Position numbers and translations under genes: made by a program. From an uncultured Bacilli bacterium (GTDB taxonomy: Bacteria > Bacillota_I > Bacilli_A > RF39 > UBA660), in the NCBI GenBank assembly GCA_947627375.1, contig CANQVR010000007.1, positions 1 through 33,445 of the forward strand: a stretch of DNA of 33,445 bases, read 5' to 3'. Shown in pieces: positions 1 through 33,445 of the stretch. The notes under the pieces are model-generated. The model was not told the DNA's origin. It made no database searches and saw only the letters and a program-made list of their open reading frames with translations. The stretch's first letter is position 1, and each line of letters starts with the position of its first letter.

Positions 1-126
1 AATCCCTTTAATTTTGGGAATTTTCTCTTATTATTTTTATTTTTCATAAAAATGGGAACTTCTAATAAAATTCAGTCAAAACTTTATATAGTAGAAAATA
101 AAACTAAGTAGAGATAAGTAATTTTT

Positions 127-432
127 CTAAGAATTATTAGTAGAAATTTTTATTATCATATCCATTTCATCATCTTTAGCAATTATATTTTTATGTATTT
201 CTCCACATTTCTGGCACTTATAAACAATTTTGTAAGTATCTTTATATTTTTCTATACTTATAGGTTCGAGTAAACCGAGACAATTATTCATTCTGTCTCC
301 TGGATTAATATCTACATGTTTTGAATACAAACAATATGGACAATGATCTCTAGTTGTATAATTTAAAGTACTTACAAGACGTCCACAATTTTCACAAATA
401 AATTCTTCATCACGCTTAACAAATCTTTTCAT
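127..432 (-). CDS. RNHCP-domain zinc-ribbon protein
   Basis: A 101-residue protein with paired cysteines at C13/C16, C31/C34 and C73/C76 and a single C51. The central stretch TRDHCPYCLYSKHVD followed by PGDR matches the RNHCP domain, a small family of presumed zinc-binding proteins whose biochemical role is not established. I placed the start at 432 because the reverse strand reads GGAGAAATAATATG there. An in-frame ATG at 453 lies inside the -10 element of the gene's own promoter and cannot be translated. The gene is divergent from scpA, with back-to-back extended -10 promoters. There is no membrane segment, so it is probably cytosolic. The family call is fairly sure; the function is unknown. 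Confidence 0.8.
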   Translation of the reverse strand: MKRFVKRDEEFICENCGRLVSTLNYTTRDHCPYCLYSKHVDINPGDRMNNCLGLLEPISIEKYKDTYKIVYKCQKCGEIHKNIIAKDDEMDMIIKISTNNS

Positions 433-451
433 ATTATTTCTCCATAAATTC

Positions 452-457
452 ATTATA
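452..457 (-). promoter_or_regulatory. -10 element of the RNHCP gene promoter
   Basis: The reverse strand reads TGGTATAAT, a perfect extended -10. No clear -35 is visible. It lies 22 bp from the matching -10 of scpA on the other strand, so the two promoters must share upstream DNA. Confidence 0.65.
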
Positions 458-479
458 CCACATATAAGTAATTTTATGG

Positions 480-485
480 TATAAT
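480..485 (+). promoter_or_regulatory. -10 element of the scpA promoter
   Basis: The forward strand reads TGGTATAAT (extended -10) about 20 bp before the scpA start at 505. The ATG at 484 overlaps this -10, which rules it out as the start codon. Confidence 0.65.
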
Positions 486-504
486 GATTATAGTTGGTGA
501 TAAT

Positions 505-1227
505 ATGGATATAAAATTTAAAATAGATGAGTTTGAAGGACCTCTTGATTTACTTTTACATTTAATTAAAGAAAGTAAAATGGATATTTTTGATATTCAA
601 ATAGAGGAAATAACTAAACAGTATTTAGCTTATATTGAAAGTCAAGAAAAACTTAATTTAGAAATTGCAAGTGAATACTTGGTAATGGCTAGTGAACTTT
701 TGGAAATAAAATCTAAAATGTTACTTCCACGCAATGAAGAAGAACTTGAGATAGAAGAAGAGGATCCTAGAGAACAACTTGTTAGTCGTTTACTTGAATA
801 TGAAGCTTATAAAGAAATCACTAAGACATTAAAAGCTAAAGAAGATGATAGACGTGATATTTATACTAAGATGCCTGAAAATGTAAATGATTATATTGAA
901 AATCGTAATTATTTAGAAAGTGGTTTAAATATAGAAGATTTAACTAATGCTTTCTTAAAGTTTTTACAAAGAAAGGAAGCAGCTAAACCATTAAAAACTA
1001 AAGTCACAGTTAAGGAAATATCAGTTTCTTCTAGAAGAAGAGATATAAAGAAAATATTAAAAAAAGAAAAGAAAGTTTCTTTCTTTAAGTTGTTTCCTGT
1101 TGTTACAAAAGAATATATTGTGGCGACATTTTTAGCTATTTTAGAAATGGCTAAAAACAATGAATTACTTATTAAACAAAAAGATACATTTGAAGATATA
1201 GTTTGTGAGGTGCCAAATGGAAAATAA
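505..1227 (+). CDS. scpA: Segregation and condensation protein A (kleisin)
   Basis: A 240-residue ScpA. The N-terminus IDEFEGPLDLLLHLIKESK is the family signature, the helical N-terminal domain that contacts the SMC neck. The acidic stretch LEIEEEDPREQLVSRLLEYE follows, and the C-terminus (SFFKLFPVVTKEYIVATFLAILEM) is the winged-helix part that binds the SMC head. Together with ScpB and SMC it forms the chromosome-organising condensin. The start at 505 is set by GGTGAT just upstream and by the family N-terminus; the in-frame ATG at 484 lies in the promoter. The stop overlaps the scpB start, as in most Firmicutes, which suggests coupled translation. Confidence 0.95.
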   Translation: MDIKFKIDEFEGPLDLLLHLIKESKMDIFDIQIEEITKQYLAYIESQEKLNLEIASEYLVMASELLEIKSKMLLPRNEEELEIEEEDPREQLVSRLLEYEAYKEITKTLKAKEDDRRDIYTKMPENVNDYIENRNYLESGLNIEDLTNAFLKFLQRKEAAKPLKTKVTVKEISVSSRRRDIKKILKKEKKVSFFKLFPVVTKEYIVATFLAILEMAKNNELLIKQKDTFEDIVCEVPNGK

Positions 1228-1795
1228 AATAGCGGTATTAGAAGGTTTATTATTTGTTGTGGGAGAAGATGGTCTTTCTTTAGAACAAATTATGGGAATT
1301 TTAGAAATAAATGAAGAAGAAGCAAAAGAATTAGTTAAACTTTTGAAGAAAAATTATGAAGATGATAGTCGTGGTATTAGAATTGATTTTTTAGGTAATA
1401 GATTTAAACTTACTACTAAAAAAGAACATAAAGAATATTATCAAAAATTGCTTGAAAGAAGTGATAGTAATGTTTTAAGTCAAGCAGCTTTAGAAACTTT
1501 AGCAATTATTGCTTATAATGAGCCAGTAACACGTATGCAGGTAGATACTTTAAGAGGAGTTGCTAGTTCTCAGATGATTAGGAAACTTGTGGCCAAAGGA
1601 TTTATTAAAGAAGCGGGCAGAAGTGATCTGTTAGGACGTCCTATATTATATGAGACTACTAATGATTTCTTGGACTATTTTGGTCTTTCGACAATAGATG
1701 ATCTTCCTGATATGAGGGATTTTCTAGAAAAAGAAGAAGAGGAAAATGAAGATACTGATTTGTATAGATCAAAATATATAGAAGAAGAGGCTTAA
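1217..1795 (+). CDS. scpB: Segregation and condensation protein B
   Basis: A 192-residue ScpB built of tandem winged-helix domains. The conserved core LSQAALETLAIIAYNEPVTR and the later RKLVAKGFIKEAGRSDLLGRPILYETT are diagnostic. It dimerises and binds the ScpA linker in the SMC condensin complex. The start at 1217 follows GAGGTG with good spacing. A longer reading from GTG at 1205 would place the Shine-Dalgarno inside the coding region. It overlaps scpA by 11 bp. The C-terminal tail is very acidic, as is common in the family. Confidence 0.95.
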   Translation: MENKIAVLEGLLFVVGEDGLSLEQIMGILEINEEEAKELVKLLKKNYEDDSRGIRIDFLGNRFKLTTKKEHKEYYQKLLERSDSNVLSQAALETLAIIAYNEPVTRMQVDTLRGVASSQMIRKLVAKGFIKEAGRSDLLGRPILYETTNDFLDYFGLSTIDDLPDMRDFLEKEEEENEDTDLYRSKYIEEEA

Positions 1796-1798
1796 TGC

Positions 1799-1828
1799 TT
1801 TACAAGAATACATATTTTATTATATAAT
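1799..1828 (+). promoter_or_regulatory. Promoter of tRNA-Leu
   Basis: TTTACA (1799-1804) and TATAAT (1823-1828) are separated by 18 bp. The expected transcription start is about 7 bp before the tRNA, so the tRNA has its own promoter and does not depend on scpAB. Confidence 0.7.
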
Positions 1829-1841
1829 TTATGTATGTCTT

Positions 1842-1928
1842 GCCTGCGTGGTGGAATTGGTAGACACGTTGGACTCAAAATCCAATGGTACTTGTACCGT
1901 GCCGGTTCAAGTCCGGCCGCAGGCACCA
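1842..1928 (+). tRNA. tRNA-Leu (anticodon CAA)
   Basis: A class II tRNA with long variable arm. The acceptor stem GCCTGCG pairs with CGCAGGC. The anticodon stem TTGGA/TCCAA encloses loop CTCAAAA, giving anticodon CAA, which reads UUG. The T-arm contains GGTTCAAGTCC. The discriminator base is A at 1925 and CCA is encoded at 1926-1928. Confidence 0.97.
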
Positions 1929-1965
1929 GATTGATAGGAACCTCGGAAAATTCGAGTAAAAATAG

Positions 1966-1993
1966 AAAACGACTTGCAAAAAAAGCCGTTTTT
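1966..1993 (+). terminator. Probable terminator of tRNA-Leu
   Basis: AAAACG (1966-1971) pairs with CGTTTT (1987-1992), with an A/C mismatch and three further inner pairs, and a T run follows. The stem is AT-rich, so strength is uncertain. Confidence 0.5.
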
Positions 1994-2031
1994 ATGTTAT
2001 TATGTATTTGTTAAGGAGACTTGCATAAAAT

Positions 2032-2072
2032 AAAAAAGGAATACCTAATTTTGACGAGTTAGGTACTATTCC
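2032..2072 (-). terminator. Terminator of the small hydrophobic peptide gene
   Basis: On the minus strand GGAAT, a three-base bulge and ACCTAA pair with TTAGGT and ATTCC around a 10-base loop. TTTTTT then follows in the minus direction. This is a convincing intrinsic terminator for the gene at 2109-2186. Confidence 0.7.
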
Positions 2073-2085
2073 CAAATTTTAGGTT

Positions 2086-2110
2086 AGTACCGACTTATAC
2101 AGTTGGTACT
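2086..2110 (-). other. 3' hairpin overlapping the stop codon of the small peptide gene
   Basis: AGTACCGACT (2086-2095) pairs with AGTTGGTACT (2101-2110) over ten base pairs including one G-U pair, with a 5-base loop. On the minus strand it starts at the stop codon. It could stabilise the 3' end of the mRNA or act as a second terminator. Confidence 0.6.
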
Positions 2111-2186
2111 ATTTTATTAATATGATTAAAATCACAATAATAAGGAGTATTATGATAGTACAAAGATATTTCTTTGCTTTTTTCAT
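2109..2186 (-). CDS. 25-residue hydrophobic peptide, type I toxin-like
   Basis: On the minus strand a perfect AAGGAGGTGA stands four bases before an ATG at 2186. The 25-codon frame starts MKKAKKYLC and continues as an almost unbroken run of Ile, Leu and Val ending in Lys. This is one short membrane helix with a basic N-terminus. Two hairpins follow, the second with a T run. A very strong Shine-Dalgarno, a tiny hydrophobic peptide and a structured 3' end resemble type I toxin genes of Firmicutes (the TxpA/BsrG/Fst kind), but I see no clear homology to a named family. I could not identify a convincing promoter or an antisense-RNA promoter. A small regulatory membrane peptide is an alternative. 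Confidence 0.5.
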   Translation of the reverse strand: MKKAKKYLCTIIILLIIVILIILIK

Positions 2187-2228
2187 AACTTCACCTCCTT
2201 CCATTTTAAAAAGTAAAGGAGATAAATT

Positions 2229-2558
2229 ATGGAACAAATATATAACAAATTAGTAAGAGATAAAATACCTGAAATAATTAAATCAAATGGAGATGAACCA
2301 ATTACTAGAGTTCTAACAGATGATGAATATAAAATTGAATTAGAAAAAAAATTAAATGAGGAATATCAAGAAGTTTTAAGTGCAACTGGAAAAGATAGAA
2401 TAGAAGAATTAGCCGATATGTTAGAAATAATGAAATATTTAGCTAAATTAGAAAATGCAACATTAGAAGAAATTATTGCTATTGCAAAAGAAAAAGGAGC
2501 AAAAAGGGGAACTTTTGAAAATAAAATATTTTTAGAAAAGACGTTGAGAAAGGAATAA
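2229..2558 (+). CDS. MazG-like nucleotide pyrophosphohydrolase
   Basis: A 109-residue all-helical protein beginning MEQIYNKLVRDKIPEII, the signature of a MazG/HisE-like group usually annotated as phosphoribosyl-ATP pyrophosphohydrolase-like. The acidic helices contain EEYQEV and later EELADMLEIM, matching the ExxE...ExxD metal-binding pattern of the superfamily. The likely role is hydrolysis of unwanted NTPs to NMP and pyrophosphate. No his genes are nearby, so a house-cleaning role is more likely than histidine synthesis. AAAGGAG precedes the ATG. The gene is monocistronic here and its 5' region is shared with the antisense small peptide gene. The exact substrate cannot be told. Confidence 0.8.
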   Translation: MEQIYNKLVRDKIPEIIKSNGDEPITRVLTDDEYKIELEKKLNEEYQEVLSATGKDRIEELADMLEIMKYLAKLENATLEEIIAIAKEKGAKRGTFENKIFLEKTLRKE

Positions 2559-2650
2559 ATTAAAATTATTAAATTTTATTACAAAAGTTGAATGCCTACC
2601 TACTATATTTGTGTTTCTAGCGAATGAGTGTTATTTTTATATAAATATGT

Positions 2651-2656
2651 TATAAT
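2651..2656 (+). promoter_or_regulatory. -10 element upstream of the beta-propeller gene
   Basis: TGTTATAAT, an extended -10, lies 24 bp before the start at 2680. The -35 region is poor. Confidence 0.6.
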
Positions 2657-2679
2657 AGTGAATAGAATAGAGGTGCCAT

Positions 2680-4629
2680 ATGAAAGTAAATAAAAAAATA
2701 TTTATTATAATTGTAATAGTATTAGTAATGTTAGGAACAGGAGGAGTTTTATTTTTTAAAGAAAACAATTCGGAAATAAAAACTATTAAGTCAGATAAAC
2801 AATTATTGAGTATTTATAAAAGAAAACAAGACAATAGTGATTTGAAAAATTTATTTTTACGTATTGTAACTTTACCTTTTCATATTCCTATTAATAGATA
2901 TGGCGGTGATGGCTATCTGACAAGGACTGATAGTTGGCAATCTAATTGGAGTGCTGATTCTTCTGATGACTATTCTAAAACCAATATTCAGGTTGAAAAT
3001 GTAGATGAAGCAGATATTACTAAAACAGATGGAAATTATATTTATTCTCTTTCTGAAAATGATGTAGTCATAACTAACACAATAGATCCAAAAAATATTA
3101 AAATTGAATCTAAAATAAAATTGTCAAGTGGTATTTATCCTGAAGATTTAATACTTTACAAGAATAAGTTGGTAGTTATTTCTAGTGATGTTAGTAGTCA
3201 AAATTCTTACTATGATGATAAAAGCAATACTATTGTAGGCATATATGATATTACCAATAAAAGTAAACCTAACTTATTAAAAAGTTATACTTTGTATGAA
3301 AAATATTATACTTCTAGATGTATAGATAATAGATTATATGTAATATCTACTGGTATGTTAAGGGAAGAAAATAATAAAATTGTTACTTATTATAGAGAAG
3401 ATAATAATCAAAAAGAAATAAGTCTAAATAATATTAAATATTTGGAAGATGTCAAAACTAATAATCAAACTTTAATATCAACAATAGATTTAGATGATCC
3501 AAAAAGTAATGTAAATATTGACTCATATCTTATGGATATTTCTAATGCTTATGTATCAGAAAATGCTATATATTTATTAGATCAAAAATATGATTATAAT
3601 TATGTACCATCAATTAGTTCACTTTTTGGATATAAAGGAGTTTTGGGACTGTTTGAAAATACAAACTCTGATGATTATAGTGGGGATAATACAGAAATTT
3701 ATAAATTTGATATTTTCAAAAATGGAGAAGTTACTTATAATACTAAAACTAATGTAGAAGGAACAACTATTAATCAATATTCAGTAGATGAAAATAAAGG
3801 ACATTTAAGAGTTGCTTTACACGATGAAAACGGTTCAAGAATTGCGATATTTGATGAAAGATTAAAAACAATAGGAACAACTGATTATGTTGCAAAAGAT
3901 GAAGAAATGTATTCATCAAGATTTATGGGTGATAAAGCTTATCTAGTAACATTCCAAAATACAGATCCATTATTTGTTATTGATTTAAGTGATGAGAAAA
4001 ATCCAAAAATATTAGGAGAGTTAAAAATACCAGGATATAGTATGTATTTACATCCTTACGATGAAACTCATTTAATTGGAATTGGTATGGATACTTATAC
4101 GATATATCATCAAGATATATATGGTAAAGTTACTGCTGGATCTACTGTTGTATCTGGAATGAAAATGGCTTTATTTGATGTTAGCGATGTTAATAATCCT
4201 AAAGAAATTTCTCATACAGTAATAGGAGATAGTAAAGCTACCTCAGCAATTCTTACTAATCCAAAAGCATTACTATTTTCTAAAGAAAAGAATTTAATTG
4301 CAATACCTGTTAACAATTATAATGAAAATTTTGAAGTTAATTATTCTGATTCGTATGAATCTGCTATAAATGATTATAAGGATTATAAAGGAAATATAAT
4401 TGGTGAAGGTTACTATGTTTATAATATTAATTTAACAAATGGATTTAATTTAAAAGGTGTAATAACACATGAAAGAAGCAACTATACAACCTTATCAAGC
4501 GAATCTAATTTGTTAAGAGGTTTATATATTAATAATAATTTATATACAGTATCAAGAGATATGATTAAAGTAAATAATTTAAATGATTTAAGTTTGATTA
4601 ATGAATTAAAAATAAAGGAGGCAAAATAA
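2680..4629 (+). CDS. Membrane-anchored secreted beta-propeller protein
   Basis: A 649-residue protein with an N-terminal hydrophobic segment (about residues 5-26) and a large extracellular domain. The motif NVDEADITKTDGNYIYSL is typical of the beta-propeller domain family annotated as secreted proteins distantly related to WD40. Recurrent strands such as KLVVISSD, LYVISTG, GDKAYLVTF and PLFVIDLSDEKNPKILGEL mark the propeller blades. No catalytic motif is recognised; the domain may bind ligand or protein at the cell surface. GAGGTG precedes the ATG. The stop codon shares a base with the start of the DUF4190 gene, so the two are probably co-translated. Confidence 0.8.
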   Translation: MKVNKKIFIIIVIVLVMLGTGGVLFFKENNSEIKTIKSDKQLLSIYKRKQDNSDLKNLFLRIVTLPFHIPINRYGGDGYLTRTDSWQSNWSADSSDDYSKTNIQVENVDEADITKTDGNYIYSLSENDVVITNTIDPKNIKIESKIKLSSGIYPEDLILYKNKLVVISSDVSSQNSYYDDKSNTIVGIYDITNKSKPNLLKSYTLYEKYYTSRCIDNRLYVISTGMLREENNKIVTYYREDNNQKEISLNNIKYLEDVKTNNQTLISTIDLDDPKSNVNIDSYLMDISNAYVSENAIYLLDQKYDYNYVPSISSLFGYKGVLGLFENTNSDDYSGDNTEIYKFDIFKNGEVTYNTKTNVEGTTINQYSVDENKGHLRVALHDENGSRIAIFDERLKTIGTTDYVAKDEEMYSSRFMGDKAYLVTFQNTDPLFVIDLSDEKNPKILGELKIPGYSMYLHPYDETHLIGIGMDTYTIYHQDIYGKVTAGSTVVSGMKMALFDVSDVNNPKEISHTVIGDSKATSAILTNPKALLFSKEKNLIAIPVNNYNENFEVNYSDSYESAINDYKDYKGNIIGEGYYVYNINLTNGFNLKGVITHERSNYTTLSSESNLLRGLYINNNLYTVSRDMIKVNNLNDLSLINELKIKEAK

Positions 4630-4883
4630 TGAAAGAAAAAAAATTCTTTGTATTGGATATTGATTCACTAGTTTTAGGTATACTTTCAATATTAACTGCT
4701 TTGTTTTGGTATATTAGTTTACCAAGTGGAATACTTGCAATTGTATTTGGAGTTAAATCAGTTCATAAAACAGGAAGTAAAATAGGAAAAGCAGGAATGA
4801 TATTAGGAATTATAGGACTTGCCTTATTTACTTTTATATATATTAGTTTAATATTAATGATTTTGTCATCAAATGTATATTAG
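4629..4883 (+). CDS. DUF4190-type small membrane protein
   Basis: An 84-residue protein with hydrophobic segments around residues 12-40 and 55-80. The pattern LVLGILSILTA, SGILAIVFGVKSVHKTG and GKAGMILGIIGLAL is typical of DUF4190 proteins, whose role is unknown. It starts in the overlap TAATG with the preceding gene; an upstream AAGGAGG at the end of that gene serves as ribosome site. A terminator follows. A second member of the family lies at 8846-9082. Confidence 0.8.
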   Translation: MKEKKFFVLDIDSLVLGILSILTALFWYISLPSGILAIVFGVKSVHKTGSKIGKAGMILGIIGLALFTFIYISLILMILSSNVY

Positions 4884-4919
4884 AAAATAGAATTATAATT
4901 AATTTATTATACATAAAAG

Positions 4920-4945
4920 TCAACCTGAAAATAGGTTGATTTTTT
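4920..4945 (+). terminator. Terminator after the beta-propeller/DUF4190 pair
   Basis: TCAACCT pairs with AGGTTGA around loop GAAAAT, followed by TTTTTT. Confidence 0.9.
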
Positions 4946-5078
4946 GTAGATAATTAATTTATGTAGTAATATTTAGAATGTATTTAAATTATTTGTTTTA
5001 ACAAAAAAAGAAAATTATTGGTATTATCATCAGTGTAAAATTACTGGAAAATGGATATTATTATTTATTGAAATATAG

Positions 5079-5084
5079 TATAAT
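5079..5084 (+). promoter_or_regulatory. Possible -10 upstream of the serine hydrolase
   Basis: TATAAT lies about 60 bp before the gene at 5142. No good -35 is visible. Nothing else is recognised between the terminator at 4945 and this element. Confidence 0.45.
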
Positions 5085-5141
5085 TATCTTAGTTGGAATA
5101 AAGATGAGGGTAATGATATGATTATTTTAAGAAGGTGAATT

Positions 5142-6155
5142 ATGGAAATAGAAAAATTTTTACTTGAAAATTATAAAGATATAGATTCTTTAGGATATGT
5201 TGTTGAAGTATTTGATAATGACAAAGAGTATGAATATGTTGTTGGTAATTCTTCTTTAAAACCGCAAGTTGTGAAAGCAAGTAGTAATACTTTATATGAT
5301 ATTGCATCTATTACTAAGATGTTTACGGCAACACTTGTTTATATGGCTTATGAAGAAGGATTGATTGATTTAAAACAAACTGTATATTCAATTGATTCTA
5401 ATTTTATTAATTTAAAAGATGTAACTATTTATGATTTACTAGGGCATTCACAAGAAGTTTATACTGATGGATATTTAGGTATTGCTAAAGACGCAAGTGA
5501 TTTTATGAAAATTTTATATTCTTCTTATGTCATTAATAAAAAACATAAATATGTTGATGTACATTATATAATTTTATCTACTCTTTTAGAAAAGATTTAT
5601 AATAAACCTTTTAATGTTCTTGTCTTAGATAAAATTATAAATAAACTTGGGCTTAAAAATACTAAATTTTCACCAACTGAAAATGAATGTGCACCATGTA
5701 ATTTTGAGTTTGGTAAAGAAGATATAAAACCTGGTATAGTTCATGATAAGAAAGCACGACGTGCACGTGAGCTTGGAATATATACAGGCCATGCCGGACT
5801 TTTTGCGACGGGTAAAGATATCCTTACTTTTTTAAAGACTTTTCTCGATTGTGAATTATTAAAAGAAGATACTATTAAATTGATGCTTAAGCATGATGGA
5901 GATAATAACTATAATCATATGAGTTGTAGATGTAGAAAAGAAATAAGTAAAGTATTAGAAAACTTTAGTGATGAGTCAATTACATATTCAGGTTTTACTG
6001 GTCCTATGTTTGTAATGGATTTTAAAAGACGTTTGATAATTCTTGTAATGTGTAATACACCACATAATGCTATTTATGAAGACTCAAGGAGTAATAGAAG
6101 AGAGACTATTGCTAAACTTATAAAAGATCTTAAAACTGTAATAGATAATAAGTAA
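5142..6155 (+). CDS. Serine hydrolase of the beta-lactamase / PBP-like family
   Basis: A 337-residue protein of the class C beta-lactamase-related fold. The nucleophile motif SxxK is S56-ITK-K59 in DIASITKMFTATL. The second motif Y-x-N/D is Y137-V-D139 in KYVDVHYIILSTLLEKI. The third motif is YSGFTGPMFVMD near residue 282, where many relatives have HTGFTGT. No signal peptide is visible, so it appears cytosolic, which argues for an esterase or peptidase role rather than secreted beta-lactamase activity. AAGGTGA precedes the ATG. It lies 42 bp upstream of a methyltransferase gene that has its own -10. The substrate cannot be predicted. Confidence 0.82.
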   Translation: MEIEKFLLENYKDIDSLGYVVEVFDNDKEYEYVVGNSSLKPQVVKASSNTLYDIASITKMFTATLVYMAYEEGLIDLKQTVYSIDSNFINLKDVTIYDLLGHSQEVYTDGYLGIAKDASDFMKILYSSYVINKKHKYVDVHYIILSTLLEKIYNKPFNVLVLDKIINKLGLKNTKFSPTENECAPCNFEFGKEDIKPGIVHDKKARRARELGIYTGHAGLFATGKDILTFLKTFLDCELLKEDTIKLMLKHDGDNNYNHMSCRCRKEISKVLENFSDESITYSGFTGPMFVMDFKRRLIILVMCNTPHNAIYEDSRSNRRETIAKLIKDLKTVIDNK

Positions 6156-6168
6156 AGTTATGTTTTGT

Positions 6169-6174
6169 TATAAT
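6169..6174 (+). promoter_or_regulatory. -10 element before the methyltransferase gene
   Basis: TGTTATAAT, an extended -10, lies 24 bp before the TTG start at 6198. Confidence 0.55.
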
Positions 6175-6197
6175 TATTTTAAAGCGAGGTGATTTAT

Positions 6198-7070
6198 TTG
6201 AAATGTGTAGATGATTTTTATGATTATGAGATAATCGATGCGTCTTGTGGAGAAAAACTAGAAAGATGGAAGGATATTTATCTTTTAAGACCTGATCCAC
6301 AAATTATTTGGGATAATGGTAATTTGAGTGAAAAATATAAAGGTATGATCGATGCTAGATATATACGTAGTAATAAAGGTGGAGGACATTGGGAAAATTT
6401 AAAAGATGTTCCTTCAAACTGGCGTGTTTCATATCATGATTTAGTTTTTAACATAAAGCAAATGGGCTTTAAACATACAGGACTTTTTCCTGAGCAAGCT
6501 AGTAATTGGAATTTTATGATTGATAAAATAAAAAACTCTAAAAGAGAAATTAAAGTACTTAATCTTTTTGGATATACTGGTGCGGCAACAGTTGCTTGTC
6601 TTTTTGCAGGAGCATCAGTCGTGCATGTTGATTCATCTCGTGGAATGGTCGATTGGTGCAAAGAAAATGTGAAAAGTAATTGTTTAGAAGATATGAGTGT
6701 TCGTTATTTAGTCGATGATGTTTTGAAATTTGTTAAACGCGAAATAAGACGTGGTAATAAATACGATGCAATTGTTATGGATCCTCCTAGTTTTGGTAGA
6801 GGTGCTAAAAAAGAAGTTTGGAATATAGAAGATGATTTATTTCCACTTATAAATTTATGTTTAGAAATATTAAGTGATAGGCCATTATTCTTTTTGATTA
6901 ATTCTTATACTACGGGACTTTCTCCAATAGTACTTAAAAATATGCTTTTGCTTACTGTTAATAAAAAATATAAAGGTATTGTTACTTGTGGGGAAGTTGG
7001 TATTCCTATAAAAAGTAATAAGTTAATCCTTCCATGTGGTATTTATGGGAGATGGGAAAGTGATGAATAA
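6198..7070 (+). CDS. RlmI-like class I SAM methyltransferase
   Basis: A 290-residue Rossmann methyltransferase. The SAM-binding loop NLFGYTGAATVACLFAGA begins at residue 122, the acidic ribose-binding end is VVHVDSS, and the catalytic motif is DPPSF at residue 195. FPEQASNWNF before motif I is typical of the RlmI/RlmL-like group that methylates 23S rRNA, so an rRNA cytosine or guanine methyltransferase is likely, but the target base is unproven. The N-terminal PUA domain of RlmI is absent. I choose the TTG at 6198, because GAGGTG (6186-6191) is spaced six bases before it; an upstream GTG at 6189 lies inside that site. It overlaps the next gene, an RNA pseudouridine synthase, which fits an RNA-modification pair. 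Confidence 0.8.
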   Translation: MKCVDDFYDYEIIDASCGEKLERWKDIYLLRPDPQIIWDNGNLSEKYKGMIDARYIRSNKGGGHWENLKDVPSNWRVSYHDLVFNIKQMGFKHTGLFPEQASNWNFMIDKIKNSKREIKVLNLFGYTGAATVACLFAGASVVHVDSSRGMVDWCKENVKSNCLEDMSVRYLVDDVLKFVKREIRRGNKYDAIVMDPPSFGRGAKKEVWNIEDDLFPLINLCLEILSDRPLFFLINSYTTGLSPIVLKNMLLLTVNKKYKGIVTCGEVGIPIKSNKLILPCGIYGRWESDE

Positions 7071-7743
7071 ATTAGATATTTTATATGAAGATAATCATCT
7101 GCTTGTTGTAGTAAAACCTTGTAATGTTTTGAGTCAAGGTGATAATACTCACGATAAAGATATGCTTACTATGGTTAAAGAATATATAAAAGAAAAATAT
7201 CATAAACCAGGAAATGTTTATATAGGACTTGTGCATAGACTTGATAGACCGGTAGGAGGATTAATGGTCTTTGCTAAAACTAGTAAAGCAGCAAGTAGAC
7301 TTTCAGAACAAGTTAGAAATCATACTTTTAAGAAAACCTATTTAGCAATTACTTCTAAAGTTATAGAGAAAAAAACTGATACTTGGTGTGATTATCTTTT
7401 AAAAGAAGAAAATGGTAATTCTATTATTAGTGATCAAGAACATGGAAAGTTTGCTAAACTTTCTTATGAAGTTTTGGATAGTAATGATAAAAATTCTTTA
7501 GTAAAAGTAAATTTGGAAACTGGTCGTCATCATCAAATTAGAGTTCAGTTTGCGTCTCATGGCTATCCTTTGTGTGGAGATCAAAGATATGGAGTGCAAG
7601 ATAGGAGTCAAATTGCTCTTTTTGCCTATAGGATAGAATTTATTCATCCTACTACTAAAGAGGTTTTAATTTTTGAAAAACTTCCTGTGCAAAAAGGATG
7701 GTGGACACATTTTACATTGTCTAAAATTGTCAATAAAAATTAA
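7063..7743 (+). CDS. RluA-family RNA pseudouridine synthase
   Basis: A 226-residue pseudouridine synthase. The catalytic motif is GLVHRLDRPVGGLMVFAKT, with the nucleophilic Asp at D61. LETGRHHQIRVQFASHGYPLCGD is the conserved RluA core. It isomerises uridine to pseudouridine in rRNA or tRNA. There is no N-terminal S4 domain, which makes it one of the short RluA-type enzymes. The start at 7063 overlaps the preceding stop by 8 bp, with a GGGA-rich site upstream; an ORF extension to 7036 has no ribosome site of its own. The family is sure, the target nucleotide is not. Confidence 0.88.
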   Translation: MNKLDILYEDNHLLVVVKPCNVLSQGDNTHDKDMLTMVKEYIKEKYHKPGNVYIGLVHRLDRPVGGLMVFAKTSKAASRLSEQVRNHTFKKTYLAITSKVIEKKTDTWCDYLLKEENGNSIISDQEHGKFAKLSYEVLDSNDKNSLVKVNLETGRHHQIRVQFASHGYPLCGDQRYGVQDRSQIALFAYRIEFIHPTTKEVLIFEKLPVQKGWWTHFTLSKIVNKN

Positions 7744-7746
7744 TAT

Positions 7747-7775
7747 TTGCAATTACATAAAATATTTGTTATTAT
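7747..7775 (+). promoter_or_regulatory. Promoter of the Pro/Ala-rich protein gene
   Basis: TTGCAA (7747-7752), a 17 bp spacer and TATTAT (7770-7775) preceded by TGT. Confidence 0.75.
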
Positions 7776-7813
7776 ATTAATAGATTAGAATAAAATAAAG
7801 GGAGAACGATATT

Positions 7814-8755
7814 ATGAATTTTGATTTAAATTGGTTTTTATCTATACCAGGTATGTTGATTAGTGGTGGTGTTCTACTTTTAGTTATTGCTTTGATTATA
7901 TTCTTAGCAACGTCAAAGAAAAAAGATAAAACACCAAAAGCTAAACAAGATAAATCTATGAATAATGGAATGGTTGCAACTGCTGAACCAGCAGCACCTG
8001 TTGCAGAAATGACTACTCCACAAGGTCCAGCACCAATGGGAGATTTACCTCCTGTTATGGGAGAGGCTCCAGTACCTGCTGCTGTACCAACACCAGCGCC
8101 TATTCCTGAAGCTGGGGCACCTGCTATGGAAAACAATTCTATTAATGCGGTTAATAATTTAGATACGGTTATGAATCCAGAACCACCAGTTAATCCAGTT
8201 GGTGGAAATGTTAATATGCCAAGTGAGGCTGTAGGGCCAGTACCAGTTGAACCAGTACAACCAGAAGTATCAACACCAGTAGATGTTACACCTCCTGTAA
8301 CTCCAGCTGTCGATGTTCCTGTAGAACCAGCTCCTACACCAGCTGCGGCTCCAGTTAATCCAGTTACACCTGAGGTTCCTGCAACTCCTGAAGTTAACCC
8401 TGTAGTTGAAGAACCTAAACCAATTTATGGAGGAGCAAATCCTGCTGATTCCGTAACAGGAGTTACTCCTGCTGAACCAGCAGCACCACAAATTTATGGA
8501 GGAGCAGATCCACTTGAAAATACACAAACTTTAAATGTTGTAAATCCAGCACAACCAGCAGCTACTGTAGAAGCACCTCAGCCAACTGTTGTTCCTGAAG
8601 CTACAGTTAATCCTGTACCTACACCACCGACTGCACCTGAGGCACCTAGTATTGCTTCTACTCCAGTGCAACCAACTGCTCCACAAACAGGAATCCCTGT
8701 ACAAAATGTAGAAGCGACAGCTCCTTCTACAAATGTTGAAGTATTAAATATTTAA
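7814..8755 (+). CDS. Membrane-anchored Pro/Ala/Val-rich low-complexity protein
   Basis: A 313-residue protein with one N-terminal membrane segment (about residues 12-33: SIPGMLISGGVLLLVIALII), then a basic stop-transfer stretch SKKKDKTPKAK. About 260 residues rich in Pro, Ala, Val, Thr and Glu follow. The C-terminal part is extended and probably unstructured. PIYGGANPAD and QIYGGADPLE are a short internal repeat; the DNA AATTTATGGAGGAGCA occurs at both 8422-8437 and 8491-8506. The topology (which side the tail lies on) is not determined; a positive cluster after the membrane segment favours a cytoplasmic tail. It may be a spacer or scaffold protein. GGGAGAA precedes the ATG; promoter and terminator frame it as a single gene. 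I do not recognise a family. Confidence 0.7.
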   Translation: MNFDLNWFLSIPGMLISGGVLLLVIALIIFLATSKKKDKTPKAKQDKSMNNGMVATAEPAAPVAEMTTPQGPAPMGDLPPVMGEAPVPAAVPTPAPIPEAGAPAMENNSINAVNNLDTVMNPEPPVNPVGGNVNMPSEAVGPVPVEPVQPEVSTPVDVTPPVTPAVDVPVEPAPTPAAAPVNPVTPEVPATPEVNPVVEEPKPIYGGANPADSVTGVTPAEPAAPQIYGGADPLENTQTLNVVNPAQPAATVEAPQPTVVPEATVNPVPTPPTAPEAPSIASTPVQPTAPQTGIPVQNVEATAPSTNVEVLNI

Positions 8756-8785
8756 ACTGATATTTTATCAGTTTTTCTTTTTTTT
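8754..8785 (+). terminator. Terminator overlapping the stop of the Pro/Ala-rich gene
   Basis: AAACTGATA pairs with TATCAGTTT around a TTT loop, followed by a long T-rich tract. The left arm contains the last two bases of the TAA stop. Confidence 0.88.
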
Positions 8786-8810
8786 AATTATGACAAGTGT
8801 TACAATATTA

Positions 8811-8816
8811 TATAAT
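8811..8816 (+). promoter_or_regulatory. Possible -10 of the second DUF4190 gene
   Basis: TATAAT lies 29 bp before the start. An alternative extended -10, TGTTACAAT, lies at 8798-8806. The choice between them is open. Confidence 0.45.
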
Positions 8817-8845
8817 TCATATAAATAAAAAAGAGGAGTGGAAAT

Positions 8846-9082
8846 ATGACATTAAAGTATAGTAATTATGCAATAGTAGGTTTAGTATTAGGTATTTGTT
8901 CTTTAGTTTCATGGATAATACCTGTTATTGGTTATACGTGTTCTATTGTCGGTTTAGTTTTTTCTAGTGTCTCTTTAACAAGTGATTCTAGAGGTAAAGC
9001 AATAGCAGGTCTAATTTTAAATATTATCGGACTGTCTTTAGTAGTATCATTTACAGTAATTTGGTTAATTTTTTTTAGATAA
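8846..9082 (+). CDS. DUF4190-type small membrane protein
   Basis: A 78-residue protein with hydrophobic stretches at about residues 8-40 and 53-76. AIVGLVLGICSLVSW, SIVGLVFSSVSL and GKAIAGLILNIIGL match the DUF4190 pattern. It is a distant paralogue of the protein at 4629-4883. AGAGGAG precedes the ATG. No function is known. It lies just upstream of the metal-efflux operon, which has its own promoter, so no functional link is implied. Confidence 0.75.
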   Translation: MTLKYSNYAIVGLVLGICSLVSWIIPVIGYTCSIVGLVFSSVSLTSDSRGKAIAGLILNIIGLSLVVSFTVIWLIFFR

Positions 9083-9086
9083 TCTG

Positions 9087-9115
9087 TTGATATTTTTCTT
9101 TTTTTTGGATACAAT
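9087..9115 (+). promoter_or_regulatory. Promoter of the metal-efflux operon
   Basis: TTGATA (9087-9092), a 17 bp spacer and TACAAT (9110-9115). The expected transcription start falls at the left edge of the operator. Confidence 0.8.
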
Positions 9116-9120
9116 ATGAA

Positions 9121-9142
9121 TATATGAACAATCATTCATATA
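9121..9142 (+). promoter_or_regulatory. ArsR/SmtB-type operator
   Basis: TATATGAA and TTCATATA are perfect 8 bp inverted arms separated by CAATCA. The core TGAACAATCATTCA closely follows the SmtB/CzrA operator pattern. It sits immediately downstream of the promoter and directly before the arsR-type gene, so autorepression relieved by Zn or Cd is the natural reading. Confidence 0.85.
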
Positions 9143-9158
9143 AGATAGGAGTTATGTT

Positions 9159-9461
9159 ATGGAAGAAGATTTTTTAAAAGAGTTATCTGAATTTTATAAA
9201 GTGTTTGGAGATATTACTAGACTTAAAATACTTAAAGTTTTATTAAAAAAAGAACATACTGTAACAGAAATTGCTAAAGAATTAAATGTAAGTCAATCAG
9301 CTATTTCTCATCAACTTAGATTGCTTAGAAATTTAAATTTAGTAAAGACTAAAAAAATTGGGCAAAATGTTTTATATAGTATAAGTGATGAACATGTTAA
9401 AGTAATACTTGAATATGGAAGTATACATATTAAAGAAAAGGAGGTATCTTATGAAGATTAA
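9159..9461 (+). CDS. ArsR/SmtB-family metal-responsive repressor
   Basis: A 100-residue winged-helix repressor. FGDITRLKILKVLL and the recognition helix NVSQSAISHQLRLLRNLNLV are typical of the CzrA/SmtB/CadC group. The C-terminal helix carries D-H and H-E residues (SDEHVKVILEYGSIHIKEKE), a plausible alpha-5 zinc site; there is no N-terminal cysteine pair as in CadC. It should repress its own operon by binding the palindrome at 9121-9142 and release it when loaded with Zn or Cd. AGGAG precedes the ATG at 9159. It overlaps the ATPase gene by 11 bp. Confidence 0.9.
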   Translation: MEEDFLKELSEFYKVFGDITRLKILKVLLKKEHTVTEIAKELNVSQSAISHQLRLLRNLNLVKTKKIGQNVLYSISDEHVKVILEYGSIHIKEKEVSYED

Positions 9462-11277
9462 TTCTTTATTATTAAGAATTGTTATTAGTACATTACTTTT
9501 TATATTATCTTTCTTTTTCCAAGAATATAAAGATATTTATTTTATAATTTTATTAGTTAGTTATTTACTTGTTTGCTTTGAAATGTATAAAGAATGTTTT
9601 TTACATATATTAAAGAAAGATTTTTTTGATGAAAATTTACTTATGATACTCGCAACGTTAGGAGCTTTCTTTATTGGAAAGTATCAAGAAGGAGTTATGG
9701 TTATTTTACTTTTTCAAATAGGTGAATACTTATCTGATCTTGCAGTCGATAGAAGTCGTGATGCGATTATTAAAACAATGGATTTAAGAAGTGATTACGC
9801 TAATATTAAAAGAGTGAGAAAAGTAGAAAAGATTGCGGCTGATAAAGTTAATGTTGGTGATATTATAGTAATTAAACCGGGTGAAAAAATACCACTGGAT
9901 GGAGTTGTTGTCAAAGGTGAAAGTTATTTGGATACTTCTTCTTTAACTGGGGAGAGTATGCCTAAATATGTTAGTATAGATGATTTAGTACTTTCTGGTT
10001 CGATTAATAATAATGGTTTACTAGAAGTGAGGGTTTCTAAAAAATTTGAAGATAGTACTGCTTCTAAAATAATTTCATTAATAGAAAACTCTAATGAGAA
10101 AAAAACTAAAACTGAAAAATTTATCACCAAGTTTTGTAAAATCTATACGCCTATTGTCGTTTTAAGTGCTTTTTTGATTACAGTTATACCAACTATTTTA
10201 GGTTATGATTTCAATACTTATCTTTATAGATCTTTAGTGTTTTTAGTTATTTCTTGTCCTTGTGCTTTAGTTATTTCTGTACCTCTTGGCTTTTTCTTAG
10301 GAATTGGTCGTGCGAGTAGAGAAGGTGTAATTGTTAAAGGTACTAATGAACTTGATATGCTTACCAATATTCGTACGGTTGTCCTTGATAAGACTGGTAC
10401 TGTAACGTATGGTAAAGCTGTTGTTAGTCACATTGAAAGTCTAACTTTGAGTGAAGATAGATTTTTGGAATTGGTAGCTTTGACAGAACATTTTTCTATT
10501 CATCCAATCGGTCGTGCGATAAAAGATAAATATGGAAAGATAATCGATGAAAGAAGAATAGATGAATTTGAAGATTTTCCTGGTAAAGGAGTAAAAGCTT
10601 TGATCGATAAAAAGGAAGTATTGGTTGGTAAAAGAGAATTTTTGGAAAGTTATGGCGTAGTCGTACCAGATGTTTCTCGTATTGGAACGATTGTTTATGC
10701 AGCAATTGAAAATAAATATTTAGGATATATTGTCATCGAAGATGAGATAAAAAAAGAATCATATAGTTTTGTAAAAAATGCCAAGAGTGTGGGAATAGAT
10801 AATATTTTAATGTTGTCAGGAGATAATGAAGAAATAGTTAGTGATGTTTGTGCTAAAGTGGGGATAGAGCAGTATTATGGTAATTTACTACCTATGGATA
10901 AATTGAATAAGGTTAAAGAAATAAAGAAGAATAGTTTTACAGCATTCGTCGGAGATGGAGTAAATGATGCACCAGTTATAAAAATGTCTGATATTGGTAT
11001 TTCGATGGGTGGTATTGGTAGTGATGCTGCCATTGAAGCAAGTGATATAGTATTATTAAAAGATAATTTAAATAAGATAATTGATACTATTAAGATATCT
11101 TATCTTACAAAAAGAGTAGTTATTTACAATATTTTCTTTGCTTTAATAGTGAAATTTGTAGTATTATTTCTAGGAGTTTTTGGTATCACTAGTGTTTGGG
11201 CTGCTGTCTTTGCAGATGTTGGTGTTACCTTAATTGCAATTTTGAATACATTTATAATTTTGAAAAAGAAAATATAA
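9451..11277 (+). CDS. cadA: P1B-type zinc/cadmium exporting ATPase
   Basis: A 608-residue heavy-metal P-type ATPase. Motifs in order: TGE at 166-168, the transmembrane metal site CPC at 269-271, the phosphorylated Asp D313 in DKTGTVT, the HP dipeptide at 351-352, and GDGVNDAP at 501-508. The last helix contains ADVGVTLIAILN with its Asp, typical of the P1B-2 (Zn/Cd/Pb) class rather than the copper class. The usual N-terminal heavy-metal-binding domain is absent; the protein starts directly with membrane helices. AAGGAGG precedes ATG 9451; an upstream in-frame ATG at 9409 lies inside the repressor gene and has no ribosome site. It is co-transcribed with the ArsR-type repressor. The gene symbol is by function; zntA would serve equally. 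Confidence 0.9.
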   Translation: MKINSLLLRIVISTLLFILSFFFQEYKDIYFIILLVSYLLVCFEMYKECFLHILKKDFFDENLLMILATLGAFFIGKYQEGVMVILLFQIGEYLSDLAVDRSRDAIIKTMDLRSDYANIKRVRKVEKIAADKVNVGDIIVIKPGEKIPLDGVVVKGESYLDTSSLTGESMPKYVSIDDLVLSGSINNNGLLEVRVSKKFEDSTASKIISLIENSNEKKTKTEKFITKFCKIYTPIVVLSAFLITVIPTILGYDFNTYLYRSLVFLVISCPCALVISVPLGFFLGIGRASREGVIVKGTNELDMLTNIRTVVLDKTGTVTYGKAVVSHIESLTLSEDRFLELVALTEHFSIHPIGRAIKDKYGKIIDERRIDEFEDFPGKGVKALIDKKEVLVGKREFLESYGVVVPDVSRIGTIVYAAIENKYLGYIVIEDEIKKESYSFVKNAKSVGIDNILMLSGDNEEIVSDVCAKVGIEQYYGNLLPMDKLNKVKEIKKNSFTAFVGDGVNDAPVIKMSDIGISMGGIGSDAAIEASDIVLLKDNLNKIIDTIKISYLTKRVVIYNIFFALIVKFVVLFLGVFGITSVWAAVFADVGVTLIAILNTFIILKKKI

Positions 11278-11342
11278 AAATAGTTCTTTTCTTTTAAAAA
11301 CTTCATATAGTTAAGTGTATAGAAAGAGAGGAATTCATATAT

Positions 11343-11603
11343 ATGGAAACATTAAAAGTTAGTAGTAAATCTAACCCAAACAGTGTCGCAGGAGCTCTTG
11401 CGAATGTATTTAGAGAAAAAGGAACGGTAGAAATCCAAGCAATAGGTGCTGGAGCGCTTAATCAAGCTATAAAGGCTGTTATTATTTGTAGAGGATTTGT
11501 CGCACCATCTGGAAAAAATTTAATATGTATTCCGGCATTTACTGATATAGCTATCGAAGGTGAAGAAAGGACAGCTATTAAACTTATTATCGAAGCAAAA
11601 TAA
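11343..11603 (+). CDS. spoVS: Stage V sporulation protein S
   Basis: An 86-residue protein matching SpoVS along its whole length: METLKVSSKSNPNSVAGALA, then EIQAIGAGALNQAIKA and RGFVAPSGKNLICIPAFTDI. SpoVS is a small Alba-like-fold protein that affects sporulation and septation in Bacillus, and it is also kept in non-sporulating relatives. Its presence alone does not prove that the organism sporulates, and no other sporulation gene is in the window. AGAGAGG lies upstream of the ATG. Its stop is embedded in a terminator hairpin. Confidence 0.95.
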   Translation: METLKVSSKSNPNSVAGALANVFREKGTVEIQAIGAGALNQAIKAVIICRGFVAPSGKNLICIPAFTDIAIEGEERTAIKLIIEAK

Positions 11604-11622
11604 TTTGCTTTTTTCTTTTTCT
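11593..11622 (+). terminator. Terminator of spoVS
   Basis: AAGCAAA pairs with TTTGCTT around ATAA (which contains the stop), followed by TTTTCTTTTT. Confidence 0.85.
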
Positions 11623-11657
11623 ATGATAAAATTTTATTATAGGAAGTGAAGTATAAT

Positions 11658-12398
11658 ATGAAAAAGAAATATATTATAAGAATTATAATTTTTATAGTAA
11701 TAATAATTTTAGCGATAGTCTATTATATAGGAGGTTTTTTCTATAGAGATCATTGTAACAAAAATGGACTTGTTAGATGGACTTCTAATACAAAAAATGC
11801 ATTATGTGATTTTGGAGATAACATTTATCCTCAAGAAGAAAGTAAACAGTGGAAACCTATAATATATTTATATCCAAAACAAGAAGAAAAATTAACTATT
11901 AAATTAGGATATCCTAAAAGCATAACTACATCATATCCAAAATATGAAGATAGTTGGAATGTTATTGCGTATCCTAATGGTGACTTAATAGATTTAAAGA
12001 CAAATCAAAAATTATATGCTCTATATTATGAAAATAAATCTAATTATAATTTTCAAGAAAGAGAAGAGGGTTTTGTTATTAAAGGAGAAGACACAATAGA
12101 TTTTCTAGAAGAAAAACTATCTATACTTGGACTAAACTATAAAGAAAGAGAAGAGTTTATTGTATATTGGTTACCTAAATTAGAAAAGAATAAATATAAT
12201 TACATACGTTTTGCAACTATAGATGAACAAAATCAAAGTATGCCACTAGAATTATCAAAAGAACCAGATACTTTAATTAGAGTTATGATGACATACAAGC
12301 CATTAGACAAACCAAAAAAAGTAAAAGAGCAAAAATTAGATTCACCAAAGAGAAAAGGATTTATAGTAGTTGAATGGGGTGGAACAACGATAAATTAG
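11658..12398 (+). CDS. Membrane-anchored protein of unknown function
   Basis: A 246-residue protein with one N-terminal membrane helix (about residues 4-26) and an extracellular domain. KPIIYLYPKQEEKLTIKLGYPKS and SWNVIAYPNGDL suggest a beta-rich domain; similar proteins are annotated only as hypothetical in Firmicutes. Near the C-terminus, RKGFIVVEWGG resembles a final strand. Two cysteines (in DHCNKNG and NALCDFG) near the membrane could form a disulfide. I place the start at the ATG at 11658, with AGGAAGTGA upstream; a GTG at 11646 lies within that site. The function is not known. Confidence 0.7.
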   Translation: MKKKYIIRIIIFIVIIILAIVYYIGGFFYRDHCNKNGLVRWTSNTKNALCDFGDNIYPQEESKQWKPIIYLYPKQEEKLTIKLGYPKSITTSYPKYEDSWNVIAYPNGDLIDLKTNQKLYALYYENKSNYNFQEREEGFVIKGEDTIDFLEEKLSILGLNYKEREEFIVYWLPKLEKNKYNYIRFATIDEQNQSMPLELSKEPDTLIRVMMTYKPLDKPKKVKEQKLDSPKRKGFIVVEWGGTTIN

Positions 12399-12445
12399 AT
12401 TAAAATAATTGTATAAATAAAATTACCGATATTATATAAAAGTAT

Positions 12446-12474
12446 TGATAATTTTAAAAAAATTGCATATACTA
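12446..12474 (+). promoter_or_regulatory. Promoter of the serine T-box operon
   Basis: TTGATA (12446-12451), a 17 bp spacer and TATACT (12469-12474). Transcription should begin near 12481, just before the T-box leader. Confidence 0.85.
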
Positions 12475-12490
12475 TAAACAAATCGATAAT

Positions 12491-12668
12491 TAGAGATAAT
12501 AATAAGACCTTTTATTCAAAGAGAATTCGTGGTTGGTGGAAACGATAATAAAAACTTATTTATCTACTCTATAGATGAAGTTTATACTTCCGGTTATACC
12601 GTTATCTAATTAAGTTAATAAAGGATGGTACCGTGCATATGCACTCCTTGGTATTATCCTTTTTTTTT
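12491..12668 (+). ncRNA. T-box leader, serine-specific
   Basis: Stem I base TAGAG (12491-12495) pairs with CTCTA (12567-12571), and ATAAG (12502-12506) pairs with CTTAT (12555-12559). The internal loop TTATCTA on the 3' side presents UCU (12563-12565), a serine codon, as specifier. The stem I head carries AGAG...GGTTGGTGGAAACG. The T-box sequence TGGTACCGTG is at 12626-12635. Uncharged tRNA-Ser should favour the antiterminator and switch on the dipeptidase and serS. The specifier matches the downstream serS, which supports the assignment. Confidence 0.93.
12621..12668 (+). terminator. Regulated terminator of the T-box
   Basis: AAGGATGGTACC (12621-12632) pairs over 12 positions (two G-U) with GGTATTATCCTT (12650-12661), followed by eight T. 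It competes with the antiterminator, which uses the T-box bases within the left arm. Confidence 0.9.
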
Positions 12669-12685
12669 GGGAAAGGAAAGATATT

Positions 12686-13615
12686 ATGATAGATACACAT
12701 TATGATTTATTATCAATATTATATTTACAATATTTAAAGAAGGATTTTTCTTATATTGAAAAAATAAAAAATTATTTTAATGAAGATAATGTTAAAGGAG
12801 TAATTGCTAATCTTTATTTTATGAGTGAAAAAGAAATGAGGGATGAATTAAGTCAATTTTATTTTACTGGAGAAATATCTGTTGTAGATATGTTTAAAAA
12901 GGCAGTTTCTTTATATAAAGAAAAGATTGGTTTACAAGAAGTACTTTTTAGTATTGAAGGATGTGATTATATTAAGGATGAAAATGAGTTAAAAGAACTT
13001 TATAATCTTGGCCTTAGAAATATTTTACTTGTTTGGAATAATCCTAATAAATATGGATCGGGTAATAGAAGTGAAAAGGGACTTACTGATTTAGGACGTA
13101 GTTTTATAAAATGTGCTATTGATTTAGGTATTTCGATTGATTTATCACATATGAATAAAAATACTTTTTGGGATACTATTGAGTTAATTAAAGAAGAAAG
13201 AGAAAAAGGAAAAGATGTTAAAGTTATTGTAAGTCATTCTAATTGTTATGAATTATGTCCTGTACCGAGAAACTTAGATGATGATCAAATAAGAGCTGTA
13301 AAAGAAGTGGATGGGATAATGTCTTTAGTTTCTTTTGGACCTTTTGTAGATCAAAATGAGATTGATAAAGAAATACTTATGGATAAATATGTTGAACATA
13401 TTAGACATGCAGTAGCTATTTTAGGGATAGATAAAGTCTCGGTTGCAACTGATGATATGAATTTTACAGAGTTTTTAAATGAACCTAAAGAAGAAAGAAA
13501 TATATTTGATTATAAAAATGTAAAAAATACTCTCGAAAAAAAGTTAGAAAAATATTATAATAAAGAAGAAGTTGAAAAGATTTTATATAAAAATGTAGAA
13601 AATAAACTATTTTAG
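12686..13615 (+). CDS. Membrane dipeptidase-like peptidase (M19 family)
   Basis: A 309-residue TIM-barrel metalloenzyme of the renal dipeptidase family. The metal ligands are visible: H5-x-D7 at the N-terminus (IDTHYDLL), E91 in SIEGCD, H155 in DLSHMN and H184 in VSHSN, plus an Asp near VATDDMNF. Members cleave dipeptides, including those with C-terminal D-residues. There is no signal peptide, so it is probably cytosolic. It is the first gene after the serine T-box and lies 12 bp from serS, so it should be induced when serine is short. An inferred role is release of serine from imported dipeptides. GGAAAGG precedes the ATG. Confidence 0.88.
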   Translation: MIDTHYDLLSILYLQYLKKDFSYIEKIKNYFNEDNVKGVIANLYFMSEKEMRDELSQFYFTGEISVVDMFKKAVSLYKEKIGLQEVLFSIEGCDYIKDENELKELYNLGLRNILLVWNNPNKYGSGNRSEKGLTDLGRSFIKCAIDLGISIDLSHMNKNTFWDTIELIKEEREKGKDVKVIVSHSNCYELCPVPRNLDDDQIRAVKEVDGIMSLVSFGPFVDQNEIDKEILMDKYVEHIRHAVAILGIDKVSVATDDMNFTEFLNEPKEERNIFDYKNVKNTLEKKLEKYYNKEEVEKILYKNVENKLF

Positions 13616-13627
13616 GAGGTAGTAAAA

Positions 13628-14929
13628 ATGATAGATATAAAATTGATAAGAGAAAATAGTGATTTAGTTAAGGAAAATATTAAAAAGAAATTTCAAGATG
13701 AAAAGGTACCATTGGTTGATGAAGTTAAAGAACTTGATGAAAAAGTTCGTACAGTAAAACTTGAAGGAGATAATCTTAGAAGCGAAAGAAATAAAAAGAG
13801 TGCAGATATTGGATTGATGTTTCGTGAAGGTAAGAAAAGTGATGCTGAAGCGTTGAAAGAGGAAGTAAAAGTTATTAATGAAAAGTTAGTTAGCCTAGAA
13901 GAAGAGGAAGATAAATTAAATAAAAAGATTAAAGAGATTATGATGAGTATTCCAAATATCATTGCAAGTGATGTGCCAATTGGTAAAGATGATAGTGAAA
14001 ATGTGGAACTTGAACGTTTTGGAGAAGCAGTTGTTCCTCTTTTTGAAGTTCCATATCATGTTGATATTATGGAAAAATTAAATGGAATAGATTTAGATTC
14101 TGCAAGAGTAGTATCAGGTAATGGATTTTATTATTTAACAGGAGATATTGCTAGACTTCATTCTGCACTTTTAACATACGCTAGAGACTTTATGATAAAG
14201 AAAGGTTTTACTTATTGTATTCCACCTTATATGATTAGAAGTAATGCAGTTGATGGTGTTATGAGTTTTGAAGAAAAAGAAAATATGATGTATAAAATAG
14301 AAGGAGAAGATTTATATTTAATTGGCACTAGTGAACATTCTATGATTGCCAAGTTTAAAGATAAGATTTTAGATGTAGATAACTTACCTTATACGATGAC
14401 ATCATATTCACCATGTTTTAGAAAAGAAGTTGGGGCACACGGAATAGAAGAACGTGGAGTTTATAGAATACATCAATTTGAAAAACAAGAAATGGTTGTT
14501 GTATGTCATCCTGATGAGTCTGAGGATTGGTATGAAAAAATGTGGAAATATACTGTTGAATTATTTAGAACACTTGATATTCCAGTTAGAACACTTGAAT
14601 GTTGTAGTGGAGATCTTGCTGATTTAAAATATAAAAGTGTCGATGTTGAGGCATGGAGTCCAAGACAAAAGAAATATTTTGAAGTTGGAAGTTGTTCTAA
14701 TTTAACTGATGCTCAAGCAAGACGTCTCGGTATTAGAATTAATGATAATGGAAATAAATATTTTGCTCATACACTTAATAATACAGTAATCGCACCACCT
14801 AGAATGTTAATTGCCTTTTTAGAAAATAATTTACAAGAAGATGGAAGTATAAAAATACCAACAGTATTACAGTCATATATGGGTGGAGAAGAAATAATAG
14901 AAGTTCCTAAAAATAGTAAAAATAAATAG
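13628..14929 (+). CDS. serS: Seryl-tRNA synthetase
   Basis: A 433-residue class II synthetase. Residues about 30-105 form the charged coiled-coil arm that holds tRNA-Ser. The catalytic domain has GTSEHSMIAKF, motif 2 CFRKEVGAHGIEERGVYRIH followed by QFEKQEM, and motif 3 HTLNNTVIAPPRMLIAFLEN. The LNNT..APPR form of motif 3 and ECCSGDLADLK are those of a SerRS subgroup common in Clostridia and related uncultured Firmicutes, rather than the Bacillus form. It attaches serine to tRNA-Ser. It is controlled by the upstream UCU-specific T-box and translated from a strong AGGAGG site. Confidence 0.96.
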   Translation: MIDIKLIRENSDLVKENIKKKFQDEKVPLVDEVKELDEKVRTVKLEGDNLRSERNKKSADIGLMFREGKKSDAEALKEEVKVINEKLVSLEEEEDKLNKKIKEIMMSIPNIIASDVPIGKDDSENVELERFGEAVVPLFEVPYHVDIMEKLNGIDLDSARVVSGNGFYYLTGDIARLHSALLTYARDFMIKKGFTYCIPPYMIRSNAVDGVMSFEEKENMMYKIEGEDLYLIGTSEHSMIAKFKDKILDVDNLPYTMTSYSPCFRKEVGAHGIEERGVYRIHQFEKQEMVVVCHPDESEDWYEKMWKYTVELFRTLDIPVRTLECCSGDLADLKYKSVDVEAWSPRQKKYFEVGSCSNLTDAQARRLGIRINDNGNKYFAHTLNNTVIAPPRMLIAFLENNLQEDGSIKIPTVLQSYMGGEEIIEVPKNSKNK

Positions 14930-14944
14930 TTAAAGTTTTATACG

Positions 14945-14967
14945 CGAGGAGAAAATCCTCGTTTTTT
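14945..14967 (+). terminator. Terminator of serS
   Basis: CGAGGA pairs with TCCTCG around GAAAA, followed by TTTTTT. Confidence 0.93.
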
Positions 14968-15008
14968 GTTGTCTTGTAATTAGATTAGAATATGATAAAT
15001 AGTTCAAA

Positions 15009-15042
15009 ATAATAGTATAAATACTTGTAACAAAACTATTAT
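15009..15042. repeat. Inverted repeat in the serS-ankyrin intergenic region
   Basis: ATAATAGT (15009-15016) and ACTATTAT (15035-15042) are perfect 8 bp inverted arms 18 bp apart, just upstream of a spare TATAAT at 15051-15056. It may be an operator or merely AT-rich chance; there is no other evidence. Confidence 0.35.
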
Positions 15043-15080
15043 ATTTAACATATAATAGGGTGAGGAAAGTGTTGCTTTTC

Positions 15081-15109
15081 TTGACAAAATAAGGTTTTTG
15101 TGGTAGAAT
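15081..15109 (+). promoter_or_regulatory. Promoter of the ankyrin-like gene
   Basis: A consensus TTGACA (15081-15086), a 17 bp spacer and TAGAAT (15104-15109) preceded by TGG. One of the strongest promoters in the window. Confidence 0.88.
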
Positions 15110-15143
15110 ATTAAGCCATCACAAGAAATTAGAGGTGTTAATT

Positions 15144-15839
15144 ATGTTTTATAATGAAGAAATGGCCATAAAGGCTTGTGAAGAGGAACCATCCCTGATC
15201 TTTCAAGTAATGAAAGAAGGATATTTTGAACTTGTAGATAAGATTTTACAAGAAAAAAAAGTGAGTGTTAATACAGTAGATGAAGCTGGAAATGATGTGT
15301 TATGTCGTTTACTAAAAGCAAGACAATATGATATTGTTTTAAGACATATGAACAATAAAGAATGGAATGTTAATCATCAAAATAAAGATGGAAATACATT
15401 TGCACATATTTTAGTTTCCATGAATTATTTACATGTAGCGAAAATAATTGATAGATTAAGAAAAAATAAATCATTTCTACCTAATATAAAAAATAAAAAG
15501 GGAGAAACTATTTTAGATAAGTCTATTAATGGTAATTATATTTATACAACAGCTAAGATACTTACTGATAATCGTTTTGATAATATTGATTTAGTTTCAT
15601 TTAAGCATTTATATGATACTTATATTAAAAGTACATATTATGGTAAATATTCGAAACTAAATAATTTAGAGCTTATTGTTAATAGTTTAGAGGAAAAACA
15701 ACATTTATTACCAAGTGTTAAAAAATTACTTGATTTAATTGTTGGTAACTTCGAACTTATCAAAAAAGAATTACTTGCTAATAAGTCTTCTAATTTAGAT
15801 AGTATTATCGATTTTATGTTGAAAGATACAACAGTTTAA
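15144..15839 (+). CDS. Ankyrin-repeat-like protein
   Basis: A 231-residue helical protein without signal peptide or membrane segment. Repeats of about 33 residues are recognisable: VNTVDEAGNDVLCRLLKARQ, VNHQNKDGNTFAHILVSMNY and NIKNKKGETILDKSINGNY. They fit the ankyrin pattern (D..GNT.LH.A...) in degenerate form. About 80 further helical residues follow. It probably mediates a protein contact; the partner is unknown. The start at 15144 follows AGAGGTG; an in-frame GTG at 15135 lies within that site. A very good sigma-A promoter suggests that it is well expressed. Confidence 0.75.
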   Translation: MFYNEEMAIKACEEEPSLIFQVMKEGYFELVDKILQEKKVSVNTVDEAGNDVLCRLLKARQYDIVLRHMNNKEWNVNHQNKDGNTFAHILVSMNYLHVAKIIDRLRKNKSFLPNIKNKKGETILDKSINGNYIYTTAKILTDNRFDNIDLVSFKHLYDTYIKSTYYGKYSKLNNLELIVNSLEEKQHLLPSVKKLLDLIVGNFELIKKELLANKSSNLDSIIDFMLKDTTV

Positions 15840-15869
15840 AAAAGATTGTCAATTGATAATCTTTTTTTT
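15838..15869 (+). terminator. Terminator of the ankyrin-like gene
   Basis: AAAAAAGATTGTC pairs with GATAATCTTTTTT around a short AATT-centred loop, followed by further T. The left arm starts in the stop codon; the T/A flanks could also work in reverse. Confidence 0.8.
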
Positions 15870-15877
15870 AAAACCTA

Positions 15878-15906
15878 TTGACGAACATAAGTTTGTTTGT
15901 TATACT
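15878..15906 (+). promoter_or_regulatory. Promoter upstream of tex
   Basis: TTGACG (15878-15883), a 17 bp spacer and TATACT (15901-15906). It is followed by a leader of about 90 bases before the tex start, in which GGAG (15917-15920) could pair with CTCC (15928-15931). Confidence 0.8.
15882..15895. promoter_or_regulatory. LexA (DinR)-like SOS box
   Basis: CGAACATAAGTTTG agrees with the Firmicutes LexA pattern CGAACrnryGTTyG at all but one position. It overlaps the end of the -35 and lies in the spacer, which is the ideal place for repression. No lexA gene is in the window. Confidence 0.6.
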
Positions 15907-16002
15907 ACAAATACAAGGAGATAAATACTCCAATATGGAAAAAAAGTCAATCCTTTTTTTAGATAATTTTATTTGTTAGAATAATTTATGGAGGTATTAG
16001 AA

Positions 16003-18150
16003 GTGAAAGATAGTATTATAAAAGAAATAAGTAAAGATTTAAATATAAAAGAAAAGCAAGTTAAAGTTGTTCTTTCTCTACTTGCGGAAGGGAATACTGT
16101 ACCTTTTATTGCTAGATATAGAAAAGAAGTAACTGGTGCTTTGGATGAAGAAGTAATCAGAAGTATTGAACAAGTTTATGCTTATGAAGAAAATTTGTTA
16201 AAAAGAAAAGAAGATGTTATTCGACTTATCGATGAAAAGGGACTTTTGACCGAAGAGTTAAAAAATTCTATTTTGTCTTGTAATAAACTTGTGGAAGTAG
16301 AAGATTTGTATCGTCCTTTTAAAGAAAAGAAAAAAACAAAAGCTACTGCGGCTATCAATGCAGGACTTGAACCTCTTGCTAAAATGATTATGAGTTTTCC
16401 TCTTCAAGGAGATTTTGAAAGTTTATGTAGAAAATTTTTAAATGATAAAGTAAAAAATGTCGAAGAGGCTAAAGAGGGAGCAGGTTATATTATTAGTGAA
16501 TGGATTAGTGATAATGCTAACTTTCGTAAATATATCAGAAATAATATGTATGCTCATGGTGTAATGGTAAGTAAAAAGAAGAAAAATGCAGCCGATGAAG
16601 ATGGAATATACGAGATGTATTATGATTTTAGTGAAGCTATTAAATATATCAAACCACATAGAATTATGGCTATGAACCGTGGTGAAAAAGAGAAAGTTCT
16701 TACTATTTCTATTGATTATAATCAAGAAAAAGTAATTTCTTATTTAGAAAGTAAAGTTATTAAAAATAAAAATTCTTTTGTATGTGACTTAGTACGTGAT
16801 GCGATTGTCGATGCTTTGAAAAGACTTATCATTCCTAGTGTCGAAAGAGAAATTAGAAGTGAACTTAAAGAAAAAGCAGAAGAAGTATCAATTAAGAATT
16901 TTTCAGAAAATGTTGAGAAGCTACTCTTAACTCCACCTATGAAAGAAAAAGTTGTTTTAGGACTTGATCCAGCTTTTCGTACGGGTTGTAAGTTGGCAGT
17001 TTTAGATAAAACAGGAAAGCCGTTAGAAATAGCAGTTATATATCCGACTGAACCTAGATGTGATATAGAAGGATCTCGTAAGAAAGTTTTAGAACTTATT
17101 GATAAATATAAAATAGATATTATTGCAATAGGTAATGGTACTGCATCACGCGAGAGCGAAGCTTTTATTGCGGATACTATAAAAGACGCTAAAAAATATG
17201 TGGAATATATTATCGTCAGCGAAGCAGGAGCGTCCGTTTATTCTGCTAGTAAACTTGCAATTGAAGAATTTCCTGATTTAACGGTTGAAAAAAGAAGTGC
17301 CATAAGTATCGGACGTAGATTACAGGATTCATTAAGTGAACTTGTGAAAATTGATCCAAAAAGTATTGGGGTAGGACTTTATCAACATGATGTAAAACAG
17401 AAGAATTTAGATGAATCATTAAATTTCGTAGTTACTAAAGTTGTGAACTCTGTTGGTGTTAATATAAATACTGCTAGCGCTAGTTTACTTAAATATGTTT
17501 CAGGACTTACTAAGAAAGTTATTGGAGAAATATTAAAAGTAAGAGAAGAAAAAGGTAAATTTGTAGATAGGAATAGTATTAAAGAAATTTCTGGTATGAC
17601 ACCTAAAATTTATGAACAGTCTATTGGTTTTATGAGGATACTTGATGGAGAAAATCCTTTAGATAAAACTCCTATACATCCGGAGAGTTATAATCAAACT
17701 TTAGAGCTTTTAAAAATGCTCGATATAGACCCTTATGACATAGGAAAAAAATCAGTAAAAGAGAAGTTAAATATAGATGTAAAAGAATATAGTAAAAAAT
17801 TAAATATTGATGAATATACTTTAAAAGACATTATCGATTCTTTAATTTCTCCTGAAAGAGATCCACGTGATTTTATGCCTAAACCAATACTTAGAAGTGA
17901 TATTTTACATATAGAAGATTTGAAAGTTGGAGAAAAATTACAAGGAACTGTTAGAAACGTTGTAGACTTTGGAATCTTTATAGATATTGGATTAAAAAAC
18001 GATGGGCTAGCGCATATTTCACGCCTTACAAAACAATATATTAAACATCCTAGTGAACTATTTTCAGTCGGAGATATTATAGATTGTTATGTAGAAAAAA
18101 TAGATACCAAAAAAAAGAAAGTGTCTTTAAGTTTAATTGACGTAAATTAA
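16003..18150 (+). CDS. tex: Tex-family RNA-binding transcription accessory protein
   Basis: A 715-residue Tex protein. The N-terminal helical domain begins IIKEISKDLNIKEKQVKVVL and contains EGNTVPFIARYRKEVTGALD, a family hallmark. The YqgF-like RNase H fold begins near G320 with VLGLDPAFRTGCKLAVLDKT. Helix-hairpin-helix elements follow (SVGVNINTASASLLKYVSGL). The C-terminal S1 domain starts at about residue 640 (GEKLQGTVRNVVDFGIFIDI). Tex binds nucleic acid and the elongating polymerase; homologues affect stress and toxin gene expression. I chose GTG 16003, eight bases after GGAGGT; the ATG at 15988 lies before that site and has none of its own. The LexA-like box in its promoter suggests DNA-damage control. 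Confidence 0.92.
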   Translation: MKDSIIKEISKDLNIKEKQVKVVLSLLAEGNTVPFIARYRKEVTGALDEEVIRSIEQVYAYEENLLKRKEDVIRLIDEKGLLTEELKNSILSCNKLVEVEDLYRPFKEKKKTKATAAINAGLEPLAKMIMSFPLQGDFESLCRKFLNDKVKNVEEAKEGAGYIISEWISDNANFRKYIRNNMYAHGVMVSKKKKNAADEDGIYEMYYDFSEAIKYIKPHRIMAMNRGEKEKVLTISIDYNQEKVISYLESKVIKNKNSFVCDLVRDAIVDALKRLIIPSVEREIRSELKEKAEEVSIKNFSENVEKLLLTPPMKEKVVLGLDPAFRTGCKLAVLDKTGKPLEIAVIYPTEPRCDIEGSRKKVLELIDKYKIDIIAIGNGTASRESEAFIADTIKDAKKYVEYIIVSEAGASVYSASKLAIEEFPDLTVEKRSAISIGRRLQDSLSELVKIDPKSIGVGLYQHDVKQKNLDESLNFVVTKVVNSVGVNINTASASLLKYVSGLTKKVIGEILKVREEKGKFVDRNSIKEISGMTPKIYEQSIGFMRILDGENPLDKTPIHPESYNQTLELLKMLDIDPYDIGKKSVKEKLNIDVKEYSKKLNIDEYTLKDIIDSLISPERDPRDFMPKPILRSDILHIEDLKVGEKLQGTVRNVVDFGIFIDIGLKNDGLAHISRLTKQYIKHPSELFSVGDIIDCYVEKIDTKKKKVSLSLIDVN

Positions 18151-18168
18151 AAATAAAATTTCTTATCG

Positions 18169-18193
18169 AAAACCTTTATCAATAAGGATTTTT
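18169..18193 (+). terminator. Probable terminator of tex
   Basis: AAAACCTT pairs with AAGGATTTT (one bulged A) and T follows. It is AT-rich and imperfect. Confidence 0.5.
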
Positions 18194-18236
18194 GAAAAAG
18201 AGGTAAAAAAAAGTTTGAAAAATGTCTATTTTGCTA

Positions 18237-18265
18237 TTGCAATTTTCATTATTTCAATCTAGAAT
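18237..18265 (+). promoter_or_regulatory. Promoter of the nrdD operon
   Basis: TTGCAA (18237-18242), a 17 bp spacer and TAGAAT (18260-18265). No NrdR-box pair was recognised around it. Confidence 0.8.
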
Positions 18266-18300
18266 AAATTTATGAGGTAAAGATTGGGGAGGAAAAAAAT

Positions 18301-20589
18301 ATGGTCACAAAGGTAAAAGAAATTCCTAGTTTAAAAGTTGTTAAAAGAGATGGGAAAAAAGTAGACTTTCTAGGAACTAAAATAGCTATTGCTATAAAAA
18401 AAGGGTTCGATGCTACGGCTAATGAAGAATACACTGATGAAGATGCTAATAAAGTTTTCAAAAAAGTGTTAGACAAAATTGAAAAAGATTATAATGATGA
18501 AAAATTTATTAAAATTGAAGATATTCAAGATTTAATTGAAGACTCTTTAAGAAAAATGGAATACGTTGATGTTTTGAATTCATATTCTTCTTATAGAGAA
18601 AGAAGAAATGAATCTAGAAAAGTATTCTTTTCAAGACAACATAAACTTGCTAAAGCAATTGAACTTTTATCATTAAAAGAAGCTAAAGAAGAAGATTCTA
18701 AAAGAGAAAATGGTAATATTGATGGAAATACAGCCATGGGTACTATGTTACAATATGGTAGTACTATTTCAAAAGAATTTGCTAAAAGCTATTTAATGAA
18801 TAAAAGATTTTCTGAAGCCCATGATGCTGGAGATATTCATATTCATGATATGGATTTTCTACCTATGGGTACAACTACTTGTTGTCAAATAGATTTAACT
18901 GAGTTATTTAAAGATGGTTTTTCAACAGGACATGGACATTTACGTTGTCCTAATGATATTATGTCTTATACTGCTCTTGCAGCTATTGCTATTCAGTCTA
19001 ATCAAAATGATCAACATGGTGGACAATCTATTCCAGCATTTGATTATGATATGGCTCCAGGTGTAGTTAAAACATTTAAAAAACAATTTAAACAAATTTT
19101 ATATGACTTCTTTGATTTAGCTGGATTTGTTGAACTTATAAAATTTGATCATTTAGTTAAAGATATTGATAAATTAAAAACAATGGATTTTGATATTAGT
19201 ATTTTTGAAAATTATTATGAGAAAAGTGATCAAGTAGAAAGAATATTCAAAAAAGCCTATGAAAAAGCGATTGCTAAAACTGATAGGATAACTTATCAAT
19301 CTATGGAAGCTTTTATTCATAATTTAAATACAATGCATTCTAGAGCAGGTGCTCAAGTTCCTTTTTCATCTATTAATTTTGGAACTAATACAACAACAGA
19401 AGGAAGAATGGTTATTAGAAATTATTTACTTGCAACAGATGCTGGACTTGGAAAAGGAGAAACTCCAATATTTCCAATTTCAATATTCAAAGTAAAAGAA
19501 GGAATTAATTATAATCCTCAAGATCCTAACTATGATTTATTTAAATTAAGTTGTAAAGTTAGCGCTAAAAGATTATTTCCAAATTTCTCATTTTTAGATT
19601 CACCATTTAATTTCCAATATTATGATCCTAATAATTATAAAACTGAATGTGCTTATATGGGATGTAGAACTAGAGTTCTTGGTAATGTTGCTAATCCTGA
19701 TAAAGAAATTGTTTCAGGACGTGGTAATTTATCATTTACTTCTATAAATCTTCCACGTATTGGAATTAAGCATGGTAAGATAACTTTAGGTAAAACCGAT
19801 ATGAAAGGTTTTTATAAAGAGTTAGATGAAAAATTAGAGCTTGTTAAAGATCAGCTTTTAGAGAGATTTGAAATTCAATGTAGTAAGAAAGTTTATAACT
19901 TTCCCTTCTTACTTGGTCAAGGTGTATGGATTGATTCTAAAGGACTTAAGGATAATTCAAGATTAAAACCAGTACTTAAGAATGGAACACTTACAATAGG
20001 TTTTATTGGACTTGCTGAAACTCTTAAAGCTTTAATAGGAAAACATCATGGAGAAAGTAAGGAAGCAGAAAAATTAGGATTTGAAATTGTAAAACATATG
20101 AGAGATAAAATTGATGGTTATGCTAAACAATATAAACTTAATTTTTCATTAATTGCTACACCTGCAGAAGGATTGTCAGGTAGATTTACTGGAATTGATA
20201 AATCTATTTATGGAAAAATTAAAGGAGTAACTGATAGAGAATATTATACTAATTCATTCCATGTACCAGTTTATTATAATATTTCCATAAAAGAAAAATT
20301 AAGAAAAGAAGGACCATATCACGAACTAACTAATGGAGGTCATATTTCATATATCGAGCTAGATGGAGACGTTGCTAATAACGTTGAAGCCTTCGAAAAA
20401 GTTATTCGTATCATGCATGATTGCAAAATAGGATATGGTGCTGTTAATCATCCGGTTGATAGAGATCCAGTTTGTGGATATACTGGTGTGATTGGTGATG
20501 TTTGTCCTGGATGTGGCAGACGTGAAGGAGAAGGGGTTCCAATTGAAAGAGTAAAAAACGCAAAATTAAATAATTGTTGCGGAAGATAA
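18301..20589 (+). CDS. nrdD: Class III ribonucleotide reductase, large part lacking its glycyl-radical segment
   Basis: A 762-residue anaerobic ribonucleoside-triphosphate reductase. The N-terminal ATP-cone starts LKVVKRDGKKVDFLGTKI. The ten-stranded barrel contains GHGHLRCPNDIMSYTALAA, NQNDQHGGQSIPAFDYDMAP and CRTRVLGNV...SFTSINLPRIGI, all typical of one NrdD subgroup. The C-terminus has a zinc-ribbon-like PVCGYTG...CPGCGR and ends EGVPIERVKNAKLNNCCGR. The ITGYL glycyl-radical loop that should follow is absent and is instead encoded by the next gene. The chain therefore cannot be active alone. It should reduce NTPs to dNTPs without oxygen after activation by NrdG. A strong GGGGAGG site precedes the ATG. 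Confidence 0.93.
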   Translation: MVTKVKEIPSLKVVKRDGKKVDFLGTKIAIAIKKGFDATANEEYTDEDANKVFKKVLDKIEKDYNDEKFIKIEDIQDLIEDSLRKMEYVDVLNSYSSYRERRNESRKVFFSRQHKLAKAIELLSLKEAKEEDSKRENGNIDGNTAMGTMLQYGSTISKEFAKSYLMNKRFSEAHDAGDIHIHDMDFLPMGTTTCCQIDLTELFKDGFSTGHGHLRCPNDIMSYTALAAIAIQSNQNDQHGGQSIPAFDYDMAPGVVKTFKKQFKQILYDFFDLAGFVELIKFDHLVKDIDKLKTMDFDISIFENYYEKSDQVERIFKKAYEKAIAKTDRITYQSMEAFIHNLNTMHSRAGAQVPFSSINFGTNTTTEGRMVIRNYLLATDAGLGKGETPIFPISIFKVKEGINYNPQDPNYDLFKLSCKVSAKRLFPNFSFLDSPFNFQYYDPNNYKTECAYMGCRTRVLGNVANPDKEIVSGRGNLSFTSINLPRIGIKHGKITLGKTDMKGFYKELDEKLELVKDQLLERFEIQCSKKVYNFPFLLGQGVWIDSKGLKDNSRLKPVLKNGTLTIGFIGLAETLKALIGKHHGESKEAEKLGFEIVKHMRDKIDGYAKQYKLNFSLIATPAEGLSGRFTGIDKSIYGKIKGVTDREYYTNSFHVPVYYNISIKEKLRKEGPYHELTNGGHISYIELDGDVANNVEAFEKVIRIMHDCKIGYGAVNHPVDRDPVCGYTGVIGDVCPGCGRREGEGVPIERVKNAKLNNCCGR

Positions 20590-20614
20590 AAATAGAAGAA
20601 AAGGAGAGATTAAT

Positions 20615-20794
20615 ATGTCTAATGAAGAAAGAAAAGTAGGGGAAGGAATAGGTTTTGAAAGAATAAGAAGAATTACAGGATATTTAGTAGGAACAACTGA
20701 GAGATTTAACAATGGAAAAAGAGCTGAAGAAAGAGATCGTGTTAAACATGGAACACAAGACATTTTAACTAAAGCAGAAGCAAGTGCAAATTAG
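20615..20794 (+). CDS. Stand-alone glycyl-radical domain of the anaerobic ribonucleotide reductase
   Basis: A 59-residue protein with AAGGAG (20601-20606) before its ATG. Residues 15-45 (FERIRRITGYLVGTTERFNN, then GKRAEERDRVKH) are the C-terminal glycyl-radical segment found at the end of ordinary NrdD. G22 in T-G-Y is the expected radical glycine. It lies 25 bp after the nrdD stop in a different frame (+1) and has its own ribosome site and a clean stop, so it is a separate polypeptide rather than a sequencing frameshift. It should dock into the NrdD barrel and be activated by NrdG, much as the GrcA/YfiD spare part does for pyruvate formate-lyase. It overlaps nrdG by 11 bp. Its identity is very likely; the working mechanism is inference. 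Confidence 0.88.
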   Translation: MSNEERKVGEGIGFERIRRITGYLVGTTERFNNGKRAEERDRVKHGTQDILTKAEASAN

Positions 20795-21335
20795 ACTTGC
20801 AAGTGACATTCAGCCGGACAGTGTAGTTGATGGAGAGGGAATCAGGACAGTAGTATGGACACAAGGTTGTAGTCATAATTGTCCTAGTTGTCATAATCCT
20901 GGAACTCATGATTTTAATGCAGGGTTTTCAGTAGATGTTGAAGAAATAAAAGAATATCTTGCCACGCTTGAAGGACAAGATGGTATTACCTTATCAGGAG
21001 GAGATCCTTTATTTCAAGTTGAAGCATCTTGTGAAATAGCAAAATATGCACATCAACTTGGTATGAATGTTTGGTGTTATACCGGATTTACGTATGAAGA
21101 AATTATAAGCAATGAAAATATGCGTAAAATTCTAGATGATGTTGATGTCTTAGTAGATGGTAAATTCTTGTTAGAAGAATTTAGTTTGGATTTGAAATTT
21201 AAAGGATCTAGAAACCAAAGAATTATAGATGTTAAACAAAGTCTAGAGCAAGGAAAAGTGTGTCTTGTAGAAAAATATTCTGATAATAAGGATTATCGTC
21301 AATTATATCAAAAGGCAGAATATATGTTTATTTAA
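20784..21335 (+). CDS. nrdG: Anaerobic ribonucleotide reductase activase
   Basis: A 183-residue radical-SAM enzyme starting IRLASDIQPDSVVDGEGIRT. The iron-sulfur cluster motif CxxxCxxC is C29, C33 and C36 (WTQGCSHNCPSCHNPGTHDF). GITLSGGDPLFQ is the SAM-binding region. It cleaves SAM and forms the glycyl radical on NrdD; here the target glycine must be on the small protein just upstream. The GTG start at 20784 is required by the family N-terminus, has only a weak ribosome site and lies inside the small gene, so translation is probably coupled to it. A terminator follows. Confidence 0.94.
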   Translation: MQIRLASDIQPDSVVDGEGIRTVVWTQGCSHNCPSCHNPGTHDFNAGFSVDVEEIKEYLATLEGQDGITLSGGDPLFQVEASCEIAKYAHQLGMNVWCYTGFTYEEIISNENMRKILDDVDVLVDGKFLLEEFSLDLKFKGSRNQRIIDVKQSLEQGKVCLVEKYSDNKDYRQLYQKAEYMFI

Positions 21336-21358
21336 GATAGAATCTTCTATCTTTTTTT
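21335..21358 (+). terminator. Terminator of the nrd operon
   Basis: AGATAGAA pairs with TTCTATCT around TC, followed by a run of T. Confidence 0.9.
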
Positions 21359-21419
21359 CTTGAAAAAATCACTATAAAAGGTTAAAATAGTTGTAGTATA
21401 TTTAAAGGAGTCCTTTATT

Positions 21420-22172
21420 ATGAAAAATAATAAAAATAATAGTTATCGTCCTTTGATAAAAATGATTGTATGTATTATTCATATAATTGTAATTGTTATA
21501 CTTGCTTTTTGTTCTTTTAGAATTTATCAAAGTAGTGATAAAGTTGTTAATTTTTCTGATACTGAAAGTGTTGACAAATATGTTTATTTAGACGTTTCTG
21601 AAATGTCTAAAAAAGTTGCTGAGATTGATAATGGTAAAAAACAACTTCACTTTGTAATAGAGAAACTTAATAATGGGAAATGGTATACTTATTTAACTGC
21701 AATTAATAAAGATGATGTAAAAAAATTTAAAAGTATGATTGAATATTCTGAAACTTCTACTGATAAAGTTCCTAAAAAAATTCGTATTTATGGATATAAG
21801 AGAAAAATTACTTCTGATATAAAAAATAAAGCTTTAAAAAATGCCGATACATTCTTTTCTAATGAAAAGAAAAAAGGTTTATCTAACAATAATTTTGAGA
21901 AATATTTTACTAATTATTATTTAGATTCTACAGTTAAAAAACATCATAGTTTTAATTATTTTATGTTAATTTTAATGCTTATGTTAGTAGTTTTATTTAT
22001 TACTCTAATACTAGTAATATTTGATAAAGATAAATTAGTTGACGAAGTAGATAAAATTGCAGAAGAAAGTTTAAAGAAGAAAATAAAAAAAGAAGAAAAA
22101 GAAGCTAGAAAAAATATTAAAAAAGTTAAAAGACAACTTAAAGAAGAAAAAAAGAAAAATAAAACAAAGTAG
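21420..22172 (+). CDS. Two-helix membrane protein of unknown function
   Basis: A 250-residue protein. Membrane helices lie at about residues 12-34 and 178-203. Between them an extracellular domain of about 140 residues begins after FRIYQSSDKVVNFSDTE and contains YVYLDVSEMSKKVAEIDNGK. After the second helix is a Lys/Glu-rich, probably coiled-coil cytoplasmic tail (KKKIKKEEKEARKNIKK). AAAGGAG precedes the ATG. The next gene, a lipoprotein, starts 8 bp after the stop, so they form an operon. I do not recognise a family. Confidence 0.7.
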   Translation: MKNNKNNSYRPLIKMIVCIIHIIVIVILAFCSFRIYQSSDKVVNFSDTESVDKYVYLDVSEMSKKVAEIDNGKKQLHFVIEKLNNGKWYTYLTAINKDDVKKFKSMIEYSETSTDKVPKKIRIYGYKRKITSDIKNKALKNADTFFSNEKKKGLSNNNFEKYFTNYYLDSTVKKHHSFNYFMLILMLMLVVLFITLILVIFDKDKLVDEVDKIAEESLKKKIKKEEKEARKNIKKVKRQLKEEKKKNKTK

Positions 22173-22180
22173 GTGTTGAA

Positions 22181-22648
22181 ATGAAAAAATATATTTTTGT
22201 AATTGTTATTACTTTATTGTGTTTTACTACTACTGGTTGTTTTAGTAAAGAAAAGGAAGTGAAAACTGCTAAAGAATTTACTTCTATAGCAAAAGATCTT
22301 GGTTTTTATACAAAAGATATTACCAAGGAACAAAGTGAAGAACAACAAAAAATGTTAAAATCAGTTACTGCTGCTGTAAAAGATGATTTGCAAATAGAAT
22401 TTTATGTTTTTAAAAATGAGAAAATTGCAAAGACAGCTTTCTTTAATGGAGAAAAATTATTTGATTCTAAAGTTGAAACTAATTATGTTGATAATATAGA
22501 TCATGGTAAAAATTATGGATATTTCTATGTTGATATAAAAAGTAGATATGGAGTTGTAAGTAGAGTAGAAAATACTTTGCTACTTGTAGATACAACACGT
22601 AAATATAAAAAGGACGTTAGTAAATTAGAAAAAGAAATGGGTTATTAA
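22181..22648 (+). CDS. Small predicted lipoprotein
   Basis: A 155-residue protein with a signal peptide MKKYIFVIVITLLCFTTTGC; Cys20 after TTG is the lipidation candidate, though Thr at -3 is not the usual Leu. The mature part starts FSKEKEVKTAKEFTSIAKDL and has a conserved-looking acidic/basic pattern without known motifs. It is probably anchored to the outer face of the membrane. Its position 8 bp after a membrane protein suggests that the two act together. The function is unknown. Confidence 0.7.
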   Translation: MKKYIFVIVITLLCFTTTGCFSKEKEVKTAKEFTSIAKDLGFYTKDITKEQSEEQQKMLKSVTAAVKDDLQIEFYVFKNEKIAKTAFFNGEKLFDSKVETNYVDNIDHGKNYGYFYVDIKSRYGVVSRVENTLLLVDTTRKYKKDVSKLEKEMGY

Positions 22649-22654
22649 AATAGA

Positions 22655-22683
22655 ATGGTTTAGTGATGCTAAATCATTTTTTT
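22655..22683 (+). terminator. Terminator after the lipoprotein gene
   Basis: ATGGTTTAG pairs with CTAAATCAT (one G-U) around TGATG, followed by T. It ends immediately before the Shine-Dalgarno of the DUF1848 gene. Confidence 0.85.
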
Positions 22684-22694
22684 GGAGGTAAGTT

Positions 22695-23570
22695 GTGATT
22701 TTAAATGTAAGTGGAAGATGTGATATTGTTGCTTTTTATACTCCTTGGTTTATTAAGAGAATTAAAGAAGGTTTTTTTGATGTCAGAAATCCTTTTGTTA
22801 GAAACAATGTTAGTCGTATTTATTTTAATGATGTAGATTTAATTATGTTTTGTACAAAAAATCCTATACCAATTCTTCCATATTTAAAAGATATTAAGAA
22901 ACCAATTTTATTTCATGTTACCATTACACCATATGGAAATGATATTGAACCTAATGTTAAATCTAAAAAAGAAATAATTACTGCTGTTAAAAAAATATCT
23001 AAAATAGTTGGAAGTGATAATCTATTTATTAGATATGATCCAATTTTAAAGAATAATAAATATACAATAGAATATCATAAAAAAGCTTTTTCTAAATTAT
23101 GTAGTATGTTAGATGGATATGTTAAAAATATAATTGTATCTTTTGTTGATATGTATAAAAATGTTGAGAATAATAAAGATATATTAAATTTAATAGAATT
23201 TAATGATGAGGATTATAAAGCAATAGGAACTTATTTTTCTAAAACGGCATCAAAATATGGAATGAGTGTTCAAACATGTTGTGAAGAAAATAATTTATGT
23301 GAATATGGTTTTATTAAAAGAGATTGTATTTCTCGAAACTTAGCATTTAAAATGACAGGTAAAGTTTATAAAAAATGGAGAGAAAGAGATTGTGAATGTG
23401 TTGAAATGGCCGATATAGGTGTTTATAATAGTTGTCATCATTTTTGCAAATATTGTTATGCTAATTATGATGAGAAAAAAGTATTAGACAATATAAAAAA
23501 ACATGATCCAACTTCGACCATGTTAATAGGACATTTAGAAAAAGATGATATTATAAAAGTTAGGAAGTAA
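22695..23570 (+). CDS. DUF1848 protein with iron-sulfur-type CxxxCxxC motif
   Basis: A 291-residue protein. The N-terminus SGRCDIVAFYTPWFIKRIKE, the segment VDLIMFCTKNPIPILPYL and FIRYDPI match DUF1848 proteins, which are compared with radical-SAM and spore photoproduct lyase folds. Near the C-terminus are C247, C251 and C254 (CHHFCKYCYAN), a radical-SAM-like cluster spacing in an unusual C-terminal place. A further cysteine cluster lies in QTCCEENNLCEYG. The reaction is unknown. The start is GTG 22695 after GGAGG. It ends 11 bp inside the convergent DNA glycosylase gene. Confidence 0.82.
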   Translation: MILNVSGRCDIVAFYTPWFIKRIKEGFFDVRNPFVRNNVSRIYFNDVDLIMFCTKNPIPILPYLKDIKKPILFHVTITPYGNDIEPNVKSKKEIITAVKKISKIVGSDNLFIRYDPILKNNKYTIEYHKKAFSKLCSMLDGYVKNIIVSFVDMYKNVENNKDILNLIEFNDEDYKAIGTYFSKTASKYGMSVQTCCEENNLCEYGFIKRDCISRNLAFKMTGKVYKKWRERDCECVEMADIGVYNSCHHFCKYCYANYDEKKVLDNIKKHDPTSTMLIGHLEKDDIIKVRK

Positions 23571-24051
23571 GATCTTTTATGATACTGTAGGATTTAATAA
23601 GTTCTTCTTCTATTCCTTTTTTACAATTAGCAGGTGATGTAGAAGGCAGATATATCGCTTCTATACCTGTTTTATTTTTACAATATTTATTGTATAAGTT
23701 ATGAGCTTTTCTCCCTGTTGTAAAAATATATTTTATATTAGATTTTTTTAAAATTGAATTTATATTATTTGGAGTAACATTTTTGATAGTTGCATCACTT
23801 GATGATTTTATTTCACAACTTTTTATAACATCCCATAAAGCTATTTTATGTTTGGTTAAAAATTCCTTTTTTTCCACAATTGTTTGTGGAATTCTTTCAT
23901 TGTATATACTTGAAATAGTTTTCCAAAATCTATTTTGAGGATGAGCATAGTAAAATTTTTCTTCTCTTGATTTAACTGATGGAATACTACCAAGTATTAA
24001 GACGATTGAATCTTTATTATAAAAAGATTCGAATTCATGAAAAACTTTCAT
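23560..24051 (-). CDS. Deoxyinosine/uracil-type DNA glycosylase
   Basis: A 163-residue member of the uracil-DNA glycosylase superfamily. LILGSIPSVKSREEKFYYAH followed by PQNRFWKTI is the active-site segment of the hypoxanthine (DNA-deoxyinosine) glycosylase group. ALWDVIKSCE follows, and LPSTSPAN near the C-terminus is the second conserved motif. It should remove deaminated bases from DNA. Its 3' end overlaps that of the DUF1848 gene by 11 bp on the opposite strand, and no terminator is visible between them, so transcripts may collide. A Shine-Dalgarno in front of the ATG at 24051 is weak (GGTGATTTAG region). The substrate specificity is by family only. Confidence 0.8.
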   Translation of the reverse strand: MKVFHEFESFYNKDSIVLILGSIPSVKSREEKFYYAHPQNRFWKTISSIYNERIPQTIVEKKEFLTKHKIALWDVIKSCEIKSSSDATIKNVTPNNINSILKKSNIKYIFTTGRKAHNLYNKYCKNKTGIEAIYLPSTSPANCKKGIEEELIKSYSIIKDLTS

Positions 24052-24080
24052 CTAAATCACCAAAAATAATATATCATATT

Positions 24081-24108
24081 TTGTAAAAAATATAAATTAT
24101 ATTATAAT
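24081..24108 (+). promoter_or_regulatory. Promoter of the PAP2 gene
   Basis: TTGTAA (24081-24086), a 16 bp spacer and TATAAT (24103-24108). Confidence 0.7.
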
Positions 24109-24129
24109 AGAATAATAAAGGAGTTTAGT

Positions 24130-24747
24130 ATGAAAAAGATAATAAAAAGTGATTGGTATATGGTTATATCATCTTTTGCATTTTTAATTTTTATATTTAT
24201 AGCGATGGCTATTTTACAAAGAGATATATTTAATATTGATCGAAATGTTTATAATTTTTTAGTGAGTATTAGAAATCCATTTTTAAATAACTTTTTTAAG
24301 TTTATTACTATTTTTGCAAATAGAAATCCAATAATTATAATTACTTTGATAATTTGTATATTTGTATTTAAGAATAATAAAGAAAGATTTTATATTGTTC
24401 TTAATGTTTTAATTGTACCTTTAATTAATATTTTATTAAAAGGAATTTTTGTTAGAGAAAGACCTAATATACTTAGATTAATAAATGAAAAAGGATATAG
24501 TTTTCCATCAGGACATGCAATGCTTGCAACAGCTTTTTATGGACTATTAATTTATTTTGCTTATAAAAAAATTAAAACTAAATGGATTAGAAATCTTGTG
24601 TGTTTTTTACTTGCATTGTTAGTAGTTTTAATAATGTTAAGTAGAATATATGTAGGTGTACATTATACAACTGATGTAATTGCGGGTTTTTGTTTTTCGC
24701 TTTTTTATCTAGCAATATTTATAAAAATTTATAATGGTGTTAAGTAA
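24130..24747 (+). CDS. PAP2-family membrane phosphatase
   Basis: A 205-residue protein with about six membrane helices. The three phosphatase motifs are present in order: KGIFVRERP (K-x6-RP), FPSGHA (PSGH) and SRIYVGVHYTTDV (SR-x5-H-x3-D). Such enzymes dephosphorylate lipid phosphates such as undecaprenyl pyrophosphate or phosphatidylglycerol phosphate at the outer membrane face. The exact lipid is not known; recycling of the cell-wall carrier lipid is a reasonable guess. AAAGGAG precedes the ATG. Confidence 0.9.
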   Translation: MKKIIKSDWYMVISSFAFLIFIFIAMAILQRDIFNIDRNVYNFLVSIRNPFLNNFFKFITIFANRNPIIIITLIICIFVFKNNKERFYIVLNVLIVPLINILLKGIFVRERPNILRLINEKGYSFPSGHAMLATAFYGLLIYFAYKKIKTKWIRNLVCFLLALLVVLIMLSRIYVGVHYTTDVIAGFCFSLFYLAIFIKIYNGVK

Positions 24748-24776
24748 ATATTTATTTGAAAGTGTGGTATTGTGTT

Positions 24777-25133
24777 ATGAATAAATATAAAAAAATATTT
24801 TATTTATATATAGTATTATTTGTTATAAGTTTGGTAATTTTTTGTGTAATAAAAAATATTGAAATTCATAATGAATGTAAGTTTGGTTATTGGGGGTTGG
24901 ATAGTTCTTGTACTTATGATTATGTATTAAATTATCCGATTTTTAGTGCAGTGTATACAATTTTACTTCCAGTAATTTTTATAATTTGTTTTATTATAAG
25001 TATAATAAAAATTAACATTGATAAAATCAATTCCAAAGATGTTAAGACAAGATGTACTTTGTTTTCAGCTTTATGTGTGATATTATTGTTTACTTTTTAT
25101 ATAATTTCTAAGATGTTTCTGCATCTTCATTAA
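24777..25133 (+). CDS. Small three-helix membrane protein
   Basis: A 118-residue protein with hydrophobic segments at about residues 6-26, 50-78 and 93-113. Two cysteines (ECKFGYWG and SSCTYDY) lie in the loop after helix 1 and could form a disulfide if extracellular. I prefer the ATG at 24777 because MNKYKKIF is a natural membrane-protein start; a TTG at 24756 has no ribosome site. The Shine-Dalgarno of either is weak, so expression may depend on coupling to the PAP2 gene 29 bp upstream. The function is unknown. Confidence 0.6.
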   Translation: MNKYKKIFYLYIVLFVISLVIFCVIKNIEIHNECKFGYWGLDSSCTYDYVLNYPIFSAVYTILLPVIFIICFIISIIKINIDKINSKDVKTRCTLFSALCVILLFTFYIISKMFLHLH

Positions 25134-25196
25134 TAATTTAGAATAAGTAAATTTATTTTTTCATTTTCTTTTGTAGAATAATTATTTGTTTGGGAG

Positions 25197-25202
25197 TATA
25201 AT
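25197..25202 (+). promoter_or_regulatory. Possible -10 of the ABC transporter gene
   Basis: TATAAT lies 36 bp before the start codon; the best -35 (TTGTAG at 25171) is 20 bp away, so the promoter is uncertain. Confidence 0.45.
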
Positions 25203-25238
25203 TATATTAGTTTAAATTTAATAGAAAGGAAGTTTGTT

Positions 25239-27707
25239 ATGTTAGAGTTAAGAAAAATCACTAAAGTTTATGAAACTGAAAGTTTTAAACAAAAAGCTTT
25301 AAATAAAGTTAGTATTAGTTTTCGTAAAAATGAATTTGTTTCTATTCTTGGGCAAAGTGGAAGTGGTAAGACAACACTTTTAAATATAGTAGGCGGTCTT
25401 GATAATTATACTAAAGGTGATTTATTAATTAATGGAGTTTCTACTAAAGAATATAAAGATCGTGATTGGGATATTTATCGTAATCATAAAGTTGGTTTTA
25501 TCTTTCAAAGTTATAATTTAATTGGACATCAAAGTGTACTTTCTAATGTCGAACTTGCGCTTACATTATCAGGTGTATCTAAAAAAGAAAGAAGAAGACG
25601 CGCTAAAAAAGTTTTAAAAGATGTTGGCCTTGGAGACCATATTTATAAAAGACCTAATCAACTTTCTGGTGGACAAATGCAAAGAGTTGCAATTGCTCGT
25701 GCTTTGATAAATGATCCAGAAATAATCTTAGCGGATGAACCAACTGGTGCTCTTGATTCTGATACTTCTATTCAAATTATGAAGATTTTGAAAAAAGTTT
25801 CTGAAGATAGACTTGTTGTAATGGTTACGCATAATCCTGAACTTGCACATGAGTATTCTACTAGAATTATAAATTTAAAAGATGGAGAAATTACAGGTGA
25901 CTCTAATCCTTTTCAAGGAGTAGACGAAAAAGTTGAAGAAAAGAAACGTCGTAAAAAGAAAAATTCTATGTCTTTTAGAACTGCTTTTGGACTTTCTATG
26001 AATAATTTAATGACTAAAAAAGGAAGAACTATTCTTACTGCTTTTGCAGGTAGTATCGGTATCATTGGTATTGCGGTTATACTTTCAGTATCAACAGGAG
26101 TTCAAGAATTTATCGACAGAACTGAAGAAGAAACTTTATCTAGTTATCCTTTAACAATAGAATCACAAACTATAGATTTAAATAGTTTTTCTAGCAGTAG
26201 AAAAGTAGAAAATAAAAAGTGTGATAAGAATACAGTTTGTTCTAAAAATATAATGGAAGATATTTTAAGTGCTACATCATCTAGTAAGATTACAAACAAT
26301 TTAGAGAAATTAAAAAGTTATTTAGATAATAATGATGATATTAAAGATTATGTTAATGATATAAAATATCGTTATGGTTTTGATCTTCAAGTTTACACTA
26401 ATAAAGAAAGTGATAATGTTAAAGTTAATCCTAATACATTAATGTATACGATGATGGGTCAAGCTAGTGGTACTGATATGAGTTCTATGGCAAGTATGCC
26501 TGGTGCTACATCATCTAGTATGAATAGTCAAAACATATTTACTGAACTTATGGATAATGAAAGAATGCTTAAAAGCCAGTATCAAGTTCTCGCAGGTAAA
26601 ATGCCTAGTGCATATAATGAAGTTGTACTTATTGTAGATGATGATAATCAATTAGTAGATTATGTAATGTATGTTTTAGGTTTGAAAGATCAAAAAGATA
26701 TTGTTAATTTTAGAAAAGATATGATTGAAGGTAAAGAATTTAAAAGTAAAAATGTCGGCTTCTCTTATGAAGATTTACTTAATTTAACTTTTAAAGTTAT
26801 AGTTAATTCTGATATGTATGAAGAAAAGTATGGAGTTTGGACTGATAAAACATCTAATCCTGATTCTTTACAAAAGTTAATTGATAATGGTATAGAATTA
26901 AAAGTCGTAGGAATTTTAAAACCTAATGAAGAAGCAACTACTGCGATGACTAATATTGTTGGGTATAGAAAAGATTTAATTGATCATGTTATGGAGTTAA
27001 ATAATAAAAGTGAAGTTGCAAACAGACAAAAAGAAAATCCTAATATAGATATATTTACAGGACAACCTTTTAATGATTTACAAAATAGTTATGATATGAA
27101 TTTGCAAAGATTAGGTGTTGCAGAAACTAGTAAACCTTCAGCAATAGAAATTTATCCAAAAAGTTTTAATTCTAAAGAGAAAATAGAAGATTTAATAAGT
27201 GATTATAATAATAAAGCTAAAAAAGAGGGCAGAGAAAAAGATGCCGTTACTTATACTGATTATGTTGGTATTATTATGTCAGGAGTAACTTCTATAATAG
27301 ATGTTATTACGATTGGATTAATTGGTTTTGTCAGTATATCACTAATTGTATCTAGTATTATGATTGCGATAATTACTTATATTTCAGTTTTAGAAAGAAT
27401 AAAAGAAATTGGTATACTTCGTGCAATTGGTGCGAGTAAAAAAGATATATCTAGAGTATTTAATGCAGAGACATTTATCGAAGGACTTTTTGCAGGAATA
27501 TTTGGTATTATTATTACTTTAATGATTAATATTCCAATTAATTTAATTATTAAAAACTATTCTGATATTTCTAATATCGCAACTTTGAATCCGATTGCGG
27601 CAATTATTTTAGTTTTAATTAGTGTGTTCTTAACAATAGTTGCTGGCTTCATTCCTGCTAAACTGGCAAGTAAAAAGAATCCTGTGGAATCACTTAGAAG
27701 TGAATAA
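25239..27707 (+). CDS. MacB-type ABC transporter, fused ATPase and permease
   Basis: An 822-residue fusion. The ATPase half has Walker [10 protein letters not shown] (38-46), Q90 in FQSYNL, signature [15 protein letters not shown] (142-156), Walker B IILADEP (162-168) and H198. A basic linker leads to the first membrane helix (265-287). A large extracellular domain follows, and three membrane helices end the chain. [19 protein letters not shown] is the FtsX/MacB permease signature. Such proteins work by mechanotransmission, moving lipoproteins or peptides or conferring resistance to antimicrobial peptides. In many bacteria the two halves are separate genes with the ATPase first, so this is a fused form. 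AAAGGAAG precedes the ATG; a terminator follows, so it forms a single-gene unit. The substrate is unknown. Confidence 0.9.
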
Positions 27708-27718
27708 TAATTTAATAT

Positions 27719-27751
27719 AAAAAATGTCAAAATTTAATTGGCATTTTTTTT
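27719..27751 (+). terminator. Terminator of the ABC transporter gene
   Basis: AAAAAATGTC pairs with GGCATTTTTT (one G-U) around an 11-base AT loop, followed by more T. Confidence 0.8.
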
Positions 27752-27814
27752 GAAAGTAAAATTATAATATGCAAAAATTGTAGAAAACTTTATTCTTTGT
27801 TTTTGGTGTTAATA

Positions 27815-27843
27815 TTGAAAAAATCTTTTATAAGTGGTATAAT
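27815..27843 (+). promoter_or_regulatory. Promoter of the charged-tail membrane protein gene
   Basis: TTGAAA (27815-27820), a 17 bp spacer and TATAAT (27838-27843) preceded by TGG, a near-consensus extended promoter. Confidence 0.85.
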
Positions 27844-27872
27844 ATGCACATAATATTGAAGAGGTGAATTGA

Positions 27873-29162
27873 ATGAAAAATAGTGAATTTAATACAATGT
27901 CTAATCAAAAATTTACTAAAGAAGATCAAAGAAAACTTCAAGAAGAATTGGAAAGAGAAAGAGAAGAAGAATTAGAAGATGAACAACAAGATGATGAACA
28001 AAACGAAAATGAACAAGAAGATGAAGAAACTAAACGTAAAGATAAGAAAACTAAGAAGACTAAAAAAAGAAAAAAATCAAAAAGAAAAAGAGGTAGAAAT
28101 AAAAAAGATAAAGATAAAAATAATAAAAGACACATTCCTATTTCTCTTATTATTTTAATAATATTATTACTTGGAGGATTAATTGGATTAGGTGTATATT
28201 TATATTTAGAAAATGAAAAGGATGTAGATTTTTCGTATCCTTGGCAAGAAGTATATTATAATTATTTAAAAAGTGGACTTATAGATAAAGATAAGGATAA
28301 GGCTTCCAGTCAAATTTATAAAGAGAATAATCCTAAAATGTATTTTCTTGATGTTAAAGAAAATGGTGCTCCTGTTATGATAACTATATCTAATGGATTT
28401 AAAAAAGAATATCAAGATAGTGAAAATAAAAAATATAAAAATTTAATGACTATTCATAACATAGAATCTGGAATGATTAATACTTCTAAACATTTTGATG
28501 TAGATAAGATTATGTTTTTATATAATATAGAAGAAGATAGTTATGGTTGGTATTTATATGAAAAAGATAGTGATAAAGGATATATTTATACATCACTTAA
28601 TGATATAGTAAATTATTCTGATAGTAATGCTAGAAAATATAAATTTGAAAATAGTAGTGAATTTGATCAAACTTTTATTGAGGTTAAAGTAAATATATCT
28701 AAATATAGTTTAAGTACTAATATGTCTTCTAATAAACTTAAGAATACTATTGTTAAAGCTACTAATAATATAAAGATGTCTGATGATATTTTAACTGATA
28801 AAGTAGTTAATGATATTAAAAATAAAACTGCTAAGGAAGAGGAACAAGAAGTAAAATCAGAAGAGAAAAGTCAAGAGACAAAAGAAGAAGTAGTAGATGG
28901 TATTAAGGCAGGAGAATATATGCTTTATTATGGTATGTATTCTAATAGTAAAGAGAAACTTACTTTAAGTAGAAATGGTGTTTGTCATTATAATAATGAT
29001 GAGAAAGATATAGATCAAGATGGTAGTTATGTTATCCAAACTGATTCTAATTCTAGTCAATATAAAATAGTAGTGACAGTTAATAAAGAAACTTTTTACT
29101 TTACTGTTAATGGTAATAATAAATTGAGTGGAGAAAATGGTAGTTTAAATTATCAAGAGTAG
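27873..29162 (+). CDS. Single-pass membrane protein with highly charged cytoplasmic tail
   Basis: A 429-residue protein in three parts. Residues 1-88 are extremely charged: first acidic (ELEREREEELEDEQQDDEQ), then basic (KDKKTKKTKKRKKSKRKR). A membrane helix follows at about 90-112 (PISLIILIILLLGGLIGLGV). The outer part, residues 115-429, contains YPWQEVYYNYLKSGLIDKDK and, at the end, a small domain DGIKAGEYMLYYGMYSNSKE whose pattern (GEY.L.....L.L...G.Y.Y) resembles lipocalin-like beta strands. No catalytic motif is recognised. The Lys/Arg stretch suits binding of nucleic acid or acidic lipids inside the cell. GAGGTGAA precedes the ATG. It has its own strong promoter and terminator. Confidence 0.7.
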   Translation: MKNSEFNTMSNQKFTKEDQRKLQEELEREREEELEDEQQDDEQNENEQEDEETKRKDKKTKKTKKRKKSKRKRGRNKKDKDKNNKRHIPISLIILIILLLGGLIGLGVYLYLENEKDVDFSYPWQEVYYNYLKSGLIDKDKDKASSQIYKENNPKMYFLDVKENGAPVMITISNGFKKEYQDSENKKYKNLMTIHNIESGMINTSKHFDVDKIMFLYNIEEDSYGWYLYEKDSDKGYIYTSLNDIVNYSDSNARKYKFENSSEFDQTFIEVKVNISKYSLSTNMSSNKLKNTIVKATNNIKMSDDILTDKVVNDIKNKTAKEEEQEVKSEEKSQETKEEVVDGIKAGEYMLYYGMYSNSKEKLTLSRNGVCHYNNDEKDIDQDGSYVIQTDSNSSQYKIVVTVNKETFYFTVNGNNKLSGENGSLNYQE

Positions 29163-29180
29163 TCGAAAGACTACTTTTTT
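29158..29180 (+). terminator. Terminator overlapping the stop of the charged-tail protein gene
   Basis: AGTAGTC pairs with GACTACT around the tetraloop GAAA, followed by TTTTTT. The TAG stop lies within the left arm. Confidence 0.92.
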
Positions 29181-29181
29181 A

Positions 29182-29210
29182 TTGACTTATTTTATTTGCT
29201 ATAGTATTAT
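29182..29210 (+). promoter_or_regulatory. Promoter of the GH13 gene
   Basis: TTGACT (29182-29187), a 17 bp spacer and TATTAT (29205-29210). It abuts the preceding terminator. No CcpA cre-like palindrome was noticed. Confidence 0.8.
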
Positions 29211-29237
29211 GATTTTAAGGTAAGGAGTTTGGTTAAT

Positions 29238-31076
29238 ATGGATAAGGATATGTATAATAGTTTGGATGAAGAATATAAGAAACCTTATGGGGCAGTTAAA
29301 GTTGGAACTGAGGTTTCTTTTTGTATTCATATTGATAAATTAAGTGATGTAAAAGATGCTAAATTAGTTATCTTTCCTATAGATCACTGGGAAGAAAGAG
29401 AAGAAGTAGATTTAAAACTTTCTAAGTTTAATAATAGTAAAAATTTTTATTCATGTAACTTTACGCCATTAAAAGAAGAGGTATATTACTATTATTTTAA
29501 GATGTTTATAAATGGAGAATATAAAGAATTAAGACGTGGACAAGCTTCTTATGGTGTTTTTGGAAAAGAAGATAATGAGTGTTTTCAACTTACTTCTTAT
29601 ACTAAGGATATTTCCGTTCCTGATTTTATGAAAGGGGCAATTTTTTATCAGATTTTTCCTGATAGATTTTGTAAATCTAATGAGATTAAAAATTGTAATT
29701 TTAATGATCGAAAAATTCATAGTGATTGGTATGAGAATCCTGATTATATGCCTGTTGATGGTAAGATTTTAAATAATGATTATTTTGGTGGTGATTTAAA
29801 AGGTATTACCCAAAAACTTGATTATATTAAATCTTTGGGTGTTAATATAATTTATTTAAACCCTATCTTTGAAGCACACTCTAATCATAGATATGATACT
29901 GCGAATTATTTAAAGATTGATCCTCTACTTGGAGGGATAGATGATTTTAAAAAGTTATGTAGTGAAGCTAATAGAAGAGATATTAAAATAATTTTAGATG
30001 GTGTTTTTAATCATACTGGATCTGATAGTATATACTTTAATAAAAATAATAGATATGATTCTGTTGGAGCCTATAACTCTTATGATAGTATTTATCGTGA
30101 ATGGTATAATTTTTATTTATATCCTGATAAATATGATTCGTGGTGGGGATTTGAAACATTACCTAAATTAAATCAAAATTGTGATGCTAGTTTAAAATAT
30201 ATAGAGAAAGTTGTAAAGAGTTGGATAGATAATGGTGCTTCAGGGTTTAGATTTGATGTTGTTGATGAAATTAATAATGAAAGATTTTATAGAATTTCAC
30301 GTGCTGTTAAAGAAAGTAAGGCAACAACTATTGGAGAAGTTTGGGAAGATGTTTCAGTAAAAGAAGCTTATGGTGAAAGAAAAAATTATTTTACTAAAAA
30401 CACTCTAGATAGTGCGATGAATTATGTTTTTAAAGATGCTTTATTTGAATTTTTTGAGACTAAAAATTCAGAAGTTTTACTTGATAAAATTTTGAGAATA
30501 GTTGAGAATTATCCCAAAGAAAATTTAGATGCACTTATGAATATTATTTCTAGTCATGATATTGAAAGAGCATTAACAAGACTTGCTAAAGGTCCATGTG
30601 ATAATAAAGATCGTTTTTGGCAAGCGAGTAATGATTATTTAGATCCTTCTACTTACGAGTATGGTAAATCTCAATTGAAATTACTTTCTACTATGCAATA
30701 TTTTTTACCTGGTAATCCTTGTTTATATTATGGAGATGAAGCAGGAGTTTATGGATTTAAAGATCCCTTTAATAGAAAAACTTATCCTTGGGGAAGGGAA
30801 GATACTGATTTAATAGAGTTTTATAAAACAATAGGTAATATCAGAAGAGAAGAGGCTTATCTTAAAGATGCTAGATTTGTTCCTATATTATTTAATAATA
30901 GTACTTGTGTTTTTGCTAGAGAATCTCTCGATAAAAAAGATAGTTTATTTGTAGGTGTGAATTTATCTAAAAATACTTTGGATTTGGATTTTTTAAAACC
31001 TAATAAAATTTTATATAGTATGGATGATAATGATACAAAGTTAGCTCCTAATAAAGCTCTTGTTTTAAAAAAATAA
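29238..31076 (+). CDS. GH13 alpha-glucosidase / neopullulanase-type amylase
   Basis: A 612-residue glycoside hydrolase. Residues 1-120 form a beta-sandwich like the N-terminal domain of neopullulanases (KPYGAVKVGTEVSFCIHI). The catalytic barrel then begins GAIFYQIFPDRF. GH13 motifs: NPIFEAHSNHRYDTANY, DGVFNHTG, GFRFDVVDE with nucleophile D340, IGEVWED with acid/base E367, and SSHDIERALTR with D441. There is no signal peptide, so it acts on imported maltodextrins or intracellular glycogen. The neopullulanase/cyclomaltodextrinase type is likely; precise linkage specificity cannot be read. The ATG at 29238 is ten bases after AAGGAG; the TTG at 29229 is too close to that site. Confidence 0.92.
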   Translation: MDKDMYNSLDEEYKKPYGAVKVGTEVSFCIHIDKLSDVKDAKLVIFPIDHWEEREEVDLKLSKFNNSKNFYSCNFTPLKEEVYYYYFKMFINGEYKELRRGQASYGVFGKEDNECFQLTSYTKDISVPDFMKGAIFYQIFPDRFCKSNEIKNCNFNDRKIHSDWYENPDYMPVDGKILNNDYFGGDLKGITQKLDYIKSLGVNIIYLNPIFEAHSNHRYDTANYLKIDPLLGGIDDFKKLCSEANRRDIKIILDGVFNHTGSDSIYFNKNNRYDSVGAYNSYDSIYREWYNFYLYPDKYDSWWGFETLPKLNQNCDASLKYIEKVVKSWIDNGASGFRFDVVDEINNERFYRISRAVKESKATTIGEVWEDVSVKEAYGERKNYFTKNTLDSAMNYVFKDALFEFFETKNSEVLLDKILRIVENYPKENLDALMNIISSHDIERALTRLAKGPCDNKDRFWQASNDYLDPSTYEYGKSQLKLLSTMQYFLPGNPCLYYGDEAGVYGFKDPFNRKTYPWGREDTDLIEFYKTIGNIRREEAYLKDARFVPILFNNSTCVFARESLDKKDSLFVGVNLSKNTLDLDFLKPNKILYSMDDNDTKLAPNKALVLKK

Positions 31077-31077
31077 A

Positions 31078-31105
31078 TACTACTTTTTCAAGTAGTAATT
31101 TTTTT
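31078..31105. terminator. Bidirectional terminator between convergent genes
   Basis: TACTACTT pairs with AAGTAGTA around TTTC; T-runs follow on both strands. It serves the GH13 gene and the minus-strand helical protein gene. Confidence 0.88.
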
Positions 31106-31538
31106 ATAAATATTTTTTTAATTCTTCTAAACTATTCTCTTGCATGGCTACATATTTTTTAGCAATCTTTTCTATATCTTTATCCATTTCTTTGTTGTTT
31201 AAAATTCTTCTTCCTTCGATTATTCCCATATTAGTTCCTTGAACTAAAAGTTCTGCCAGTTTAGATGTTGAACTATCAGTTATTGTTTTCATTTCTATTC
31301 CATACCATGTCATAGCTTTAGTCATTGTATTTGTTTCATGTGGATCTTTATCACTATAATTTTGATATAGTTCATTGATATCTTCTGATATTTCATTATA
31401 TTTTTCGTATTGTTTTTTTAATAAACTTTCAAAGTCATTATCTTTTACTTTTTCTAAGACAAATTTAATTGCATCCATTCCCATAGTTGCACCTTTATTT
31501 AATTCATCTAATATGTTTGTATTATTTTTATCTTTCAT
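31104..31538 (-). CDS. Small all-helical protein of unknown function
   Basis: A 144-residue soluble protein without signal peptide. It is predicted to be almost all helix: ELNKGATMGMDAIKFVLEKV, LKKQYEKYNEISEDINELYQ, TKAMTWYGIEMKTITD and LAELLVQGTNMGIIEGRRIL. The four-helix pattern recalls ferritin-like or DUF2383-type proteins, but a metal-binding ExxH set is not obvious. Similar hypothetical proteins occur in Firmicutes. GGAGG precedes the ATG at 31538. It lies 72 bp downstream of the surface-protein gene on the same strand, behind a terminator. Confidence 0.65.
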   Translation of the reverse strand: MKDKNNTNILDELNKGATMGMDAIKFVLEKVKDNDFESLLKKQYEKYNEISEDINELYQNYSDKDPHETNTMTKAMTWYGIEMKTITDSSTSKLAELLVQGTNMGIIEGRRILNNKEMDKDIEKIAKKYVAMQENSLEELKKYL

Positions 31539-31583
31539 AATTTATCCTCCATAAATAGTATTAGATAAAAATAATTTTTTATA

Positions 31584-31610
31584 CAAAAAAACATCAAACT
31601 AAATTGATGT
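31584..31610 (-). terminator. Terminator of the surface protein gene
   Basis: On the minus strand ACATCAA pairs with TTGATGT around a short AT loop, followed by TTTTTT. It begins right after the stop codon. Confidence 0.88.
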
Positions 31611-33203
31611 TTATTCTTTTCTTTTTTTATAAATTGTAATACCAATAACTCCACATCCAATTAGTAAAGCAAGTCCTCCACTTATAAATGGTAAACTATT
31701 AAGAAAAGCATTTGTATTTGGAACTCCAACATTAGATAAAGGACTATTCTTCATTGTTATAGTAGGAGTTGTAGTACCATCTACTTTAAAGTCTATACAT
31801 TCTTCATTTAATGAATAATTATCTGGTGCAGTAGACTCACATAATGTATAGTCTCCGCTTTCTAAATATATATATTTTGGAGTAGTAGTAGAAGTCCAAC
31901 TTGCAACTTCTTCATTAGTAGTTTTATTTTTAATTACTAGACTTGCTCCAGGTAGTTCTTTTTTGTTAGTAGCATCTATTTTACTAATTTTTACAAGATT
32001 TTTTAAGTTTAGATTTTTTGATACTTGTTGTGTTGGAATATAACCTAAAAGGACATCGGAAAATTGTTGTTGTTTTGATTCACTATTGAAGGTAGAATCT
32101 TCTGAGGTAGAATTTGTAACACGATAACTATTAGCATCTAATTTTAAGAAATTAGCAGTTACTGTGATTTTTACTGATGTTAAATCCATATCATCTTTTA
32201 AGGGAATATAGACTTTAAAACCACCACTGTTTACGTTGTTAGCATCTATTTTATTACCTGTTGGATCTGCAATATATGCACCATAATTATTTGGATCATC
32301 TATATTAACTGAATATGATAATATTGGAGATTCAGGATTTGTAGCACTTGGAGATATAACCTCAGTATAAAGAATTTTACCATCAGGAGTAATAGTATAA
32401 TTTGATGATTCACTTGATGATAATGATAATCCTACTGTTTGAGTAGAAGTAGTTGCCTTTGTGGCACCTTCTAAAAGTTCTAAAACATAATTAAAATATT
32501 CATAACCATTTTTTCCAGCAGCATCTTTTATTATATTTTTCATTTCTTCAGCAGTAGTAGTTTCTACTACGTAAGATGTATCTTTATATGAGTTATAAAA
32601 ATCACAACCATTCATTTCTTTAAAAGCTTCAGGTGTATTATCTTCAGTACTTAAATGAACGTTAATGTTTTTGCAATAGTCAGCAGTAAATTGTGTTTTG
32701 TTTTCATATAAATATAACCATAATGTAATTTGAGTTAAATATTGTTGAATATTATTATCTACTGTACCATGAGTTCCTTTAGAAAATATATTGTTTATAT
32801 TTAAGTTATTATAACCATGACTTAAAATATATTTTATGCCATTATCTGTAACGGACATTGGATTATCTCCAGGTATTATTTGAAATTGTTCTGTAGTGCG
32901 TGCAAATTTTGAATTTTTAGTTAAGACATATAATGGAGTTGAATTATCATTAGTTCTATAGTTAAGAGGAACATTAAAATTTCCTATATATTTTCTTTTT
33001 TCATAACTATTTCCTAATGCCTTTTGAACATAGTTGATAGTTTCTGTACCACTAAAATTAGAATTAAATGTATTAGTAGGAACTCCACTATCATCAACTG
33101 TTATTGCATAACTATCTTTAAGAAAATATAAAGAAAAAGTAAATAGTAATATAAAAATACTTATTGAACTAATTGTTAAGATAATTTTATTTGTTCTTAT
33201 CAT
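31611..33203 (-). CDS. Cell-surface protein with thioester-like and SpaA-like domains
   Basis: A 530-residue surface protein with a signal peptide (about residues 1-33). Residues 50-240 resemble the TQXA thioester domain: YLTQITLWLYL (T157-Q158...W162) gives the TQ..W motif, but where the partner cysteine is expected (TPxYC) the sequence is TPLYV at V93. Residues about 405-485 are a SpaA-like prealbumin-fold domain (VKISKIDATNKKELPGASL ... GDYTLCESTAPDNYSL), with Lys, Glu and Asn suited to an isopeptide bond. The end is GVPNTNAFLNSLPF, a membrane helix and KKRKE, which resembles a sortase signal but is not LPxTG. It probably acts in adhesion. No sortase gene is in the window. GGGTGAT precedes the ATG. 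Confidence 0.82.
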   Translation of the reverse strand: MIRTNKIILTISSISIFILLFTFSLYFLKDSYAITVDDSGVPTNTFNSNFSGTETINYVQKALGNSYEKRKYIGNFNVPLNYRTNDNSTPLYVLTKNSKFARTTEQFQIIPGDNPMSVTDNGIKYILSHGYNNLNINNIFSKGTHGTVDNNIQQYLTQITLWLYLYENKTQFTADYCKNINVHLSTEDNTPEAFKEMNGCDFYNSYKDTSYVVETTTAEEMKNIIKDAAGKNGYEYFNYVLELLEGATKATTSTQTVGLSLSSSESSNYTITPDGKILYTEVISPSATNPESPILSYSVNIDDPNNYGAYIADPTGNKIDANNVNSGGFKVYIPLKDDMDLTSVKITVTANFLKLDANSYRVTNSTSEDSTFNSESKQQQFSDVLLGYIPTQQVSKNLNLKNLVKISKIDATNKKELPGASLVIKNKTTNEEVASWTSTTTPKYIYLESGDYTLCESTAPDNYSLNEECIDFKVDGTTTPTITMKNSPLSNVGVPNTNAFLNSLPFISGGLALLIGCGVIGITIYKKRKE

Positions 33204-33225
33204 ATCTTATCACCCTATATTATAT

Positions 33226-33231
33226 ATTATA
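33226..33231 (-). promoter_or_regulatory. -10 element of the surface protein gene
   Basis: The reverse strand reads TGTTATAAT, an extended -10 about 23 bp before the start codon. Confidence 0.65.
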
Positions 33232-33346
33232 ACACAAATTTTAAATGAAAAATAATAAAATCGAATCTAAGAAATTTTTTATATAAAACAATATTATATT
33301 TATTAATATAAATTTTTATAATTAATATAATTAATTAGGTGATTTC

Positions 33347-33445
33347 ATGGAATGTAAAGTTAATAAACCCGGGAATTTAACACTTTTAAAATATATAAAT
33401 TACGCAAGCCATTGTAAAATGGTTATTTTTTTGTCAAATTTTCAA
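33347..33445 (+). CDS. Start of an ORF running off the window (partial)
   Basis: An ATG at 33347 after AGGTGA opens a frame of at least 33 codons that is still open at the window end (MECKVNKPGNLTLLKYINY...). TATAAT occurs at 33317-33322. Against it, CCATTGTAAAATGG followed by TTATTTTTTT inside the frame looks like a terminator hairpin, so the true content of this end is unclear. I recognise no family. Confidence 0.4.
   Translation, partial: MECKVNKPGNLTLLKYINYASHCKMVIFLSNFQ

Follow-up and report, generated by a model that had tools for sequence, protein, structure and literature searches.

Type I toxin-antitoxin systems easily escape detection, as their genes are tiny and evolve fast. The known range of these systems is narrow and biased by search methods (PMC12390103). 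Among those described, aapA/IsoA of Helicobacter combines local hairpins that sequester the Shine-Dalgarno (SD) sequence with a covariation-supported long-distance 5'-3' interaction that makes the full-length mRNA inert; for aapA3, this mRNA is 225 nt long and contains a 90-nt ORF (PMC6733600). The TxpA/RatA, BsrG/SR4, BsrE/SR5 and YonT/SR6 systems of Bacillus subtilis use a convergent antisense RNA of ~100 nt on the 3' end of the toxin mRNA, and this pairing stands upstream of RNase III decay (PMC4147584, PMC5848175). In Fst/RNAI-RNAII (par, pAD1), which has a small hydrophobic peptide, convergent RNAs overlap at their 3' ends, and TisB/IstR-1 of E. coli brings together a 29-aa hydrophobic toxin, a LexA-controlled toxin promoter and an antitoxin promoter without a LexA box (PMC4147584). 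Antitoxins retained without their toxin are known from zor/orz of E. coli (PMC11264685). Our literature search for toxin-antitoxin systems in the bacterial group studied here found nothing.

We analysed a 33,445-nt stretch of DNA (the window) from an uncultured member of the Bacilli, in which a preliminary description had proposed an unannotated, type I toxin-like peptide gene on the minus strand beside a tRNA gene. Direct reading bore out the SD, the 25-codon hydrophobic ORF, the hairpin at the stop codon and the minus-strand terminator (Table 1). The region folds far more stably than dinucleotide shuffles, with z-scores of -5.4 for the minus and -4.3 for the plus strand. The same SD, ORF and hairpins recur in relatives from other genera and at other sites, with ~89-90% identity over 240-300 nt, and the feature is therefore not a product of chance. 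The peptide gene is a member of a multicopy cassette, not an isolated peptide. We conclude with good confidence that it is a decayed member of a large, multicopy group of type I toxin-antitoxin-like cassettes from an uncultured, AT-rich family of Bacilli, with the mechanism proposed below.

Table 1. Features of the cassette and its flanks in the window.
Feature	Position	Strand	Remarks
tRNA-Leu (CAA)	1842..1928	+	ARAGORN; Rfam RF00005; cassette adjoins
Inverted repeat AAAACGACTTGC..GCCGTTTT	1966..1992		Likely plus-strand tRNA terminator; terminator-like scan match
Predicted antitoxin promoter TTGCAA-18-TATTAT	1974..2003	+	-35 TTGCAA at 1974-1979, inside the inverted repeat
Predicted antisense (antitoxin) RNA	2009..2121	+	~113 nt; overlaps toxin 3' UTR as far as the stop codon; both ends placed from promoter, tag and terminator positions
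5' tag of antitoxin RNA, GTTAAGGAGACTTGCATAAAATAAA	2010..2034	+	25 nt; family consensus GTCAAGGAAACTTGCATAAAATAAA; short GNRA-loop hairpin
Hairpin 1	2038..2072	both	Minus: toxin mRNA terminator, followed by T6 at 2037-2032; plus: antisense arm
Hairpin 2 and T-rich stretch	2085..2111	+	Predicted antitoxin terminator (terminator scan); overlaps toxin stop codon
Putative toxin ORF	2109..2186	-	ATG 2186-2184; 25 codons, 25 aa, MKKAKKYLCTIIILLIIVILIILIK; stop ends at 2109
Shine-Dalgarno AAGGAGGTGA	2191..2200	-	Direct reading
Anti-SD hairpin CTCCTT..AAGGAG	2192..2223	-	Marks where the window's cassette ends on the right
MazG-like protein gene	2229..2558	+	Weak PRA-PH match; abuts the truncated cassette; context, outside the cassette

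The tag at the 5' end of the predicted antitoxin RNA, allowing up to two mismatches, was found in 184 of 386 genomes of the window's family at up to 16 per genome, and the reversed tag pattern, used as a control, had 0 matches in the same 386 genomes. In a class-wide draw it occurred in 10 of 247 genomes, only one of which (G552) lies outside the family. That genome carries an exact tag (G552:C32:11748-11772) in another family of the same class, reflecting either horizontal transfer or contamination. By DNA search, homologues were present in 79 of 98 relatives; the window's own family accounts for the strong matches and for most loci. Among named records, those carrying the tag are Bacilli or Tenericutes assembled from gut metagenomes, including Candidatus Ventrenecus. 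This cassette family is widespread in uncultured gut bacteria and was previously unnamed. A search of the window's own genome located two further copies of the 1930-2040 block, each following a tRNA gene. At C10 (L003) the block faces a convergent ORF that differs in sequence (MKKKDLLISFLILIIILLIVSLMILSIKK) and is served by an SD and a promoter of its own; at C48 (L002) only a remnant is left.

Cassette copies were collected via the antitoxin tag, yielding 270 distinct loci, of which 174 contain an intact convergent, SD-preceded hydrophobic ORF ending 65-145 nt from the tag. Where no ORF passed, 49 of 75 loci still align to a peptide; some of these remnants are intact with a weaker SD, and others are frameshifted or truncated. 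Antitoxin retention is guaranteed by this procedure, because loci were collected by tag, and toxin loss without antitoxin loss is accordingly seen with a bias. Six loci (L057, L058, L084, L097, L107 and L125) appear to be antitoxin-only, keeping the tag and antisense hairpins with no peptide remnant detected. At L021 (1578, minus), the tag and antitoxin promoter follow a tRNA-Arg gene, and a fragment resembling a nucleotidyltransferase-type sequence lies in the toxin's place.

The 174 ORFs fall mainly into five subfamilies: A, the window's own (MRKSEKYLCSIIILLIIVILIILIKIVPTV, dN/dS 0.32), B (MKKKDLLISFLILIIILLIVSLMILSIKK, 0.14), C (MTKREFSQFIIILLLFLVVIILLLK, 0.18), D (MKTKTFIIKVLKLIAIILFLLIIMIVVIKK, 0.42) and E (MNKKDFLILSLIILIFLLVLLLFIVLI, 0.21). 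The peptides are 22-34 aa long, and their best 19-aa hydropathy is 3.2-3.7. Within-subfamily dN/dS values of 0.14-0.42 place this short hydrophobic peptide under purifying selection. A profile search against Pfam, NCBIfam, PHROGs and PADLOC returned no toxin-family match near any cut-off, such short peptides being hard for profile HMMs. The toxins of the TxpA/BsrG type differ in being 38-59 aa long and have no sequence match to the cassette peptides; TisB has no sequence relation to them. Nor was there a peptide match to aapA/IsoA, as judged by these library scans.

The peptide gene had been described as overlapping nothing on the plus strand; this strand is not empty, and a predicted promoter and the tag read from it into the 3' end of the gene. 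Across 260 copies, this antisense promoter retains a -10-like element in 257 and a -35-like element in 246. By the positions of convergent promoter, tag and terminator, a predicted antisense RNA gene overlaps the toxin mRNA, an arrangement like that of the B. subtilis systems, which are also from Firmicutes, and of Fst/par. An Rfam scan of the region found only the tRNA above cut-off; a plus-strand match to the SIB antitoxin (13.9 bits against a cut-off of 56) was treated as chance. The par locus differs in that the 5' parts of its two RNAs are complementary by virtue of direct repeats. Such direct repeats with 5' complementarity occur in none of our subfamilies: the cassette leader and antisense RNA share an inverted repeat, and the leader therefore pairs with its own 3' UTR. 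IstR-1, by contrast, is divergently encoded and acts on the 5' region. The predicted antisense RNA overlaps the 3' UTR, which may be a difference from aapA/IsoA; the common 5' tag of the cassette antitoxins also sets them apart from that system.

The frequent placement beside tRNA genes, proposed earlier, held up. A same-strand tRNA lies within 200 nt upstream of 87 of 249 copies, mostly at 77-82 nt, compared with 15 of 805 positions drawn at random within the same loci. Among 86 tRNA-linked copies, the inverted repeat carries the consensus AAAA..ACTTG..AAAAGT.CGTTTTTATG. In the window (1966-2003), as in tRNA-linked copies, the likely tRNA terminator stem holds the antitoxin -35, such that termination and antitoxin start share bases. 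Phage and viral collections gave no meaningful match to the cassette, and the plasmid collection gave a single match covering 18% of the query; a prophage or plasmid origin is therefore not supported, in contrast to the mostly prophage-borne TxpA/BsrG systems. Tandem cassettes in the same orientation were observed, with four tags in ~3 kb (L316), three in 1 kb (L293, identical to L062/L100) and a further case at L132. Two secreted proteins of the window's genome, encoded elsewhere in the window (31611-33203, minus) and at L003 (54-1061, minus), have C-termini made up of VPNT(N/D)A, then a transmembrane stretch and a basic tail, possibly a non-canonical sortase signal.

Predicted mRNAs, taken from start to terminator, adopt one fold topology in all five subfamilies: a helix of ~25 bp joins the leader to the 3' end, and a hairpin occludes the SD. 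In every subfamily the leader is a same-sense copy (inverted on the DNA) of the antisense RNA just after the tag, and the partner of this leader in intact copies is the hairpin 1 sequence. Because it carries the same sense sequence, the leader can occupy the antisense RNA's binding site. Predicted duplex energies between leader and 3' UTR were -32.5 kcal/mol for the own partner, -28.7 within the subfamily, -17.5 between subfamilies and -10.9 for shuffled leaders. In alignments thinned to <90% identity, standard pairs make up 97.9% (D) and 97.2% (E) of the long-range helix, as against 91.8 and 90.6% after column shuffling (reached by 0 of 300 shuffles), and doubly changed pairs number 7 and 6, respectively. 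Since shuffles do not remove relatedness, the thinning and a slid control were added; pairing in the slid helix fell below 50% in both subfamilies. The antitoxin terminator hairpin follows the same covariation trend, and the 3' UTR hairpin covaries in subfamilies other than the window's; the sequences of A and C are too alike for covariation to speak. These compensatory changes support the predicted 5'-3' closure in the more varied subfamilies. Prediction and covariation together, above all in B, D and E, suggest a structure that holds off translation of the toxin mRNA. The combination of 5'-3' interaction and occluded SD resembles aapA/IsoA; it has been lost in the window copy.

The toxin promoters have the consensus TTGtat.aagAACaaatGTTTG.TATAAT. 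A strict LexA pattern (GAACRNRYGTTYG) had no match in the window's genome, and a looser LexA-like palindrome, scored against shuffles, was used in its place; the Firmicutes LexA core is AACn4GTT (PMC2248561). At a level reached by at most 5% of shuffles, the palindrome occurs in 61 of 101 toxin promoter regions versus 8 of 159 antisense promoters, and of the 76 high-scoring sites, 66 begin at precisely the same place, 15 nt ahead of the -10. LexA is encoded in genomes of the family, and the palindrome is found upstream of lexA and of recA, though at this threshold in only 7 of 17 genomes each; the window's genome has both. Given the operator-like sites, the LexA gene and the sites upstream of lexA and recA, SOS control is likely for about half of the copies. 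A second promoter class (n=23) has GTTCGnTTGTTT at the -35 instead of the palindrome; this sequence was not found around lexA or recA, and no regulator is assigned to the class. The motif TGTTCGnTTGTTTT at the -35 of this class was seen at L078, L079, L098, L101, L119-L121, L126, L129 and other loci. A LexA-like box in the toxin promoter is a trait shared with TisB, although the window copy has none, and sets many cassettes apart from aapA/IsoA. The pairing of 5'-3' closure with a LexA-like operator is not part of the description of the TxpA/BsrG-type systems (PMC4147584, PMC5848175). In its mRNA closure the cassette recalls aapA/IsoA, in its 3' antisense overlap TxpA and BsrG, and in its likely SOS control TisB; with this combination it very probably constitutes a new family of type I toxin-antitoxin systems.

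The proposed toxin architecture applies to the cassette family and is not supported for the window copy as a working toxin. Its identity to intact subfamily A copies (L005, L007) ends at 2222, inside the leader, and mazG follows; the remaining leader, the -10 and the LexA-like operator of intact copies, and with them the toxin promoter and leader of a functional type I locus, are missing. The window has either lost ~32 nt of leader or been joined at this junction, as far as the alignments tell. The ORF length of 25 codons given earlier is correct for the window, but homologous ORFs are mostly 30 aa long, ending in ..IKIVPTV. Compared with these relatives, the window lacks one base of the A-run that precedes the stop, which accounts for the early termination of the frame; by this comparison, a 1-nt deletion shortened the window peptide. 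The antitoxin half looks intact, with its promoter, its tag and the two hairpins all preserved. With the -10, operator and leader missing and the frame one base short, the window copy likely has a silent toxin and a live antitoxin. The zor/orz antitoxins offer a parallel, though they belong to another family and the window keeps the toxin frame, its promoter being gone.

The adjoining mazG gene likely uses the cassette's anti-SD bases (plus-strand AAAGGAG) as its ribosome-binding site (RBS). In G011 the same neighbours occur in the same order, with leader and -10 present, mazG broken and the toxin frameshifted. A chimeric assembly at the cassette/mazG junction was judged unlikely because of this identical neighbour order. 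MazG-like genes were seen in only 9 of 40 relatives, yet adjoin the cassette in three genomes, the window's, G011 and G023 (L228, L230, L239); a fragment of the mazG N-terminus also lies between cassettes in G023:C17. Frame-breaking differences among close relatives had been named in advance as evidence against a gene. They do occur, in the window and in G011; given the many intact copies under selection, we read them as decay of individual copies and not as absence of a gene.

Several other readings deserve consideration. A cryptic promoter within mazG could still drive the window toxin, from an mRNA of leaderless type that is shorter and in which the local hairpin alone restrains the SD. In favour of this, the 25-aa ORF, its SD, the terminator and the anti-SD hairpin are all intact, and in another genome (L073) a full promoter accompanies a 25-aa version. 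We nevertheless consider it unlikely, as the mRNA-closing leader is missing and no minus-strand promoter scoring at least 9/12 at normal spacing lies within ~150 nt upstream, the best near candidate (TTACTA-19-CATAAT) reaching only 8/12. A broader objection is that the cassettes might encode small membrane proteins, regulated by an antisense RNA, that serve in housekeeping or under stress and are not toxic. That the peptide is under purifying selection would suit this role, and several known small membrane peptides are non-toxic at native levels. Multiple and tandem copies within genomes, however, together with patchy presence, fit an addiction or toxin module better, and the antisense RNA is kept by copies with disrupted peptides, alongside several layers of translational silencing; we regard a benign function as rather improbable.

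The remaining readings dispense with a functional peptide or tie it to a neighbour. The leader and the 5' part of the antisense RNA form inverted copies flanking the ORF, near-identical copies sit at unrelated sites (G012), and the tRNA association is strong, all of which might be expected of a MITE-like mobile repeat with near-palindromic ends that mimic leader and terminator around an incidental ORF. Set against dN/dS well below 1, a conserved SD, promoters that lie beyond the inverted repeats and have fixed operators, and copy-specific double changes that preserve pairing, this is very improbable. Still less credible, to the point of being negligible, is a leader peptide or attenuator of a neighbouring gene: a short ORF followed by hairpins has that general appearance, but the ORF is directed at the tRNA and not at mazG, has its own terminator and lacks regulatory codon runs, and the neighbours vary between copies.

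For the type I toxin-antitoxin-like cassette, we infer the following mode of action. In an intact copy, the toxin promoter, in about half of cases with a LexA-box-like operator between -35 and -10, would produce an mRNA of ~225 nt. Its 5' leader would pair with its 3' end and its SD would lie in a local hairpin, so that the full-length mRNA would not be translated. A second, antisense RNA, convergent and probably constitutive, would carry the common 5' tag and overlap the whole 3' UTR; by binding the mRNA, it may lead to RNase III-type decay, keep the mRNA closed, or both. SOS or other stress would lift mRNA levels above those of the antisense RNA, and 3' trimming would probably open the mRNA. 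The resulting single-helix peptide of 22-34 aa would insert into the membrane and slow or kill the cell.

If this is true, a single Gram-positive-type cassette closes its mRNA as aapA does, opposes it with an antisense RNA at the 3' end and carries a LexA-like operator, features known so far from separate systems. The conserved antitoxin tag provides a simple handle that reaches five peptide subfamilies at once, in bacteria without a cultured model. The window in turn illustrates one route of cassette decay and of reuse, as the mazG RBS. More tentatively, and with less than even confidence, we suggest that a genome may hold up to ~16 paralogous type I toxins, each with a closed mRNA and a cognate antisense RNA, jointly induced through LexA upon DNA damage and jointly tuned through the 5' tag, for instance if one protein or nuclease acted on all of them; the 3' flanks of tRNAs would be the preferred docking sites. 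The presence of up to 16 copies in a genome of 1-2 Mb makes specificity between paralogous antitoxins a testable question.
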